Source: an uncultured Latescibacterota bacterium (GTDB lineage Bacteria > Latescibacterota > UBA2968). From it: 64,000 bases of DNA. This document shows, in pieces, positions 1 through 64,000 of the stretch. The number at the start of each line of letters is the position of its first letter. Position 1 is the first letter of the stretch. The notes under the pieces are model-generated. The model was given only the letters and a program-made list of their open reading frames with translations. It made no database searches and was not told where the DNA came from. The translations under genes were made by a program, and so were the position numbers. Where the stretch lies: positions 4,162,522-4,226,521 of the forward strand of contig OX638329.1 in NCBI GenBank assembly GCA_951812755.1. The letters are read 5' to 3'.

Positions 1-276
1 TGCGGCGCACAACTCATCCCGGGACTTCTCCAGTATGGGGATACTCCGGAGATCTTCTCTCTCATCGCCCCCCGCCCTATGGTGATTGAATGGGGGTTGG
101 AGGATCGACTGGCGCCACACGAATGGGCGGAGAGAGCCCTGGTCAGAGTGCGGAAGGCATATGGGGCAGCCGGTGCTTCGGATCGGTTGTTTATCGACCA
201 ATTTAATGGCGGACACCAGTTCAATATGAAAGTCGCCAGCGATGTCCTGAACAAATGGAGAAACGGTGGTCTCTGA
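1..276 (+). CDS. Alpha/beta hydrolase, C-terminal part (cut by window edge)
   Basis: Open from the first base and lacking its N-terminus, so only the last 91 residues are present. The segment has the usual end of a dienelactone-hydrolase/acetyl-xylan-esterase-like fold: a strand followed by the acid loop LEDRLAP (Asp at visible residue 35) and the catalytic His in NGGHQF (visible residue 72). The nucleophile Ser lies outside the window. It ends 29 bases before the aminotransferase gene and so is probably its operon partner. By family it should cleave an ester or a small acyl substrate; the real substrate cannot be told from this piece. A second hydrolase of the same general type lies at 6116. 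Confidence 0.75.
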   Translation, partial: CGAQLIPGLLQYGDTPEIFSLIAPRPMVIEWGLEDRLAPHEWAERALVRVRKAYGAAGASDRLFIDQFNGGHQFNMKVASDVLNKWRNGGL

Positions 277-305
277 TCACATACCAAGTTGCATAGGAGA
301 ATACC

Positions 306-1607
306 ATGGCACAATCACTTCTGGCAATTGAAGGAGGCCCAAAGGCCGTTACGGCTCCTGTAGGGGATGGGTGGGAAAATATCGGGCCGCTTGAAAAGTC
401 GTACGTGAACGAGGTACTGGACGATCCGAAGAAAGCCCGGCGACATCTCGAGCTCTTCGAATCTGATTTCAGCAAACTGGTAAAGACCCAGCACGCGATC
501 TGTACGTGCAACGGAACCGCAGCTTTGCACTCGGCCATTTTTGCTGCGGGCGCCAGTGTTGGCAAAGAAGTGATCGTGCCATCAGTCACCTGGCATGCCA
601 CGATTTCACCCATCCTCCACTGCGGCGCAACACCAGTATTCTGCGAAGTAGATCCGAACACCTTCTGTGCGGATCCGGAAGATGTAAAGCAACGAATCAC
701 AGACAGGACATGCGCGATTGTCGTCACACACGTCTATGGGAATCCAGCGGATATGGATGGACTGCTGGACCTGATCGCCGGAACCGATATCAAGCTGATT
801 GAAGACGCCTCTCACGCACACGGCGCTCTGTGGGATGGCAAGCCAGTGGGCAGCATTGGCCACATTGGATGCTTCAGTCTGCAGGGCAGCAAGCCAGTTA
901 CGGGATTGGAGGCCGGGTTGGTGGTGACAGATGACGATGATCTCTATGACCAGATGATGGCATTGGGCCAGTACGGTCGTTGCGGGGAATCGTGGAAAAC
1001 CGATCGGTTTACGGGATTGCACAACATGGGCCTGGGCGTCAAATACAGGGCGAATCCTTTTGGTATCGCGATGGCTCGGGGGCGGCTCGAACGCCTTTCA
1101 GAGCTCAACGAAAAGCGCCGAAAGTGGTTTGCACAAATGGACGAGCTTCTCGAGAATGTAGAGGGGGTTGAGACTCAGAAGGTCTATCCAAAGGCTACCC
1201 GCGGCGGTCTCCTGTTGTATGCGGGTTTGGTCGATCCTGAAGCTTATGGGGTACCCGTGTCGAAGGTTCTGGAAGCGCTGGTAGCCGAAGGGGTGCGGAC
1301 AAAACCGGAGATAACGCCTTACGGTTATGGTGTGATGCATCTGGAGTCACTGTTCAACGATTTCTCATTCGAGGGCCTTGGGGGTCCCTGGGGATATCTT
1401 CCAGATAACGCGAGGAAATCGTATCGACCGGGCAGCCTGCCGATCAGCGAAAGGATACATAGCACGTGCTTCTGGCTATCTACCCCTGTAGATCCCGATC
1501 CGATCTGGGTCGAACAAACGGCAGAGGCATTTCAGAAGGTATATGACAACCGTTCGCAGCTTTCTGAATTAACGGATGATACCGTATGTCAAAAAACGCT
1601 CGCATAG
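306..1607 (+). CDS. DegT/DnrJ/EryC1/StrS-family PLP aminotransferase
   Basis: 433 residues, normal for this family of fold-type I aminotransferases, which transaminate keto-sugars or, in the AHBA-synthase branch, aminoshikimate-type substrates. Visible PLP features are the phosphate-binding NGTAALHSA (about residues 70-78), the cofactor-ring Asp in EDASHAHGA (Asp167) and the Schiff-base Lys in SLQGSKP (Lys196). The start ATG follows a good site (AGGAGA, about seven bases upstream). The last 22 bases overlap the next gene in another frame, indicating translational coupling. In this setting it may act on a sugar-derived or amino-sugar intermediate; that role is inference. Catalytic residues look complete, so activity is likely. 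Confidence 0.85.
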   Translation: MAQSLLAIEGGPKAVTAPVGDGWENIGPLEKSYVNEVLDDPKKARRHLELFESDFSKLVKTQHAICTCNGTAALHSAIFAAGASVGKEVIVPSVTWHATISPILHCGATPVFCEVDPNTFCADPEDVKQRITDRTCAIVVTHVYGNPADMDGLLDLIAGTDIKLIEDASHAHGALWDGKPVGSIGHIGCFSLQGSKPVTGLEAGLVVTDDDDLYDQMMALGQYGRCGESWKTDRFTGLHNMGLGVKYRANPFGIAMARGRLERLSELNEKRRKWFAQMDELLENVEGVETQKVYPKATRGGLLLYAGLVDPEAYGVPVSKVLEALVAEGVRTKPEITPYGYGVMHLESLFNDFSFEGLGGPWGYLPDNARKSYRPGSLPISERIHSTCFWLSTPVDPDPIWVEQTAEAFQKVYDNRSQLSELTDDTVCQKTLA

Positions 1608-3772
1608 AGTGGATCCATGCCTCGATTCCCGGGGATGAACCCGACGGATTTGAGGTCCTGTTTCGAGGTGCAGATGGTTCTGTTGCATCGGGATCCACAT
1701 TCAATCTGCCTGCTGGGAAAGTCGGCACATGGGAGATCACATTTACTGCTGCAGCGGATGTGCAGGATGGTGGAGGATTCTGCTTCTTCCGCCGCGGATT
1801 CCTCATGGGCCACGCCCCTCAGCTGAATAACCCACTGGGACGCGACTATGTGACAATGGAGTCAAATTCTGACGCCAGGCTGGACCTGGCTGTCAATTCC
1901 GACCATGGTCACGAACCCGAAGTTGCGAGGGTTCGCGTGTCGAAAGGGATCCTTCGAAAGGGAGATTGGGTCAGATTGCGAATCGGTGATCGCTGCGGGG
2001 GTGGCCCAGGTGCTGAAGTTTATGACTCGACTACAATGGCGCGACTGGAGGCAGCGGTAGATCGCAATGGCGGTGGTGAATTTGTCAGCATCGCGGGTGG
2101 AGAGACCCGGATTCGCATTACTTCAGAAGCATCCGCAGATATGCTGCGAATCCTGGGACCATCCATTGTCGAACAGGGCGAATCGTTTCACCTCAATCTG
2201 GTCGCTTTCGATATCCATCGAAATGTGTGTGAACAATACCAGGGCGTCGTCCAGTTAACTGCCCCTGACAACGTATCGGGCCTGCCGGATCGAGTGGTGT
2301 TTGAGCCAGTACATAACGGCGTCCTGAGGTTGGAGAATGTTCAGATTGGCCACCCAGGCGTTTATCGCCTTGAAGCGAGGGATGGAGACCTTCGAGCCAG
2401 AAGCAATCCGATATTCTGCCAGAAGTCTCCGGACTTCCGGCTGCTCTGGGGAGACTTTCACTCCCACGCCTGGGGCGATACGTCCATGGCGCTGATGGAC
2501 GAGCCCAGCTTCAAGTTGGATCCGGATGCCCGACACAGGCAAGCCCGCGAAGTGGGACGGCTGGATTTTGCGGCTCCGGGCCCTATGTCGCCACCTGATC
2601 AGGCTGACGAACCTGAACTGTGGGAAGCCTTTCAACAGGCATATACCAATCATGATGACCCCGGAATATATGTGCCCTTTCTGGCATCGGAAGTTCACAC
2701 GCGCTCCGGAGGGGACCGAAACGTCGTGTTCCGGGAGATGGAAGATGGGTACTTGCCGACCTTTTCGTCGATGGAAACCCTGCTGGAAACCTACGGAGAT
2801 CGGGAGGATGTTCTTCTTGAATCCCACGTTGGAGGAGGACCGCCAAATTGGGACGCATTTCGGCCAAATGTCGAACCACTGCTGGAAGTAGCCAGCGGTC
2901 ACGGCGCTTTCGAGTGGCTCCTGCAGAAGGCACTGAGGTACGGCTATCGACCGGCCGTTATCGGATCGGGAGATATCCATCTGCCCACACTGGGCGCCCC
3001 AATGGCTCCCCATTGCTTCCGGGGTCGGTTCAACAAGGTGCTCAACATCCGTGACACCGGATTTGGATCGGGTCCTCTGGCAGGTGTGTGGGCCACTCGC
3101 TGTGAACGAAAGGCCATCTGGCAAGCTGTCGCTGAAAAACGAACCTTTGCAACGACTGGGGCTCGAATCATTCTGACGGTTTCGCTAGAGGGCAATCCCG
3201 CTGGCAGCGAGATACAGCTTTCAGGCCCAGCCAGAGTTCGTGTGGTAGCTCACGCATGCTCAACAGTGCAGCGCGTAGATCTCATCCGAAATGATCGACG
3301 CTTGAAGACCTGGCGTCCGAACATGCTGGACGTAGATCTGACTTACGTGGATGAGCATCCGCTCAAAGAGAATGCCTACTACATACGGCTTCGCCAGAAC
3401 GATGGAGAGTTTGCCTGGAGTACACCGATCTGGGCAAAGGCGGCAGACGGAGAATCTCAACCAGCATCGGACTTGCCATGGTGGAATGAACATAAAACAC
3501 CCGTTCAGGTGAGTTCCAGCGGCGCCGAAAACCATACAAATGATTTGCTGCGTTACCTGGAAGTGGAAGAGGATCCGGACCTGTTGTCGGAACTCACGCC
3601 TGCAGGGATGCTGGATGAAGTGACGGGCCGATCTGCTCTTTTTTATGCATACCTGGAACCTCAACACGAACCCGTGAGTATTCGCTGGTATTACGAGTTT
3701 TCCATACCCCGAATCCATCTGGATTGGGGCTGGCAGGATTTTGGCACAAAATCCGGCCGAGGAAAAGATTAA
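1586..3772 (+). CDS. PHP-type metallohydrolase (DUF3604/CehA-McbA-like)
   Basis: 728 residues. The first 280 or so look like beta-sandwich modules. A metal-dependent hydrolase domain follows with the PHP signature GDFHSHAWGD (Asp290, His292, His294), ESHVGGGP (His414) and GSGDIHLP (Asp463, His465). These match the DUF3604 group, which includes CehA/McbA-like esterases and phosphoesterases. A further beta-rich tail occupies roughly residues 520-728. No signal peptide is visible. It overlaps the aminotransferase upstream by 22 bases and runs past the first possible start of the next gene, so it belongs to the same transcript. Substrate unknown; an ester or phosphoester on a glycan-derived compound would fit the neighbourhood. 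Confidence 0.75.
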   Translation: MSKNARIEWIHASIPGDEPDGFEVLFRGADGSVASGSTFNLPAGKVGTWEITFTAAADVQDGGGFCFFRRGFLMGHAPQLNNPLGRDYVTMESNSDARLDLAVNSDHGHEPEVARVRVSKGILRKGDWVRLRIGDRCGGGPGAEVYDSTTMARLEAAVDRNGGGEFVSIAGGETRIRITSEASADMLRILGPSIVEQGESFHLNLVAFDIHRNVCEQYQGVVQLTAPDNVSGLPDRVVFEPVHNGVLRLENVQIGHPGVYRLEARDGDLRARSNPIFCQKSPDFRLLWGDFHSHAWGDTSMALMDEPSFKLDPDARHRQAREVGRLDFAAPGPMSPPDQADEPELWEAFQQAYTNHDDPGIYVPFLASEVHTRSGGDRNVVFREMEDGYLPTFSSMETLLETYGDREDVLLESHVGGGPPNWDAFRPNVEPLLEVASGHGAFEWLLQKALRYGYRPAVIGSGDIHLPTLGAPMAPHCFRGRFNKVLNIRDTGFGSGPLAGVWATRCERKAIWQAVAEKRTFATTGARIILTVSLEGNPAGSEIQLSGPARVRVVAHACSTVQRVDLIRNDRRLKTWRPNMLDVDLTYVDEHPLKENAYYIRLRQNDGEFAWSTPIWAKAADGESQPASDLPWWNEHKTPVQVSSSGAENHTNDLLRYLEVEEDPDLLSELTPAGMLDEVTGRSALFYAYLEPQHEPVSIRWYYEFSIPRIHLDWGWQDFGTKSGRGKD

Positions 3773-3800
3773 CTCAATACGAACAACGGGGGTAGAATCA

Positions 3801-4619
3801 ATGTCCGATCTAGATCCAATTCGCGTGCATTATGTTCGGGAATTCACCCGGTTGAGCCTTTGGTACGCGAACAAACGGCTACGGGAAAACCCTGGAGACC
3901 TGGAAGATACCGTTAACGTGCGAGTCAATCTGTACCGGAATACCTCACTCTACAACGGCAACCACCATCCGGCTGCGGGAGCCGAAGATCCCGAATGGAA
4001 CGTCATTGTCGGGAAGTTGGGAGAAATCTTCTACAAGTATGGTAATGATAGTGAATCCGTGGAGACCAGAGGACTTGCGATCCTCTGGCCACTTATGGAA
4101 GCGCGCATTCGCAAGTTGGGTAATGAACAGCCCGGACCCGGCGATCGTTCACACGAATGTTGGAATTATGACTACAAGCACGAGGACTCGTTGAGCCTTC
4201 ATATTGCCAACGTCTATCAGCCAAAATCTCCCCTCAGTGATATGCATGTGCAGTTTGCGGCATCGCTAATCAGGCTGCTCAGAGATTCGCAAGTACGTCG
4301 GCCGGAAGTAAAAGTGGTTCGATGCGGTAGCTGGTTGAATTCGGCACCACGGTTTCAAATGCTGTTTCCCGAGGCCTGGATTCAGAGCGCTGATAGAAGG
4401 ACAGAGATGCGATACACGATGGGACACTGGGGTCAGTTCATGGACCGGCGGGGTGATTTTCACGAAAAGAACGGAGCATTTTTCCGGCGTACCGGCGAGA
4501 TGCCCTATCCCAGCTCTTTGTGCAGGTGTAAGATTGATATGGTTCTTGACCACCTTCACGAGACCTACCCCGAAGCTGTGGCATATAACGATCAACTAAG
4601 ATATGTTCCAACGGCTTAA
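3801..4619 (+). CDS. Unrecognised protein in the sulfatase operon
   Basis: I do not recognise this family. From the ATG at 3801 (MSDLDPIRVHYVREF) it encodes 272 residues. An in-frame ATG at 3741 would add 20 residues but overlaps the previous gene; the 3801 start has a G-rich site (GGGGGTAG) upstream. The protein is soluble-looking, rich in Trp, Arg and His, with no signal peptide and no membrane segment. Conserved-looking clusters are HECWNYDYKHEDSLSLHI near residue 130 and RCGSWLNS near residue 180. It sits between the PHP hydrolase and a sulfatase with a gap of only 15 bases to the latter, so it is probably co-expressed with the desulfation pathway. No function is assigned. Confidence 0.7.
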   Translation: MSDLDPIRVHYVREFTRLSLWYANKRLRENPGDLEDTVNVRVNLYRNTSLYNGNHHPAAGAEDPEWNVIVGKLGEIFYKYGNDSESVETRGLAILWPLMEARIRKLGNEQPGPGDRSHECWNYDYKHEDSLSLHIANVYQPKSPLSDMHVQFAASLIRLLRDSQVRRPEVKVVRCGSWLNSAPRFQMLFPEAWIQSADRRTEMRYTMGHWGQFMDRRGDFHEKNGAFFRRTGEMPYPSSLCRCKIDMVLDHLHETYPEAVAYNDQLRYVPTA

Positions 4620-4634
4620 GATGAGGTGACTTCG

Positions 4635-6095
4635 ATGAATGTTGTTTATATCATGACCGATCGGCACAACCCTGAGTTTTCCGGTTGTTACGGTAGTTCC
4701 ATTACCCGCACGCCTCACATCGATGCGCTCGCCAGGCGAGGAAAGAGATTCGACAGTGCCTATTGCCCAAGTCCTCTGTGCGCGCCTTCGCGGGGAGCGA
4801 TGATGGCGGGACGGTATGTTCACGAGATCTCTACCTGGGACAATGCGTTTCCCTATTCAGGAGTGCCCAGAGGCTGGGGGCATTACTTTGCAGAAAATGG
4901 CGTCGTGCTTACGACCATTGGCAAGCTCGATTACAAACCAGGCAGTGATGCTGGAGTGGAAGACATGCGTCTGGCCAAGACACGGGAGAGTCTGGACATA
5001 CACACGCTGTTCGAAGAGGGCCGTGTGCAACCCCGATACCATCACCTGCATCGATTGCGGGAAGCGGGTCCTGCAAGTGGGAGTGGGGAACACCAGCACG
5101 ACGCGCAGGTCGCGAAAGAAGCGGTACAGTGGCTGATGTATGAACGCCCACAAGATCGCCCCTGGGTCCTGATCGTGAATATCAAACAGCCCCATCCCGG
5201 ATGGAATCCGCCGCAGGAGCTATGGGATTACTACGATCCGCTGGTGCGAACCGAAGACCTGGACGAGCGCTATTCGGAACCCGTTTCTCGACTGCACCCC
5301 TTCCACCAGGATTTTGTTCGTTACACGTGCAGCGATCTTTGCACACCCGAAGAGTTGCGCCGTGGTCTGGTAGGCTACCACGGCATCTGTGAGATGGCAG
5401 ATCGCAACGTGGGGCGCGTGCTCAAAGCCATAGACACCGAGAATCTCTGGGATTCGACGCTGGTCGCCTATGCTTCGGATCACGGTGGCAGCATGGGGGC
5501 ACATCGCAATTCCGGAATGGGATCGATGTATGAAGATTCAATTCGCGTGCCCCTGATCGTGGCTGGACCCGGCATAGAGTCAGGAGGGTCCGAGCCTGCA
5601 CCTGTTTCACATTTAGATCTTTTCCAGACATTCTCGGAAGCCCTGGAGCTGCCTTCGCCAACACACATGCGGGGGACATCCTTACTGGGATCCATGAGGG
5701 GCGAGCCGGGTGCGGCACTTCCCGAATTCGCTATCAGTGAATTCCATGGGCCGGGCCTTCCAGGAAGCGCCTTTGCGCTTCGATCGGGTTCAGATAAATA
5801 CGTGGCGTGCGTTGGGGAAAGACCGATGTTGTTTGACCTTGCAGAGGATCCTCTGGAGATGCAAGATCTTGCGGAGCGTCCCGATGCGTCTCAGAAACTG
5901 GCTCGGCTTCGACGAATTCTATACCAGGTGTGCTGCCCGGAAGCGATTGATCAAAGGGCAAAGGCGGACCAGCAGGCGCTTCGCGAAGAACTGGCTAAAA
6001 GTGGAAGGCTTGTGAAGGAGTTGTGGAAACGAGGTTACGAACGGAATCCGGAACGCATGATTCCACGGCCGGAATTTGTCGTGCAAAAACCGTGA
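4635..6095 (+). CDS. Sulfatase, FGly type (CAPSR motif)
   Basis: 486 residues of the alkaline-phosphatase-superfamily sulfatase fold, which hydrolyses sulfate esters using a Cys converted after translation to formylglycine. The modification motif is LCAPSRG with Cys49. The N-terminal metal site is reduced (TDRHN, Asp9) compared with the usual double Asp; the second metal site, SDHGGSMG, is near residue 282. I chose the ATG at 4635 because AGGTGA sits five bases before it; a GTG three codons upstream is the alternative. No signal peptide is visible, so a cytoplasmic role on imported oligosaccharides is likely. It lies 15 bases after the unrecognised gene and 20 bases before a hydrolase. Confidence 0.9.
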   Translation: MNVVYIMTDRHNPEFSGCYGSSITRTPHIDALARRGKRFDSAYCPSPLCAPSRGAMMAGRYVHEISTWDNAFPYSGVPRGWGHYFAENGVVLTTIGKLDYKPGSDAGVEDMRLAKTRESLDIHTLFEEGRVQPRYHHLHRLREAGPASGSGEHQHDAQVAKEAVQWLMYERPQDRPWVLIVNIKQPHPGWNPPQELWDYYDPLVRTEDLDERYSEPVSRLHPFHQDFVRYTCSDLCTPEELRRGLVGYHGICEMADRNVGRVLKAIDTENLWDSTLVAYASDHGGSMGAHRNSGMGSMYEDSIRVPLIVAGPGIESGGSEPAPVSHLDLFQTFSEALELPSPTHMRGTSLLGSMRGEPGAALPEFAISEFHGPGLPGSAFALRSGSDKYVACVGERPMLFDLAEDPLEMQDLAERPDASQKLARLRRILYQVCCPEAIDQRAKADQQALREELAKSGRLVKELWKRGYERNPERMIPRPEFVVQKP

Positions 6096-6115
6096 GATGA
6101 TAAAGGTTTCTCGAT

Positions 6116-7102
6116 ATGTCACCTATCATACCACCCGACATCCAGCCAGCATTCACATCTGACCTTGCCGACTCAGATATCCGCGCAAAGCTCATAGATC
6201 TTCTGGGGCTGGCTACAGTCCCTGACAACGTAGATTTCACAACCTCAGAAACGCACAAAACCGAAGACGTTCGCGTCACCCATCTGAGCTACCAGAACTC
6301 ACTGCACGAAACCGTTCCCGCCATCCTCATAGAGTCGCCTGGACATACTGAAAAATTGCGACCGGGAATCGTATGCATTTCTGGCACATCCGGTTCTGCA
6401 GAACGGGTCGCTCATCCACAATTCCATCAATCTCCCGATGGTCCATTGATTGGCTGGGGGCGTGAACTTGCGCGAAGAGGGTTCACGACCTTGGCCATCT
6501 CGATCAAAGGCACAGAAGGAAGGCGCCGCAGCATTGAAGAATGGGCAACCGAGAACAAGCTCTTGGCTCCGTATGGACGAAGCCAGATGGGCATTCTCGT
6601 CGGAGAAACACTCAGAGCCGCTCGAATTCTTTGTGCGATAAATGGCGTTGACAAAAGCCGTATTGGCCTGACAGGCATGTCACTTGGCGGCAACGCAACC
6701 TGGTATTCAATGGCGTGTGCCCCCTGGATCGCGGCAGGCGTAACTGTCTGTGGTGGCCTTGGCAGTCTGGCCAGCGTCATTCACTGTGGCGACAACGAAC
6801 GACACAGTGCTTATTACTACATCCCTAACTTCCTGTGTCATTTTGATCATCCGCGCGTCGTAGCCACCTGCATGCCCCCGCGACCTTTTATGATGATCTC
6901 GCCCACCCGGGACGAAGATATGCCGCGTCAAGGCGTCGATGCCCTTATACCCATTGTGCAAAAAGCCTATGCATCAACAGGGCACGATGATCGTTTCAAA
7001 GTCTATCAACCCGAAGGCAATCATCGCTTTCTCATTGAGTACTTCGAGCAGATGGTCGCATGGTTTGACCATTTTCTGCTTTCACCCCAGGAAAAATCTT
7101 AA
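6116..7102 (+). CDS. Alpha/beta hydrolase, dienelactone/acetyl-xylan-esterase-like
   Basis: 328 residues with a complete catalytic triad in order: nucleophile Ser189 in LTGMSLGGN, acid residue in SPTRDEDMP (Asp266 or Asp268), and His303 in EGNHRFL. The oxyanion region CISGTSGSAER near residue 85 is in place. No signal peptide. The family removes acyl groups from sugars or opens small esters. It is the last gene of the 0.3-7.1 kb series and follows the sulfatase by 20 bases, so a deacylating or de-esterifying step beside desulfation is a reasonable inference. Ten bases after its stop begins a foreign sulfatase fragment, which marks the end of the intact operon. Confidence 0.8.
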   Translation: MSPIIPPDIQPAFTSDLADSDIRAKLIDLLGLATVPDNVDFTTSETHKTEDVRVTHLSYQNSLHETVPAILIESPGHTEKLRPGIVCISGTSGSAERVAHPQFHQSPDGPLIGWGRELARRGFTTLAISIKGTEGRRRSIEEWATENKLLAPYGRSQMGILVGETLRAARILCAINGVDKSRIGLTGMSLGGNATWYSMACAPWIAAGVTVCGGLGSLASVIHCGDNERHSAYYYIPNFLCHFDHPRVVATCMPPRPFMMISPTRDEDMPRQGVDALIPIVQKAYASTGHDDRFKVYQPEGNHRFLIEYFEQMVAWFDHFLLSPQEKS

Positions 7103-7111
7103 GAGAAATCG

Positions 7112-7168
7112 ACTTGCCCGGTTTGCTGTCCTGCTCGCGCCTGTCTTTTGACCGGACAATATCCGATG
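7112..7168 (+). pseudogene. Sulfatase active-site fragment (about 19 codons)
   Basis: Reading from 7112 gives TCPVCCPARACLLTGQYPM, which matches codons around the FGly motif of the sulfatase at 28485 (28635-28691) almost base for base, with a handful of substitutions. Nothing before or after continues a sulfatase. The piece lies between the stop of the alpha/beta hydrolase and the upstream region of the lyase-PhyH chimera. It is a scar of a sulfatase gene, not a working gene. Confidence 0.75.
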
Positions 7169-7214
7169 AAGCACCTGCAATTTACAATAACCAACTTTAA
7201 ACAGGAGCATTCAC

Positions 7215-8120
7215 ATGTATCCGGACAAAGAAGCTGATCTTCTCAAGGCGTTTTCACCTGCTGAACCCATATTTACAGTAGATCCCGATTATATCAAGCG
7301 GGCGCGCTCGTTGAGCAAACAGGAAGATAACCCGTGTGGGCAAGCCCTTAAAGCCTTGCTTGTGAAAGCGGATGCCGCTTTGAAGCAGGAACCGCTGACC
7401 ATTGTGAACAAACCGATCTTGCCTTCCAGTGGTGACAAACACGATTACATGAGTGTTGGGCCTTACTGGTGGCCAGACCCCGATAAGCCTGACGGTTTGC
7501 CTTATATCCGACGAGATGGCGAGGTCAATCCCGAGGTCGAGAAAACGGATCGCCCTTTGTTGGCAAAATTCATTTCAACAGTGAAAACGCTGGGGTTTGC
7601 GTATGGTTTTACACATCGAGAAGACTACGCGGCTCATGCTGCATTGTTGTTGCGAACATGGTTTATGAATCCCAAAACCAGGAGTGGTGGCTTTACAATC
7701 TGGCCGGGGTCACATTACATGAGTCACCTGTATCACAGTACTGTTTACGGTCCCCTTGATCCCGACCTCGCAGAGCCATATAGCAAAGTCCGTGACAATG
7801 TGCTGAGAGAGATCACACCAGTGGAGTTTTCCGGCAAAGCAGGGGACGTTGTTTTCTGGCATCCTCGCCTTATTCACGGGGGAGGTGTTAATCGCTCTGC
7901 TGAACGCGACCGACCTGTCGTGCGTCTCGTCGTTCCTTGTGAGTATCAACGAGATGGTTTGACGCCATATTTTAACCTGTCGCATGGACCAGCACCAAAC
8001 CGTCAGTGGTGGGTCGATACCCGAAACTTTCGAGAGGATGTGCCAGCGACCGTTGACAACATGTGGGACGGATGGGCATTTGATACCGGTACAACAGACG
8101 CCGGGGACTGCTCAGCGTGA
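7215..8120 (+). pseudogene. Internally deleted alginate-lyase/PhyH copy
   Basis: A near-identical but shortened copy of the fusion gene at 17713. Residues 1-156 are the lyase N-terminus (with GPYWWPDPDKPDGLPY); then, without loss of frame, the sequence jumps to the end of the PhyH domain (GGFTIWPGSHYMSH onward). About 610 codons are missing, including the lyase NNH catalytic segment and the PhyH iron-binding HGD. The last codons differ from the full gene (GTTDAGDCSA instead of GTTVER). The upstream 30 or so bases, with the AACAGGAG ribosome binding site, are also copied. The frame stays open for 301 residues, but neither domain can be active. Only a few single-base differences separate the two copies, so the duplication is recent. 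Confidence 0.85.
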
Positions 8121-8132
8121 GCGCAAATGAGG

Positions 8133-8195
8133 GATGCCAACCCCGACAACTCGCCGGTCTGCATACCACTGCGCGAGGTATTTCATCAAGATTGA
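8133..8195 (+). pseudogene. C-terminal fragment of L-rhamnose mutarotase
   Basis: Twenty codons plus stop reading DANPDNSPVCIPLREVFHQD match the end of the complete mutarotase at 22071 (TNPDNSPVCIPLQEVFHQD). It directly follows the deleted lyase-PhyH copy, in the same order as the intact genes at 17.7-22.4 kb. It is a scar of that operon. Confidence 0.85.
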
Positions 8196-8247
8196 AGAAA
8201 CTTCACCATGCGAACTTATTTTACCGATTGCATTTGGAGGTCAGGCT

Positions 8248-9630
8248 GTGGACACTGAGAAACAAACGGATTTTTCTGTTGTTCCCTTTGGAAGTGGGGG
8301 ACAATTAAAAATGATCTATGACAGAAGGCAGCGCCCTCAAGCCATCTTTATCAACAATCAAGTATATATCGTTTATAATGGCGGGGCACCAATGGATGCT
8401 GAGGTCAGGGAAAAGACATATCCTTTTGTTATTTCTTTTACCCCTGAGACAAAGTCCTTCTCGTCTCCCCTACAGCTGGGGACCAAAGGCTCAAACGACC
8501 AGCATTATTGCCCCATAATCTGGGCTGATAATGATGCCTTTTTACATATTTTGTCAGGTTGTCACAAAACGCCAGGAATACATTTAATATCAAAAAAGGT
8601 AGCGGATATTGGAAACAGTGTAGAAGACTGGTCTCCAGCCCCTGAAATAAGAAACTCGCTTTCCTACCCTACGGTTTATCACATATACAACAATAGACAA
8701 GTGGTTTATTTCCGAACAGGAGAGCACAGAAGTTCGTGGTCATATTTAATTTCAGACGATGAAGGTAAGACTTGGTCAGGGCCTGAAAATGATGTCACAG
8801 ATTTAAACATGGGGGAAGAAACGGCAACAGTAAATGATCCGATGGACTTGAATGAGTGGTCTTCTTATCACACTTGCTTTCCGAGTAAAGATGGAAAGTT
8901 TTTGCACGCCGTATTTTGTTCTTATGATGACAATAAGAAGGATATCCCAGAAAAGTTTTACAATCCTCGTTATGGAACTAAAAAGAATCTCGGGCTCAAA
9001 TACAATCTCTATTATGTAAAAATCAACCTTCAAACGCATGAGGTCGCGAATTTTGATGGCGAGACAGTCAGAACGCCCATTGATATTGGCACTGCAAATG
9101 ACAAATGCAAAATTTGGGATACCGATTGGAGAGGGGCAGGCGTTCCACCTGATATTGTCATAGATGAAAATGACAATCCGGCCTTTTTGCATGTGCTATC
9201 GGAAGATGTGCCCGACAGATGCAATTACTATTATGTGAGGTATATCAATCATGAATGGATACAGACGGTTATCACCCCTGCCACTGATGATTGGAACAGT
9301 TGCTATCTCAGGCTGGATGAAAGTGGCACGCTACATGCTTATCTGATAGTAGGTGATCACAAATTTATAAAAGGAAAGCGTGGCAGAATGGACTCCAGAG
9401 GTGGAGGAGATATTGAAGAGTGGATCTCTACAGATAGTGGTTTTACCTGGAAAAGAGTGAGAGATTTGACGCCACGTGCCCCGGAGTATGCCGGTTGGAA
9501 ATTTAACAATATTCAACCGATTAAAGATCCAAAAGGAAATGTAAGAGATGGCATGCTCCTCTTTTACGGGTGGAAAGACAGTGAACTGTGTAAAGCGAAA
9601 GGATTTCTGATTATAGATCAGAACTGGTGA
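8248..9630 (+). CDS. Beta-propeller BNR-repeat protein, ulvan-lyase-like
   Basis: 460 residues from a GTG start preceded by GGAGGT at six bases; longer readings upstream would run through the mutarotase scar and are rejected. The protein has repeated blade-like segments: QVYIVYNGG, HYCPIIWADNDAFLHILSG, SYPTVYHIYNNRQVVYF, SYLISDDEGKTWSGP, SYHTCFPSKDGKFLHAVF and ISTDSGFTWKRV. The DDEGKTW and DSGFTW pieces are Asp-box (BNR) motifs. The overall pattern matches the BNR_4 family, which to my knowledge includes seven-bladed polysaccharide lyases acting on ulvan. No signal peptide is seen from this start, which is odd for such an enzyme. Assignment to a lyase is tentative; the propeller fold is well supported. 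Confidence 0.7.
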   Translation: MDTEKQTDFSVVPFGSGGQLKMIYDRRQRPQAIFINNQVYIVYNGGAPMDAEVREKTYPFVISFTPETKSFSSPLQLGTKGSNDQHYCPIIWADNDAFLHILSGCHKTPGIHLISKKVADIGNSVEDWSPAPEIRNSLSYPTVYHIYNNRQVVYFRTGEHRSSWSYLISDDEGKTWSGPENDVTDLNMGEETATVNDPMDLNEWSSYHTCFPSKDGKFLHAVFCSYDDNKKDIPEKFYNPRYGTKKNLGLKYNLYYVKINLQTHEVANFDGETVRTPIDIGTANDKCKIWDTDWRGAGVPPDIVIDENDNPAFLHVLSEDVPDRCNYYYVRYINHEWIQTVITPATDDWNSCYLRLDESGTLHAYLIVGDHKFIKGKRGRMDSRGGGDIEEWISTDSGFTWKRVRDLTPRAPEYAGWKFNNIQPIKDPKGNVRDGMLLFYGWKDSELCKAKGFLIIDQNW

Positions 9631-9690
9631 GAAGTTACAAAATGAGAACAACGCGATTGGCAGTTAGCACTTTTATCGTCTGATACATAA

Positions 9691-9725
9691 GGAATCAAAT
9701 CTTTTTGATATTTCTGTGATTCGTT
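9691..9725. repeat. 35-base intergenic repeat, copy 1
   Basis: Identical to 28419-28453. It starts GGAATCAAATCTTTTTGAT and contains the small hairpin ATCAAA-TCTT-TTTGAT. Copy 1 lies upstream of the small protein at 9792; copy 2 lies directly upstream of the sulfatase at 28485. It may be a shared leader, promoter or recombination point. Confidence 0.8.
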
Positions 9726-9791
9726 GACGCGCTTATGCTGATGGGCTATATTCATTTGTGTTGGTGAAGTTATTCCTTTGAGGTTTGTCCT

Positions 9792-9983
9792 ATGAAACGT
9801 GTTCTGACAATTTCAAAATTTGATCCCAATGAAAAAGCCTGCGACCATACCCGACATCTTACAGGGGACGAACGCGTTTCGCTCCTTGAGGATTTACGCC
9901 AGGAGATGTGTAAGGTAACCCACCGTGAATATCCACAACGACTTCGAAGAGTTCTTACAATTGTTAAACGCGGAGACAGTTGA
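9792..9983 (+). CDS. Small protein, possible antitoxin-like partner of a nucleotidyltransferase
   Basis: 63 residues (MKRVLTISKFDPNEK...RLRRVLTIVKRGDS), charged and helical. It resembles, from memory of gene layout, the short proteins encoded just upstream of MNT-type nucleotidyltransferases such as DUF6036. A nucleotidyltransferase beginning follows immediately and overlaps it by 59 bases in another frame, which supports the pairing. The partner is cut short, so the pair is probably inactive. The start has a weak GAGG site ten bases upstream. Could also be a decaying orphan. Confidence 0.5.
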   Translation: MKRVLTISKFDPNEKACDHTRHLTGDERVSLLEDLRQEMCKVTHREYPQRLRRVLTIVKRGDS

Positions 9984-10026
9984 ATTTGTGATTGTCGGTG
10001 GATATGCTGTTGCATTCCATATTTAA
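9925..10026 (+). pseudogene. Truncated nucleotidyltransferase (DUF6036/MNT-like) N-terminus
   Basis: From a GTG the frame reads NIHNDFEEFLQLLN, then EFVIVGGYAVAFH, then stop. The VGGYAVAFH stretch is the first strand/helix of MNT/DUF6036 nucleotidyltransferases, where it would continue into the catalytic GS and DxD residues. Only 33 residues remain before a TAA, so the catalytic part is absent. A strong terminator follows 15 bases later. Confidence 0.7.
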
Positions 10027-10040
10027 TTTAACCATACAGC

Positions 10041-10074
10041 AAAAGAGGCTATCCAAAGCAGATAGCCTTTTTTT
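10041..10074 (+). terminator. Rho-independent terminator
   Basis: Perfect seven-base stem GGCTATC / GATAGCC with a seven-base loop (CAAAGCA), followed by seven T. An A-rich left flank lets the stem extend with A-T pairs, so it could work in both directions. It closes the small-protein/nucleotidyltransferase remnant. Confidence 0.9.
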
Positions 10075-10181
10075 GTGTAACGCCGAATTTAAACCGCTGT
10101 TACTTGTGGCGCAGTGATATTTGATTAATTATCATGTAATTCGGGTAGTCAATTTTCCTGTGATTGTATTCTGATTACTTT

Positions 10182-10247
10182 ATGGAACTCGATGAGGTGA
10201 GGTGGAAAAGGTTGATCGCTCAGGACGTTGCTGAACTCAAGGAATGA
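10182..10247 (+). pseudogene. C-terminal fragment of a PhyH gene
   Basis: Reads MELDEVRWKRLIAQDVAELKE then stop, aligning with the end of the complete PhyH protein that starts 72 bases downstream (MQPDELMWEQWIAEDAADLKN). It is a tail of a related, diverged PhyH gene lying just ahead of an intact one, as expected after deletion between tandem copies. Confidence 0.65.
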
Positions 10248-10318
10248 TCCATTGAATATTGGGAAGTCACGGACAATCAGAGCTACACTGAAATACAAAA
10301 GACACCAGGAGGCTGAAA

Positions 10319-11161
10319 ATGCGAGAAGATACCAAATCTCTCCAGGAACACCTTGAAGAATTTAAAACAGTTGGATTTACACTTTTCCCAAAGATGCTGG
10401 ACGATGACTGGGTCAAAGCCATGCGAGATTCATTTGAAGAAATCGGTGATCGCATGCCCAATCACGATGGCAGCCGCCCCCAGGTCTTTGTCGATGTGTT
10501 AGAACACAAACCCGACCTCGTTCTCTCTGCCTTGTCAAATGAGCGCCTCCTGGACTTTGCTGAAATGATCGTCGGACCTCATGTCCAACTCGAATCAATC
10601 ACGTATCGCCGCACGGCGCCACAGGACCCAAACACAAACCCGGTGCTGGGTTTTCACCGGGACATGTTTGCCGAGTTTCCTCAGGAAGGCGTTTACAATA
10701 GACCCTTACTCTTTAATGCCCTGAGCTATTTACAGGATCTCGATGATGAAATTGGTCCCCTGCGAATTATTCCAGGTTCTCACATGAGAGCAATGGCTTT
10801 AGCGCCAGAAGAAAGAAAACAACCCCATCCCGACGAAGTCATTGTTTATCCCAAAGCCGGAGATGTGGCCGTATTCCACAATGCGATCGTACACTCGGGA
10901 ACAGCTAATTATTCAAAGAACTATCGGTATCTTTTCTTTTTAACGATGAATCATTCCTGGCTCAAACACAGAGCCAATTATTCCGGGCCGATTTCTGAAT
11001 CTGTCAAAGCTCGAGCCCGAGCAACTGGAAATCGACGACTCCTGCGCCTATTGGGGGAAGATGAAAAAGTATTTCGACGAGCCAATAGTGGATTTATGCA
11101 ACCAGATGAACTGATGTGGGAACAGTGGATTGCGGAAGATGCTGCTGATCTCAAGAATTGA
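10319..11161 (+). CDS. PhyH-family Fe(II)/2-oxoglutarate dioxygenase
   Basis: 280 residues, typical for bacterial phytanoyl-CoA-dioxygenase-like proteins. The facial triad is complete: His113-Arg-Asp115 in FHRDM and distal His192 in VHSGTAN. Arg203 (NYRY) is placed to bind 2-oxoglutarate. The core strand LRIIPGSHMRAM is characteristic. A clear AGGAGG sits just upstream of the ATG. No signal peptide, so cytoplasmic. The family hydroxylates an unactivated C-H bond; the substrate here is unknown, but placement among lyases and sulfatases points to a modified sugar or small sulfated or methylated metabolite (inference). A second PhyH gene follows at 11281. Confidence 0.88.
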   Translation: MREDTKSLQEHLEEFKTVGFTLFPKMLDDDWVKAMRDSFEEIGDRMPNHDGSRPQVFVDVLEHKPDLVLSALSNERLLDFAEMIVGPHVQLESITYRRTAPQDPNTNPVLGFHRDMFAEFPQEGVYNRPLLFNALSYLQDLDDEIGPLRIIPGSHMRAMALAPEERKQPHPDEVIVYPKAGDVAVFHNAIVHSGTANYSKNYRYLFFLTMNHSWLKHRANYSGPISESVKARARATGNRRLLRLLGEDEKVFRRANSGFMQPDELMWEQWIAEDAADLKN

Positions 11162-11280
11162 TCCTGGACTTCAATCAGACCACGCAGCAAATAGAATTGC
11201 CAGCAAGCGATTAAGGTATTAACATGCCTTATCCCAACAACCTGAAGGAAAACCGCAATGACAGAAAGGAGTTAGGCACA

Positions 11281-12207
11281 ATGAATCGAGGACGGCCAAA
11301 TCTGGAGTCTGATGTGGGCGGAATGTTACCGACCACCAATGCCGATGGACTCCCGGTCATTCCTATGACCGAAGAGCACAAGTATCTGTTTGATATGAAG
11401 GGCTGGATTTGCCTGCCGGGATTGATTGAGGGCGATCAACTGGCAGAGATCCACGAACACCAGATGAAGCTCATTAAGGAACCTGAGTCGCTTCCGCCGG
11501 AAGAAAGGAATCCGGTGGGAGGGCCTTCTCAAGTGCTGCTGGATCATCCCGTAATTGTCGGGGTTTTGAATGAGACTGTTGCAAGTCAACAGTTGGCAAC
11601 TGAGGACTGTTATGGGTTTACATTTGAGCGCACACGCACGGACTATCGCGAGGTGGGATACGATCAATTCAAGCCTCACGGGGGCAGCGGCTATTTCAAT
11701 CTTATTGGAAATTCACACATCTATCAGATGCTCCCGGGCAAGGTGCATTCAGGATTGACACGCGTGGTTTGGGAATTAAATGAGATCGGGCCGGGTGACG
11801 GGGGCACCATGCTGGCTTCTGGCAGCCACAAGGCAGCATTTAAACGACCCGAGTCATTGAGCAACCGCGAGAGCGAAATTTGGGATACATATACCTGCCC
11901 TGCAGGTTCTGCGCTGATCTTCACAGAAGCACTATGCCATACCGGTACTCTGTGGACAAACGAGAATCGCCAACGGTTGAGCTTGTTTCACCTCTACAAT
12001 GCCGTAAACAGCAGATGGGGAGGTCGCAGCGTACCCAAAGAAGTGATTGCTACAATGCCGCCAAAACGGCAAACACTGTTTCGCGGCGTGTGGGTAAGCG
12101 GGGGGAACAAGATACGATACAACAGGTATTATGACGAAGAGAACGCAGCTTTTGGAGATGAAGATAGCGAAACTCGGGCGGCCGATCAGAGAGTCGTTGC
12201 TACTTAG
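11281..12207 (+). CDS. PhyH-like dioxygenase with altered iron motif
   Basis: 308 residues from the ATG at 11281, which has AAAGGAG nine bases upstream; an in-frame ATG at 11224 would add 19 residues. Fold markers of the PhyH family are present (MLASGSHKAAF, AGSALIFTEALCH, NRQRLSLF). However, where the iron-binding HxD should be, the sequence is KPHGGSGYF (His133-Gly-Gly), so the usual Asp ligand is missing or displaced. Distal His is in CHTGTLW. The paralogue at 38876 has a similar HGGDHR. Either these form a sub-branch with a different metal ligand or they have lost activity. It ends 24 bases from the convergent sulfatase. Confidence 0.75.
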   Translation: MNRGRPNLESDVGGMLPTTNADGLPVIPMTEEHKYLFDMKGWICLPGLIEGDQLAEIHEHQMKLIKEPESLPPEERNPVGGPSQVLLDHPVIVGVLNETVASQQLATEDCYGFTFERTRTDYREVGYDQFKPHGGSGYFNLIGNSHIYQMLPGKVHSGLTRVVWELNEIGPGDGGTMLASGSHKAAFKRPESLSNRESEIWDTYTCPAGSALIFTEALCHTGTLWTNENRQRLSLFHLYNAVNSRWGGRSVPKEVIATMPPKRQTLFRGVWVSGGNKIRYNRYYDEENAAFGDEDSETRAADQRVVAT

Positions 12208-12231
12208 ACGTGCCGGTCTTGGAGGCCGTTT

Positions 12232-13647
12232 TCACAGGTTTACGCTATCCATGACAAACGCACTCGCCGTGAGGCGGCGAAGCAGCGTGTCCCGCATCTC
12301 GTTCTCCGTATCCCGATGCTCGGGATCGCCGATCAGATTGTGCTGCTCATCCGAGTCCTGCTGTATGTCGTACAGCATATACCCCATGCCGTGCTGATCC
12401 ATAGCGTACTTGTAGCGTTCGGTTTTCACCATCGTATTGCGCGAACCGCCGTAGTAAATCTCTGACAGCACCTCGGTGCGGTGGTGTGCGGTCGGTTCCG
12501 CAAACAGATGCTCCAGCGACTGCCCAAGGGACATCTGCAACTGGTCGAGCCCCAGGGCGTCCAGCAAGGTAGGGCCAACGTCGATGGTTTCCACCAGTGC
12601 GTCGCAGACGGTACCCGATGGTATCCGTCCGGGCCAGCTCAGGATCAGGGGGACCCGCAATGCAGATTCGTGAAAGGTGCGTTTGAACACCCTGCCGTGA
12701 TCGCCGGTCATTTCGCCGTGATCAGACCAGAACACGACGCAGAGATCATCGAGCCAGCCGCGTCGTTCATACGCCGCAAGGATCTCACCGCACCAGTGAT
12801 CGACGAATGTGATCTTGCCATCGTAGTTTGCCCGGATCGCAGCGGCGATTTCGGCGGTCAGGCCTGGCTCCGTCTTGAAGTCCTCCTTCTGAGCGACTTC
12901 GTCGGGGAGCGTGGCAGGTCGTGGTGGCACGCCGATAGCTGGTGGCGAATCGGACGGATCATACATGGTGGCGTACTTTCCCGGCGCGTCCCACGGGTCA
13001 TGTGGCCCGGGGAAGTTGACGAACAGACAGGTCGGACGATCCTCGGGCGCAGAATCGACGAACTCGACCGAGCGTCTGCCCACGTACCCGTCCATGTGAT
13101 CGTCTTCCTCAAACGCTGCCGGTCTGACGATCTTTGGGTCGCGAACCCGTTCGCGCGTGTCGCTGACAAAAAGCTCGTACAGCCCCTTCGCGCGCAGGTA
13201 GTCGGTGAAGTATGAACCGGAGTTGAGACTTCCCCGTGGTCCACCGAGTTCGTCGATAACATCAAAACCGAGCGCTTGCATATACGGCTCGCCTTCGCGC
13301 AAATGAGACACCTTCTTGTGGCTCCAGAGGTGAGACTTGCCGACGGTTGCCGTGTGGTAGCCAGCGTCCCGCAATTGGGAGAACAGCGTCGGGTAGTTGA
13401 TCGGCAGTTCGCCGCGGTTGTACCAGATGCCGTGGTTGTGAGGATAGGTGCCAGTGATGAACGACACGCGCGACGGCTGGCAGACCGGCGACACGGTGTG
13501 GCAATTGCTGAACCGCATGCCGTCTTTGGCAAGCGAGTCGATGACCGGCGTTTTGACCCGCGGATGACCGGCGCAGCCCATGGAATCTGCCCGTAGTTGG
13601 TCCGTTGTGAGAATGAGTATGTGTGGTCGTCCTTGTGCCTGTGCCAT
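12232..13647 (-). CDS. Sulfatase, FGly type (CQPSR motif)
   Basis: 471 residues from the ATG at 13647 (MAQAQGRPHILILTTDQ); an upstream in-frame ATG would add 19 non-conserved residues. The FGly Cys is Cys56 in SPVCQPSRV, metal Asp16 in TTDQLRAD, and the second metal site is SDHGEMTGDHG. Length and the short C-terminal subdomain are normal for the choline-sulfatase/arylsulfatase group. No signal peptide. It is convergent to the PhyH gene at 11281 and divergent from the lyase at 13800, so it stands as its own transcription unit. GC content is visibly higher than in the PhyH gene beside it. Confidence 0.9.
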   Translation of the reverse strand: MAQAQGRPHILILTTDQLRADSMGCAGHPRVKTPVIDSLAKDGMRFSNCHTVSPVCQPSRVSFITGTYPHNHGIWYNRGELPINYPTLFSQLRDAGYHTATVGKSHLWSHKKVSHLREGEPYMQALGFDVIDELGGPRGSLNSGSYFTDYLRAKGLYELFVSDTRERVRDPKIVRPAAFEEDDHMDGYVGRRSVEFVDSAPEDRPTCLFVNFPGPHDPWDAPGKYATMYDPSDSPPAIGVPPRPATLPDEVAQKEDFKTEPGLTAEIAAAIRANYDGKITFVDHWCGEILAAYERRGWLDDLCVVFWSDHGEMTGDHGRVFKRTFHESALRVPLILSWPGRIPSGTVCDALVETIDVGPTLLDALGLDQLQMSLGQSLEHLFAEPTAHHRTEVLSEIYYGGSRNTMVKTERYKYAMDQHGMGYMLYDIQQDSDEQHNLIGDPEHRDTENEMRDTLLRRLTASAFVMDSVNL

Positions 13648-13799
13648 ATGTATTCTTCCTATAGTTTCGAGTCCAGTCCGCGCTACCGGATCGGTGTAGC
13701 GCAAGACAACGTGCGTGTAGAACTACTGCGTATAGTACATACAATAATGAACCTCGATCAAGACATTTCGTTATGCAGCACCTCATAGCAAGGCACAAA

Positions 13800-15737
13800 A
13801 TGTTTAAAAAAATTGGATTTGGCAGATTCACGGCGTGTAGTCTGCTTATATCCATCCAGTGTATAATCAGCACGCCGGTTTTCGCCGAGGTTTCGATGCT
13901 TGTAGAATCTGGCAACCGAATCATCCTCGAGAACAGTTCCGTATCGATGACGATCCAAAAGTCGTCTGGGCGGATTATCTCGCTGGTGCATCAAGGGGAC
14001 GCTCTCCTCGCGCCCAGGCAATTTGGGTATTTCACCATCCTGGCCAGTTATGTCGATGATTCGGATACAAATTATATGGCGGGCAAAGAGTCGAGTGCGA
14101 GGGCAAAATTTTTGCGCGACCAAACCCCCGAGTTTAACGTCCATGTCAATAACCCGGAAATGATCGACATTTCATTCGCCCCCAAACAACCTGAAGGTTT
14201 TCCGTTCAAGATGGAACTCCATTATGTCTTGAGAGCGGGTGATTCGGGGTTCTATTATTATGTTGTAGCCAGCAAACCCGGGGATACGGGCGACGCCGTA
14301 CTGACACAGCTTCGTTTTGGGATGCGCTTAAATGATTCGATGGTGAATATCAGGGTCAATGACAAGCTCTCTGGTGTGATTCCCGATAGCAAGGCCATAT
14401 CCAGCGCAAAGGGCATGGTGATGGATGCCACACATGCGCTTCAATCAGGAGAGGTGGATACAAAGTATAACTGGTCATCTCCAACTGAGGAAGCTCTTGT
14501 ACACGGTTTGCACAATGGAAAGCAGGGCGTGTGGATGGTCACGCCGAGCAATGAATACCTCTGCGGCGGTCCGACAAAGCAACACAATACCAGCCACGCG
14601 ACTGATCGGGGGCCGATCATCCTGAAGCTGCTCTATTCTCACCACTACGGCAGCAGAGGGGATTACGTCAGCGGTAAATGGGAGAAGATCTTCGGGCCGG
14701 TTTTTGTTTATATGAACAAAGGTGAAGATGCCCAACATTTGTGGGATGATGCAAAGCGCGAGGGTGAAAAACATCGAAAGCACTGGCCCTACAGTTGGCT
14801 GGAACATCCGGAGTACCCGACCAACAGGGCTGTGGTTACGGGAAAATTCAAAGATACAGGCCTGACACACCACAGCAAAGGATGGGTCGTTCTGGCGCAG
14901 CCCCAGGAACATCGAGGGCTGGACTGGCAGCAGCAAGGCGCAGAGAACTACATCTACCGTGCCAGGATGGCGGATGATGGTTCCTTTGCAATACCGGCTG
15001 TTCGAAAAGGGCGATATACGCTTTATGCGTTTGCACCTGACATGATTGGTGAATTTAGAAAAGATGACGTCACGATCAACGCAACCGGCGAAGTCAAACT
15101 CGGCAGTCTGCAGTGGTCACCCCGTTCTTTCGGCAAGTTGCTCTGGCGCGTCGGAAAACCAGACCGAACAGCTGCTGAATTTCGACACGGAGATGACCAT
15201 CGCCACTGGGGGCTATGGTTCAATTACCAGAAGGATTTTCCCGAGGATGTCGATTTCGCGATCGGCAAGAGCAAAGAGAGAAGTGACTGGAGCTATGCAC
15301 ATATAGCAGTTTGGGAAGAGAAAGGCGGATGGCAACCCCGCATACAGCCCGCTGATCGGACCGGAGAGGGCAACTGGCGACTGCCTACCTGGAAGATTCG
15401 GTTTCAATGCGATGATAAGCCAGTGCCCGGGCGTGCGACCCTCACAATCGCCCTGGCGTCGGTGAATCGCGATGGGGGAATCGCTATCGGCCTCAATGGC
15501 AAATCCCTGGATAAAATTACCGGTTTGGAGAACGACAGTGCGCTTCCCCGCAGTGGCATCTACGGGCGCTTCAGTGAGCACTTTATTACATTTGATGCGT
15601 CGCTGTTGCGTACAGGAGAGAATGTGTTGACGCTCGATCTCCTCCCGCGGAAACAACATCGCGGGCAACGACAAAACTACCCTCACTTTGGCGTTATGTA
15701 CGATTATTTGCAACTGGAAATCGATCACCAGGATTAA
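13800..15737 (+). CDS. Rhamnogalacturonan-lyase-like protein (PL4 type), secreted
   Basis: 645 residues from the ATG at 13800, beginning with a signal peptide (hydrophobic TACSLLISIQCIIS, cleavage after VFA). The order of modules fits polysaccharide lyase family 4: an N-terminal beta-sandwich catalytic domain (to about residue 340), a small fibronectin-like domain (VTGKFKDTG...GRYTLYAFAPDMIGEF), and a C-terminal CBM-like jelly roll (FGKLLWRVGKPDRTAAEF...NYPHFGVMYDYLQLEID). The motif WRVGKPDRTAAEF is typical of the PL4 CBM-like domain. Family members cut rhamnosyl-galacturonic linkages by beta-elimination. It heads the carbohydrate block and its stop overlaps the start of a repeated cassette leading into the next gene. 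Confidence 0.85.
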   Translation: MFKKIGFGRFTACSLLISIQCIISTPVFAEVSMLVESGNRIILENSSVSMTIQKSSGRIISLVHQGDALLAPRQFGYFTILASYVDDSDTNYMAGKESSARAKFLRDQTPEFNVHVNNPEMIDISFAPKQPEGFPFKMELHYVLRAGDSGFYYYVVASKPGDTGDAVLTQLRFGMRLNDSMVNIRVNDKLSGVIPDSKAISSAKGMVMDATHALQSGEVDTKYNWSSPTEEALVHGLHNGKQGVWMVTPSNEYLCGGPTKQHNTSHATDRGPIILKLLYSHHYGSRGDYVSGKWEKIFGPVFVYMNKGEDAQHLWDDAKREGEKHRKHWPYSWLEHPEYPTNRAVVTGKFKDTGLTHHSKGWVVLAQPQEHRGLDWQQQGAENYIYRARMADDGSFAIPAVRKGRYTLYAFAPDMIGEFRKDDVTINATGEVKLGSLQWSPRSFGKLLWRVGKPDRTAAEFRHGDDHRHWGLWFNYQKDFPEDVDFAIGKSKERSDWSYAHIAVWEEKGGWQPRIQPADRTGEGNWRLPTWKIRFQCDDKPVPGRATLTIALASVNRDGGIAIGLNGKSLDKITGLENDSALPRSGIYGRFSEHFITFDASLLRTGENVLTLDLLPRKQHRGQRQNYPHFGVMYDYLQLEIDHQD

Positions 15738-15838
15738 CAGAGTGTTTATAATGCGAATAATCAACCGCATAATGCTGATCGTTATACTTATAACTGGGCA
15801 GACACAAGGAACTGAATCAGTGAAGAAGAATTTAACCC
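15725..15838. repeat. Signal-peptide cassette, copy 1
   Basis: About 115 bases nearly identical to 22373-22488. The repeat covers the last codons and stop of the upstream gene (HQD-stop in both), the short spacer, the ATG and the signal peptide MRIINRIML(I/V)VILITG through ESV(K/E)KNLTP. After this point the two downstream proteins are unrelated. Confidence 0.85.
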
Positions 15839-17688
15839 CCGAAGCGGTCGTGGCTGGCTTTGAACAACGAGTGGATGCGATGTTTCGCGCTGAATCCGGC
15901 AAGCCGTTGGTGCGGGCAAAGAAACAGAAGCCACTCGATCCCGGGCGAGGAAATTATGTGCGGGCCTATTCCTATTCCATGGTGGGGTTTGCCGCACGCT
16001 GCCTCTATCTCAACGAGATGCTGGAAGAAGCCAATGCCGCACTTGCCGAAAATGCCCAACATTATCTCGACAACCCCCTGGACATCAATGACCGCGACAG
16101 TTTTCACTGGCATGCGGAGATCGTCATGCGGCTGATTGAGATGTACGGCACCAACGGTAGTAATCGCATCACCAAAAAGACCGAAGCCCTCGCTCTCAAG
16201 CCGATTTGGGAGTACGTCAGGAAGGTTTCCAGACTTGATAAGGCGGAATACGAGAAATCTAAAACCTGGCACATCTACCTATCAGAGAATCATCATGCCA
16301 TGTGTTTTACGGTCTGCTGGCAGTTTGCCAGAATCGCGAAGGATCGGCCTGAATACAAAAATCTCAAGTATGATGACGGCGCTACGGCGGCGGAACACTA
16401 TCGGGCCTGGAATGCGTATTTTGTGGTTTACTGCCATGAACGTGCGCGCAAAAGCCTGTGCATCGAAATGATGAGCGACGGCTATAACAGCACACTGATC
16501 AAGGGGTTCTACAATTTCTACGACTTTGGTGACCCGCAAGTGAGACGGTCGGCCGGGCTGTTGCTCGATCTTTATTTTGCCTATTGGGCGCAGGAACAGA
16601 TTGACGGCGTTCAAGGTGGTGGGCGGTCGCGCATCTATTTCTGGAAAGGGCTTAAGCAAAACCGGGAGCATGGCAATGCGCCGCTGGCCTGGTTCTACTT
16701 TGGCATCGGCAAGCAACCTGCTGTTTATGGTCATGACATGAACGCGGCCCTCAGCGACTACCGACCACCAGCCGTGGTGGCCGATATCGCAATCGACGTA
16801 GCAGGACGTGGACGCTACGAGGTGCGGCAGCGTCCCCAGGGTCTGGGAAAAACGGGTCGCCCTTTGAAGATTGCTGCTACGAAAGTGCCGACCAGGATGC
16901 GAACCGATGGCGGTGGTATTCTGCGCTACAGCTACTGCGATCCCGCCTTCATCATGGGAACGCCGATGACGGAAGCGAGGCCCCTGGAGGATTGGGCTGC
17001 GATCAGTGCGCAAAACCGCTGGCAAGGCGTGATCTTTGCCGGCGAACACGATGCGCGTATTGTTCCCATCGTTCGCCCCAAAGACAACCGGGTGGCCATG
17101 AACGCACAGTGGTCTGTGCAGAGCAAGGGAAGCTTGATTACCCAGAAGCTCAAGCACCATAAGGACGGTGCCGAGATGATCATCTGGATGTCGAAGGACG
17201 GGTTGAGCACGCCAGTGGAAGAGAATGGCGTGGTCTATGTGGAAGCCAAAGGCGCTTATGCGGCGATCCGCGTGGTCACAGGCGGTTTCAAGTGGATGGA
17301 TGGCGAGTTTGAAACGGATCGCTTTGTTCCCGAAAACGCGACCATGATTCCCAATGATGAATACGCACCGGTGATCATTGAAGTCATGGCCAAGAGCGAT
17401 GTCACGAGTTTCGACGCTTTCAAAAAAAAGGTGAAGGCCTGTGAAGTTCATATGGATGGGACGGTGCTGCGCTACAAAACCATCTATGGCGATCAGTTGA
17501 CCTTTGATACCAGCGCCAAAGCGGTACCCTCAATCAATGGCAAACCGATCGACTACGCTCCAAAGAAGGTCTTTGAAAGCCCCTTTCTCAATGCGGAGTG
17601 GAACAGCGGGGTTGTCACCATCAGCAAAGGTAAGCGAAAGAAGGTTCTGGATTTTACAAAACAGGCAGAAGACAACATTTTACGATAA
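15751..17688 (+). CDS. Secreted heparinase-like (alpha/alpha)-toroid protein
   Basis: 645 residues with a signal peptide (MRIINRIMLIVILITGQTQG). The first 350 residues are helical with the SENHHAMCFT motif (about residue 177) and YWAQEQIDGVQGGGRSR; the rest is beta-rich. This toroid-plus-sandwich layout recalls heparinase II/III and related lyases, but I cannot place it in a numbered family. It is a clear paralogue of the product at 19937: same SENH, same GGxxR region and same ending (VFESPFLNAEWNSGVVTISKG versus VFDSPYIQSNYDSGQIEICKG). Likely acts outside the cytoplasm on an acidic polysaccharide; that is inference from fold and neighbours. Confidence 0.7.
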   Translation: MRIINRIMLIVILITGQTQGTESVKKNLTPEAVVAGFEQRVDAMFRAESGKPLVRAKKQKPLDPGRGNYVRAYSYSMVGFAARCLYLNEMLEEANAALAENAQHYLDNPLDINDRDSFHWHAEIVMRLIEMYGTNGSNRITKKTEALALKPIWEYVRKVSRLDKAEYEKSKTWHIYLSENHHAMCFTVCWQFARIAKDRPEYKNLKYDDGATAAEHYRAWNAYFVVYCHERARKSLCIEMMSDGYNSTLIKGFYNFYDFGDPQVRRSAGLLLDLYFAYWAQEQIDGVQGGGRSRIYFWKGLKQNREHGNAPLAWFYFGIGKQPAVYGHDMNAALSDYRPPAVVADIAIDVAGRGRYEVRQRPQGLGKTGRPLKIAATKVPTRMRTDGGGILRYSYCDPAFIMGTPMTEARPLEDWAAISAQNRWQGVIFAGEHDARIVPIVRPKDNRVAMNAQWSVQSKGSLITQKLKHHKDGAEMIIWMSKDGLSTPVEENGVVYVEAKGAYAAIRVVTGGFKWMDGEFETDRFVPENATMIPNDEYAPVIIEVMAKSDVTSFDAFKKKVKACEVHMDGTVLRYKTIYGDQLTFDTSAKAVPSINGKPIDYAPKKVFESPFLNAEWNSGVVTISKGKRKKVLDFTKQAEDNILR

Positions 17689-17712
17689 CCAACTTGAAAC
17701 AGGAGTATTCAC

Positions 17713-19935
17713 ATGTATCCGGACAAAGAAGCTGATCTTCTCAAGGCGTTTTCACCTGCTGAACCCATATTTACAGTAGATCCCGATTATATCAAGCGGG
17801 CGCGCTCGTTGAGCAAACAGGAAGATAACCCGTGTGGGCAAGCCCTTAAAGCCTTGCTTGTGAAAGCGGATGCCGCTTTGAAGCAGGAACCGCTGACCAT
17901 TGTGAACAAACCGATCTTGCCTTCCAGTGGTGACAAACACGATTACATGAGTGTTGGGCCTTACTGGTGGCCAGACCCCGATAAGCCTGACGGTTTGCCT
18001 TATATCCGACGAGATGGCGAGGTCAATCCCGAGGTCGAGAAAACGGATCGCCCTTTGTTGGCAAAATTCATTTCAACGGTGAAAACGCTGGGGTTTGCGT
18101 ATGGTTTTACACATCGAGAAGACTACGCGGCTCATGCTGCATTGTTGTTGCGAACATGGTTTATGAATCCCAAAACCAGGATGAACCCAAACCTTTTATT
18201 TGGACAGGCCATACCCGGGATATGCGAAGGGCGAGGTATCGGGCTTATTGAGACGGCTGCATTTGCACGCGAGATGCTCCCCGCGGTCAGTTTCTTGCGC
18301 GACTCCAGGAACTGGTCCAAAAAAGATATGGAAGATTTGCAGGCCTGGTTTCATGCGTTTCTCGAATGGATGTTGAAGCATCCTTATGGAGTTGACGAAG
18401 CGCGTCATGGCAATAACCATTCGAGTGCTTATGATGTTCAGGTTGTGACATTCGCGCTTTTTGTAGGGCAATCAGATCTTGCGCGAATGATATTAAAAGG
18501 GGTGGGAGAAAGAAGGATTGCCGATCAGATTGAGCCAGATGGTCAACAGCCTCTGGAACTCGCACGCACAAAAACACTTGGATACGCGAGTATGAATTTG
18601 GAGCTTCTTTTAGAACTCGCTGAGATTGGCCGACAGTGGGGTATTGATCTCGCCAATTTTGAATCTACCGATGGGCGATCCATGCGACGCGCCTTTGATT
18701 GGCTTTATCCCTACTGGACGGGCGATCACGAGTGGACGCTTCCACAGATTCAACCCTTTTCCTGGGAGCCCGCATTTAGATGTATGAGACTCGCCGCTTA
18801 CCTTTATTTAGATATGGATATTGAGCCTGTGAAAGCCGAATTGGCAGGCATGAATCAGAAGGAGAAAGTGCAACAAATCTACAATCTTTTGGTGCCGCCA
18901 TTTGAAGGGAGCGGTTTACACGCGCTCAGAATTTCCGAAGATGTCGTCATCCGCGATCCCCATGTATTGGTCGATCCAGAATTTGCGAACGGAGACCCAA
19001 CCCTCTTGCCCGATCCAGAATTTGCGAACGGAGATCCAACCCTCAGTGAAGCCGAAGTCGCGTTTTTCAAAGAGAATGGTTTTCTTGTGAAACGCGGGTT
19101 TCTGCAAGAAAAGGAGACGTTTGACCGGATCGTGGATTACGTGTGGGAAAATGTGCCGCGTGAGATTGTCAAACGCGACGATGTACAAACGTGGTTCGAT
19201 GCGCCACACGGGCAATGGACAGAGGCGGATGCCGAAAAGGCAGGGCACTTTGCACGCGGCACATGGAAGATGCGCTCGCGTAAAATTGGTACAGAGCCTT
19301 TTTTTGTCGATAAGATCGCCAACCACCCACGTATGCGGCAGTTGGTTTCACTGTTTATCGGCGAGCCGGTTAAGCATTCAAAACGGGTGCGCGGAGTCTA
19401 TTGTATATTTCCAAAACCACCAAATTCAGAAAGTCGTTTGGCCCCCCATGGAGACCATACAGCGGCTCAATTATCTGCAATGGTTTTTGTAGATACGGTG
19501 CCTCCGCACTGTGGTGGTTTTACAATCTGGCCGGGGTCACATTACATGAGTCACTTGTATCACAGTACTGTTTACGGTCCCCTTGATCCCGACCTCGCAG
19601 AGCCATATAGCAAAGCCCGTGACAATGTGCTGAGAGAGATCACGCCAGTCGAGTTTTCCGGCAAAGCAGGGGACGTTGTTTTCTGGCATCCTCGCCTTAT
19701 TCACGGGGGAGGTGTTAATCGCTCTGCTGAACGCGACCGACCTGTCGTGCGTCTCGTCGTTCCTTGTGAGTATCAACGAGATGGTTTGACGCCATATTTT
19801 AACCTGTCGCATGGACCAGCACCAAACCGTCAGTGGTGGGTCGATACCCGAAACTTTCGAGAGGATGTGCCAGCGACCGTTGACAACATGTGGGACGGAT
19901 GGGCATTTGATACCGGTACAACAGTGGAGAGATAG
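17713..19935 (+). CDS. Alginate-lyase-like domain fused to PhyH dioxygenase domain
   Basis: 740 residues. Residues 1 to about 430 match the (alpha/alpha)-barrel alginate-lyase superfamily, with GPYWWPDPDKPDGLPYIRR (82-100) and the catalytic NNHSSAY (Asn234, Asn235, His236, Tyr240). Residues about 445-740 are a PhyH domain with the iron site APHGDHT (around His578), GGFTIWPGSHYM, and the distal HGGGVN...RPVVR. A 39-base tandem repeat encodes the linker. No signal peptide is visible, so a cytoplasmic exolytic lyase on oligosaccharides, with an attached oxygenase, is the simplest reading. The start has AACAGGAG nine bases upstream. It ends one base before the next gene. I know of no described protein with this fusion. 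Confidence 0.82.
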   Translation: MYPDKEADLLKAFSPAEPIFTVDPDYIKRARSLSKQEDNPCGQALKALLVKADAALKQEPLTIVNKPILPSSGDKHDYMSVGPYWWPDPDKPDGLPYIRRDGEVNPEVEKTDRPLLAKFISTVKTLGFAYGFTHREDYAAHAALLLRTWFMNPKTRMNPNLLFGQAIPGICEGRGIGLIETAAFAREMLPAVSFLRDSRNWSKKDMEDLQAWFHAFLEWMLKHPYGVDEARHGNNHSSAYDVQVVTFALFVGQSDLARMILKGVGERRIADQIEPDGQQPLELARTKTLGYASMNLELLLELAEIGRQWGIDLANFESTDGRSMRRAFDWLYPYWTGDHEWTLPQIQPFSWEPAFRCMRLAAYLYLDMDIEPVKAELAGMNQKEKVQQIYNLLVPPFEGSGLHALRISEDVVIRDPHVLVDPEFANGDPTLLPDPEFANGDPTLSEAEVAFFKENGFLVKRGFLQEKETFDRIVDYVWENVPREIVKRDDVQTWFDAPHGQWTEADAEKAGHFARGTWKMRSRKIGTEPFFVDKIANHPRMRQLVSLFIGEPVKHSKRVRGVYCIFPKPPNSESRLAPHGDHTAAQLSAMVFVDTVPPHCGGFTIWPGSHYMSHLYHSTVYGPLDPDLAEPYSKARDNVLREITPVEFSGKAGDVVFWHPRLIHGGGVNRSAERDRPVVRLVVPCEYQRDGLTPYFNLSHGPAPNRQWWVDTRNFREDVPATVDNMWDGWAFDTGTTVER
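18973..19050 (+). repeat. Tandem repeat of 39 bases in the lyase-PhyH linker
   Basis: Two units, each starting GATCCAGAATTTGCGAACGG, encode DPEFANGDPTLLP then DPEFANGDPTLSE. They sit exactly between the two domains, as would arise by slippage or by the joining of two genes. Confidence 0.9.
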
Positions 19936-19936
19936 T

Positions 19937-22036
19937 ATGCCCGAAGCAGATGCTAAAAACAGTTGGTTTCGATCCCTTCTGGAATTTGATAATTTACCCA
20001 TCGACAAGCGTATCACCGAATTAATGGCAGAAGAATTGGAAACGCGCCCACAACGCATTCAACAAGCCTTTGAAGCAGGTGCAAAATCAGATTTCTCGGG
20101 CAAAGACCGCCAGATGTTTGATCAGATGTGGCTCAACCAAAACCTAAACGAAGTCAACAGAGAATTGACGATAGATTTTCAAACCGAACTGGCAAATCTC
20201 GCAGAATGTGAGGAGAAAGGCACACAACCCGGGCAGAGTCTCTACAGCCTGTGGCGCAATCCAAGGCTGATTACATTCTACAATTGGTTTGGGTCTAAAA
20301 GTACACAGATGCCAAATCGACTCACGCCTGAAACAGAGCAAACTTTACTGGCTTTATTATGGGCGCGAACCAGGTACAAAAATGATATTTCTGTCGCAAA
20401 AAAGAGCACCTGGTGGATCGCGGGTAGTGAAAATCACGATCTGAATACAAAAGCCTGTAATCTTTTAAGTGCGCGTATTTTTGCCAATGAACCCGAGTAT
20501 GTTGACCGCATTTATCCCGACCTCGGTTATGGAGATGGCATCGGATACGGCGAGTCGGGCTATTGTGGGCAGGGCAGCAGTGATCGACACGGTGGTGGGC
20601 GCGCAAATTGGGCGGATGGAAAATCTTATAACGCAGCCGATCATTACGACGCCTGGTTGCCCTATCTCAATGACTATTTCACCGAGCGTGCAAAGCGGGG
20701 ATTCTTTCTTGAAAATGGTTCGCCAACCTATATGAAGTACACCATCAGTTATATTCTTATGCTCTACAATTTCTGTGGTGATGAGGGTCTCAAAAAGAAA
20801 ATTGGCATGTTTTTAGATCTGATGTGGGCCGATTGGGCACAGCTACAAATTGCAGGTTTACGAGGTGGTCCTAAAACGCGCCACCACAAGACTGCTGGTG
20901 GGTACGATTCTATGTCAGACCTTGCCGTTTTCTATCTGGGCGGTGAGGGCAAAACCTCATTCAACTATCCGCAACAACTCTTAAGCGACTATGCCTGGCC
21001 AAGAATCGTATGGGAATTGGCTCTGGATCGAAAAGGGCTCGGGTCATTTGCATATCTCTCTCGGGGCATTGGAGAAGAAGAGCCTACCAGCCCTCGTCCA
21101 TTGGGCACGGAGCGTACCGTGATGGGAGATACGCCATCGCGGTTTGTCAAATACACCTATGTAACGCCAGATTATATGCTGGGTACTCAGATGGATCACC
21201 CTTATGCGCTTTACAACCACCTATCAACCGCCGGACGCTGGCAAGGTCTGGTGACCAGAGATCCCAACACTCGTCTGGCAACCATTGCACTGGATACGCC
21301 AGAAGGAGAACGCGAAGATAAAAATATCTACGATATGGAATTGGTGTATCACAGCGTCCAGCATAAGCAAGTGCTGATCACCCAACAAAGAAGACGTTGG
21401 GCACAATCCAATCCAGACTGGTATCCAGCCAATGACAATCGGTATGATCGGGAATTCGGGTTATTCTTAGGCAACGGATGGGATCGCATTGATGAAACAG
21501 ATGGATGGATATTTGCAGAGAAGGAAAATGTCTATGTGGCAATACGGATTATTCTTTTGGAAGCAGAGGCCGATGCCAAAGCCTGGGCAAAAGGGACCGA
21601 CAGGTACCGGGGCAATGTGGTTCTTAGAAACGACAGTTATAGATTCAATAACGATCGGACGATTTTGCAACTGACCAACAGATACAGTCCCATTCTGATA
21701 GAAGCAGGTCGCAAGGCAGATCACCCGACGTTGGAGAATTTTAAGCGTATGATTTTGCAGGGCGAACTCACACTTTATAGAACCGTGGTAACAAGAGAAA
21801 CAGGCATTGTTATTGTTTACAAGAGTGCAGCACCCGAAATGGCAGAAATAGTATTTAATGCGGCCAATACAAGCGATGTGCCCACAATTGGTGGCGAGTA
21901 TGTCGATTATGAGCACCCAAAAGTTTTCGACAGCCCTTATATCCAATCCAATTACGATAGCGGCCAGATTGAAATTTGCAAAGGTGATTACAAACTCAAC
22001 CTCGACTTTAACAACAATTCAAGAGACGAATGCTAA
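19937..22036 (+). CDS. Heparinase-like paralogue without signal peptide
   Basis: 699 residues from the ATG one base after the stop of the lyase-PhyH gene; translational coupling is likely. Same fold as the product at 15751: helical N-terminal part with IAGSENHDLN (about residue 158), ADWAQLQIAGLRGGPKTRHH, then a beta-rich C-terminal part ending with VFDSPYIQSNYDSGQIEICKG. A Gly-rich insertion (GDGIGYGESGYCGQGSSDRHGGG, quoted in part) lies near residue 200. No signal peptide, in contrast to its paralogue, so the two may act on polymer outside and oligomer inside. Exact lyase or hydrolase activity is unknown. Confidence 0.7.
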   Translation: MPEADAKNSWFRSLLEFDNLPIDKRITELMAEELETRPQRIQQAFEAGAKSDFSGKDRQMFDQMWLNQNLNEVNRELTIDFQTELANLAECEEKGTQPGQSLYSLWRNPRLITFYNWFGSKSTQMPNRLTPETEQTLLALLWARTRYKNDISVAKKSTWWIAGSENHDLNTKACNLLSARIFANEPEYVDRIYPDLGYGDGIGYGESGYCGQGSSDRHGGGRANWADGKSYNAADHYDAWLPYLNDYFTERAKRGFFLENGSPTYMKYTISYILMLYNFCGDEGLKKKIGMFLDLMWADWAQLQIAGLRGGPKTRHHKTAGGYDSMSDLAVFYLGGEGKTSFNYPQQLLSDYAWPRIVWELALDRKGLGSFAYLSRGIGEEEPTSPRPLGTERTVMGDTPSRFVKYTYVTPDYMLGTQMDHPYALYNHLSTAGRWQGLVTRDPNTRLATIALDTPEGEREDKNIYDMELVYHSVQHKQVLITQQRRRWAQSNPDWYPANDNRYDREFGLFLGNGWDRIDETDGWIFAEKENVYVAIRIILLEAEADAKAWAKGTDRYRGNVVLRNDSYRFNNDRTILQLTNRYSPILIEAGRKADHPTLENFKRMILQGELTLYRTVVTRETGIVIVYKSAAPEMAEIVFNAANTSDVPTIGGEYVDYEHPKVFDSPYIQSNYDSGQIEICKGDYKLNLDFNNNSRDEC

Positions 22037-22070
22037 AACCCTTCAACCTCGAAGTCAGGAGCAAAATATC

Positions 22071-22385
22071 ATGCAACGCAATGCTTTCAAGATGCAACTA
22101 AAGCCAGGTTACGAGGCCGAGTACAAAAAGCGCCACGACGAAATTTGGCCGGAACTGGCTGAAGAATTGGGCAAAGCTGGCGTCTCGGACTATTCAATTT
22201 TTCTCGATGAGGAGACGCTGACACTCTTTGCCATGCAGAAGCTGGCCGACGACAATACTGCAGATGAGTTGCCGGAGACCGCAATCGTCAAGAAGTGGTG
22301 GGCCTACATGGCCGATATCATGGATACCAACCCCGACAACTCGCCGGTCTGCATACCGCTGCAGGAAGTTTTTCACCAGGATTAA
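22071..22385 (+). CDS. rhaM: L-rhamnose mutarotase
   Basis: 104 residues, the usual length. The enzyme interconverts alpha- and beta-L-rhamnopyranose so that isomerase can use it. Conserved residues are visible: Tyr18 and His22 in AEYKKRHDEIWPEL, Trp76-Trp77 in KKWWAYM, and the ending NPDNSPVCIPLQEVFHQD. AGGAG lies ten bases before the ATG. It sits between a heparinase-like gene and a jelly-roll protein, showing that the block handles rhamnose-containing glycans. No other rhamnose pathway gene is in the window. Its last codons and stop belong to a duplicated cassette, and a tail fragment of it remains at 8133. Confidence 0.92.
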   Translation: MQRNAFKMQLKPGYEAEYKKRHDEIWPELAEELGKAGVSDYSIFLDEETLTLFAMQKLADDNTADELPETAIVKKWWAYMADIMDTNPDNSPVCIPLQEVFHQD

Positions 22386-22488
22386 CAGAGGATTTTTATA
22401 ATGCGAATCATCAACCGCATAATGCTGGTCGTTATACTTATAACTGGGCAGACACAAGGAGCTGAATCAGTGGAGAAAAATTTAACTC
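22373..22488. repeat. Signal-peptide cassette, copy 2
   Basis: Second copy of the 15725-15838 segment. Here it runs from the last codons of rhaM into the signal peptide of the jelly-roll protein. Immediately after it the bases CAGGCAGAAGACAAC also occur at the very end of the gene at 15751, suggesting the join was made between the start and end of a copy of that gene. Confidence 0.85.
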
Positions 22489-23246
22489 CACAGGCAGAAG
22501 ACAACCCCGATCGGTTCCTGTACACCAGGCACGACAGTGATCTTCCCTGGTCGTCCATTCTCGAAGAGAAACAGATTCCGATCGGTACGAACTCATATAC
22601 GGGAATAACAGGTTCAATAATTGACGTCAATAACAAGGTGGTAGAAAAGGGACCTCATGCCTTTCGCCCCATAGAAAGTGAAATCAACATTCACACACTG
22701 GGCAACAGTTTGATTCCTCGACGTGATTTTCAAAAATGGTCGCGATGGTATCAGGAGGACGGAAACACACAGGTGTTTCGCCTTTTTGATGGTGAACACA
22801 ATGTGCGCAATGCACGTGTCAATGCGGCTCGGATCGAGGCGTTTAGCAAAAAGAGGTGGAACCGTGGTACCTGGCATGAATGGATTGGCACCTACACGAT
22901 TGTGAAAGCACAAAGGTGTGCCATCTTTCAGGTGAAAAACAATGGCGAAGACTGGTCTATACTGTTGGCTATGACCGCTAATGGTGACGTCAGATTCCAG
23001 CCACGCAGAGCCACCCCAAAGACTGTATTAAAGAACATGGAAGGCAAGTCTTTTGATGTCCGCATTCGCGACAACGGCCATACATCTGAATGCTACATCA
23101 ATGGGGAATTTGTAGGACGCCACGACTGGGAAAGACCCAGTGGTCGCAGTACCTTTCGATGGGGCATGTACGTGGGAGGCAAGAAGCTTTCCAAAGATGC
23201 CTTATTATTTGTTACAGGCGCTACAGTAGATCCTGAAAAGGAATGA
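22401..23246 (+). CDS. Secreted jelly-roll protein, polysaccharide-lyase/lectin-like
   Basis: 281 residues. The signal peptide (MRIINRIMLVVILITGQTQG) is shared with the gene at 15751. The mature part reads as a concanavalin-A-like beta-jelly roll: RWNRGTWHEWIGTY, CAIFQVKNNGEDWSILLAM, GKSFDVRIRDNGHTSECYIN, and RSTFRWGMYVGG. This pattern recalls lyases of the PL7/PL20-like or Polysacc_lyase type and laminin-G-like binding modules, but no catalytic set is certain. The fusion point after ESVEKNLTPQAEDN suggests the original gene had a different leader. It follows rhaM by 15 bases and ends one base before the next gene. Confidence 0.6.
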   Translation: MRIINRIMLVVILITGQTQGAESVEKNLTPQAEDNPDRFLYTRHDSDLPWSSILEEKQIPIGTNSYTGITGSIIDVNNKVVEKGPHAFRPIESEINIHTLGNSLIPRRDFQKWSRWYQEDGNTQVFRLFDGEHNVRNARVNAARIEAFSKKRWNRGTWHEWIGTYTIVKAQRCAIFQVKNNGEDWSILLAMTANGDVRFQPRRATPKTVLKNMEGKSFDVRIRDNGHTSECYINGEFVGRHDWERPSGRSTFRWGMYVGGKKLSKDALLFVTGATVDPEKE

Positions 23247-23247
23247 T

Positions 23248-23997
23248 ATGAAACGACCCAATCCTAAACGAGGCCAGATAATGTCCATCGACACTGAAAC
23301 CGGCCCCCACGCCGTCAAGCCCATCACCGATTTTCTCACCCGATTTACGCCCGTACAGAAATCTGTCTCTGATCCCGACAATACCACCCTGACCTACGAC
23401 ATCCTCAACTGGATCCACGCGCCCCAGACACCGCCACCCGCACCCAACGCCATCTACGGCTCCCTGACAATTCAACGCAAACAGCGCCAGACAGACATCC
23501 TCTACCACATCCAGCAACAAACCCGCATTGCTGGCGAGCCCACTCATTTCAATGCCGACGTAACCTGCAACCCAGACGACACCCTCGTCTCCTGGACCCT
23601 TCACACTTATCGTACCGACAATGGCGGCAACCCGGTCCCGATCTCCAAACTCCAGGAAAACTGGACAAACAACAACGGCCACATCCAATCCCAGAACGGC
23701 GCGTACACGTACCGTGCAACCCACCCCGTCTTCAGCCACTGGACGCTCCCGCACATCCTCATGCGCACGTCTTTATCTCTGCCCACAACCTTCGACATGC
23801 TCGAAGATCTCTCAACTTTCCGCCCCAACCAGACCCTTGCAACCGACAGTGTCACAACCCTCAAAACAGACACATACAACACATACGCCCAGACCGGTGA
23901 AGGCATCCTCCCCATCCACTACCTCCTCGACGACCACCACCGTCCTCAACTCATCACCTTTGGCCTCATCGCCTGGGCCCTCACGGATGTGGTATAG
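23248..23997 (+). CDS. Unrecognised protein with strongly C-rich coding strand
   Basis: 249 residues, no recognised domain. An alternative start is the ATG at 23281 (MSIDTETGPHAVKPI). The predicted protein is beta-rich (SLTIQRKQRQTDILYHIQQQTRI, quoted in part; ADVTCNPDDTLVSWTLHTY) with no signal peptide. The coding strand is full of C and poor in G and T, unlike the jelly-roll gene just before it and more like the genes at 38876 and 55302. That suggests a separate origin. It starts one base after the previous stop with AAAGGA upstream, so it is translated with the carbohydrate block. Function not assigned. Confidence 0.65.
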   Translation: MKRPNPKRGQIMSIDTETGPHAVKPITDFLTRFTPVQKSVSDPDNTTLTYDILNWIHAPQTPPPAPNAIYGSLTIQRKQRQTDILYHIQQQTRIAGEPTHFNADVTCNPDDTLVSWTLHTYRTDNGGNPVPISKLQENWTNNNGHIQSQNGAYTYRATHPVFSHWTLPHILMRTSLSLPTTFDMLEDLSTFRPNQTLATDSVTTLKTDTYNTYAQTGEGILPIHYLLDDHHRPQLITFGLIAWALTDVV

Positions 23998-24087
23998 GCA
24001 AAAACGCGACACAATTTTACCCATACTTTCACCCCATTGACCCGATGACTCAGTGCTGATCATTGGACGAAAAAAAGAGGCTTATCG

Positions 24088-26085
24088 ATGAGCACGACGA
24101 ACAAACCCAATTTCCTGTGGATCAGTAACCACGACTCGAGTGCCTGGAACTACGGTTGCTACGGAGATCAATACGCGCATACCCCAAATATTGATCGCCT
24201 ATCGGCAGAAGGTGTGCGCTACACCAATGCGTTCACCGCTGGCCCAATCTGCTCACCGTCGCGCACAGGCATCTATACCGGCATGCATCCGACGACACTG
24301 GGCACGCATCATCACCGCAGCGCGATCATCCGCCCCGCAGGGGTTGAGCTATTAAACACAATGCTGACAAACGCCGGTTATGCCTGCACACAGCCAGACG
24401 GCGACATCAATCTTTACGTCTCCAAAGAGGAGCGTGAACAGTATTACAACTCTGAAGATTTCTGGGAGAATCGCCCTGAAGACAAGCCGTTCTTCATGTA
24501 CTACAGACTGGGCAATTCCCACGCCAGTGTATTCAAACTGACGCCCGAGGATGCGCGGAAAGCGCGTTCTCCGCTCTTGAGCGACGACGAGTTGCACGAC
24601 CCGAATGATGTGCCGGTTCCGAGCTTTGTTCCCGACACCCCCCTATTCAGGGAAAGGATGGCGCTCTTCTACGACGCCCTTACCAACGTCGATAAGCAGG
24701 TCGGAGAGATCCTCGATGAGCTTGAAGCGCAGGGGCACAGTGAAGACACCATTGTGGTCTATTGGGGAGACCACGGCGCAGGTTATCCCCGGGGCAAGAT
24801 CCACGCCTACGACGACGGACTGAGTATCCCGCTGATCATGCGATTCCCGGAGAAATACCGACACCTATCCCCGGCAGAACCCGGCACCGCGGTTGATGAA
24901 CTCGTCTTGCACATGGACCTGTGTGCGACGACCCTGCAACTGGCAGGCGTCCCTATCGCCGAACACATCCAGAGTCGAAACCTGTGCGGTCCCAACAGAG
25001 ATGAACCGAGGGATTTTGTCTGCAGTGCCAGGGATCGGCTGGACAACAACCCGGAAGTGATCCGTACGATCCGCACAAAAAAATACCGTTACATGCGTAA
25101 CCTCCTCCCCCACCAGCCTTATGCTTCGTTTTATCCGGACGGCGGGTTCTTTGCGAAGGTTCCAGAAGAGGGAACGCCGGAGCGCGCCTTCTGGGAGACC
25201 TCTTGCCTACCGGGCAAACAGAAGATCCACGACCCCGACGGCGTGTTTCTGATGCTCGGCCCGCCGGTCATGATCAAACAGGACGGGCTACCTGAGCATT
25301 ACCGGCAGTTCCAGATCTGGCAGGATCACAAACCCGCCGAAGAGTTATACGATATTGAAAAAGACCCTGAAGAGACACATAACCTGGCGGATGATCCCGC
25401 TTTCAGCGATATCATGGATGAACTGCGGCAGAAGCTGTTCAGATGGATGATCGAGACCCGTGATCTGGGGCTGATCGATGAACCGGAGATTGCCGCGCGA
25501 GCCGAGCAGTACAACGGAATCAGCCACGCAGTCGGTGTACACTGTGATAATTACGAGCGGATCCTGGAAACAGCGGACCTGGCGCGTCTGGGTGAGGACG
25601 CAAAGGAAGAACTCGCAAAACGACTTGGTGATCCCGACAGCGCCGTGCGTTTCTGGGCAGTTACCGGCCTTTGCTCGCTTGGTGTGGAACGCGCGATGAT
25701 CGAGCGCCTATCCCCTCTCCTTGACGATCCCTCAATCAGCGTCAGCCTGGCCGCCGGAGACTATCTGGTGCGGGCAGGCGAAGGTGCCCTGGCCCTGCCT
25801 GCTTTTGAGCGGGCGCTGGCGAGCGATATCCTCTGGGCGCGGCTACGGGCAGGCGCTTATCTGTCATACCGCAGCCGCGAAGAACTACAGCCCCTGAAGG
25901 CACTTATTCTCGCCCTGGAGCAGGCCATAAACAAACAGGAGATGTGCGGGCCAGGACACAATGCGCAGGTCGAAAAGAACAATTACACAGGCAGGCTCGA
26001 TGGGCAGCGGGATGGCATCGTCAGGGTGTGGGTATTGGAGCGAGTGATGAAGAGGATTGAACTGTCCTCTGGGTTTGAGGGATAG
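24088..26085 (+). CDS. Sulfatase with C-terminal HEAT-like repeat extension
   Basis: 665 residues, about 180 longer than the other sulfatases here. The catalytic domain has SNHDSSAWNYGCYGD (metal Asp16), FGly Cys55 in GPICSPSRTG, and WGDHGAGYPRGK for the second metal site. After about residue 490 the chain becomes helical repeats (LAKRLGDPDSAVRFWAVTGL, IERLSPLLDDPSISVSLAAG, ASDILWARLRAGAYLSYRS), typical of HEAT-like repeats used for protein contacts. No signal peptide. It ends VRVWVLERVMKRIEL, a tail also found on the truncated sulfatase at 29895. It starts a run of sulfatase genes, two bases ahead of the next one. Confidence 0.9.
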   Translation: MSTTNKPNFLWISNHDSSAWNYGCYGDQYAHTPNIDRLSAEGVRYTNAFTAGPICSPSRTGIYTGMHPTTLGTHHHRSAIIRPAGVELLNTMLTNAGYACTQPDGDINLYVSKEEREQYYNSEDFWENRPEDKPFFMYYRLGNSHASVFKLTPEDARKARSPLLSDDELHDPNDVPVPSFVPDTPLFRERMALFYDALTNVDKQVGEILDELEAQGHSEDTIVVYWGDHGAGYPRGKIHAYDDGLSIPLIMRFPEKYRHLSPAEPGTAVDELVLHMDLCATTLQLAGVPIAEHIQSRNLCGPNRDEPRDFVCSARDRLDNNPEVIRTIRTKKYRYMRNLLPHQPYASFYPDGGFFAKVPEEGTPERAFWETSCLPGKQKIHDPDGVFLMLGPPVMIKQDGLPEHYRQFQIWQDHKPAEELYDIEKDPEETHNLADDPAFSDIMDELRQKLFRWMIETRDLGLIDEPEIAARAEQYNGISHAVGVHCDNYERILETADLARLGEDAKEELAKRLGDPDSAVRFWAVTGLCSLGVERAMIERLSPLLDDPSISVSLAAGDYLVRAGEGALALPAFERALASDILWARLRAGAYLSYRSREELQPLKALILALEQAINKQEMCGPGHNAQVEKNNYTGRLDGQRDGIVRVWVLERVMKRIELSSGFEG

Positions 26086-26087
26086 AT

Positions 26088-27515
26088 ATGAATCAACCGA
26101 ATATTCTTTTTGTGTTCACAGATCAGCAACGCACAGATACCATGTCGTGTTACGGCAATGATTGGATTCAATCGCCGCATTTGAATGCGCTTTCGGAGCG
26201 GTCTTTTGTTTTTGAGAATACGTATGTTGGTCAGGCTGTGTGTACGCCATCGCGGGGTACGTTGATGTCTGGGCTGTACCCTCATTCGCACGGATGTGTG
26301 GCGAATGGGATTCATCTACGGGAAGATACAAAGTCGATTGCGGAAATGATGCCAGATACATATCGCAAGGCATATATGGGCAAATGGCATTTGGGCAACG
26401 ATACCGTTCGCCAACATGGGTTTGATGAGTGGATCAGTATTCAGGATAATTTGCGGCATTTGAATACGATTCAAGATGCGCCGATGAGTTCCCACTATGA
26501 GTGGTTGGTGGCGCAGGGCGTTGAACCACCCTCGCATTTGGCACCGGACTTGAAACAATTTTCTGCAGGAGATCGCGCACGTTTGCCAGCGGAACAACAG
26601 GTCGGGGCATTTGTCGCGCAGGAAGCGGATCGGTTTATTCGAGAAAATGTCGATCAGCCCTGGTTGCTGGTGTGCAGTACGTTTGAACCGCACCCTCCAT
26701 ATACAGGGCCGTATGACGGTTTGTATGATCCTGAGGAATTGCCGGTTGGCCCGACGTTTTTGAAACAGCCTGAAGGGCATTCGCGATTTAATCGGGTGCG
26801 AGCAGAGCATTATGCAACGAAGATAGAGGCAGGTGAAGATTTAAGTACGGAACTGGGATGGCGGAAAGTGAGATCGCAATACTTCGGAAATATGAAGATT
26901 GTGGATGATGCTGTGGGGCGGATCATTCAGGCATTGGAAGAGACAGGGCAACTGGAGAATACGATTATTGCTTACACGAGTGATCATGGGGAAATGGTGG
27001 GCGATCATGCGATGATGGAAAAGCGGACGTTTTACGAAGAGTCTGCGCGAGTGCCGCTTTTGCTCAGTGTGCCGTGGTTGAATAAGGAACAGAAACGAAT
27101 CGATGGTGTGTTTGGGCATGCGGATTTGGTGCCGACACTTTTGGATCTGGCGGGTGTTGAAGTTTCAGATCAGTGTGAAGGGGAGAGTTTGGCTGGTGCA
27201 CTCACCGGTGAGCGCGATTTGAAGGATCACGTTGCATTTATGGAGTGGAATGGGATTGGCGATCGCAATTTAGGGAATCCAAGCATTAACTTGATGGCGA
27301 CATTGCCCTGGCGATCTGTGGTGACGGGTGATCGCTGGAAGTTGAATTTGTGTGCTGGTGATCAGTGTGAGTTGTTCGACCTTAATACAGATCCTTATGA
27401 AGAAAACAATCTGTTTGATGTTCCTGAACATCGCGATCGCATTCGCAATATGGCGGCGAAGATTCGAGTGTGGCAACATGAAACAGGAGATACTGTGCCT
27501 TTGCCGAGTGTTTAG
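26088..27515 (+). CDS. Sulfatase, FGly type (CTPSR motif)
   Basis: 475 residues. Metal Asp12 in FTDQQRTDT, FGly Cys52 in QAVCTPSRGT, and second metal site SDHGEMVGDHA. The TDQQRTDTMSCYGN beginning is typical of choline-sulfatase/arylsulfatase-like enzymes. No signal peptide. The ATG lies two bases after the previous stop, so the two sulfatases are coupled. The gene uses many T- and G-ending codons (TTG, TTT, GAT), clearly unlike the GC-rich sulfatase at 30414. The PhyH gene follows 36 bases downstream. Confidence 0.92.
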   Translation: MNQPNILFVFTDQQRTDTMSCYGNDWIQSPHLNALSERSFVFENTYVGQAVCTPSRGTLMSGLYPHSHGCVANGIHLREDTKSIAEMMPDTYRKAYMGKWHLGNDTVRQHGFDEWISIQDNLRHLNTIQDAPMSSHYEWLVAQGVEPPSHLAPDLKQFSAGDRARLPAEQQVGAFVAQEADRFIRENVDQPWLLVCSTFEPHPPYTGPYDGLYDPEELPVGPTFLKQPEGHSRFNRVRAEHYATKIEAGEDLSTELGWRKVRSQYFGNMKIVDDAVGRIIQALEETGQLENTIIAYTSDHGEMVGDHAMMEKRTFYEESARVPLLLSVPWLNKEQKRIDGVFGHADLVPTLLDLAGVEVSDQCEGESLAGALTGERDLKDHVAFMEWNGIGDRNLGNPSINLMATLPWRSVVTGDRWKLNLCAGDQCELFDLNTDPYEENNLFDVPEHRDRIRNMAAKIRVWQHETGDTVPLPSV

Positions 27516-27551
27516 AATCCCCCGATGGCTCAAACGAAAGGAGAGCAAACA

Positions 27552-28406
27552 ATGGCTCAGATGACAGAACCCTCGATTGATTTGGACTGGCATGCGCTTT
27601 CAGAACAAGAAATCAGGCAGTTTGATGAGCAAGGCTATCTCATCGTGCACGACGTGCTCGATCAGGACATGATTGACCGGGTCGTTGAGGCTGCTGATCG
27701 GTTGATTGCGAGTGACGACCAACACATGCGCACGGGACGACTGGGCTTTAAGAATTGTATTGTGAAAGATGATGCTTTTATTCCACTGCTAACCCACGCC
27801 AAATCGCTGTCGGTTGCGGTACAGCTTTTGGGTGCACACATCCAACTGATGGTATCACAACTTGCTTACAGAAACTCTTCTGATCCCTCGAAGAAAATTC
27901 GGCGGGTCGGATGGCATCGCGATTATGGTGCAGCGACAAAAGTATTGGGAAATCATGTGCCCCGTGTTTTGTTAAAGTGCGCGTTTTATCTCAATGATCT
28001 GACCGAACCAAACTCGGGAATGACACTAATTGCGCCTGGCTCCAATCGCCATAGCAACCCCATTGAAGTCCCTGAAGGAGAGCCTGGACCAAAAGGTTAT
28101 GTTGAGGCTTCTTTAAAAGCTGGCGATTGTCTGTTCTTTGAAAATCGAACCGGGCATGCGGCAGGGATAAACACATCGGGTAATGTCCGAAAGGCGATCA
28201 TGATTGGTTATGGCTATCGTTGGGTTATGCCGCTGGATTATCGAAGTCAAGAGCCTGCCTTTATGGATAAGCTGGATGAGTTGGGCCGATATCTGGTTGG
28301 TGAAAGATATCCAAAGATAGAGGGGTACAAAGCTGGTGGTGGAGATAGCCCACTTACGCCGTGGTGCGAAGAGAACGGCGCGCCAGAGATCAGACCGGTT
28401 GTTTAA
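27552..28406 (+). CDS. PhyH-family Fe(II)/2-oxoglutarate dioxygenase
   Basis: 284 residues from the ATG at 27552, which has AAAGGAG nine bases upstream; the in-frame ATG at 27525 has no such site. Iron site WHRDYG (His122, Asp124), distal His202 in TGHAAGIN, and 2-oxoglutarate Arg213 in NVRK are all present. The core TLIAPGSNRHS is typical. It lies between two sulfatases and should be cytoplasmic. Its first 150 bases are copied at 32040 and its last 130 at 37091, each attached to unrelated sequence, so this gene is one of the donors of the fragments scattered through the window. Confidence 0.9.
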   Translation: MAQMTEPSIDLDWHALSEQEIRQFDEQGYLIVHDVLDQDMIDRVVEAADRLIASDDQHMRTGRLGFKNCIVKDDAFIPLLTHAKSLSVAVQLLGAHIQLMVSQLAYRNSSDPSKKIRRVGWHRDYGAATKVLGNHVPRVLLKCAFYLNDLTEPNSGMTLIAPGSNRHSNPIEVPEGEPGPKGYVEASLKAGDCLFFENRTGHAAGINTSGNVRKAIMIGYGYRWVMPLDYRSQEPAFMDKLDELGRYLVGERYPKIEGYKAGGGDSPLTPWCEENGAPEIRPVV

Positions 28407-28418
28407 ATCGAAGGAGAA

Positions 28419-28453
28419 GGAATCAAATCTTTTTGATATTTCTGTGATTCGTT
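28419..28453. repeat. 35-base intergenic repeat, copy 2
   Basis: Exact copy of 9691-9725, including the ATCAAA-TCTT-TTTGAT hairpin. It lies 32 bases upstream of the sulfatase at 28485, in the only intergenic gap of this sulfatase run that is long enough for a promoter. Confidence 0.8.
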
Positions 28454-28484
28454 TATTAGCGTGAAGTAATCTAAGGAGGTTATT

Positions 28485-29834
28485 GTGGCCAACAAAGAAA
28501 GGCCCAATATTGTATTCATTTTGACCGATCAGTGGCGCGCACAGGCGATCGGGTATGCGGGAGATCCAAATGTTAAGACACCCAATCTCGATGCTTTGGC
28601 TCAAAAGAGTATTCGGTTGGATACGACTGTGTCAACATGCCCGGTTTGCTGCCCAGCTCGTGCCTGTCTTTTGACCGGTCAATATCCACTGACACATGGG
28701 ATTTTTTTAAACCAAATTCGGCTTGAGCCCAATTCGACCACATTGGCTGAGGCGCTCACTTCACATGGTTATGATACGGCGTACATTGGCAAGTGGCATC
28801 TGGACGGAGATACCCACGAGCAGAATTTCATCCCACCTGAACGACGGTTGGGCTTTGACTTTTGGCGCGCGCACGAATGCTCTCACAATTATTACGATTC
28901 GCCCTATTATGATGACTCGGGTATTATGAAAAAGTGGGAAGGATACGATGCGTTTGCACAGACAGATTGTGCGATTGAATATCTGGAAGGCAGACAGGAG
29001 AAGGAAGATCCGTTTTTCCTTTTTGTTTCCTATGGCCCGCCTCACACACCTTTTCACATGGTGCCGGAAGAATACAAAGCGCTCTACAATGAAGACGAGA
29101 TCGTATTGAGAGACAATGTACCCGCTGAGTGTGAAGCGACTGCCCGGAATAATATGTGGGGTTATTATGCGCATATTACAGCACTTGATCACTGTGTTGG
29201 GCGTGTTGAAGTAGCACTTGAACGCATCGGGATGATAGAGGATACGATTCTTGTGTTTACCTCTGATCACGGTGAAATGAATGGGTCACAAGGTCACGAT
29301 CGAAAAATACGGCCCTGGGATGAATCCATTCTTGTGCCCTTTCTGTTGCGTTTGCCAGATGGCACGGGTCGCCAAATCGACACACCTTTTGGTATACCGG
29401 ATATGATGCCAACCATACTGGATCTGGTAGGCGCACCTGTGCCGGACGGTGTCGAAGGGGTGAGTTTTGCCAAACACATGCTCGGTGAAGCCGATGCGCC
29501 TTTGGAGGCTTCACTTTTTGGATGCTACGTTCCGTTTGCCAATTATTCTTATGGAAATGGTGGCAGGGAATATCGGGGCGTTCGGACCAGTCGTTATACT
29601 TATGTGCGTGATCTGGAGGGGCCCTGGTTGTTGTATGACAATGAGGCAGATCCTTATCAGTTGGAGAACCTTTGTGGTCGGCCTGAGGTAGAATCTGTTC
29701 AAACGCATCTGGAAGGTTTGCTTTCAGATCTGTTGAAGGAACAGAACGACGCGTTTGAGAACGGGCAGGAATTGTTGGATCGATGGGGATATGAAATCGT
29801 CAATCCCCACGCATTTCGCAGGAAACAAGTGTAA
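28485..29834 (+). CDS. Sulfatase, FGly type (CCPAR motif)
   Basis: 449 residues from a GTG with AAGGAGGT six bases upstream. Metal Asp15 in ILTDQWRAQ, FGly Cys55 in CPVCCPARACLLTG, second metal site SDHGEMNGSQGH. The CCPAR form is common in arylsulfatase/iduronate-sulfatase-like groups. No signal peptide. A 57-base piece around this active site is duplicated at 7112. It lies behind the 35-base repeat and ahead of the truncated sulfatase. Confidence 0.92.
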   Translation: MANKERPNIVFILTDQWRAQAIGYAGDPNVKTPNLDALAQKSIRLDTTVSTCPVCCPARACLLTGQYPLTHGIFLNQIRLEPNSTTLAEALTSHGYDTAYIGKWHLDGDTHEQNFIPPERRLGFDFWRAHECSHNYYDSPYYDDSGIMKKWEGYDAFAQTDCAIEYLEGRQEKEDPFFLFVSYGPPHTPFHMVPEEYKALYNEDEIVLRDNVPAECEATARNNMWGYYAHITALDHCVGRVEVALERIGMIEDTILVFTSDHGEMNGSQGHDRKIRPWDESILVPFLLRLPDGTGRQIDTPFGIPDMMPTILDLVGAPVPDGVEGVSFAKHMLGEADAPLEASLFGCYVPFANYSYGNGGREYRGVRTSRYTYVRDLEGPWLLYDNEADPYQLENLCGRPEVESVQTHLEGLLSDLLKEQNDAFENGQELLDRWGYEIVNPHAFRRKQV

Positions 29835-29894
29835 ACGCGAAGTATAGATGTGGAGCAGAGAACATAGATACGCGAGATGAATGAAAGGAATCAC

Positions 29895-30368
29895 ATGAGT
29901 AATCAAGACAGACCCAATTTCCTGTGGATCAGCAATCACGACTCGAGTGCGTGGAACTACGGTTGTTACGGAGATCAATATGCGGATACTCCCAATATTG
30001 ACCGATTGGCGGCAGAAGGGGTGCGCTATACCAACGCGTTTACTGCAGGCCCAATCTGCTCACCATCGCGCACGGGTATTTATACCGGTATGCATCCGAC
30101 CACGCTGGGCACGCATCATCACCGTAGTGCAGTCATCCGCCCTGAAGGGTTTGAGCTGTTAAACACAATGCTGGCAAACGCTGGTTATGCCTGCACGGAG
30201 CCTGACGGAGATATCAATCTTTATGTCTCCAAAGATGAGCGTGAACAGTATTACAACGCTAAAGATTTTTGGGAGAATCGCCCTGAAGATAAGCCGTTTT
30301 TCATGATCTATGTCAGGGTGTGGGTATTGGAGCGAGTGATGAAGAGAATCGAATTGAGTATCAAATAA
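29895..30368 (+). pseudogene. Internally deleted sulfatase (N- and C-terminus only)
   Basis: 157 residues. The first 138 follow the sulfatase at 24088 closely (SNHDSSAWNYGCYGD, FGly Cys55 in ICSPSRTG, NLYVSKDEREQYYN), with many synonymous differences. Then the frame jumps to the last residues of the same protein (VRVWVLERVMKRIEL) and stops. About 500 codons are gone, including the DHG metal site, so it cannot be an active sulfatase. The frame is kept and the ribosome binding site AAAGGA is good, so a short product could be made. It repeats the N-plus-C pattern of the lyase-PhyH copy at 7215. Confidence 0.88.
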
Positions 30369-30413
30369 CCTTGCACAGAAGCGATAAACTTATAATTGTT
30401 GAATGGAGGAGCG

Positions 30414-32024
30414 ATGCCCCCCAACATACTCTTTGCCTTTGCGGACGACTGGGGGCGTTATGCCAGCGCATACCGCCCCTTCGAGGGCGAAAACGCGATT
30501 AACGCACTCATCGACACCCCAAACTTCGACCGGATTGCCGAGGAAGGGGTGCTCTTCCGAAACGCCTTTGTCCCGGCGCCCAGTTGCACGCCCTGCCGGA
30601 GTTCCATCCTCTCGGGGCAGTACTTCTGGCAGACGGGCCTCGGCGCCATTCTGCAGGGCGCTGTGTGGGACGAGACCATTCCGACCTATCCCCTCATTCT
30701 CGAGCAGAATGGCTACCACATCGGGTACACGTACAAGGTCTGGTCTCCGGGAAGGACCATGAATGCCCCCTACGGCGCAGAGCGTACACGGTACGAGCCG
30801 GCTGGCAGGCTGTACAGCCGCTTCTCCCACGTCGCGACTGAACGGGCTTCTGAACTCGGGATCGAAGGGGCCAAAGAGATGCTCCTGGAAGAGACGCGGC
30901 AGAACTTCGACGCCTTCCTGGATGCGAGGCCAGCGGGAAAGCCCTTTTGTTACTGGTGGGGTCCAACCAACACCCACCGAACCTGGGAGCGCGGCTCCGG
31001 CAAGGCTCTATGGGGACTGGAGCCCGACGACCTGAAAGGTCGCCTTCCGGCTTTCCTCCCCGACGTCCACGACATCCGTGAAGACGTGAACGACTACCTG
31101 GGTGAGTGTCTGGCGGTAGATGCTGGTCTGGGCGTCCTGATCGAGCGCCTCGAGGCCATCGGCGAGCTGGACAATACACTCATCGTCGTCAGCGGCGACC
31201 ACGGCATTCCGGGCTTTCCGCGCGCCAAGTGCAACCTTTACAATATTGGCTGCGAGGTAGCGCTGGCCGCCCGGTGGCCAGAACGCATCCCTTCCGCCCG
31301 CGTCGTCGATGACTTCGTCAACCTGATGGATCTGGCGCCCACTTTCCTCGACGCCGCAGGCGTTGACATCCCAGACAGCATGACGGCTCGCAGTCTTTTA
31401 CCCGTGCTCGAAAGCGACAGGAGTGGACAAGTAGAAGCAGAGCGCACGGCCGTCGTTACTGGTCGAGAGCGCCACAATGTCATGGCGAGAGATGGCATGC
31501 CCTATCCGATGCGTGCGATCCGCACCAGGGACTTTCTCTACATCCACAACTTCGAGCCCGACCGTTGGCCTGTGGGGGACCCGCGAGGGCTTGACGATCC
31601 CAATGCGGAGGCGCCGTCCTGGGACAGTCTCCTGGCTAGCTCGCGCCCGGCGTATTCCGACATGGATGGGGGACCAACCAAGGCCTGGATGATTCACCAC
31701 CGCGCCGACGAAGATGTACAGCCCCTCTTTGAGATCGGCTTCGGTAAGCGTCCTCGAGAGGAACTCTACGACCTTCGGGTCGATCCCCACTACATGAACA
31801 ATGTCGCCACAAACCCGGACTACGAGCAGGCCCGCACAGACCTGGCGAACGAACTCATGGATCTCCTGCGGGAGAACGACGATCCCCGACTGGTGGAGTC
31901 TCCATGTCGCTTCGAGCAGGCCCCCTACGCGGGTCCGCTGGCGGGCGACGAACTCCAGGAGGAAATCGAGCGGCTAACAAATCTGGGCCTGTCGGCACTC
32001 ATCTCAAAGGTTAAGGGGGAATGA
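30414..32024 (+). CDS. Sulfatase with CTPCR motif
   Basis: 536 residues from the ATG at 30414, preceded by GGAGGAG. Metal residues Asp11-Asp12 in FADDWGRY. The FGly motif is SCTPCRSS (Cys58), where the usual Ser or Ala before Arg is Cys; the CxPxR core is intact. The second metal site is SGDHGIPGFPRAK. The gene is markedly GC-rich compared with its neighbours on both sides, a sign of separate acquisition. No signal peptide. Its stop is followed by a fragment of the PhyH gene at 27552. Confidence 0.9.
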   Translation: MPPNILFAFADDWGRYASAYRPFEGENAINALIDTPNFDRIAEEGVLFRNAFVPAPSCTPCRSSILSGQYFWQTGLGAILQGAVWDETIPTYPLILEQNGYHIGYTYKVWSPGRTMNAPYGAERTRYEPAGRLYSRFSHVATERASELGIEGAKEMLLEETRQNFDAFLDARPAGKPFCYWWGPTNTHRTWERGSGKALWGLEPDDLKGRLPAFLPDVHDIREDVNDYLGECLAVDAGLGVLIERLEAIGELDNTLIVVSGDHGIPGFPRAKCNLYNIGCEVALAARWPERIPSARVVDDFVNLMDLAPTFLDAAGVDIPDSMTARSLLPVLESDRSGQVEAERTAVVTGRERHNVMARDGMPYPMRAIRTRDFLYIHNFEPDRWPVGDPRGLDDPNAEAPSWDSLLASSRPAYSDMDGGPTKAWMIHHRADEDVQPLFEIGFGKRPREELYDLRVDPHYMNNVATNPDYEQARTDLANELMDLLRENDDPRLVESPCRFEQAPYAGPLAGDELQEEIERLTNLGLSALISKVKGE

Positions 32025-32039
32025 CCCGCAGTGCCAACG

Positions 32040-32191
32040 ATGGCTCAAACGAAAGGAGAGCAAACAATGGCTCAGATGACAGAATCGTCGATTGATTTGG
32101 ACTGGCATGCGCTTTCAAAACAAGAAATCAGGCAGTTTGATGAGCAAGGCTATCTCATTGTGCGCGATGTGCTCGATCGTGAAATGATTGA
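32040..32191 (+). pseudogene. 5' fragment of the 27552 PhyH gene
   Basis: About 152 bases match 27525-27676 (MAQMTESSIDLDWHALS...GYLIVRDVLDREMI), including the AAAGGAG ribosome binding site and initiation codon. Then the sequence switches to the leader of a hydrolase. All catalytic residues of the dioxygenase are missing. Confidence 0.85.
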
Positions 32192-32225
32192 AGCGAGACA
32201 CACTAAATCTGCAAAGGAGAAGGCA

Positions 32226-32584
32226 ATGGATAGAATTAGAATAATGGCATCGCTGGTTATTCTCGCGACTTTTACGGTTTCAGTAGCGTTTGCTGCCGAT
32301 TCTGTGAAGGATTCTGGTATGAACTGCGACATGTTCAATATCGAAGAGATTCTTGACGAAAGCACGCTGAATATAAAGACGCTGGAGGATTGGCATGTGG
32401 ACGAGGTGACTGGCTCGACGCGACAGAAACTTATCGAAATCAAGGTCGCTGAATGGTGGCCTGGACTGCAGTCATACCGTTAAAGGATGGCTTTTCCCAG
32501 ATCGATTTCTTCAGCAATCATGGACGAGAGGTTAACGGCTACAAGCAGTATATTTCAAGCCCCTATACCCAGGTGAAACGCTGA
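32226..32584 (+). pseudogene. Hydrolase reduced to leader, N-terminus and C-terminal tail
   Basis: From the ATG at 32226 (AAAGGAG upstream) a signal peptide is encoded (SLVILATFTVSVAFA), then SVKDSGMNCDMFNIEE up to IEIKVAEWWPG. At that point the bases join the last 130 bases of the hydrolase at 34680 (GFSQIDFFSNHGREVNGYK region), but out of frame, so translation stops at 32483. The intact gene would have been a secreted alpha/beta hydrolase of PhoPQ-related or acetyl-xylan-esterase type. This is a third case of an N-plus-C deletion in the window. Confidence 0.75.
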
Positions 32585-32612
32585 GCTGATTAAAGAAAGA
32601 AGGGTTATTTCC

Positions 32613-34229
32613 ATGAACACAGCATTGACACCACTGAGCACGGAAGATATCCAGCAGTTCCGCAAATCGAGGCAGAGGAATACGCGCCCGGCCGCAGCGG
32701 CACAACCGACGCAGGCTGGGGCTGCGAAACTTACTGAGACGCTGACGGGCATGAATGCACGGTTTAAGAATGTTGAGGTGGAGCTTCTTGAGTGGCCTGA
32801 TGAGTTGCATAAGAAACTTGGAAGAATGACGAAACTTGCTTTGGTGACGCGGCCTGTGAAGAAGGTTGAAGGGAAGCTGCCGTTGCTGATCAACCTGCAT
32901 GGTGGAGGACAGCGTTGGTTTAACAATAGTTTTCAACAGCAGCTTGTGATTGCGCAAGAGGTGGGGATGAAGCGGGGGTTTGATTTGGCGGAGCTTGCGG
33001 GGAAGGAGCTGATTGTGCTTGATCCCAACACGGCGGAACGTTGGAATGCGGACTGGCTCGATACGATGCTTGATTATGTGTTGGAAACCTTCCCTCTGCT
33101 TGTTAGCGCGGGATTGATGGGCGTTGCCGGGGTGGCCCAGCGCCCTGCTTCAGGCGCCACCTCTAGCTATTTCACGGTGCGTGAATTTGAGGGACGCCAC
33201 CTGTTCGCGACGCCCGGAGGCAAGCCGTTCTTCGCCATCTCGTTCAACCACATCGATTCGTCGGCGATGCGGTACCCCGAAAACATCCACCTCTGGCAGG
33301 AGCGCTACGGCGCGAGCGAAGAGCGTTGGATCAAGGAGCGCGTGGCGCCGGATCTGAAGGCCTGGGGCTTCAACTCGATCGGCTGGAACCAGGAGGTCGT
33401 GCTGCGCGAGCCCGACTACCACTGGCACTCGCCCAATTGGACACGCGACCACTACAACTGGGCGGGGATGCCCTACTTCCACAACCTGGCGTTCGTGGAG
33501 GCGCACCGCTGGAAGCTTAGGCGCAAATGGCCGGACGTCTACTCGCGAGACTTTGAGATGTGGTGCGACTACGTCGCGCGCGAAAATTGCGCGGCCCTGG
33601 CGGACGATGCGAACCTCATCGGGTACTACTTCACCGATGTGCCGCTGCTGGTCAACAAGTCGATCCGCTACCCCGCGAAGGACTCGATTCACGATCCGGA
33701 GTTGCTGAAGACGCCGGCCGGGCGCGCCAGGATTGCGCAGGACACGCGTCAATACTATCAAGTGGCGTGCGACGCGATCCGGCGGTACGACAAAAACCAC
33801 CTGATCCTTGGCGACCGGTACGACCTCGGCACGCCGATGCCCGAGCCGGTGATCGACACGGCTGCGGAGTTCATCGACGCGATCGCCGTGCAGCTGGCGG
33901 GCAAGTTGGAAGACATCAGCCCGACGATGACGCGCTGGTCGGAGCGAACCGGGTTGCCGTTCATCGTGGCCGACGCCACGCGCACCAACAAGCCCGATCC
34001 GGCCGGGGGTTCGCGTCATGACCCGGAGAAGTACGACTTCCTGCTGAACGCGATGCGCGAAAACCGGCACTGCCTGGGCGTCAACCTGTGCGGAGGGTTT
34101 GTGCGGAACCGGGCACGCCAGAAAGGCGTTTACGACGAGCAGGAGAGGCCGGACCAGGAAGCAGTCGATGGGTTTACGGAGACGAATCGGGGGATTCGGG
34201 AATGGTATTCGGGGCTGAAATCGAAATGA
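32613..34229 (+). CDS. Chimera: PhyH start, hydrolase N-part, agarase-like glycosidase
   Basis: 538 residues in one frame made of three origins. Residues 1-15 (MNTALTPLSTEDIQQF) and the ribosome binding site copy the start of the PhyH gene at 47025. Residues about 30-157 are the first part of an alpha/beta hydrolase with the oxyanion loop LLINLHGGGQRW and no catalytic triad. From about residue 180 a TIM-barrel glycosidase resembling GH50 agarases follows: GGKPFFAISFNHI, WGFNSIGWNQE, LIGYYFTDVPLL. Where agarases have NE, this has TD, as in the related domain at 42904. No leader peptide, so the glycosidase is probably misplaced. Activity is doubtful; the gene looks like a product of recombination. 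Confidence 0.7.
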   Translation: MNTALTPLSTEDIQQFRKSRQRNTRPAAAAQPTQAGAAKLTETLTGMNARFKNVEVELLEWPDELHKKLGRMTKLALVTRPVKKVEGKLPLLINLHGGGQRWFNNSFQQQLVIAQEVGMKRGFDLAELAGKELIVLDPNTAERWNADWLDTMLDYVLETFPLLVSAGLMGVAGVAQRPASGATSSYFTVREFEGRHLFATPGGKPFFAISFNHIDSSAMRYPENIHLWQERYGASEERWIKERVAPDLKAWGFNSIGWNQEVVLREPDYHWHSPNWTRDHYNWAGMPYFHNLAFVEAHRWKLRRKWPDVYSRDFEMWCDYVARENCAALADDANLIGYYFTDVPLLVNKSIRYPAKDSIHDPELLKTPAGRARIAQDTRQYYQVACDAIRRYDKNHLILGDRYDLGTPMPEPVIDTAAEFIDAIAVQLAGKLEDISPTMTRWSERTGLPFIVADATRTNKPDPAGGSRHDPEKYDFLLNAMRENRHCLGVNLCGGFVRNRARQKGVYDEQERPDQEAVDGFTETNRGIREWYSGLKSK

Positions 34230-34230
34230 G

Positions 34231-34689
34231 GCCTGTAACAACGGAAACAACCCAAACAAGTCCGTCATCCTGGCAAAGACCGTTGATTACTGCATTGACC
34301 AAGAAGAGGCCGTTTCCGATGTCACGATAGAAGGCATCGATTTTCTGGTCTGTTCCGTGCGAATGGCAGCTTCCGAGAATAGCAACATCCGTTTCGAGAA
34401 CGTCCATTTCAAATACATCAACGGAAACGCGGTTCGACTCGATATCTCGGGCAAGGAGCTGAACGTGCACCACAATGTCTTCTGGTCAAACTATCGGGCG
34501 TTGAGCATCGAGGGATATGGCAGCTTCAATATTTACAACAACACGGCGGTGCATAACCAAACACCAGCTGATTTGATTCGGAACGTCTTGAGTGCTTCCA
34601 CGTTGGGGCGGCTCCGATCAAACCCCGGAGTGATTGATGGGACGAAATACACCACCTGGCAGATTGCATTCTTAGCAGATTGTGTGTGA
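34231..34689 (+). pseudogene. Fragment of a right-handed beta-helix protein
   Basis: An open frame without a plausible start, following the chimera stop directly. It reads NKSVILAKTVDYCIDQEEAV, then NIRFENVHFKYINGNAVRLD, ELNVHHNVFWSNYRALSIE, SFNIYNNTAVHNQTP. The regular N-x-x-F/V-x-N spacing is that of parallel beta-helix (pectate-lyase-like) coils. Both ends are missing and the frame shifts into the next fragment at about 34670. Confidence 0.65.
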
Positions 34690-35243
34690 CAGAGAATTGG
34701 GATCGGCTAACGGAGCGCGGCGTCGATATGCTTTTTCAGCCGGGAACACATGACTACGTTGCATTTGACATTCTTTGGGGCGCGCAAAATCATCCTCAGT
34801 TGCCAGTCTATTACGAACCCAGTGGCGGGCACTCACAAACGCCGCATGTCGCTACGGCAAAGGACGAACAGAATAAAGACGCCTTCCTCTGGCATCACTT
34901 CTTTGGTGGCGAGCCCTTGCTACAGCCTCCGAAGTCAAATTATAAAATCTCCAGGGACAAACTAAGTGTCAGCGTGAGTTTTAATGAAGGACCTCAGCCG
35001 ATAAACGGACGCATATGGTGGATCTATGATCGCGCTCCGGCAGGTTCCGCCCCATTCTTACACGAGCAAATCCCCGCAGACCAATGGATGGATATGGAAC
35101 GCGATGCAAAGACTGGTGCCTGGACTGCAACCATACCGTTAAAGGATGGCTTTTCCCAGATCGATTTCTTCAGCAATCATGGACGAGAGGTTAACGGCTA
35201 CAAGCAGTATATTTCAAGCCCCTATACCCAGGTGAAACGCTGA
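34680..35243 (+). pseudogene. C-terminal part of a secreted alpha/beta hydrolase
   Basis: About 187 residues lacking the nucleophile half. Present are ENWDRLTERGVDMLFQPGTH, the likely catalytic His region YYEPSGGHSQTPH, WHHFFGGEPLLQPP, and a C-terminal Ig-like module (LSVSVSFNEGPQPINGRIWW). The layout resembles PhoPQ-activated pathogenicity-related or acetyl-xylan-esterase-like proteins. Its N-terminal half is not upstream here; a matching leader and N-terminus lie at 32226. The last 130 bases are repeated at 32450 and a 39-base part again at 39621. Probably a decayed gene, though translation from the TTG at 34680 is possible. Confidence 0.65.
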
Positions 35244-35290
35244 GCTGATGGATTTGCGACCCAATTTGGCATAGGATTTTCATAATAGCT

Positions 35291-36835
35291 CTATTCGCCA
35301 GCACGATCCTGAGGGTTCATTACCATCCATAAACGCAGCACATTTTCCATTAATTCTGGGCCACCTGTTATAGCTTCATAATGTTCACTTTGGTTTGATG
35401 CTTTTGGTAGAGGTGATTGATCACTCAAAAAAGTTTCTACCGATAAATCCATATACGTTTTTGCTTTGCTTAAAAAACGTTCTTCCCCTGTTAATTCATA
35501 CGCACTCATCATCATATTAAATATGCTGGAATAATTGCTGGGATAAAGTACTGCTGACGGCGGAGGATCTTCTTTGTAATAGGCATTCACCGATTTCATA
35601 AAAAGGATGCTATAGCCTTCAATACCTGTTAGTTTATACCGCGCATAACATTTGTTTGCCTGCCCGGTACTTCCCGATCCCACCCCATAACCAGCCGACC
35701 ACATTTCAGTCCAGGCATCCGTTCCAGTACTTGACCTACGAAAATTCCCCGGTACAAGGGTCATAAGATTGGCAGATTCAAGAAATCCTTTTCCGCCTTT
35801 TGACGGATCGTGATCAAAACTTAAATACAAAGAATCTGTTCCTTCCGACAATTTCTTCATCCTATTTGCAAGGTCTGCGGGCATAAAATCCTTTGCGCGA
35901 TAAAGATTGGATGCCAGATTCATACTTTGTTTCAAAGAATATTGCTCAGGAAAATCTGATGCATATAAGATCGCACCTTTATCGGTTGTATTTCGCTCAT
36001 AATAATTCAATACGGTTTCAATGGCGGTTAAAAAAACTTCTTTGCCAGTTTCCCGATATGCTTTTGTCCAAACATAGATATAATTGCCGCCATGTGCGGG
36101 AAAAGCTCTTCCTTTTCCAGGACCATGCGTGTCATAACTGGCATGTCGGCTAAACTCACCCGCTTCTGGTCCTTCGTGCGCATAAATCTGGTGTTCCCAT
36201 AATCCCAGTGCAAACTTTTCAGCAGCTTCCGGATTAAATTCCCACACCTTGTCCCAATAATTGAAAATTTTGTACTCGTGTATCAAAGATCGAGTACCCA
36301 TTTTAATAGGCGCCTCTGTAAAAAAATCCCAACCGATGTGTTCTCCCCAGGCCATAAATCCTGTTTCAGGACTTTGGCAGTTGGCAAAAAACCATTTGAT
36401 TGCTTTATCCGCTTCCCGTGCATACTTGTCATCTCCGGTGATTTCTGTCAAATGATAAAGTATGCTGTATAAACCATTGTCTTTTGACGTATTTGAACCA
36501 CGCCAAGTGCGATCGCCATTGCGGATACCTTTGGGTGCATCGGGAGGATTTTCGCGATATACATTTCCGGTTTCCCGGTTAAGCGTTGTGGCAAAAAGGG
36601 GCGAATGTTCTTTTCCGTAACGGTCGCGCCCATGGGTAATCATATAATCGGCATAAGCCTTTACTATGAGAAAGTATTTAGCACCTTCCGATTTTGACAA
36701 ATCAATCGTGCTCAAATCTTTGGCCGGCAGCTCGGTGGGGCTTTGGGCCGCGATGTTGCCCGCGGTCAAAGCCAATAGCAATGCAATGGTCAGAGCCCTG
36801 CCTATCTTCGCATCTTTGAATGGTCTTGCTTTCAT
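35291..36835 (-). CDS. Secreted (alpha/alpha)-barrel glycan-active protein
   Basis: 514 residues beginning with a signal peptide (ALTIALLLALTAGNIAA) and GAGGAG upstream of the ATG. The mature chain is helical with paired repeats typical of an (alpha/alpha)6 barrel: NGLYSILYHLTEITGDDKYA, SPETGFMAWGEHIGWDFF, GNYIYVWTKAYRETGKEVF, YSSIFNMMMSAYELTGEERF. The SPETGxxxWGEH motif recalls pectate-lyase or glycoside-hydrolase barrels, but I cannot fix the family. Likely a periplasmic or secreted enzyme on an acidic polysaccharide. It is the only gene on this strand between 13.6 and 39.8 kb, with its own promoter region shared divergently with the fragment-rich gap to 37300. Confidence 0.65.
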   Translation of the reverse strand: MKARPFKDAKIGRALTIALLLALTAGNIAAQSPTELPAKDLSTIDLSKSEGAKYFLIVKAYADYMITHGRDRYGKEHSPLFATTLNRETGNVYRENPPDAPKGIRNGDRTWRGSNTSKDNGLYSILYHLTEITGDDKYAREADKAIKWFFANCQSPETGFMAWGEHIGWDFFTEAPIKMGTRSLIHEYKIFNYWDKVWEFNPEAAEKFALGLWEHQIYAHEGPEAGEFSRHASYDTHGPGKGRAFPAHGGNYIYVWTKAYRETGKEVFLTAIETVLNYYERNTTDKGAILYASDFPEQYSLKQSMNLASNLYRAKDFMPADLANRMKKLSEGTDSLYLSFDHDPSKGGKGFLESANLMTLVPGNFRRSSTGTDAWTEMWSAGYGVGSGSTGQANKCYARYKLTGIEGYSILFMKSVNAYYKEDPPPSAVLYPSNYSSIFNMMMSAYELTGEERFLSKAKTYMDLSVETFLSDQSPLPKASNQSEHYEAITGGPELMENVLRLWMVMNPQDRAGE

Positions 36836-37090
36836 TTTTCTTTCTCCTCAATGTATTTGAAATCACCAAAACTACTGCTGGTGTCCAAGGGCAGGATCCG
36901 GATGCATACTACAAAAAGGGACGGACATGAAGCAAGCGAATTTGTTCAGGGTGATTTCCGAGCACGGCGCGTTCGCCGCCAATTCCACGGATACCACGAG
37001 GCGCATAACGCCCGTATTGAAATCCTCGCTCGACATCGCCATTGATAATCAATTTCTGATTTGTTATCATGTAACAGAGTCAATTCAGAT
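36836..37090. other. Intergenic gap with a possible gene stub
   Basis: Between the divergent barrel gene and the PhyH tail fragment. It holds the start-like MKQANLFRVISEHGAF at 36927, preceded by AGGGACGG, that does not continue into any recognised protein, and an AT-rich inverted pattern (TGATAATCAA...TTATCATG) near 37040-37070. TTATCATGTAA also occurs at about 10130, again just before a PhyH tail fragment. Confidence 0.4.
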
Positions 37091-37219
37091 GAATTGGGTC
37101 GGTATTTGGTTGGTGAAAGATATCCAAATATCGTGGGATACAAAGCCGGTGGCGGAGATAGCCCGCTTACGCCGTGATGTGAACAGAACGGAGCGCCGGA
37201 GATCAGGCCGGTTGTCTAA
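37091..37219 (+). pseudogene. C-terminal fragment of a PhyH gene, with a stop inside
   Basis: Reads ELGRYLVGERYPNIVGYKAG, GDSPLTP, stop, CEQNGAPEIRPVV, stop. This matches the end of the PhyH gene at 27552 (ELGRYLVGERYPKIEGYKAG...CEENGAPEIRPVV) at about 85 percent of bases. The Trp codon TGG became TGA. It lies 80 bases upstream of a sulfatase. Confidence 0.88.
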
Positions 37220-37299
37220 AAAAGATAGGGAATGGAATAGAGAAAATAGAAGCGAACCATGGTCTGGTTACCCGGCCATATAGATTACGGAGGATCACA

Positions 37300-38769
37300 A
37301 TGAACCATCCGCGCAACATTTTATACATCTTCACCGACGATCAGAGCTTTCGGTCTGTGAGTTGCTATCCCGAGGCGCATTCGTGGATCAGTACGCCAAA
37401 TATCGATCGCCTCGCCCATGAGGGAATGCGTTTTTCCAACTGCTATACCAGTGCCTGGTGTGCGCCCTCACGCGCCACGTACCTGACCGGAAAATTGCCG
37501 CATGGCGTGATGAGCATGCACCTGCCCTCGAGCTACCCAAATTATGTCCGCGATCCAGACCAATGTCCGTACTGGCTCGAGAACCTCCGTGAGAACGGTT
37601 GGTACACAGGCATCGTCGGCAAATGGCACACAGGTCCCGATCATGGTCACGGTCGGTACTGGGATTTTTCTGCCATCTGGGACCACAGCCAACCCGAGAA
37701 ATACGGGCCTTATTATGTCAATCAGAATATGAGTATCAACGGGGGACCGCCGGAACCGGTTGGCGGCTATTCTACCGATAACTACACGGAGTATGCACTT
37801 GAATTTCTCCGTGGACGGGCAGAGGAACCGGATAAACCCTGGCACCTCTGGCTGTGCTATGACGCAGTACACGGACCCTGGGCAGTGGCTGACCGCCATC
37901 TCCAGGACTATCCAGATGTTCCCCAGGTCCCCACGCCGGAAGACATCTATCCGCCGCGTCCGACCAAGGCGACACATATGCGGGACTATGGTGTTTGGCG
38001 TGAAGGAGATCAGGGCCAACCAGTAGGCATCCGGGATGGACGGACCCTCACCGATTGGGAACAACAATACAACCGGGGCGTACTCGCCCTGGATGAAGGG
38101 GTTGGTAGGGTAATCGGTGCCCTGGAGGAGATGGGGCAGTTGGATGATACCCTGGTCGTCTTTACGTCGGACCAGGGATTTGCCTGGGGACAGCACGGCT
38201 TTCGACTCAAGGTGGCGCCCTATGATGCCAATATCAAAGCGCCGATGATCATGCGGCTGCCGGGACAAATTCCTGCAGGCACAGTATGCGATGCGCCAAT
38301 CGGCGGCCAGGATATCCCGCCTACCTTTCTCTCGTTGATCGGCATGGAACAACCCTGGAAGATGCACGGAGAGGACCTGACACCATTGCTCTTTGACCCC
38401 AACGCCGAATGGGATCGCCCGCTGCTGATGGAGTGTACGGGTCATTATTTTGGAGAAGACACCGATATCGGCTGTGGTGAGCCAATAGGCAATCCCCCTA
38501 TCCCCTGGTGGGTGTCTCTGTGTACGGGAAAGTACAAATATATCCGCTGGCTCGTCCCCGAGGAGATCGAAGAGATGTACGATCTCGAGAATGATCCCGA
38601 GGAACTGGAAAACCTCGCTTTGGAACCTGATTACCACGAGTTGCTCGCCCAATTACGGCAAGGGACCATTGATGAGCTTCGACGCACGGACGCGGGAATG
38701 GTCGATAACCTGCCACCTGTCAAGGTGATGACCAGAGAGCAGCTTCTCGGCGGGACTGACAGGGTATGA
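37300..38769 (+). CDS. Sulfatase, FGly type (CAPSR motif)
   Basis: 489 residues. Metal residues Asp13-Asp14 in FTDDQSFRS, FGly Cys54 in SAWCAPSRAT, HTGPDHGHGRYW around residue 110, and a second metal site TSDQGFAWGQHGF, in which Asp-Gln replaces the usual Asp-His. The family is normally soluble and no signal peptide is seen. A good GGAGG lies before the ATG. It is followed after about 105 bases by a PhyH gene. The Gln in the DHG position is an unusual but not unknown metal ligand (Asp/Asn/Gln occur). Confidence 0.9.
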   Translation: MNHPRNILYIFTDDQSFRSVSCYPEAHSWISTPNIDRLAHEGMRFSNCYTSAWCAPSRATYLTGKLPHGVMSMHLPSSYPNYVRDPDQCPYWLENLRENGWYTGIVGKWHTGPDHGHGRYWDFSAIWDHSQPEKYGPYYVNQNMSINGGPPEPVGGYSTDNYTEYALEFLRGRAEEPDKPWHLWLCYDAVHGPWAVADRHLQDYPDVPQVPTPEDIYPPRPTKATHMRDYGVWREGDQGQPVGIRDGRTLTDWEQQYNRGVLALDEGVGRVIGALEEMGQLDDTLVVFTSDQGFAWGQHGFRLKVAPYDANIKAPMIMRLPGQIPAGTVCDAPIGGQDIPPTFLSLIGMEQPWKMHGEDLTPLLFDPNAEWDRPLLMECTGHYFGEDTDIGCGEPIGNPPIPWWVSLCTGKYKYIRWLVPEEIEEMYDLENDPEELENLALEPDYHELLAQLRQGTIDELRRTDAGMVDNLPPVKVMTREQLLGGTDRV

Positions 38770-38875
38770 TGGTTTTGAATTGGGACATTACACCGGAGTT
38801 TGTTTACGAAAAATGGGGCACCGAATGTGACGCCATCGTTTATGCTGTTTGTTGTCAAACAAAGGGAGATTCTCC

Positions 38876-39622
38876 ATGACACCCGAAGAAAAATTCATAT
38901 TTGACCTGCAAGGATACATCGTTGTCAAAAATGTACTCTCTCAAGCCGAAGTAGATGAACTCAATGCAATTGCCGATCAAAAAATGGCTGACCAGGAGGA
39001 AATGAGTAACGGACTCAAGATTCCCCGCAGAGTCTCGCTCTGGGGCAAACCCTTCCAAAATCTGTTTGACCACCCCAACATGATTCCTCACCTCAGCGAA
39101 CTCCTCGGCCCCCAATTTCGCGCCGACCACGACTACGGCATCTTTATGCGTCAAGGTGGGCGTAAAGGTGGCCTCCATGGTGGAGACCATCGCGCAGGCA
39201 CGCACTATTACAAATGTCGCGACGGCGTCATGCGCAATGGCTTGACCGTAGTCGTTTACTTCCTTGCACCCGCCCCCCCAGGTTCTGGTGGATTCTGCTG
39301 CGTACCCGGTTCACACAAATCCAATTTTGCCCTCAACGTCCCCGAAGAGGTTCGCTCCTTTAAGTGCATTCCTCACTACCTCGCCAATCCAAGTGCAGAA
39401 ACAGGCGACGCCCTCATCTTCACAGAAGCGACGATGCACGGCACCTTGCCCTGGACTGCTGAAAACGAACGCAGAACCCTACTCTACAAATTCACCCCGG
39501 GCCACGTTTCCTACGCGTCAACATACTACAATCACGACGACTACGAAGACCTCACCGAACAACAAAAACGCGTTCTCACGCCCCCATCCGTCCGCCGTCC
39601 TAACGTAGTGGAAACAGCATAA
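38876..39622 (+). CDS. PhyH-like dioxygenase with HGGDH iron region
   Basis: 248 residues from the ATG with GGGAG nine bases upstream. PhyH fold markers are GGFCCVPGSHKSNF, TGDALIFTEATMHG and NERRTLLYKF. The iron motif is GLHGGDHRAG (His101, Asp104), one residue longer than the standard HxD; the paralogue at 11281 has HGGSG. Distal His is in TMHGTLPW and the 2-oxoglutarate Arg in ERRT. The coding strand is C-rich like the genes at 23248 and 55302. Its stop is followed within a few bases by a copied hydrolase tail fragment. Confidence 0.8.
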   Translation: MTPEEKFIFDLQGYIVVKNVLSQAEVDELNAIADQKMADQEEMSNGLKIPRRVSLWGKPFQNLFDHPNMIPHLSELLGPQFRADHDYGIFMRQGGRKGGLHGGDHRAGTHYYKCRDGVMRNGLTVVVYFLAPAPPGSGGFCCVPGSHKSNFALNVPEEVRSFKCIPHYLANPSAETGDALIFTEATMHGTLPWTAENERRTLLYKFTPGHVSYASTYYNHDDYEDLTEQQKRVLTPPSVRRPNVVETA

Positions 39623-39659
39623 GGATGGGTTTTCCCAGATCGATTTCTTCAGCAATCAT
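39621..39659 (+). repeat. Copied tail segment of the 34680 hydrolase (39 bases)
   Basis: Matches 35141-35179 and 32483-32521 with one base different (AAGGATGGNTTTTCCCAGAT, then CGATTTCTTCAGCAATCAT). It lies across the stop of the PhyH gene. Its third occurrence, in a place without other parts of the hydrolase, suggests it is a recombination end point. Confidence 0.8.
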
Positions 39660-39863
39660 CGAGCTGACCGGGGGCGCGGCTCCTAAAGCACTGTTCTCTC
39701 CGGATAGACTGGCACCACTTGCCTTGGCGTTGTTTCATGTTATGCAAACTCCTTTACCTTGTTTAAACTAATTTTTCGTCATGAATAGGAACGGAAAACC
39801 GGTTTGGATCGAGAAATGCACGCGTGGCTTTCAAAATCATGCTTTCCCGCAGTTTCTCTGATT

Positions 39864-41276
39864 TTAACCCCTATAAATTGCCGATTGACGGAGATGCCAC
39901 TCACGTAGGATTTTCAGCAGCTCTGTTTTGGTGGGGTCGTATTCCGGCTGTGTCCAGAGATTGTGAATTTCGGACGGATCCGCATTCAGGTTGTAAAGCT
40001 CTCCGAAATCAGAATGGTCGAGATAATGCACCAACTTCCAGTCTTGGGTGCGAACCATGTTGAGATACGCATTGCTTCCCCGACCGGCCAGCTCCGCGAA
40101 TACGGCATCACGTCCGTCAGATTCGCCCAGAGCAACGGGCAGAGCCGATTGGGCGCCTGAATGGTCGGGTTGATCAACCCCTGCAAGCTCAAATAGCAAG
40201 GGAACCAGATCCATGTGCTGAATGAGAGCGTTTGTACGCTTTCCCTCGGGCAACTTGCCGGGTGCCCACACGATTGCCGGGACTCGGGTGACGGCATCGT
40301 ACATCGTCCACTTCTGGGTATGACCGTGATCGCCTAAGCAATCACCATGATCGGACATGAATACGACAATGGCGTCTTCGAGATATCCATTATTCTCAAG
40401 AGAGGAAAGGATTTGGCCGACCTGCTCGTCGATGAGGGTGACGTTGGCAGCATAATGCTTCCAGAGTCTGAGCAGCTGTGCTTCCGACGGTCTTTCATGC
40501 CACTTCACGGCGTCGGGATGTCCCTTCATCATATTGCTGCGATACGCTTCATGATAAGGCGGTTGAGCGGCAAGCTCTTCGTCGGTGACGAGAGAAACCG
40601 GGATGTCAGTGTTTTCGTAAAGGTCCAGGAAACGTCTGGGAGGGTCGTAAGGTGGGTGCGGACCAGGAAATCCGATCTGCAGGAAGAGAGGCGTGTCCGC
40701 TTCGCGTGTTTCAACAGCCCATTGTGCCATTGTGCCTACAAATGTATCCGGATGGAATTTTTCTTCCAACGGCCATTCGAATGCACCTAACCCAGTTGAC
40801 CAATTCGGATCCTCTAGACGGTAAGTTTCTCGGGATGGCTTCCGGACGCCGCAGTTGAGCATGAATTTATCCCATTCGTCCAGGAAGCCTCCGTGAGGAT
40901 GGCCGTAGGGTAGTGCTCGATCCTTGTTCTCGACGATGTATCGCTGGTCGAAGCCAAAAGCCCCGTCGATTGGGTTCGTGTGCATTTTGCCGACGTTGAT
41001 GGTGTGGTACCCGACCTTCTGAAAATCCTCTACCCAGCACTGCTGCCAGGGCGAGCTATTTGTGTAGCTGCGGACAGTGTGTGGGTATTCCATACTGAAG
41101 AGACTGGCTCGTGAGGGCACGCAAACAGCACCAGTACAGTGACACTGGTCAAAACTGACACCCTCACTGACAAGCCGATCCAGGTGTGGAGTTTGCATGA
41201 ACGAAGCGCCGAGACCCGCGATGGTGTCGTAACGCTGCTGATCCGTGATGATGAAAATGATGTTGGGTAAACTCAT
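39864..41276 (-). CDS. Sulfatase, FGly type (CVPSR motif)
   Basis: 470 residues. Metal Asp12 in ITDQQRYDT, FGly Cys52 in GAVCVPSRAS, second metal site MSDHGDCLGDHGHTQKW. AAAGGAG precedes the ATG. No signal peptide. It is the last of a minus-strand series (glycosidase fusion, LacI fragment, sulfatase, this gene), 52 bases behind the next sulfatase, so probably one transcript. The GDHGHTQKW stretch is usual in choline-sulfatase-like enzymes. Confidence 0.92.
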   Translation of the reverse strand: MSLPNIIFIITDQQRYDTIAGLGASFMQTPHLDRLVSEGVSFDQCHCTGAVCVPSRASLFSMEYPHTVRSYTNSSPWQQCWVEDFQKVGYHTINVGKMHTNPIDGAFGFDQRYIVENKDRALPYGHPHGGFLDEWDKFMLNCGVRKPSRETYRLEDPNWSTGLGAFEWPLEEKFHPDTFVGTMAQWAVETREADTPLFLQIGFPGPHPPYDPPRRFLDLYENTDIPVSLVTDEELAAQPPYHEAYRSNMMKGHPDAVKWHERPSEAQLLRLWKHYAANVTLIDEQVGQILSSLENNGYLEDAIVVFMSDHGDCLGDHGHTQKWTMYDAVTRVPAIVWAPGKLPEGKRTNALIQHMDLVPLLFELAGVDQPDHSGAQSALPVALGESDGRDAVFAELAGRGSNAYLNMVRTQDWKLVHYLDHSDFGELYNLNADPSEIHNLWTQPEYDPTKTELLKILREWHLRQSAIYRG

Positions 41277-41328
41277 TCAAACTCCTTTTACCAATGGTGC
41301 GCATTGCCATGTGCTGTTTGAAACTGCA

Positions 41329-42738
41329 TCAGCGCCAAACATCCTCTGTGGGGAGTGGGCCCAAACGATCGTTGAGTTGATGAAGCAATTGTGTTGCTGT
41401 GGCGTTGTGCTCCGGGTCATTGGCCAGATTGTGATGGTTGTCCGGGTCTTTTTGTACATCAAAGAGGTCAACGCAGATGTCGCCGTATTGAATGAGTTTC
41501 CATTCATCGGTGAGCACCATGCGATGTGGGCGCGGGCCAAAGACTTCGACGTTGCGTGTCATGGGATAGCTTTCGGAATAGACCGCATCTTTGCCCACGT
41601 AATTCTGGTTGCAGATATCAGACCAGAGCGAACGGCCAGAAAGCTCGGGCGGTTCGGTGCCTGCGACGTCGCAGAATGTGGGGAAGAGGTCGATGAGTTC
41701 GACAAGCCCAGTGTGGTGTTGTCCTGCTGAGATGGTGTCGGGTTTGTGCATCACGAAGGGCACGCGTACGGATTCTTCGTAGAATTGCGTTTTGCCCATA
41801 AGGCCGTGGTTAAAGCCCATATCGCCATGGTCGGAAAGATAAATCACAAGTGTGTTGTCACGCTTACCAGATTCGTCGAGCAAACGCAGGGCTTCGCCGA
41901 CACACCAATCGGTGTAGTTTGCAAAGGCGTAATAATATCGGGTCCATTCTCGGCGTCGCTCTTCGTCGAGATTACGTATGGCTTTGTGCCAGACGGGGTG
42001 CTGCAACATGGATTCTAAAGGCGGGTCAGGCAGGGGGATGTCGCCGAGGAATGGTTCTAAACATTCGGGTGTTGGCAATGAGGGACCGTGGGGGCTTTGA
42101 AAACTGACAAATGTAAAAAATGGATTTTCACGCTCCTGTGCGAGATATTCTTCCCAGGCGTTTAGAACCATATATTCTTGATGGTCTTCGTGCGGCAATG
42201 TGCCCCAGTTACCCTGAACGCCTGTTTCCGAGGGCGTGATGAGTGGGCGTTGGAGTGCGTGTTGGATCAGTTCGAGGTGGATGACCTGCCAGGGATCGTC
42301 GGGGTGACCTTCTACGGGTGGACAGCCACGCTCGTTGCGGAGGTAATGCCAAAATTCTTCGTAGTCGATGCGGTCGGTAAAGCCATGATGGCGTTCCTTG
42401 CCCAATGAGGATTCTGTGTCGGGGATAAAGTGCATTTTGCCCAATGCTGCCGTGTCATACCCCGCTTTGCCAAGGTGGTGGGCCATGGTATAGAGTTCTG
42501 GCATTGGGGTGTCGTTTTGCAGCACGCCGCATTGGAATGAGTATTGGCCGGTGACCAGCGATTGGCGACACGGTACACAGATCGGATTTTGTGAATAGGC
42601 GCGGTCAAAGCAAATGCCTTCAGCCGCCAGGCGGTCAATGTTTGGTGTAAGGGCAATTTCAGAACCATAACAGCCCGTTGCCCAGGTGGCATGGGTGTCG
42701 GACATGATGACGAGGATGTTGGGACGATTACTGGACAT
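41329..42738 (-). CDS. Sulfatase with CVPCR motif
   Basis: 469 residues from the ATG at 42738, with AAGGAGC six bases upstream; a longer frame upstream would overlap the LacI fragment. Metal Asp14 in IMSDTHATW, FGly Cys54 in NPICVPCRQS, second metal site LSDHGDMGFNHGLMGK. The position before Arg is Cys, as in the sulfatase at 30414. No signal peptide. Its start codon lies inside the end of the truncated regulator gene, which may once have controlled it. Confidence 0.92.
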   Translation of the reverse strand: MSSNRPNILVIMSDTHATWATGCYGSEIALTPNIDRLAAEGICFDRAYSQNPICVPCRQSLVTGQYSFQCGVLQNDTPMPELYTMAHHLGKAGYDTAALGKMHFIPDTESSLGKERHHGFTDRIDYEEFWHYLRNERGCPPVEGHPDDPWQVIHLELIQHALQRPLITPSETGVQGNWGTLPHEDHQEYMVLNAWEEYLAQERENPFFTFVSFQSPHGPSLPTPECLEPFLGDIPLPDPPLESMLQHPVWHKAIRNLDEERRREWTRYYYAFANYTDWCVGEALRLLDESGKRDNTLVIYLSDHGDMGFNHGLMGKTQFYEESVRVPFVMHKPDTISAGQHHTGLVELIDLFPTFCDVAGTEPPELSGRSLWSDICNQNYVGKDAVYSESYPMTRNVEVFGPRPHRMVLTDEWKLIQYGDICVDLFDVQKDPDNHHNLANDPEHNATATQLLHQLNDRLGPLPTEDVWR

Positions 42739-42874
42739 AGATTGCTCCTTGATTGTCATTTTGCGTACCGACTCGATGACCAGGGGCATTTGCGAGCACG
42801 CGCGATACGGTTGCGGTACTCACACCAACGTCCTGGGCGATGTCAGAAAGCGTAGCCTGTCGTCGAGAATTCAT
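42728..42874 (-). pseudogene. Truncated LacI-family regulator, DNA-binding domain only
   Basis: 48 residues: MNSRRQATLSDIAQDVGVST then ATVSRVLANAPGH. This is the helix-turn-helix and hinge start of a LacI-family repressor (DIAxxxGVSxATVSRVL). After residue 33 the sequence no longer matches the family and a stop follows, overlapping the start of the sulfatase by 11 bases. The sugar-binding and dimerisation domain is absent. It may be a remnant, or a short DNA-binding peptide; LacI headpieces alone bind operators weakly. Confidence 0.85.
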
Positions 42875-42903
42875 CAACTTTTCCTTGTATTTCGAGGTAC
42901 GCT

Positions 42904-45144
42904 CTATTTCATCGGGGGCGGATTTTCGAGCAGTTGCTGCAATTCATAATAGGCTTGTTTCGGTCGAAGGTTCCGGTCCCAGAGCCCGATCTTTACGACG
43001 TTCCTCCTCGCATAATGCCGGACGTCTTTGATGTCCCACAGATTCCACGTCACCACGCCGCTGTGCCGGTTTTCCAGAAGCGCCTTGAATATCCCTGCAT
43101 AAACTGCGGCATGCTCATCGACATTCCCTTCATCTTCCGGCCTGACGTGAAGATTGTTTTCGGTGACATGAAACTCAAGATCGTGCTCATGCGCCCAGAC
43201 GATCAGGTCGGACAGATCCTGGGTATTGATGGCGCCGGTTTCCCACTGACTGGGATCGTCTCTGATCAACTTGATGTGTGCCTGCCAACCGACACCATCC
43301 ACCCGGCAGCCGATGGAACGCAGGTAGAGAACCGTATCTTTCACTTTGTTCCACGCGGGTTCTTCCATGCCGATGTGCTGGTTGATGACCAGCTTGATGT
43401 CCGGGGCATGTTCCGTGGCGATGCGGAAGGCCTGGATAATATATTTGGGGATCTGTCCATCCAGATGCTTGAACTCTGCCGGGGTCTTTTCATACCCAAT
43501 CTTTTCCCAGGGCATCTCCCAATTTGCGCCGGGTTCGGCTTTCTTCCATGTGCCGTCCGGGTTCACCGTCTCGTTCACGACGTCCATCCACAGGATGTTT
43601 TCGTGACCATTATAACGCTTGCACAAGGCGGTCATGAACTCTTCCAGGTTCTGTTCCAGTTCTTCAGCGGTTCGGTCGTCGGCCTTGGTCCACGGTGAGC
43701 ACTGCGGAGAAATAGGCCCGTGCATCCTGATCACCTGGTTGTGTTGTTCCGCAAATTCAACCCAGCGATCCGGTCTTTCCCATCGCCACTGCCCAGGTTC
43801 AGGGTGGATGTAGGTCTGCTTGAAATCATTGGCAGGCGTGATGTAACTGAACTCCCGAGCCAGGATCTGTCCCTGGGGGCCCCGGGGCGACATGGAGGTT
43901 GCCCCGATATACACATTGCCTTTCGGAAATCTCTCTGCGACGATGTCACGCAACCGCCTGTCCGAGCGCGCTTCGGGAGCTTCTGCCACCTCGGGCGCAT
44001 CCACGCGATCAGGAGTGACTTGGGCAATGTGACGGTTCAGCTCGATCACCGCTTCGCTCAGGCCCGGTCGCGGCGTCAGCCCATCACCGAAAAGCCCTTG
44101 CTTGAGTCCCCCTCTATTGAAGGCGGGCGTCGAGTCGACGGGATTGCACCAGAAGGCCCCGATGATGTAGGGCGTCTCCAGTGCGGCGCGGATGTATTCC
44201 GCGTAACGCTCTCCGGCTATCCGGGCGTTGTCCTGGAGCTTCCAGCCGCGGATCGACTTGTCACCATCCTTAAATCGAATCGCGAAGTCACAGATCAAAA
44301 TAGGTTTTCCGGTCAGCTCGTGAATCTCTTCATACTTCGCCTTGGGAAACCCGGGCTGAAAAGGCGGCTGAATGGCAATGGCGTCAACCCATGGCACCAT
44401 TTCCTCCAGCACTTCGGGGACGAGCGTATTGAAGGCGAAGCGATCTCCAAAGATAAGATGATCCGGATCGTGTTTCCGGTTCGCCTCGCCCATGACGCGA
44501 AAATACTCGCGTGCAATGGTCCGAAGAAAGCCAAGATCCCGTGCTTGCGCGTCATCGCCCTGCCAGGTCTTTAAAAACTCAGCATAGGCCTTATGTCCGG
44601 GAGCATCGGCAGGCAGCTCCCGGATGAAGTCCACCCAGTTCTTACCGACGGAATTCTTCAGCGGCCAGGCCCCGAGATCGGTCCAGTAGTAGCCGATCAG
44701 GTTTGGGTTGTCGCGGTTCTGGAGACAGGACTGCTTGACCTGCGCTGTCAGTTTCTGCTGCTCCCGAGGATCAAAGATGTCAATGAAGCGGAAACTCCCC
44801 CCATTGGCGCGATACATCGAGATGGGGACGTAGTTACGACCTTCCACGTAGGGCATATCGCTCTTCAGTTCATTCGGGCACCCATACCCGTAGGCATTGA
44901 ACCCGAGATTCTTGCAGGCCATCGAGGCCGCGCTGTAGTCGGTCCGTAGGCTTCGGTTGGTCATATGGGTAATCCCGTGGGCGAAGAATGGTTTTCCCTC
45001 AGGGGTGATCAGCCAGGTGCGGCCTTCGATCTCGGCCAGCCCAATGGCGGATTGTTCCTGTGCTGCGGATGCAAAAGACGTAGCGAATATCAGAGTGAGC
45101 GTCCAGATGCCCGCAGCAAATTGGTGATAGGTTAGATGTTCCAT
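42904..45144 (-). CDS. Secreted fusion of agarase-like domain and GH10 xylanase-like domain
   Basis: 746 residues with a signal peptide ([15 protein letters not shown]) and AAAGGAG before the ATG. Residues about 30-370 form a GH50-agarase-like TIM barrel: [43 protein letters not shown]. The usual acid/base NE is TD here (Asp156), so hydrolysis by this half is uncertain. Residues about 395-746 are a GH10-type barrel with both glutamates: [10 protein letters not shown] (Glu525, acid/base) and [10 protein letters not shown] (Glu662, nucleophile), plus VINQHIG and [10 protein letters not shown]10 enzymes are endo-beta-1,4-xylanases. Two different glycosidase barrels in one exported chain imply a mixed-linkage or branched substrate. 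It heads the minus-strand sulfatase series. Confidence 0.82.
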
Positions 45145-45253
45145 GTGACGTAAACTCCTTTCAAGCTGCGAAGTAACAAAGATCTGTCGTTCTGTTCATT
45201 GAGCGATGCGCCTTAAAATCAATTCGAAATTCGTCCTATTGCCCTCTCAAGCC

Positions 45254-45608
45254 ACCGCTGCCCTGACCCATCTCGGCAGTACGGACGTCAAGACCCCGAA
45301 TATACCGTCTCGCAAAGAACGGCATCAGCTTTGCCAAGTCATACAGCGCAAATCCAGTCTATAGCCCCGCCCGAGCATGCTGGTTTACCGGAAGATACTC
45401 ACCGGAACATGGCCTTGTTAGAAACCAGGATAGAATCAGGAAAGACATACCAGACCTTGGTCAATGGCTCCGCAAAGGAGGCTATGAGGCCTTCTACTCC
45501 GGGAAATGGCATATCGGTGGTAGGGATGTTGCCGAAAGTTTTAGGTACATTCACGGTTCCGCGAAGAACACTGCAGAGACTGGCGACCAACGCTCTCAGC
45601 TATTATGA
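45254..45608 (+). pseudogene. Sulfatase N-terminal pseudogene, FGly Cys changed to Tyr
   Basis: Reads LGSTDVKTPNI, then after a frameshift (two bases missing near 45304) RLAKNGISFAKSYSANPVYS, PARACWFTGRYSPEH, and LRKGGYEAFYSGKWHIGG, ending in a stop. The order is that of a sulfatase N-terminus, but the motif is YSPAR: the Cys or Ser to be converted is Tyr. The rest of the gene is gone. It ends exactly where the convergent aldo/keto reductase ends. Confidence 0.8.
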
Positions 45609-46709
45609 TCAACGGTTGGCACGTCCGGGTCTCTTGACAAGATCGAAATCATCCCGTCGAAAGGGACATCCAAAAGGTTCTTCATAGGGACGAAATGGAA
45701 CCATAGCCGCAATTTCGTCGATACGTTCCATGATGTCATTTGGAAGGGCACCATCCCTGGCAGCGTTGACATTTTGCCGCAGTTGTGCGACGTTCCGCGG
45801 TCCCGTCAGCACAGTCGTCGATTCGTCAGCATTGGCAAGCGCCCAACGTAACGACAGTTCTGGAATAGGGATCCCGATTTCATCAACCAATTTGTAGAGC
45901 AGTTTTAACTGCTCCCGCCTTGGTTTATTCAACCATCTGGAGTTGGCCTGATCAATCTGTTCATCGTACCTTTCTGCCAGCCATCCTTGCTGCGTGGGAG
46001 ATGCCATTAGGATCCCCATATTCTGTCGCCTGGCTTCCGGTATCAACTCGATCAGCGCTTCTCGCCACAGCATGCTGGAATTGAACGCTGTCAACACAAC
46101 ATCATAAAACCCCGTGGCAATGATGGGCACAGCTTCATAGGCTGTTGTACCACCCAAACCGGTAAACCGAATGATTCCTTCTTCCTTCAATTCCTGGAGC
46201 AACTCGGTTACGGGGCCCTGAAAGGTTCGAAGATCATCCCACCAATCGAACTGGCCCGGCCGATCCGGTTCGTGAATCATGAGTATATCTATCGTTTCAC
46301 GATGAAGAAGCCTTAAGCTTTCTTCGACTATCGCACGCAGCTGCCCTTTATTCTTTGGGTCAAAATCTTTCGACCTTGGCCCCAGCTTCGTAGATATGAT
46401 GCAGGGCTGGTTTATATCTTTCATTGCTTCACCAACCCCGGCTTCACTGTCACCGTAATCCGCGGATGTATCGATCAGATTCAGCCCCAGTTCCAAAGCC
46501 TCAAAAATGATGTTCTTCGCGCCATCAAATCCCTCTTCTCCACGCGTTGCAAATGCTGCTCCAAGCGACAGAGCACCCACTTCTAATCCAGTACGACCCA
46601 ATATTCGTTTTTCCAAAGAAGCCACCTTTCTATCAAAAGCCGATTTTTTTAGGTTTCGTTTTTGCGTGACAGAGGTCAGGCCAGGTAATTTTATACGATC
46701 AACGATCAT
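45609..46709 (-). CDS. Aldo/keto reductase family protein
   Basis: 366 residues as the longest reading. The conserved domain begins at EKRILGRTGLEV, so a GTG or TTG near 46625 may be the true start. Catalytic tetrad visible: Asp and Tyr in LIDTSADYGDSE, Lys in IISTKLGPR, His in LMIHEPDRPG. The TIM barrel continues to AAMVPFRPY. Closely related to the product at 52697 (same IHEPD, DWW, MVPFRP features). These enzymes reduce or oxidise sugar carbonyls with NAD(P)H. It is alone on its strand, upstream of the tRNA fragment. Confidence 0.85.
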   Translation of the reverse strand: MIVDRIKLPGLTSVTQKRNLKKSAFDRKVASLEKRILGRTGLEVGALSLGAAFATRGEEGFDGAKNIIFEALELGLNLIDTSADYGDSEAGVGEAMKDINQPCIISTKLGPRSKDFDPKNKGQLRAIVEESLRLLHRETIDILMIHEPDRPGQFDWWDDLRTFQGPVTELLQELKEEGIIRFTGLGGTTAYEAVPIIATGFYDVVLTAFNSSMLWREALIELIPEARRQNMGILMASPTQQGWLAERYDEQIDQANSRWLNKPRREQLKLLYKLVDEIGIPIPELSLRWALANADESTTVLTGPRNVAQLRQNVNAARDGALPNDIMERIDEIAAMVPFRPYEEPFGCPFRRDDFDLVKRPGRANR

Positions 46710-46780
46710 TTAAATATAGTGCCTGTAATAGTTATTCAAAGAAAATTTGAAGTATAAGGCAATCGATGACTCAGTGATTC
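46710..46780. other. Intergenic, AT-rich upstream region of the aldo/keto reductase
   Basis: AT-rich and without a coding frame. GATGACTCAGTG near 46765-46776 also occurs near 24046, close to another gene boundary, and partly resembles a tRNA D-loop; no further signal seen. Confidence 0.4.
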
Positions 46781-46825
46781 CTTACACGCAGGAAGTTACT
46801 GGTTCGAATCCGGTATCACCCACCA
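46781..46825 (+). tRNA. 3' half of tRNA-Val (anticodon TAC), remnant
   Basis: CTTACAC anticodon loop with TAC anticodon, 3' anticodon-stem strand GCAGG, variable loop, a full T-arm (ACTGG-TTCGAAT-CCGGT), acceptor strand ATCACCC, A and CCA. The matching 5' half (GGGTGAT..., D-arm, CCTGC) is not upstream, so it is not a working tRNA. The 3' half of a tRNA is the standard attachment site of integrating elements. Confidence 0.75.
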
Positions 46826-47024
46826 TACGAATTTGTATTCATCGTCACAGCATATGAGAGAACGATTACAATGGAATTCGATGTCCAGTTCGATGTATTC
46901 TGGTGATTCGGTGGTAATTGGGATTGTTTTTGATTGTATTTTGCTTATTATCTGATCGAACAAATTAATTAGAAGGCAGGAGAACCAATAATGGTTCAGT
47001 ATTAAAGAAAGAAGGCTTATTTCC
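46826..47024. other. Intergenic region with a five-codon start stub
   Basis: No gene seen. Near its end GGCAGGAG is followed by ATGGTTCAGTATTAA (a good site, then stop after four codons), which looks like the severed start of another gene. The PhyH ribosome binding site AAAGAAAGAAGG follows. Confidence 0.4.
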
Positions 47025-48092
47025 ATGAATACAGCATTGACACCACTGAGCACGGAAGATATCCAACAATTTATTACGAACGGATTCCTCGTTAAACGAA
47101 ATATTCTCGACCCCAAACTTTGTGCTGCAGCGCGGGACAGACTGTGGGCGGGAAACACCTCAAGTCATTTGCGCCGAGACGATCCTCAAACCTGGCTAAA
47201 CGGTCTCCCGGAGGCAGATCGTCAAAGCACGCCTGATGGCATGAATGATCGCACCGGTGACCACGGCTGGCGACTGCGTGAACTCTCCGGCGACGAGGAC
47301 CTGATCAACTTGCTTCCACGCCGTGTATTCCCCTGGATTGAGCAACTCCTCGGCAAAGGTGAAGTTGTGACACCAGAAGTAAGTTCCTCCGCGGCCGATC
47401 CGGATCCTCGTGGAAGCCGACTGCGTGGCTGGCCGGTCTGGGGTGGTAAGGAGTTGCGCGGTATGTACTGCGTGTTGCCGAGAGAGCGTAAGAGCACTTC
47501 ACCTTCTCTGGCGGATGCCGCCCGTGCCGGTGCACACATTGACCCGGAGCCGATGCATCTGGTGGCGATCGGATACGTTGATAAGGTTCCAAAGGACGGC
47601 GGTGGCATTGCTCTCTTTCCCGGCAGTCACCGCTTGCTCTATGAAGCAGAGCCGGATTCCGTAGATCTCGCCCGCTATTCAATCCTGCACGCGCCCCATC
47701 CAGATAGTGGCGCTGCGGCATTCGTGCTGCCACAGCCTCCAGGTCTCAAGGACGCACTCGCCAACATTGAACCCTTTGAGTTCTTTGGTGACGAGGGAGA
47801 TGTGGTCTTGTCGCACGGACGAATGTTCCACTCGGCAACACGGAACTACAGCAATCCTCCGCAAATTCGACAGATGATTCTTTATGATGCCTACAAAAAG
47901 TCTGTATATGACAGAACATTCAACGGCCGTTATGTCAAAGGGCCAAGACCATCGCCACCGCCCTCGGTGAGGAAGGACTACGGACTTGAACTCGGGATAG
48001 AAGTCCCACCACCAGAGCCTCGCCCAGAGGGTCCTGGGCTTTGGGATGACTGGAGCGAGGCCGTTCGCACTGTTGCAGGCTCTGAGGTCTAA
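47025..48092 (+). CDS. PhyH-family Fe(II)/2-oxoglutarate dioxygenase
   Basis: 355 residues, longer than the other PhyH proteins because of a segment of about 60 residues before the iron site. Iron residues His171-Ile-Asp173 in GAHIDPEPM, core ALFPGSHRLLY, distal His in MFHSATRNYSN with the 2-oxoglutarate Arg in QIRQM. No signal peptide. Its first 15 codons and ribosome binding site are copied in front of the chimera at 32613. A sulfatase follows 98 bases downstream. The gap contains GAAAATAGAAGCGAACCAT, which also occurs at about 37242 before another sulfatase. Confidence 0.87.
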   Translation: MNTALTPLSTEDIQQFITNGFLVKRNILDPKLCAAARDRLWAGNTSSHLRRDDPQTWLNGLPEADRQSTPDGMNDRTGDHGWRLRELSGDEDLINLLPRRVFPWIEQLLGKGEVVTPEVSSSAADPDPRGSRLRGWPVWGGKELRGMYCVLPRERKSTSPSLADAARAGAHIDPEPMHLVAIGYVDKVPKDGGGIALFPGSHRLLYEAEPDSVDLARYSILHAPHPDSGAAAFVLPQPPGLKDALANIEPFEFFGDEGDVVLSHGRMFHSATRNYSNPPQIRQMILYDAYKKSVYDRTFNGRYVKGPRPSPPPSVRKDYGLELGIEVPPPEPRPEGPGLWDDWSEAVRTVAGSEV

Positions 48093-48190
48093 TCAAGAAA
48101 ATAGAAGCGAACCATAAACTGGGTATTGACAGGACGATAAGACACGGAAATTGAACTGAGGAATACATCTGGAAGACCAGGTAGATTATT

Positions 48191-49498
48191 ATGGGCACAA
48201 AACCAAATTTTCTCATCATTGTTTCAGACGATCAGGGGTATGGAGATGCGGGTTGTTATTGGGATACAGAGGTCGATACACCAACGATGGATGCGATTGC
48301 AAAAAATGGGGTGCGTTTTACACAGTTGAGGGTCAATCCACTTTGTGCGCCAACGCGTGCATCTCTTTTTTCTGGGCAGTATTCTTTGGAATGCGGCATG
48401 TGGCGTGGCCCATCACTGCCGGGGCAGAAAACAGATACGTTGCCAAGGCGCATTCATGATGATGTAAAACTTTTGCCCGAGTTTTTGAAAGAAGCAGGAT
48501 ATAAAACTGGCCTGTTTGGCAAGTGGCATTTGGGATATGATGCACCCAATGTGCCCAATGAGCGCGGTTTTGAAGAATTTGTCGGATTCTTGGGTGGTGC
48601 ACACCCCTATTGGCCTTTTGATGGTAGTCGCCTTTTGCACAATGACCAGCCCATGGTGCATGAAGATCATTTGACGGATGTGTTTACTGGTTATGCGATT
48701 GACTTTATTCGGAAACATCGTGATAAGCCGTTTTTTTGTTATGTGCCTTACAATGCTGTGCATGGTCCCTTGTGGCGAGAACAGGCACCCAAAACATCGG
48801 GCAAAGCCGAGTGGTTAAAAAAGTATGAAGATCGCGGTATTGAGTTCCCCAAGCGCGACTATTGTGCGGTGCTGGATCATATGGATGATGGTGTGGGTAA
48901 AATCATGGCGACATTGCATGAGTTGGATATCGTAGATAACACACTTGTCATCTACTTGAGCGATAATGGTGCAATGATTGATAAATTTCCGGGCAATAAT
49001 GGCCCTTTACGCGGGCAAAAAGGAATGACATATGAAGGTGGAATCCGCGTGCCTGCGGTGATGCAGTGGCCGGGTGTTATTCCCAAAGGGATGGTATCTG
49101 ATGCAGGTGCTGTGCATTTTGATTTGTTTGCCACTGTGCTGGATGCGGCTGGCATTGAGATTCCCAAAATGAATGGACAGCATCCAGTTCATGGAGTGAG
49201 TTTGCTTGCGCATTTGAGATCACACGGGCAAGAAGATTTGCCAGGGCGGTATGTGTTTTGGGATTTGTTTGGGAAAATGGGAGCGGTAAAAGACGATTGG
49301 AAACTGGTTGGTACAGGCCCTAATCATCGCGGGCAATTTGCCGAGGCTATTCCGGCTATTGAAGAATTGCAGTTTGAATTGTACAAGCTCAATCAGGATA
49401 TTGGCGAAGCCAATGATTTGGCCAGTCAATATCCTGAGATTTATAACGATCTTAAAAGACAACTCATTGACTGGTTTCAACGGGCGAAAGGATCGTGA
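48191..49498 (+). CDS. Sulfatase, FGly type (CAPTR motif), arylsulfatase-like
   Basis: 435 residues. Metal residues Asp13-Asp14 in VSDDQGYGDAGCY, FGly Cys52 in NPLCAPTRASLFSG, and LSDNGAMIDKFPGNNGPLRG, in which Asp-Asn replaces Asp-His; the SDNG form followed by NGPLRGQKGMTYEGG is typical of arylsulfatase-A-like enzymes. No signal peptide, although many relatives are exported. T- and G-ending codons dominate, like the genes at 26088-29834. Confidence 0.92.
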   Translation: MGTKPNFLIIVSDDQGYGDAGCYWDTEVDTPTMDAIAKNGVRFTQLRVNPLCAPTRASLFSGQYSLECGMWRGPSLPGQKTDTLPRRIHDDVKLLPEFLKEAGYKTGLFGKWHLGYDAPNVPNERGFEEFVGFLGGAHPYWPFDGSRLLHNDQPMVHEDHLTDVFTGYAIDFIRKHRDKPFFCYVPYNAVHGPLWREQAPKTSGKAEWLKKYEDRGIEFPKRDYCAVLDHMDDGVGKIMATLHELDIVDNTLVIYLSDNGAMIDKFPGNNGPLRGQKGMTYEGGIRVPAVMQWPGVIPKGMVSDAGAVHFDLFATVLDAAGIEIPKMNGQHPVHGVSLLAHLRSHGQEDLPGRYVFWDLFGKMGAVKDDWKLVGTGPNHRGQFAEAIPAIEELQFELYKLNQDIGEANDLASQYPEIYNDLKRQLIDWFQRAKGS

Positions 49499-49577
49499 TG
49501 ATGGGTGATAACAACAGCGGTTCCTACCCGAATATCGTGATCAGCCCTTTTACACATCTACAGAGACTGGATAAAAA

Positions 49578-51050
49578 ATGAAAAACATTGTCGTAATCAC
49601 CATTGAGCATCTTGCCGCTCGCTCATTAGGATGCTATGGCAATCCCATCGGAGCAACACCTCATCTGGATCGCTTTGCCAGCGAGGCCGTCAGGTTTGAA
49701 AACTGCACCGTACCTTCTCCGCTCTGCGTCGCGTCACGGGTCGCATTTTTCACGGGTCGTTATCCCAGCGTTACAGGTTCCAGAGACAACACGCTGTTGA
49801 TGCAAAAAAAGGAAGGGTTTCATCTACCAGGGCTATTGAAAGATGCTGGTGTCGGCTGTGGCCTATTTGGGAAAAACCACTGTTTTCCAGATGCCGAAAC
49901 TGCAGGATTTGAAGCGTGTATTGAAGAGTCACCACTTCGACAAAAGCAGCGAGAAGCCTATGGGAAGCCATTTCCTGGGCCTGCAGTACCCATCGACCCA
50001 TCCGTGTTCGAATCACAAACAAGACGTTTCCGTTGGGGAGATCACCCCAACCCAATCTGGTATGGCGGAACCTACCCTTTTGATCCTGCTGAATCTCCAG
50101 CAAGAGCCAACGTGAATCAGGCCCTCGATTATCTTGAACGAAAGGGTGACGAGCCTTCGTTTGTGTGGTTGAGCTTTTCAGATGTTCATCCGCCCTATCG
50201 GGCTCCCGAACCTTTTGCCACGATGTACAGACCAGAGGACATGCCTCTCCCACATAGACCTGAGGGTGAATTGGACTCAAAACCATTCGTTCAGCAAGCC
50301 TACTATCACGGCGGATGGCTGCATCTCATGGATGACGAGCAGCTGCGGCAGACAATGGCGTATTACTACGGCATGCTCAGGTACCTGGATGAATGCTTGG
50401 GCAAATTCTTTGATGGACTAAAAGCGCTTGGTCGTTGGGACGACACCATCATTATTGCCACAGGTGACCACGGTGAGTACCTGGGCGAACACGGACTCAT
50501 TCGGAAAACAGCTGCATTCTACGACTGCATTGTCCAGGTCCCATTGATCGCAAGGGGTTTGGAACATGCACGGGATGGTGCAACAAACGCATTGCAAATT
50601 GAGCAAATCGACTTGATGCCTACATTACTCCAGAGTAGCGGAATCTCGATCCCGCCGGGTGTTCAGGGTAGAAGTGTGACAGATATGATGTCGGGTATGG
50701 CTCCGGAAAGAGACTGTACCTATGCGGAAGTTGGCAGCCGTCAGCCATTGCCAGAGGGAGGACCAGAAGCAGAACTGGACGCGCTGAAAGCCGGCATAAG
50801 TCGGACTGAACCCGTACCTGAATTGCCACTGGTTGAGTCGGGAACGTTCTTCCTTTCTCAAGGTCGCATGGTTCGAAACGAGAAGTGGAAATACGCACAT
50901 TATGTGAATGATCGTTCTGAACTTTACGACTTGCAGAACGACCCGGGCGAACTGGTGAATTTGGCAGGAAACCCGGATTATCGAGATCGGGAAGAAGCAA
51001 TGCGCAGCAGGCTGCTGGAACGAACAATAGAAGCTGGCGATCCTCGTTGA
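49578..51050 (+). CDS. Sulfatase-like protein with CVASR motif and altered metal site
   Basis: 490 residues with the sulfatase fold throughout (ATPHLDRFASEAVRF, TGRYPSVTGSRDN, GDHGEYLGEHGLIRKTAAFY). Two active-site changes stand out. The maturation motif is LCVASRVA (Cys50), with Ala in place of the Pro of CxPxR, and the first metal position reads ITIEHLAAR (Glu10, His11) instead of Asp-Asp. DHG is intact. It could be matured less efficiently, or be a sulfatase-fold phosphodiesterase or phosphonate hydrolase that uses Cys or another nucleophile. No signal peptide. It follows the previous sulfatase by 80 bases. Confidence 0.85.
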   Translation: MKNIVVITIEHLAARSLGCYGNPIGATPHLDRFASEAVRFENCTVPSPLCVASRVAFFTGRYPSVTGSRDNTLLMQKKEGFHLPGLLKDAGVGCGLFGKNHCFPDAETAGFEACIEESPLRQKQREAYGKPFPGPAVPIDPSVFESQTRRFRWGDHPNPIWYGGTYPFDPAESPARANVNQALDYLERKGDEPSFVWLSFSDVHPPYRAPEPFATMYRPEDMPLPHRPEGELDSKPFVQQAYYHGGWLHLMDDEQLRQTMAYYYGMLRYLDECLGKFFDGLKALGRWDDTIIIATGDHGEYLGEHGLIRKTAAFYDCIVQVPLIARGLEHARDGATNALQIEQIDLMPTLLQSSGISIPPGVQGRSVTDMMSGMAPERDCTYAEVGSRQPLPEGGPEAELDALKAGISRTEPVPELPLVESGTFFLSQGRMVRNEKWKYAHYVNDRSELYDLQNDPGELVNLAGNPDYRDREEAMRSRLLERTIEAGDPR

Positions 51051-51310
51051 CATCTTGAACGTAACTTCAATTACCTGAAAGCCCTGGCACCGTAGGGGCG
51101 TAAAGACTTACCGCCTGCTTTGTGTTTTATCCTTGTAAATCGGGAGGCAGTCTCCCAAATTACAACCGTGAACATTAACAGAAAAATTCAGACAAAGGTC
51201 TCTGGATACGCGGGGTACTTCCCTGTCACGGCAATAAAGCACTGGATTCGTGAATCGATATTAAGGAGATCAACCTATGCAACCAGTCCATCCAACAAAG
51301 GAGAACCGCA
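51051..51310. other. Intergenic region with inverted repeat and leader stub
   Basis: No convincing gene. It contains the inverted repeat at 51133-51165, and a 13-codon frame starting ATGCAACCAGTCCATCCAAC (GGAG upstream) whose stop overlaps the start codon of the next sulfatase; it may help translation or be a gene stub. Confidence 0.45.
51133..51165. other. Imperfect inverted repeat (possible operator or terminator stem)
   Basis: Arms TTGTAAATCGGGAG and CTCCCAAATTACAA around the five-base centre GCAGT; eleven of fourteen positions pair. No T run follows, so an operator or an RNA hairpin is more likely than a standard terminator. Confidence 0.5.
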
Positions 51311-52657
51311 ATGGCTGAATCGAAAAAACCCAATATCGTATTTGTCTTCGCCGACGATTGGGGGTGGGGTGACTTGAGTTGCTACGGCCACCAGTTTGTA
51401 AAAACGCCAAATCTGGATCGGCTCGCTTCGCAGGGCATTCTCTTCTCACAATTCTATGTTTGCTCGGGTGTGTGCTCACCCAGCCGGGCAGCGGTCATGA
51501 CGGGTCGCTTTCCTGCCCACTGGGGCATACATGGCCATTTTGCCGGTCACGAGCAGAACGCCCAACGCGGCATGCCAGACTGGTTGGATCCCGATGCAAC
51601 GACCATCACGGGTCTCCTGCAACAAAGTGGCTATGCTGTTGGCCACTTTGGCAAGTGGCACCTGGGAAGGGGCGAAGAAGCACCTGATACCACGGCTTAT
51701 GGGATTGACGAATCCAAAACATTCAATGCGGTCGGACCCACCATTGAGATTCCCGAAGGCAGATCTCAATCTACAGAGGTAATTATAGATGAAACCATAT
51801 CCTTCATCGAAAGACATCAGGATGAGCCTTTCTTTGTTCAAGCGTGGTTGCTTGACACCCACGCCACTCTGGATCCTACAGAGGAGCAGATGGAACCCTA
51901 TATGAATTTTACTGCTCAAGGCCTGGAAGATAAACACAAAGGTGCACTACGCATCTACTATTCTGTCGTTACCAACGCGGATTATCACATTGGACGGCTC
52001 ATGGATCGGCTGGATCAACTGGGCCTTTCCGACAACACGATTGTCATCTTCTCAGCTGACAACGGCCCTGAGGATATCCACGTTCGAAATGCGTCACACA
52101 GTGGCGTCGGTTCTTCTGGTCCCTTTCGAGGTCGAAAAAGAAGCCTCTACGAAGGTGGTGTGCGAACCCCTTTCATTCTCCGGTGGCCAGGCAGTGGCGG
52201 ACCAAAAGGCAAAGTTGACAACACGACGCCCTTATGTGCCGTAGATCTGTTGCCTACTTTTTGTTCCATCGCTGGCTCAGACATTCCCGACAACATTGGT
52301 CTGCAGGGCGAGGATATGACAGCCGCCTTTCGAGGTAACTCGGTAGATCGCACGACGCCGTTGATGTGGGAGTGGCGATTTCGGGTTCACGGCCATTGCC
52401 TTCACAAAAGCCCGATCCTTTCAATTCGCGAGGGTGACTGGAAGCTGCTTCTCAATCCGGACAGAAGTCGTGTCGAGCTTTACAACATTCCTGCCGATCC
52501 GATGGAACTCGTCAATCACGCCAAATTTGAAGAGGCCCTGGTCAAACAGATGTCAGAGCAGGTCATGGATTGGCAAGCCACACTGCCGGAAGGCCCCATC
52601 GATGATGAGGCTGGATCCAACGCTTACCCGTGGCCCGGGACGATTTTCCAATCCTGA
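51311..52657 (+). CDS. Sulfatase, FGly type (CSPSR motif), arylsulfatase-like
   Basis: 448 residues. Metal residues Asp15-Asp16 in FADDWGWGDLSCYG, FGly Cys55 in SGVCSPSRAA, SADNGPEDIHVRN, and GPFRGRKRSLYEGG, a set typical of arylsulfatase-A/GalNAc-6-sulfatase-like enzymes. AAAGGAG precedes the ATG by six bases. No signal peptide. The stop is about 40 bases before the aldo/keto reductase, which probably shares its transcript. Confidence 0.92.
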   Translation: MAESKKPNIVFVFADDWGWGDLSCYGHQFVKTPNLDRLASQGILFSQFYVCSGVCSPSRAAVMTGRFPAHWGIHGHFAGHEQNAQRGMPDWLDPDATTITGLLQQSGYAVGHFGKWHLGRGEEAPDTTAYGIDESKTFNAVGPTIEIPEGRSQSTEVIIDETISFIERHQDEPFFVQAWLLDTHATLDPTEEQMEPYMNFTAQGLEDKHKGALRIYYSVVTNADYHIGRLMDRLDQLGLSDNTIVIFSADNGPEDIHVRNASHSGVGSSGPFRGRKRSLYEGGVRTPFILRWPGSGGPKGKVDNTTPLCAVDLLPTFCSIAGSDIPDNIGLQGEDMTAAFRGNSVDRTTPLMWEWRFRVHGHCLHKSPILSIREGDWKLLLNPDRSRVELYNIPADPMELVNHAKFEEALVKQMSEQVMDWQATLPEGPIDDEAGSNAYPWPGTIFQS

Positions 52658-52696
52658 TTTCTGCCAAAAATGAAGAAAACTGAACAGGAGGGCTAT

Positions 52697-53653
52697 GTGG
52701 AGAAACGAATTCTTGGACGCACGGGATTTGAAGTCACTGTTCTCGGTATGGGAGGGGTTGGAGCAAAGCCAGAGACTGTGCGGCGCGCACTGGAACTGGG
52801 CGTAAACTATGTTGACACGGCTCCCGGCTACGGAAATAGTGAGGAAAATATAGGGATCGGTCTGGAGGGGACGAGTCAATCGTATTACATAGCCACTAAG
52901 CTCGGAGGAAGGCCCAAACCATTTGACGCACAAGATAAAGATACGCTACGTCGGTCAGTTGATGAGAGCCTCCGACTGCTTAAGCGCGACAGTATTGATA
53001 TTCTGCAAATCCATGAACCTGATCATCCCTCAATATTCGATTGGTGGACTGACTATGACAATTTCCATGGACCTGTGTGTGAAGTCCTGGAGGGGCTTAA
53101 AGAGGAAAAAATAATCAAATTCACAGGGCTGGCTGGCACCAGTTCCTATGAACTTCCACACATCATGGCCACAGGTGACTACGATGTGGTTCTGGCAGCG
53201 GGTAATTACAATCTGGTCCGGCAGGAATTCGCTATTTCTGTATTGCCTGAAGCTAAGAAACAGAATATGGGAATTGTCATAGGTGCAGCCTTTTTCAAGG
53301 GTTTTCTGGCCCGTCGCGACATCCCGGAACTGGAAAATGGCGCACGATGGCTGAGTCCGCCACGTCTGGAACAGTTCAAAAAACTCTATGCTTTTGTAGA
53401 TGAAATCGGATTACCACTTGCAGAAGTCGCTCTGCGCTGGGTAATTTCCAATCCCAACGTCTCCACCGTTCTCATGGGGACAGGATCTATAGAGGAAGTC
53501 GAACAAAATGTGGCAGCCGCTGAAAAAGGACCTCTTCCAGCAGAGATACTCTCCGGGCTCAAGGAGATCGCCGATATGGTACCGTTCCGTCCGCACCTTG
53601 AACCGCACCAATTCCCTATCGGACAACCTTACAAGGGACCCAAATATAAGTAG
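52697..53653 (+). CDS. Aldo/keto reductase family protein
   Basis: 318 residues from a GTG (MEKRILGRTGFEV) with AGGAGG five bases upstream; an in-frame ATG at 52670 has no such site. Catalytic tetrad Asp40, Tyr45 (DTAPGYGNSE), Lys68 (IATKLGGR) and His106 (LQIHEPDHPS). The (beta/alpha)8 pattern is complete. It sits between two sulfatases, so a redox step on the sugar released by them is a fair inference. Paralogue of the protein encoded at 45609. Confidence 0.88.
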   Translation: MEKRILGRTGFEVTVLGMGGVGAKPETVRRALELGVNYVDTAPGYGNSEENIGIGLEGTSQSYYIATKLGGRPKPFDAQDKDTLRRSVDESLRLLKRDSIDILQIHEPDHPSIFDWWTDYDNFHGPVCEVLEGLKEEKIIKFTGLAGTSSYELPHIMATGDYDVVLAAGNYNLVRQEFAISVLPEAKKQNMGIVIGAAFFKGFLARRDIPELENGARWLSPPRLEQFKKLYAFVDEIGLPLAEVALRWVISNPNVSTVLMGTGSIEEVEQNVAAAEKGPLPAEILSGLKEIADMVPFRPHLEPHQFPIGQPYKGPKYK

Positions 53654-53672
53654 TAATCATTGAGGCTTTTTA

Positions 53673-55250
53673 ATGGGACGCAAAATACCAAATAAACCCA
53701 ACGTCATCTTCTTCATGGTCGATCAGATGGGGGCGAAGTGGCTGGAAGCGGCCATGAACGGCATCTGCGACCTGCCGAACCTGAAACGCCTTCAAAGCAT
53801 GGGCGTGACCTTCAGCAATGCATTTTCCAACAACCCGGTCTGCTGTCCGGCCCGGGCGGGCATTGCCACGGGACTGACCAGTCGAGGCCACGGTCTGCTC
53901 TCCAATGGCTACCGGCTCAATCCCGACATCCCCACCTTCATGAAGACATTGCAGACGGCTGGGTGGCGAACCGGCGCGTTTGGCAAGATCCACTTCTATC
54001 CCTTTGACTCAGAATACTACCCGTATCCGGACTACAGGGAGTACGGTTGGGATGTGGTACACAACACCGAGGACAACCGAACCGGCGAGTGGCACGACTG
54101 GATTGAGCAAGAGCATCCCGAACACTATGATGCGATCATGGCAACCCCGGCGAACTGGAATTCTCAGTTGCCCTATTACGATTCGTATGGCGAGCGGAAA
54201 GTCAACCTGACCGAGAGAATGCGCCGGGCAAAGAAGAAGATGGCGTGGTCTAAAGGGGATGACGGAGGCCTGAAAACCCGCACCGAAGGCTACTATCCCC
54301 TGCCCTTTCCGGAAGAGATCTCGCAAACCAACTGGATCACGGAACATGCCCTGGACTTCATCGATGAAACGCCCATGGATCAACCTCTATACACCCACAT
54401 CAGCTATGTGCAGCCCCACCCCCCGTTTCATCCGCCTGCGCGATTCCTGGAGATGGTGAACGAGGATCTCATCCCCTACCCTGTCGGTTACGGCACGGAC
54501 CACTGGAATGGGCCTGACAAAATCCCCAACTGGCACTACTACCGCAAGCTCTACTTCGCCGATTTTATCCACCTCGACGAACAGATCGGCCGCATCCTGG
54601 AGCGCCTGGAACAGGTTGGCAGAATGGAGAACAGCTACTTCGTCTTCGTGTCCGATCACGGCGAGATGCTCATGGACCACAATCTGGGCGGAAAGTCCGC
54701 CAGACACTACGACGCCGTCATCCGCATCCCGCTGATTGTAGCTGGACCGGGCCTGAAGCAGGGCAGCACTTGCGATGTCTTCGTGCAACACGAAGACATC
54801 TGTCCGACCGTGTTGGATATGCACGAAACACTTCTGACACAGCACCCGCGGCCCCTGTCGAGGCGTGGGGTCGGCGATGACCATCCGCTATGTGCCGGCC
54901 GTTCGCTGATGCCCCTGTGCAAGGGAGAGCGGGTTTCGGACTGGCGGCAGTCGGTATTCTCCGAGTCATTTGGCGCCCTGTGCGAGTCGCCCTTCCATGA
55001 GGGGGTCATGAAGTTCCCGTGGAGAGAGACACTGCGAAACCGTGAGTTCCGCTACTCAGTCACGCCAGGGCGCGATGACGGGGAAGAACTCTATGATCTC
55101 ACCAGGGACCCAGACGAACTGGTCAACGTCGTGCATGATCCGGCGTACCAGCAGACGCGTCAGCAACTGATGATGGAAATGATGCACCGCGTCATGCTCC
55201 AGGAATTCCCGCTACCACCACGTGACCTGGTGGTGATCGGGGCGCATTAG
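53673..55250 (+). CDS. Sulfatase, FGly type (CCPAR motif)
   Basis: 525 residues. Metal Asp17 in FMVDQMGAKW, FGly Cys57 in NPVCCPARAGIATG, second metal site SDHGEMLMDHNLGGKS. It is longer than its neighbours by an insertion around residues 115-210 (RTGEWHDWIEQEHPEHYD region). GC-rich compared with the sulfatase at 48191. No signal peptide. The start lies 19 bases after the aldo/keto reductase stop, so the two are coupled. Confidence 0.92.
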   Translation: MGRKIPNKPNVIFFMVDQMGAKWLEAAMNGICDLPNLKRLQSMGVTFSNAFSNNPVCCPARAGIATGLTSRGHGLLSNGYRLNPDIPTFMKTLQTAGWRTGAFGKIHFYPFDSEYYPYPDYREYGWDVVHNTEDNRTGEWHDWIEQEHPEHYDAIMATPANWNSQLPYYDSYGERKVNLTERMRRAKKKMAWSKGDDGGLKTRTEGYYPLPFPEEISQTNWITEHALDFIDETPMDQPLYTHISYVQPHPPFHPPARFLEMVNEDLIPYPVGYGTDHWNGPDKIPNWHYYRKLYFADFIHLDEQIGRILERLEQVGRMENSYFVFVSDHGEMLMDHNLGGKSARHYDAVIRIPLIVAGPGLKQGSTCDVFVQHEDICPTVLDMHETLLTQHPRPLSRRGVGDDHPLCAGRSLMPLCKGERVSDWRQSVFSESFGALCESPFHEGVMKFPWRETLRNREFRYSVTPGRDDGEELYDLTRDPDELVNVVHDPAYQQTRQQLMMEMMHRVMLQEFPLPPRDLVVIGAH

Positions 55251-55301
55251 TGGATTGCTGAAGACACTGCTGACCTAAAAAATTAAGCAAAGAAGGTTTT
55301 T

Positions 55302-56159
55302 ATGAACACAACTCCAACAGCCTGCATTGCCGGTGTCAACGACGAACCCAGTCCATCGTGGGATCTGGACGAAGGTTTGGATGTGCTCGATGAACTTGGC
55401 ATCAAATTTGTTGAACTGCGTGCTGCCTATGGTGAAATGGTTGACCAGATGAATGACGATACATTCATCCGTGTCGCAGACCGTGTCAAAGAACGAGGTT
55501 TTACCGTCACCACTTATCTCGGTCAGGTGGGCCGCACAGTACCCGACGAAGCCAATCGCGCACAGGACATATCGCACATCACCCGCGCCGTTCAACGTGC
55601 CGACTACGTTGGCACAACCCAACTGCGCACGATGGGATATAAAAAAGGCGACGCAGGAACCGACTGGTTTGCAATCGCCATTGAAATGTACACCGCAATG
55701 ACCGAAATAGCTGCCGCGGGGAATAAAACCCTTATACTCGAAAATCCACCCAACAAAACGTCAGCCGTCTGCACCGCCTCCGAATGTTTAAAAGCACTCC
55801 AAACTGTTAATTCTCCAAATTTCCGACTCAACTTTGACCCCGGCAACTTTGGTGCACATGGCGAAGTTGGAATCGACATTTTTGAAAAACTGAAAGATCA
55901 CATCACCAATGTCCACGTCAAAGACATCCGAGAACCCGGCGACACCAGCACCTACTGCATTGCCGGCGACGGCAAATGCGGATATCCTGAAATCTTCAAA
56001 CGTCTTTGCCAAATGAACTACTCAGGCTGTATCACCGTTGAGCCGCACTTGCTTCATTCTCAGAAATTCCACGTCTCCGGCCGAGAGAACTACATGAAAG
56101 CTGCCAACCGAATCATACACCTTCTCGAAGAAGCTGGTTTTGCTGTGCAGAGAAGTTAA
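55302..56159 (+). CDS. Sugar phosphate isomerase/epimerase-like TIM barrel
   Basis: 285 residues of the AP-endonuclease-2/xylose-isomerase-like barrel. Metal ligands are in the expected places: Glu147 in LILENPPN, Asp179 in NFDPGNF, His205 in NVHVKDI, Glu247 in TVEPHLLH. No signal peptide. The family includes inosose dehydratase, tagatose/psicose epimerases and 3-keto-sugar epimerases; the exact reaction is open. C-rich coding strand. Its last 33 codons are duplicated at 58441. The stop is back to back with the small convergent gene. Confidence 0.85.
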   Translation: MNTTPTACIAGVNDEPSPSWDLDEGLDVLDELGIKFVELRAAYGEMVDQMNDDTFIRVADRVKERGFTVTTYLGQVGRTVPDEANRAQDISHITRAVQRADYVGTTQLRTMGYKKGDAGTDWFAIAIEMYTAMTEIAAAGNKTLILENPPNKTSAVCTASECLKALQTVNSPNFRLNFDPGNFGAHGEVGIDIFEKLKDHITNVHVKDIREPGDTSTYCIAGDGKCGYPEIFKRLCQMNYSGCITVEPHLLHSQKFHVSGRENYMKAANRIIHLLEEAGFAVQRS

Positions 56160-56327
56160 TCACCTCACCAACTCGACAAAGTCTCCCGGCTGGAGCGCAA
56201 GCCCGGGCGATAGGTGCAGAGCATCGCCCATCGGATCCGGATCCGCCATATCAAATGCCTTCCGCATACGATCTCGCAGGATCGCACCACGCTGATGCTG
56301 TTTGCGGAGTTCTGTATCCGCTTCCAT
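56160..56327 (-). CDS. Small protein, probably a chimeric remnant
   Basis: 55 residues (MEADTELRKQHQRGAILRDR, then MRKAFDMADPDP...FVELVR) behind an excellent GAGGAGGT site. The C-terminal 28 residues (ADPDPMGDALHLSP...) recur at 60494 in the same orientation with a different N-terminus, so this is probably another start joined to a foreign tail. Family unknown. Confidence 0.5.
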   Translation of the reverse strand: MEADTELRKQHQRGAILRDRMRKAFDMADPDPMGDALHLSPGLALQPGDFVELVR

Positions 56328-56345
56328 AGTTGACCTCCTCATGGA

Positions 56346-56541
56346 ATACAATAGGGAGAGACCTCATGGCATACGTCATACTTATCGCAGAAGGGGATGC
56401 ATCCGACGCGCTTTAATCGACCTGGATCAAGGTCGCGGGATGTCTGGGGATCGAGACATGCGGCGAGCAACTACTGATGGTGTTTATCCATCCGAACATA
56501 AACCGGTTCAGGTCGAATTTCAGATCCTTGACCATTAACTA
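56346..56541 (+). repeat. 196-base repeat, copy 1 (phosphatase/nuclease-like gene end)
   Basis: Matches 61571-61766 with about seven differences. The last frame, DGVYPSEHKPVQVEFQILDH then stop, looks like the end of an endonuclease/exonuclease/phosphatase-family protein (SDHxPV motif). The MAYVILIAEGDASDAL frame near its start stops early. So the repeat is a gene remnant that was copied. Confidence 0.8.
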
Positions 56542-56571
56542 CCGATTAGCATTTGCTACAGGAGATTCCCC

Positions 56572-57660
56572 ATGCCCAGGCTCTTCGGCCGCAACTTCAC
56601 TCGCCGCCAACTGCTCAACCGCGTCGGCGACATCAGCCAACTCATGTACGCCCGCCGCGCCGAGCGCAGCGAAGGATTCGAGCGCGGCGCCGGCCTCATC
56701 GACGTATTCAACGCGTCGGGCCTGGGATTTTCCGTCTTGCCCGGCCGCGCCCTCGACATTGCCTCGGCCCACTACAAGGGCCAGTCACTGTGTTTTCGTT
56801 CCGGACCAGGAGACGTCGGGCCGGCCTTCTACGAGCCAGAGGGCTTCAAATGGGGGCGCGGCTGGTTCGGCGGGCTGGTAACCTCTTGCGGCCTCGACTT
56901 TGTCGGCCACCCAGAAGTTGATCCCGAAGAAGAAAACGCCGAGATGCCACTGCACGGTCGCCTCTCGTACATACCGGCGAAAAACGTCGGCATTGAGGCG
57001 GGCTGGGAGGGCGCGGATTACGTCGTGCGCATCCGCGGCCAAATGCGCCAGGCCGAGGTCTTTGCCGAAAATTTAGAGCTGTCGCGCGAGATTTCGACCG
57101 TGCTCGGCGAGCGGAGTATCCACATCCGCGATCGCATCGAAAATCTTGCCGCCGACCGTTCGCCCCTCATGTTCGTGTATCACTGCAACCCCGGCTTCCC
57201 CCTCCTCGACGAAGGAACGCGCCTCGTCCTCCACAGCCGCGAGAGCACCGAGTGGACCGAGGACCGCCCCGTCGGTTCCGATGAATACACCGTGGCCAAA
57301 GGACCGCAACCACGCGCCCACGACGATGTGTACGTGCATCGGCCCCACACCGACCGCCGGGGACGCGTCCACATCGGCCTGCTCAACGAAAAGCTCGGCC
57401 TGGGATTGTATTGGCAGTTCAAACACAGCGAGATCCCCATCGTCAACCAATGGCAGCACTTCCACAAGGGCACCTACGTCACCGGCATTGAGCCGGGCAA
57501 CTGCTCGGTGCTCGGTCGCGCCTGGAACCGCAAGCACGGGACCTTGCAGTACATTGAACCGGGCGAAGTGCGCGAGTTCAACATGGAAATCGGCGTATTA
57601 GATGGGGCGGATCAGATGCGCGAGTTTGAGCATAAGGTCGAGCGGGGCTTGACCAGGTAA
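56572..57660 (+). CDS. DUF4432-family protein (aldose-1-epimerase-like sandwich)
   Basis: 362 residues. The RxxLLxRVGDISQL beginning, LDIASAHYKGQSLCFRS, the GGLVTSCGLDFVG segment, HGRLSYIPAKNVG, VYHCNPGFPLLDEG and the ending GREFNMEIGVLDG-like EFNMEIGVLDG fit DUF4432, a galactose-mutarotase-like beta-sandwich group linked to sugar metabolism. GC-rich. No signal peptide. Its last 20 bases plus GGCCGCTC are repeated at 61767 just ahead of the complete aldo/keto reductase, so the ancestral order was this gene followed by that reductase. Confidence 0.8.
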   Translation: MPRLFGRNFTRRQLLNRVGDISQLMYARRAERSEGFERGAGLIDVFNASGLGFSVLPGRALDIASAHYKGQSLCFRSGPGDVGPAFYEPEGFKWGRGWFGGLVTSCGLDFVGHPEVDPEEENAEMPLHGRLSYIPAKNVGIEAGWEGADYVVRIRGQMRQAEVFAENLELSREISTVLGERSIHIRDRIENLAADRSPLMFVYHCNPGFPLLDEGTRLVLHSRESTEWTEDRPVGSDEYTVAKGPQPRAHDDVYVHRPHTDRRGRVHIGLLNEKLGLGLYWQFKHSEIPIVNQWQHFHKGTYVTGIEPGNCSVLGRAWNRKHGTLQYIEPGEVREFNMEIGVLDGADQMREFEHKVERGLTR

Positions 57661-57669
57661 GGCCGCTCG

Positions 57670-57957
57670 ATTCGAGATCACTGGAATCCAGGGGAAAGTC
57701 AACGCGAGGCTTTCCTCGCCAGACTCGACGAGGTCGCAGCGATTCGCGAGTTAGTACCTGAAGGCATGAACATGGTTGATTTCGCGCTCAAGTTCACCCT
57801 CGCCAATCCCGCTGTCACCTGCCCTATTCCCGGAATGAAGACACCCGAGCAGGCAAAACAGAATGCGGCTGCCGCTGATGGGGAACTCGATAAAGCCACC
57901 CTGGACAAGATAGACACGATCTGCCCGCCCGGGAAGACGGGTCTGACCGAGAGCTGA
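57670..57957 (+). pseudogene. C-terminal third of an aldo/keto reductase
   Basis: 95 codons (IRDHWNPGESQREAF... PGMKTPEQAKQNAAAADGEL) match the end of the complete reductase at 61838 at about 95 percent of bases. The N-terminal two thirds with the catalytic tetrad are missing. It directly follows the DUF4432 gene, where the whole reductase would be expected. It ends with extra codons (TGLTES). Confidence 0.92.
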
Positions 57958-57988
57958 ACACAACCAATAACACAGGAGGTCGGAAGCG

Positions 57989-58384
57989 ATGGCTCGTGAG
58001 ATTATACAACCGGTGAGTGTCCACTCGACTGCGGGGGTGGGTTACTCTCACGTAGCGAAGGCCAGCGACACCGTCTATATCGCCGGTCAAATCGCCCTGG
58101 ATGTGGACGGCAATCTGGTAGGGAAAGGCAATATCGAGGCACAGACTCACCAGGTTTACGCGAATCTTCAGGCCATCATCGAGGAACTCGGAGGCAGTCT
58201 GGAAGACATCGTCAAATTGACTACCTATCTGACTGATCGCAGCCACCTGGAGGCCTTTCGTCGCGTCCGCAACCGCTTCTTCAGGGCGCCTTTCCCCCCG
58301 AACACGCTGTTGTTCGTCAGTGGCCTCGCTCACCCCGATTACCTGGTCGAGATTGAAGCCGTAGCTTTCCTCCCTTCCTCGTAG
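57989..58384 (+). CDS. RidA/YjgF-like protein without the deaminase arginine
   Basis: 131 residues, normal for the YjgF/UK114 trimer family: AKASDTVYIAGQIALD, HQVYANLQAIIEELGGSLED, KLTTYLTD and LVEIEAVAFLPS. True RidA enamine/imine deaminases have an Arg in the PxRxC segment; here the same place reads PPNTLLFVSGLAHPDY, so the catalytic Arg is absent. It is more likely one of the Rid-related proteins of unknown activity. ACAGGAGG precedes the ATG. Next to sugar genes a role in sugar-derived enamine handling is possible but unproven. Confidence 0.85.
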   Translation: MAREIIQPVSVHSTAGVGYSHVAKASDTVYIAGQIALDVDGNLVGKGNIEAQTHQVYANLQAIIEELGGSLEDIVKLTTYLTDRSHLEAFRRVRNRFFRAPFPPNTLLFVSGLAHPDYLVEIEAVAFLPSS

Positions 58385-58440
58385 AAGTCCAAAAAAGAGA
58401 GCTCCAATGGAGATAAAAAGATGACTGATAGAAAAATCCG

Positions 58441-58542
58441 TCTCAGAAATTCCACGTCTCTGGCCGAGAGAATTTCATTAGAGCCGCCAACCGAATCATA
58501 CAGCTCCTCGAAGAAGCCGGTTTTGCTGTGCAGAGAAGTTAA
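58441..58542 (+). pseudogene. C-terminal fragment of the 55302 isomerase
   Basis: 33 codons (SQKFHVSGRENFIRAANRII...GFAVQRS, stop) match 56058-56159 at about 88 percent of bases. It lies between the RidA-like gene and the CocE-like hydrolase with no other part of the isomerase. Confidence 0.9.
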
Positions 58543-58646
58543 TCACCCGTATGCTGCGACCGAACGACCTCGGGCTGCGGAGCTTCGAGAAGTGTCGCAA
58601 AGATCGTGAAATTCATAAACAGTTAAAAGGATTGGTGGATTACCGC

Positions 58647-60443
58647 ATGAAAAATGTAATCGTCTTCCTACTTGTCTTTTTTGCCGCTCCGGTTTGGTGT
58701 TTTGCCGATATCAAATTGGATAAGGACGGCAACTACGTCGAGTTTACTTATGCCACGATGTCCGATGGTGTAAAGATCGCTGTAGCTGTAGGGTACCCAA
58801 AAGGATTCGATCCGCAGGATCAGATTCAAAAGTGGCCGGCCATCCTGGAGATGAGCGGTTATCCTCAAGCGAGCCGGCCGGTATATAGAGGCGATCGCTA
58901 CGGGGAGCGCTACATCACTGTGAGTGCGTCGCTGCGCGGGACTGGCGCTTCGGGTGGGGCGTTTGCCGCCTTTAGCGAACGCAATATCAAGGACGGATAC
59001 GAGATTATCGAAAATTGGATCGTCAAGCAGGCCTGGTCAAACGGAAAAGTGGGGATCCATGGGCACTCCTGGTCAGGAATCACAGGATTTCTGATCGCCA
59101 CCTCAAACCCGCCTCACCTTGGTGCTGTTGTGGTTTCCGGTGTTATTGACGATGGTTACCGTGGTACAGTGCGGATCGGCGGCATTCTTAACACCGGTTT
59201 CACCTTCAACTGGATGAATCGATTTTACCTGCCCACTGGTGTGTGGGGCTCGGATCAAGCCGCAGCCAGGATCCGCGGACTTAGTGAGTCAGAGGCACTT
59301 CAGATCAAGCAGTCACGTCCACCGAGGAATATCGCCCAGGAGGATCTGTGGCAGCTGCTCCAACTCACTGAGGACAAGCCTCCGTGGCCAAAATCACCGC
59401 GCCACTACGCTGCAGGCATCCGTGCACCGATCTTTATCCTGCATGCTTACCAGGATCAGCAGGTCGGAGGGAGTGGTGTGTGGCTGTTTGATCACGTCCC
59501 AGACAATATTCCAAAGCGGCTGTTGATCTCAAATGGTCACCATAACACGCCAACCACATTTAGGCCCCAGCGCCGAGCCTGGTTCGACTTCTGGCTGAGG
59601 GGCGAACGCAGAGCAGCGTTGCTGAATATTGACGATCCGGATACACGCGTCCAAGTCGTCTTTGAGGTTCAGAGGGGGCAGAAAAAAAATGAACCGTTGT
59701 TATCCAGTGATTTCCCTCTGTCTGAGACGATCTGGAAACACTACTATTTAACCTCCAATGGTTTGCTTTCAACAACACCTTCAATGAGGCAGGGTGACTC
59801 GGGCGCTGAGGGGGATACCTACGAGGTGGGGGTTGGTATTGCGGACGATAAGCTCGATGGCGTTGACTACCAACTGGCTTTTGACGAGCCCACTGCCATC
59901 TGTGGTCCGATCACGTTGACGTTGTGGGCAAGCTCCACGACAGTGGATACGGACTTATTTGCTATTGTTTCGGATGTAGATCCAGACGGTCGCGTTCAAC
60001 ACCTTCAACGCGGTATGCTCAGGGCATCTCATCGGGCATTGGATGAGGAATTGTCTCAGTGGGTGGATGCACAAGGCGAGAAAGTACTCATACGCCCCCA
60101 TCATCCTCATGTAGATCCCCAACCTCTGTATCCGCGTAAACCATACCGGTTGGATATAGAGATTTTTCCTGTGGGACATGTGTTCCGTGAGGGTCACAAA
60201 CTATTGTTGTCCATCAGCCAACCGCCATTGAACGATCCGGTCCCCATCTCCAGAGGACAGATGCGTACTTTTCAGTATGAGTCAAATCAGCCGCCTGGAA
60301 TTGTAACCATTCATCGGGGAGCTGACTATCCGTCGAGCATCCTTTTGCCAGTGCTACCCAGTCTGCCGCCGATTTCCGACAATCCGCCTGCTGCCGGCGA
60401 CCTGATGGGGATCTATGTACAGCCTAACAATTCCGATGAGTGA
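58647..60443 (+). CDS. Exported CocE/NonD-family acyl hydrolase (X-Pro peptidase-like)
   Basis: 598 residues from the ATG at 58647 with a signal peptide (NVIVFLLVFFAAPVWCFA). An S15-type alpha/beta hydrolase domain carries Ser141 in GIHGHSWSG, Asp270 in HAYQDQQ and His298 in NGHHNTP. A jelly-roll C-terminal domain (LTLWASSTTVDTDLFAIVSD, VFREGHKLLLSISQPP) follows, as in cocaine esterase and glutaryl-7-ACA acylase. It would cleave esters or amides in the periplasm. The Cys in VWCFA could be read as a lipobox, but the context is weak. Upstream is a fragment-rich gap. Confidence 0.87.
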   Translation: MKNVIVFLLVFFAAPVWCFADIKLDKDGNYVEFTYATMSDGVKIAVAVGYPKGFDPQDQIQKWPAILEMSGYPQASRPVYRGDRYGERYITVSASLRGTGASGGAFAAFSERNIKDGYEIIENWIVKQAWSNGKVGIHGHSWSGITGFLIATSNPPHLGAVVVSGVIDDGYRGTVRIGGILNTGFTFNWMNRFYLPTGVWGSDQAAARIRGLSESEALQIKQSRPPRNIAQEDLWQLLQLTEDKPPWPKSPRHYAAGIRAPIFILHAYQDQQVGGSGVWLFDHVPDNIPKRLLISNGHHNTPTTFRPQRRAWFDFWLRGERRAALLNIDDPDTRVQVVFEVQRGQKKNEPLLSSDFPLSETIWKHYYLTSNGLLSTTPSMRQGDSGAEGDTYEVGVGIADDKLDGVDYQLAFDEPTAICGPITLTLWASSTTVDTDLFAIVSDVDPDGRVQHLQRGMLRASHRALDEELSQWVDAQGEKVLIRPHHPHVDPQPLYPRKPYRLDIEIFPVGHVFREGHKLLLSISQPPLNDPVPISRGQMRTFQYESNQPPGIVTIHRGADYPSSILLPVLPSLPPISDNPPAAGDLMGIYVQPNNSDE

Positions 60444-60467
60444 TGAATCTTGCAAAGGAGAACGCAT

Positions 60468-60585
60468 ATGAGTCAGACGAGCAGAGAATCCGTTCAGATC
60501 ACCAGCTTGACAAAGTCTCCCGGCTGGAGCGCAAGCCCGGGCGATAGGTGCAGAGCATCGCCCATCGGATCCGGATCCGCCTCTG
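60468..60585. repeat. Gene-start stub joined to a copied tail
   Basis: AAAGGAG and ATG at 60468 (MSQTSRESVQITS) give a short frame that runs into a segment also found at 56170-56250. Read on the minus strand from 60585, that segment encodes ADPDPMGDALHLSPGLALQP, the same end as the small gene at 56160. A clear junction of two unrelated pieces. Confidence 0.7.
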
Positions 60586-60630
60586 TGTAGGGATAGGCGA
60601 TGGTTGCGCCATATGCAACCGACGTATTTT

Positions 60631-60661
60631 TTGAACAAAAGCTCGCATAATTAGGTATAAT
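60631..60661 (+). promoter_or_regulatory. Sigma-70-like promoter for the PhyH gene
   Basis: Perfect -10 TATAAT at 60656 and a near-consensus -35 TTGAAC at 60631 with a 19-base spacer, slightly long. It lies 28 bases before the ATG of the PhyH gene, in a gap where no upstream gene drives it. Confidence 0.6.
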
Positions 60662-60688
60662 ATCCCTGATAACCGAAAGGATTGAGAC

Positions 60689-61531
60689 ATGACGAATGAG
60701 CAGTCGCTGGCAAAGCGGCGGGAGTTGGTCGAGTCGGGTTACACCATCGTACCTGGTGTCATGGATAAGGATCTGCTGGACAGGCTCAGGACCTGGTCCG
60801 ACCGCATCTTCGAACGCGTGACAGTTCCCCACAAGATCCGGTACCAGGGCAGCGATATCTTCGTCAGAACGGAACGCCGATGGCAAGAGGGAACGCCGAT
60901 AGCCGAGAATCGGTTTCCCGATCCGATCGCCGAGGAGATCATTGATCAGCCTGCGCAACTCGAAGCATGCCGACAAATTGGGCTCGAGAATCTCGTAGCG
61001 GACGATACCGTGATCATCCTGTCCAAGCCCGGATACGGTCCACCCCTCTACTGGCATCAGGACTTCATGAAATGGCAGAGCCCCGAGGCCGCAACGCCCT
61101 GGCCGATACGCATCTTTTTATCCTACTACCTGACGGACACCACGCGCGAGAATGGATGCCTGCGCATGATCCCCGGCAGCCATCGGAAACGCCACGAACT
61201 GCACGACATTCTGCCCAAGGCTCACGGATCCGAGATTCAGGCGATCGGCGACCTGTCTCATCCCGCGTTCGCAGACTACCCCGATGCAGTAGATGTTCCC
61301 TTAAACGCAGGAGATCTGATCATCGCAGACGCGCGCGTCCTCCACGGCGCGTGGCCCAACCAGACAGCTGAACGCCGAACTCTGCTCCTTGCCTGGCACG
61401 ACGTCTTTTCCTTTCCCGATCCGCCCAGTTGGTGGGATGGTGACATACCCGAGGCAATTCGGGATGCGGAACCCTCGATCAAATACGAGAAATCCCACGA
61501 ATTCAGAACACCCTCGCACTACCTCACCTGA
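60689..61531 (+). CDS. PhyH-family Fe(II)/2-oxoglutarate dioxygenase
   Basis: 280 residues. Iron site WHQDFM (His123, Asp125), distal His219 in VLHGAWPN, 2-oxoglutarate Arg in ERRTLLL (229/230), and the core LRMIPGSHRKRH. GAAAGGATT before the ATG. No signal peptide. The gene is GC-rich and stands alone between fragments, with its own promoter. Like the other PhyH proteins its substrate is unknown; it differs clearly from them in sequence, so it was not made by recent duplication. Confidence 0.9.
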   Translation: MTNEQSLAKRRELVESGYTIVPGVMDKDLLDRLRTWSDRIFERVTVPHKIRYQGSDIFVRTERRWQEGTPIAENRFPDPIAEEIIDQPAQLEACRQIGLENLVADDTVIILSKPGYGPPLYWHQDFMKWQSPEAATPWPIRIFLSYYLTDTTRENGCLRMIPGSHRKRHELHDILPKAHGSEIQAIGDLSHPAFADYPDAVDVPLNAGDLIIADARVLHGAWPNQTAERRTLLLAWHDVFSFPDPPSWWDGDIPEAIRDAEPSIKYEKSHEFRTPSHYLT

Positions 61532-61570
61532 CGCTTCACTATCCTGAGCTCAGAAATTCCGCATTTTGGG

Positions 61571-61766
61571 ATACAATAGGGAGAGACCTCATGGCATACG
61601 TCATACTTATCGGAGAAGGGGATGCATCCGACGCGCTTTAATCAACCTGGATCAAGGTCGCGGGATGTCTGGGGATCGAGACATGCGGCGAGCAACTACT
61701 GACGGTGTTTATCCATCCGACCATAAACCGATTCAGGTCGAATTTCAGATCCTTGACCATTAACTA
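61571..61766 (+). repeat. 196-base repeat, copy 2
   Basis: Second copy of 56346-56541, ending DGVYPSDHKPIQVEFQILDH then stop; here the SDH of the phosphatase/nuclease motif is intact where copy 1 has SEH. It joins the tail of the DUF4432 gene directly. Confidence 0.8.
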
Positions 61767-61799
61767 AGGTCGAGCGGGGCTTGACCGGGTAAGGCCGCT
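61767..61799 (+). repeat. Copied end of the DUF4432 gene
   Basis: AGGTCGAGCGGGGCTTGACC and the following GGGTAAGGCCGCTC match 57635-57668 with one change (VERGLTR/G stop). It shows that the reductase behind it came with a DUF4432 gene in front. Confidence 0.85.
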
Positions 61800-61837
61800 C
61801 CAACCACATCCTGCACCACTTGACACGGAGGAATATT

Positions 61838-62770
61838 ATGCAGTATAGAACACTTGGGAAAACTGGGTGGAATGTGAGCGCTGTCTCCATGGGATGCTGG
61901 GGCATCGGCGGACAGTGGGGGCCGGTTGAAGAAAAGCAGGCCCTCGACACCATCAACGCAGCTCTCGATGCGGGCGTTAATCTGTTTGACACCGCAGATG
62001 GCTACGGTTGTGGTCAGAGTGAAATCTACACAGGCAGAGCGCTCAAAAGTAAGCGCTCTGAGGTCTATATCGCGACAAAGGCTGGCAACTGGGGACGCCG
62101 CCAGGAAGATCCTCTCGGGTACAAGACGATATACAGCATCATCAATTGCTGTCACGCAAGCCTTTACCGTCTCGATACAGACTATATCGACCTGTATCAA
62201 TGTCACATCGGAACCCCGGAACATCCCGAGATCTTTGTCGAAGCCTTTGAGTTGCTCAAGAAAGAAGGAAAGATCCGTCACTACGCGATATCCACCAACG
62301 ACCTGGATTCGCTCAAAGCGCTCAACTCAGAGGGCGCATGTGCATCGTGTCAGATCAACTACTCGCTCCTTAACCGGAGCCCTGAAAAGGACATCCTCCC
62401 CTACTGCCTGGACAACAATATCGGGGTATTATTGCGAGGACCAATCGCTCAGGGTCTTTTGGCGGATAAATTTACCGCAGATACAATATTCGACGATTCG
62501 GTTCGAGATCACTGGAATCCAGGGGAAAGTCAACGCGAGGCTTTCCTCGCCAGACTCGACGAGGTCGCAGCGATTCGCGAGTTAGTACCTGAAGGCATGA
62601 ACATGGTCGATTTCGCGCTCAAATTCACCCTCGCCAATCCCGCCGTCACCTGTCCCATTCCCGGAATGAAAACGCCCGAGCAGGCAAAACAGAACGCTGC
62701 CGCTGTCGACGGCGAACTCGATAGAGCCACCCTGGACAAGATAGACGCGATCTGCCCGCCCGGAAAATAA
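61838..62770 (+). CDS. Aldo/keto reductase family protein
   Basis: 310 residues from the ATG with GGAGGAAT six bases upstream. Catalytic tetrad Asp51, Tyr56 (FDTADGYGCGQ), Lys81 (IATKAGNW) and His123 (LYQCHIGTPEH). Barrel end VDFALKFTLANPAVTCPIPG binds the cofactor phosphate region. Close to sugar- and general-stress reductases that act on aldoses or keto-sugars. Its last third is duplicated at 57670. Probably the last gene of this region before the efflux gene. Confidence 0.9.
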   Translation: MQYRTLGKTGWNVSAVSMGCWGIGGQWGPVEEKQALDTINAALDAGVNLFDTADGYGCGQSEIYTGRALKSKRSEVYIATKAGNWGRRQEDPLGYKTIYSIINCCHASLYRLDTDYIDLYQCHIGTPEHPEIFVEAFELLKKEGKIRHYAISTNDLDSLKALNSEGACASCQINYSLLNRSPEKDILPYCLDNNIGVLLRGPIAQGLLADKFTADTIFDDSVRDHWNPGESQREAFLARLDEVAAIRELVPEGMNMVDFALKFTLANPAVTCPIPGMKTPEQAKQNAAAVDGELDRATLDKIDAICPPGK

Positions 62771-62898
62771 TTGGCAAATAAGTAAGTGGTTACTTGATCC
62801 CATAATTCTATTTGGTTATTATATTGTGGGGTTTACATTACAGGCTGTCATTTTGTATTGAAACGGATGTTTTTGGTCATTTGGGAATTATCTTACGC

Positions 62899-64000
62899 AT
62901 GCTATATGTTCGCTCATTTCTTTTGATCTGGCTCGCGTTTGTTTTTGGGTGTTCGCCCAGGTCTGCAAATCTTACCCTTCCTTTTGAACCTCCCAAAGCT
63001 TTTTCCAGTCATGCCTCACATGCGCTTTCTGAACAGTGGTGGACCGCTTTTGGAGATGCGAGTATGGACAGCCTGATCAATCGCGCATTGCAGTCCAATT
63101 TCAATTTGGAGACGGCGTGGCATCGGTTGCGAAGTGCACAGGCTGTTGTGGATCGCGAAGGGGCTGGCCGGTTTCCAACGCTGGAAGTATCCGGGCGCGG
63201 TGAGGTTCAACGTCCAGATTCTGGAAATGATGCACAGATCCGTTTGGGCATCACGTCTGAATACGAAATAGATCTGTGGGGGCGGATTCGTTCGGGTGTG
63301 GATGCCGCGCGTTATCGAATGCAGGCGACTGAGGCGGATTATCAGACTGCTGCATTGTCGCTTTCTGCAGAGGTCGTGCGTACTTATTTTCAGTTGATGG
63401 AAGCACAAAATCAGCACGAACTTTTTGAGCATCAGATTGAGACCAATCAGCAAGTGCTGAGTCTGATCCGAGCGCGTTTTGGCAGTGGGCAGATTCGCAG
63501 TGTGGATATTTTGCGACAAAGGCAATTGCTCGAATCCACACGCGAACAAAAAATCGCGACAGAATCCAGAATTGAGGTGTTAGAACACCAACTCGCTGTT
63601 TTGTCGGGTCATGCCCCTCAGGATGGAATTGCCTATACGCATCGCGCTTTGCCAGATCTGCCACCTCTGCCGGATACGGGCTTGCCTGTTGAGTTGATTC
63701 AGCGACGTCCAGATGTCAAAAGGGCTTATAACCTGCTGCTGGCGGCGGATCGCGATGTGGCGGTTGCTATCAGCAATCGGTATCCGCGTTTGAGCCTGAC
63801 AGCATTGGCATCGGGTGATGACCGCGGTGGTCTGTTTAAAGATTGGGTGGGCAATCTGATAGGCAATCTTTTGCTGCCTGTTATCGATGGTGGTGAACGG
63901 GGGGCAGAAATCAAGCGCAATAAAGCCAACAAAAGCGCGCAACTTTCGGCTTATGGGCAGACGGTTTTGACGGCATTTGCCGAAGTGGAAAATGCATTGG
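62899..64000 (+). CDS. Outer-membrane efflux lipoprotein (TolC/OprM-like), cut by window edge
   Basis: 367 residues are visible, open at the end. The signal ends with a lipobox (LAFVFGC, Cys18), so the protein is lipid-anchored. Family features are EQWWTAFGDASMDSLINRAL, coiled-coil helices (LETAWHRLRSAQAVVDREG, YRMQATEADYQTAALSLSAE), RLGITSEYEIDLWGRIRSG, VDILRQRQLLEST and LIQRRPDVKRAYNLLLAADR. This is the outer-membrane channel of a tripartite RND/MFP exporter, whose other genes should follow outside the window. It does not belong to the glycan region and seems to mark its right border; the 128-base gap before it has no clear terminator. Confidence 0.9.
   Translation, partial: MLYVRSFLLIWLAFVFGCSPRSANLTLPFEPPKAFSSHASHALSEQWWTAFGDASMDSLINRALQSNFNLETAWHRLRSAQAVVDREGAGRFPTLEVSGRGEVQRPDSGNDAQIRLGITSEYEIDLWGRIRSGVDAARYRMQATEADYQTAALSLSAEVVRTYFQLMEAQNQHELFEHQIETNQQVLSLIRARFGSGQIRSVDILRQRQLLESTREQKIATESRIEVLEHQLAVLSGHAPQDGIAYTHRALPDLPPLPDTGLPVELIQRRPDVKRAYNLLLAADRDVAVAISNRYPRLSLTALASGDDRGGLFKDWVGNLIGNLLLPVIDGGERGAEIKRNKANKSAQLSAYGQTVLTAFAEVENAL

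Follow-up and report, generated by a model that had tools for sequence, protein, structure and literature searches.

A conserved fusion of a PL38-type lyase domain and a PhyH-family oxygenase domain in uncultured Latescibacterota

Results

The fusion gene and its neighbors

The window analyzed here (64,000 nucleotides, to which all coordinates refer unless a locus or genome is named) belongs to the 6.5 Mb genome of an uncultured Latescibacterota bacterium (G000) and contains, at 17713..19935 on the forward strand, a single open reading frame free of internal stops which encodes 740 residues plus the stop codon and has orthologous single frames in relatives. An earlier note made from the sequence alone had proposed that this frame joins an alginate-lyase-like domain and a PhyH dioxygenase in one chain and that both halves keep their catalytic residues, and both proposals hold. 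Pfam places Alginate_lyase at residues 63-341 (E 3e-84, profile positions 2-275 of 275) and PhyH at residues 452-673 (E 1.8e-16, profile positions 1-209 of 213), both nearly full length, and NNHSSAY is found at residues 234-240, HGD at residues 579-581 and the distal His at residue 664.

The surrounding locus is rich in sulfatases and also holds PL4-like, GH10, pectate-lyase-like, rhaM, aldo/keto reductase and several PhyH genes. Along the forward strand, a PL4-type rhamnogalacturonan-lyase-like gene assigned by Pfam (13773..15737) is followed by a gene with no Pfam match (15748..17688) that ends 24 bases before the fusion, by the fusion itself, by a second gene with no Pfam match (19937..22036) that starts 1 base past the stop codon of the fusion, and by the L-rhamnose mutarotase gene rhaM (22068..22385). 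The PL4-type gene and the downstream gene also adjoin the fusion in locus L092, where a homologue of the upstream gene follows the rhaM position. No clear solved relative was found for the products of 15748-17688 and 19937-22036, and no gene specific for sugar methylation was identified near the fusion. L092 further contains, at 14883-17546, an 888-residue frame; the window gene at 15751 (645 residues) matches its first 636 residues and, given this longer counterpart, may be truncated.

The lyase half

The N-terminal half (residues 1-398; 17713..18906, forward strand) is a PL38-type lyase domain according to Pfam, PDB sequence matches and fold. Its sequence matches PDB entry 3nfv (6e-89) and BoPL38 (8bdq; 1e-62 over query residues 52-353), and this half of the AlphaFold model, with pLDDT mostly above 90, matches 3nnb and 8bdq with TMt of 0.82-0.88. 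Residues Y84, D101, Q165, N235, H236 and Y291 align with Y91, D108, Q173, N242, H243 and Y298 of BoPL38, that is, with positions that were mutated in solved structures or named as catalytic (PMC13169297). In that enzyme, H243 is the reported base for anti elimination and Y298 that for syn elimination (PMC13169297); their counterparts lie in N234-N235-H236 (18412..18420) and at Y291 (18583..18585). Among 41 aligned lyases, Y84, Q165, N235, H236 and Y291 are nearly invariant, D101 having been left out of this tally. Similarity over the catalytic domain, fold and the catalytic Asn, His and Tyr all place the domain in PL38, and the named catalytic residues are common to it and BoPL38 (8bdq/9fhu), to which 3nnb/3nfv from Bacteroides ovatus are related. 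Membership in PL5 (A1-III, AlgL, PanPL) was considered and rejected, the matches being far weaker (E 0.003 by sequence; TMt ∼0.59 by fold).

BoPL38 and 3nnb are single-domain chains, whereas the fused form adds the PhyH domain and is devoid of a signal peptide. The signal peptide is absent from every fused protein, which fits a 2-oxoglutarate-dependent enzyme located in the cytoplasm; most PL38 relatives of other phyla exhibit a hydrophobic N-terminus. Next to the PL38 genes of those other phyla, no PhyH gene was found within the flanks examined (up to 8 kb).

The oxygenase half

The C-terminal half (residues ∼406-740; 18928..19932, forward strand) is a PhyH-type Fe/2-oxoglutarate oxygenase domain, as indicated by Pfam, model and PDB folds. 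It scores 61.5 bits against PF05721, for which the curated cut-off is 22, and PhyH alignments reveal conservation of the HxD iron-binding motif (H579 and D581; 19447..19455), of the distal iron-binding His (H664; 19702..19704) and of R680 (19750..19752), the probable 2-oxoglutarate-binding Arg. R680 is invariant in 18 of the 18 PhyH rows of one alignment (A1) and conserved to at least 90% in another (A2). Modeled alone, the domain attains a pLDDT of 86 and matches the folds of KanJ, EctD, SnoK/SnoN and human PHYH with modest TM-scores; KanJ, which has an aminosugar antibiotic as substrate, is among the nearest PDB folds at an equally modest TM of ∼0.5. When compared with PHYH, EctD and KanJ of PF05721, the fused domain shares the HxD...H plus Arg arrangement and the PhyH-like fold, but is joined to a lyase and has 5 residues inserted between the Arg and a conserved NxS.

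The joint and the 39-base repeat

Standalone lyases and PDB entry 3nfv stop at about query residue 392-395 and standalone PhyH relatives start at about residue 406 (L020 aligns from 406). Hence, the end of the lyase abuts the start of PhyH with few residues added, and the ends and starts of these relatives place the joint at residues ∼399-405 (18907..18927, forward strand). The earlier note had instead taken a 39-base repeat to be what joins the domains. The repeat is real and lies between the two Pfam matches: adjacent copies at 18967-19005 and 19006-19044, 92% identical, constitute an in-frame duplication of 13 residues (18967..19044, forward strand). With the joint at ∼398-406, however, it falls within the PhyH arm: the duplicated motif, DPxFTNGxPTLS, is part of the N-terminal arm of PhyH, and standalone PhyH relatives have a similar motif natively at this place. 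Sequence comparison reveals two copies only in the genus of the window, and a single copy in the fused genes of genomes G025, G027 and G028. Since other genera are fused with one copy, the repeat was rejected as the cause of the fusion; either the fusion is the older of the two, or they came about independently of each other.

A decayed copy

A second copy of the fusion, unmentioned by the earlier note, is located at 7178..8097 on the forward strand. It is internally deleted but in frame, with segments corresponding to 17676-18181 and 19511-19924 joined at 99% identity; H236, Y291 and the HxD motif are missing, and both active sites are lost. The copy precedes a BNR gene, and in genome G030 (L095) the same position is held by an intact fusion. 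Across the window (1-64000) there are also scattered short, near-identical duplicated segments of 37-500 bases (87-100%), e.g., 24101-24498 with 29908-30305 and 56342-56541 with 61567-61766, which looks like frequent local recombination.

Distribution and evolution of the fusion

The full-length fusion recurs at 95-98% identity in eight further genomes of the same genus and at ∼68-80% identity in three more genera of its Latescibacterota family; two genomes of the same genus lack it. The earlier note had held that relatives always having two separate genes would speak against a fusion, and a single frame in four genera is what we find instead. A split of the gene by a stop codon in sister genera was likewise considered and discarded, given that the stop lies at the gene's end in L018 and L019 and that the frame of L017 is open to the end.

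The fused lyases group as a single clade in a tree (support 98/99). So do the complete fused PhyH domains (100/99), whose clade lies inside the standalone PhyH of the family. The latter clade leaves out L029, a second but partial fusion in G025, of which the lyase half groups within the fused-lyase clade. As far as such trees can tell, the clade structure of both halves is consistent with one fusion origin. The lyase half and the PhyH half are both under purifying selection, with dN/dS of 0.08-0.26 in comparisons inside the genus. The fusion is genuine and conserved and combines two apparently active enzymes. In one genus, represented by G028, the fused lyase has Y84 and D101 deleted and carries N235H, R285H and Y291S, while the PhyH catalytic residues are intact. 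Close PhyH relatives occur as standalone genes, and standalone paralogues persist in three genera.

In a more distant family (f4), the lyase is unfused and at least two PhyH genes are located nearby in G045, G059 and G039; in G059 an amidase gene directly follows the lyase and separates it from PhyH. The f4 lyase neighborhood also comprises amidase and gamma-glutamyltranspeptidase genes and is in this respect unlike a plain polysaccharide locus. In G058 (L021:262-2820), the lyase shares an 853-residue frame with an amidase-like C-terminal part, possibly another fusion with a neighbor; this part reads as an amidase from its GGSSSGSAAAVAAG motif.

PhyH and sulfatase genes across the genome

The genome contains 156 PhyH and 152 sulfatase matches. 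Taking the best 150 of the 156 and the best 150 of the 152, respectively, 44 of 150 PhyH genes have a sulfatase no more than 3 kb away, where 17 are expected under rotation, and none of 2000 rotations reached as high a value; at 5 and 10 kb, one rotation in 2000 did.

Discussion

Both domain families are known, but their fusion appears to be an undescribed new architecture: in agreement with the earlier note, alginate lyase and phytanoyl-CoA dioxygenase were not found together in the literature searched. The reading we prefer, to which we assign a probability of roughly 0.4, is that of a cytoplasmic two-step enzyme which would cut uronate oligosaccharides and strip off a decoration by oxidation, O-methyl being the most likely one. 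Such an enzyme would participate in the cytoplasmic breakdown of a decorated, sulfated, uronate-containing glycan. Considering its fold and conserved catalytic residues, the PL38-type domain would carry out beta-elimination at a glycosidic bond to uronate, and the PhyH domain would use Fe(II), O2 and 2-oxoglutarate to oxidize a carbon of that sugar or of a neighboring one, the most likely target being an O-methyl group that would then be lost as formaldehyde. On this reading, the lyase and PhyH genes would first have belonged to the same pathway and then been fused once, in an ancestor of the Latescibacterota family. We count in favor of the two-step reading the full-length domains with their catalytic residues, the clade structure, the purifying selection, the absent signal peptide, the fold match to KanJ, the proximity of unfused lyase and separate PhyH genes in f4 and the clustering of PhyH with sulfatases. 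Against it we count the amidase and gamma-glutamyltranspeptidase neighbors in f4, the absence of an identified sugar-methylation gene nearby, the modest similarity to KanJ, the dead lyase of G028 and the wide range of substrates hydroxylated by PhyH enzymes. PhyH-family enzymes, including one from Poribacteria, O-demethylate 2'-O-methyl nucleosides (PMC12709175). These demethylases, FJS/PHYHD1, share Pfam family and cofactor chemistry with the fused PhyH domain, but act on free nucleosides (PMC12709175). The literature searched yielded no account of 2-oxoglutarate-dependent enzymes that demethylate methylated sugars of polysaccharides.

Nearly as likely as a two-step, decoration-removing enzyme is a loose fusion devoid of coupling, in which neighboring genes for two independent cytoplasmic steps of one catabolic locus lost the stop codon between them; each domain would then act by itself, on a different compound, and the link would have little catalytic meaning. 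The separate but close lyase and PhyH genes of f4 are compatible with such an event, as are the standalone PhyH paralogues kept in three genera and the PhyH domain that G028 retains with a dead lyase. The amidase-like fusion in G058 and the amidase neighbor in G059 moreover suggest that this lyase tends to fuse with its neighbors. On the other hand, the fused form has been retained down to ∼70% identity across four genera, and both active sites are intact except in one genus, which argues against a union of little consequence. For the two-step enzyme, too, the benefit of the fusion is probably co-expression and proximity and not obligate substrate channeling, because one lineage keeps an intact oxygenase site beside a dead lyase.

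A rather unlikely alternative regarding the oxygenase is that it removes a sulfate ester oxidatively, or hydroxylates a sugar carbon, instead of demethylating. The strong clustering of PhyH with sulfatases would be in line with this, as would the standalone PhyH genes L020 and L031, which reside among sulfatase homologues (loci L094 and L097), and a 2-oxoglutarate-dependent alkylsulfatase, AtsK, is known. The sequence similarity to AtsK is weak, however, the match being short (3.6e-05, 51 profile positions), and an oxidative sulfatase would be redundant since hydrolytic sulfatases are already plentiful.

Still less probable is the coupling favored in the earlier note, according to which the oxygenase oxidizes the unsaturated uronate end that its partner lyase in the chain produces. 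Two intact, physically fused active sites may invite this idea, but against it stand the intact PhyH domain beside the catalytically dead lyase of G028, from which it follows that a working lyase in the same chain is no strict requirement for the oxygenase, and the close PhyH relatives with no fused lyase. The other option considered there, oxidation of a neighboring modified residue, fares better: it is possible and comes near the two-step reading preferred here, with a substrate that we infer. Finally, a false fusion due to annotation, assembly or a frameshift is hardly credible, for although most genomes are metagenome assemblies and recombination at the locus is evident from the decayed copy, the same single frame recurs in independent assemblies, nine of them from the genus itself and others from three further genera.

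The fusion also provides a handle on the role of the greatly expanded PhyH families in uncultured bacteria. Poribacteria have very many diverse PhyH genes, some of which have been linked to phosphonate use (PMC3909097), and the 156 matches in the present genome represent a likewise high number. Unlike the phosphonate link drawn for Poribacteria (PMC3909097), however, the association here is with sulfatases, near which the PhyH genes cluster, and with a lyase, to which one of them is fused. The conserved lyase fusion and the sulfatase clustering link at least part of the PhyH expansion to polysaccharide breakdown. It is possible, if on balance doubtful, that we are dealing with a uronate lyase coupled to an Fe/2-oxoglutarate-dependent glycan O-demethylase, and thus with a first sign that the expanded PhyH families serve the oxidative tailoring of decorated, sulfated polysaccharides. 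An oxygen-dependent removal of decorations would add a step to the use of modified polysaccharides by marine bacteria. The genome holds, in addition, two pairs of PhyH matches in open frames of 592-595 residues (G000:C1:822397-823926 and 6180301-6181806), suggesting proteins with two PhyH domains.
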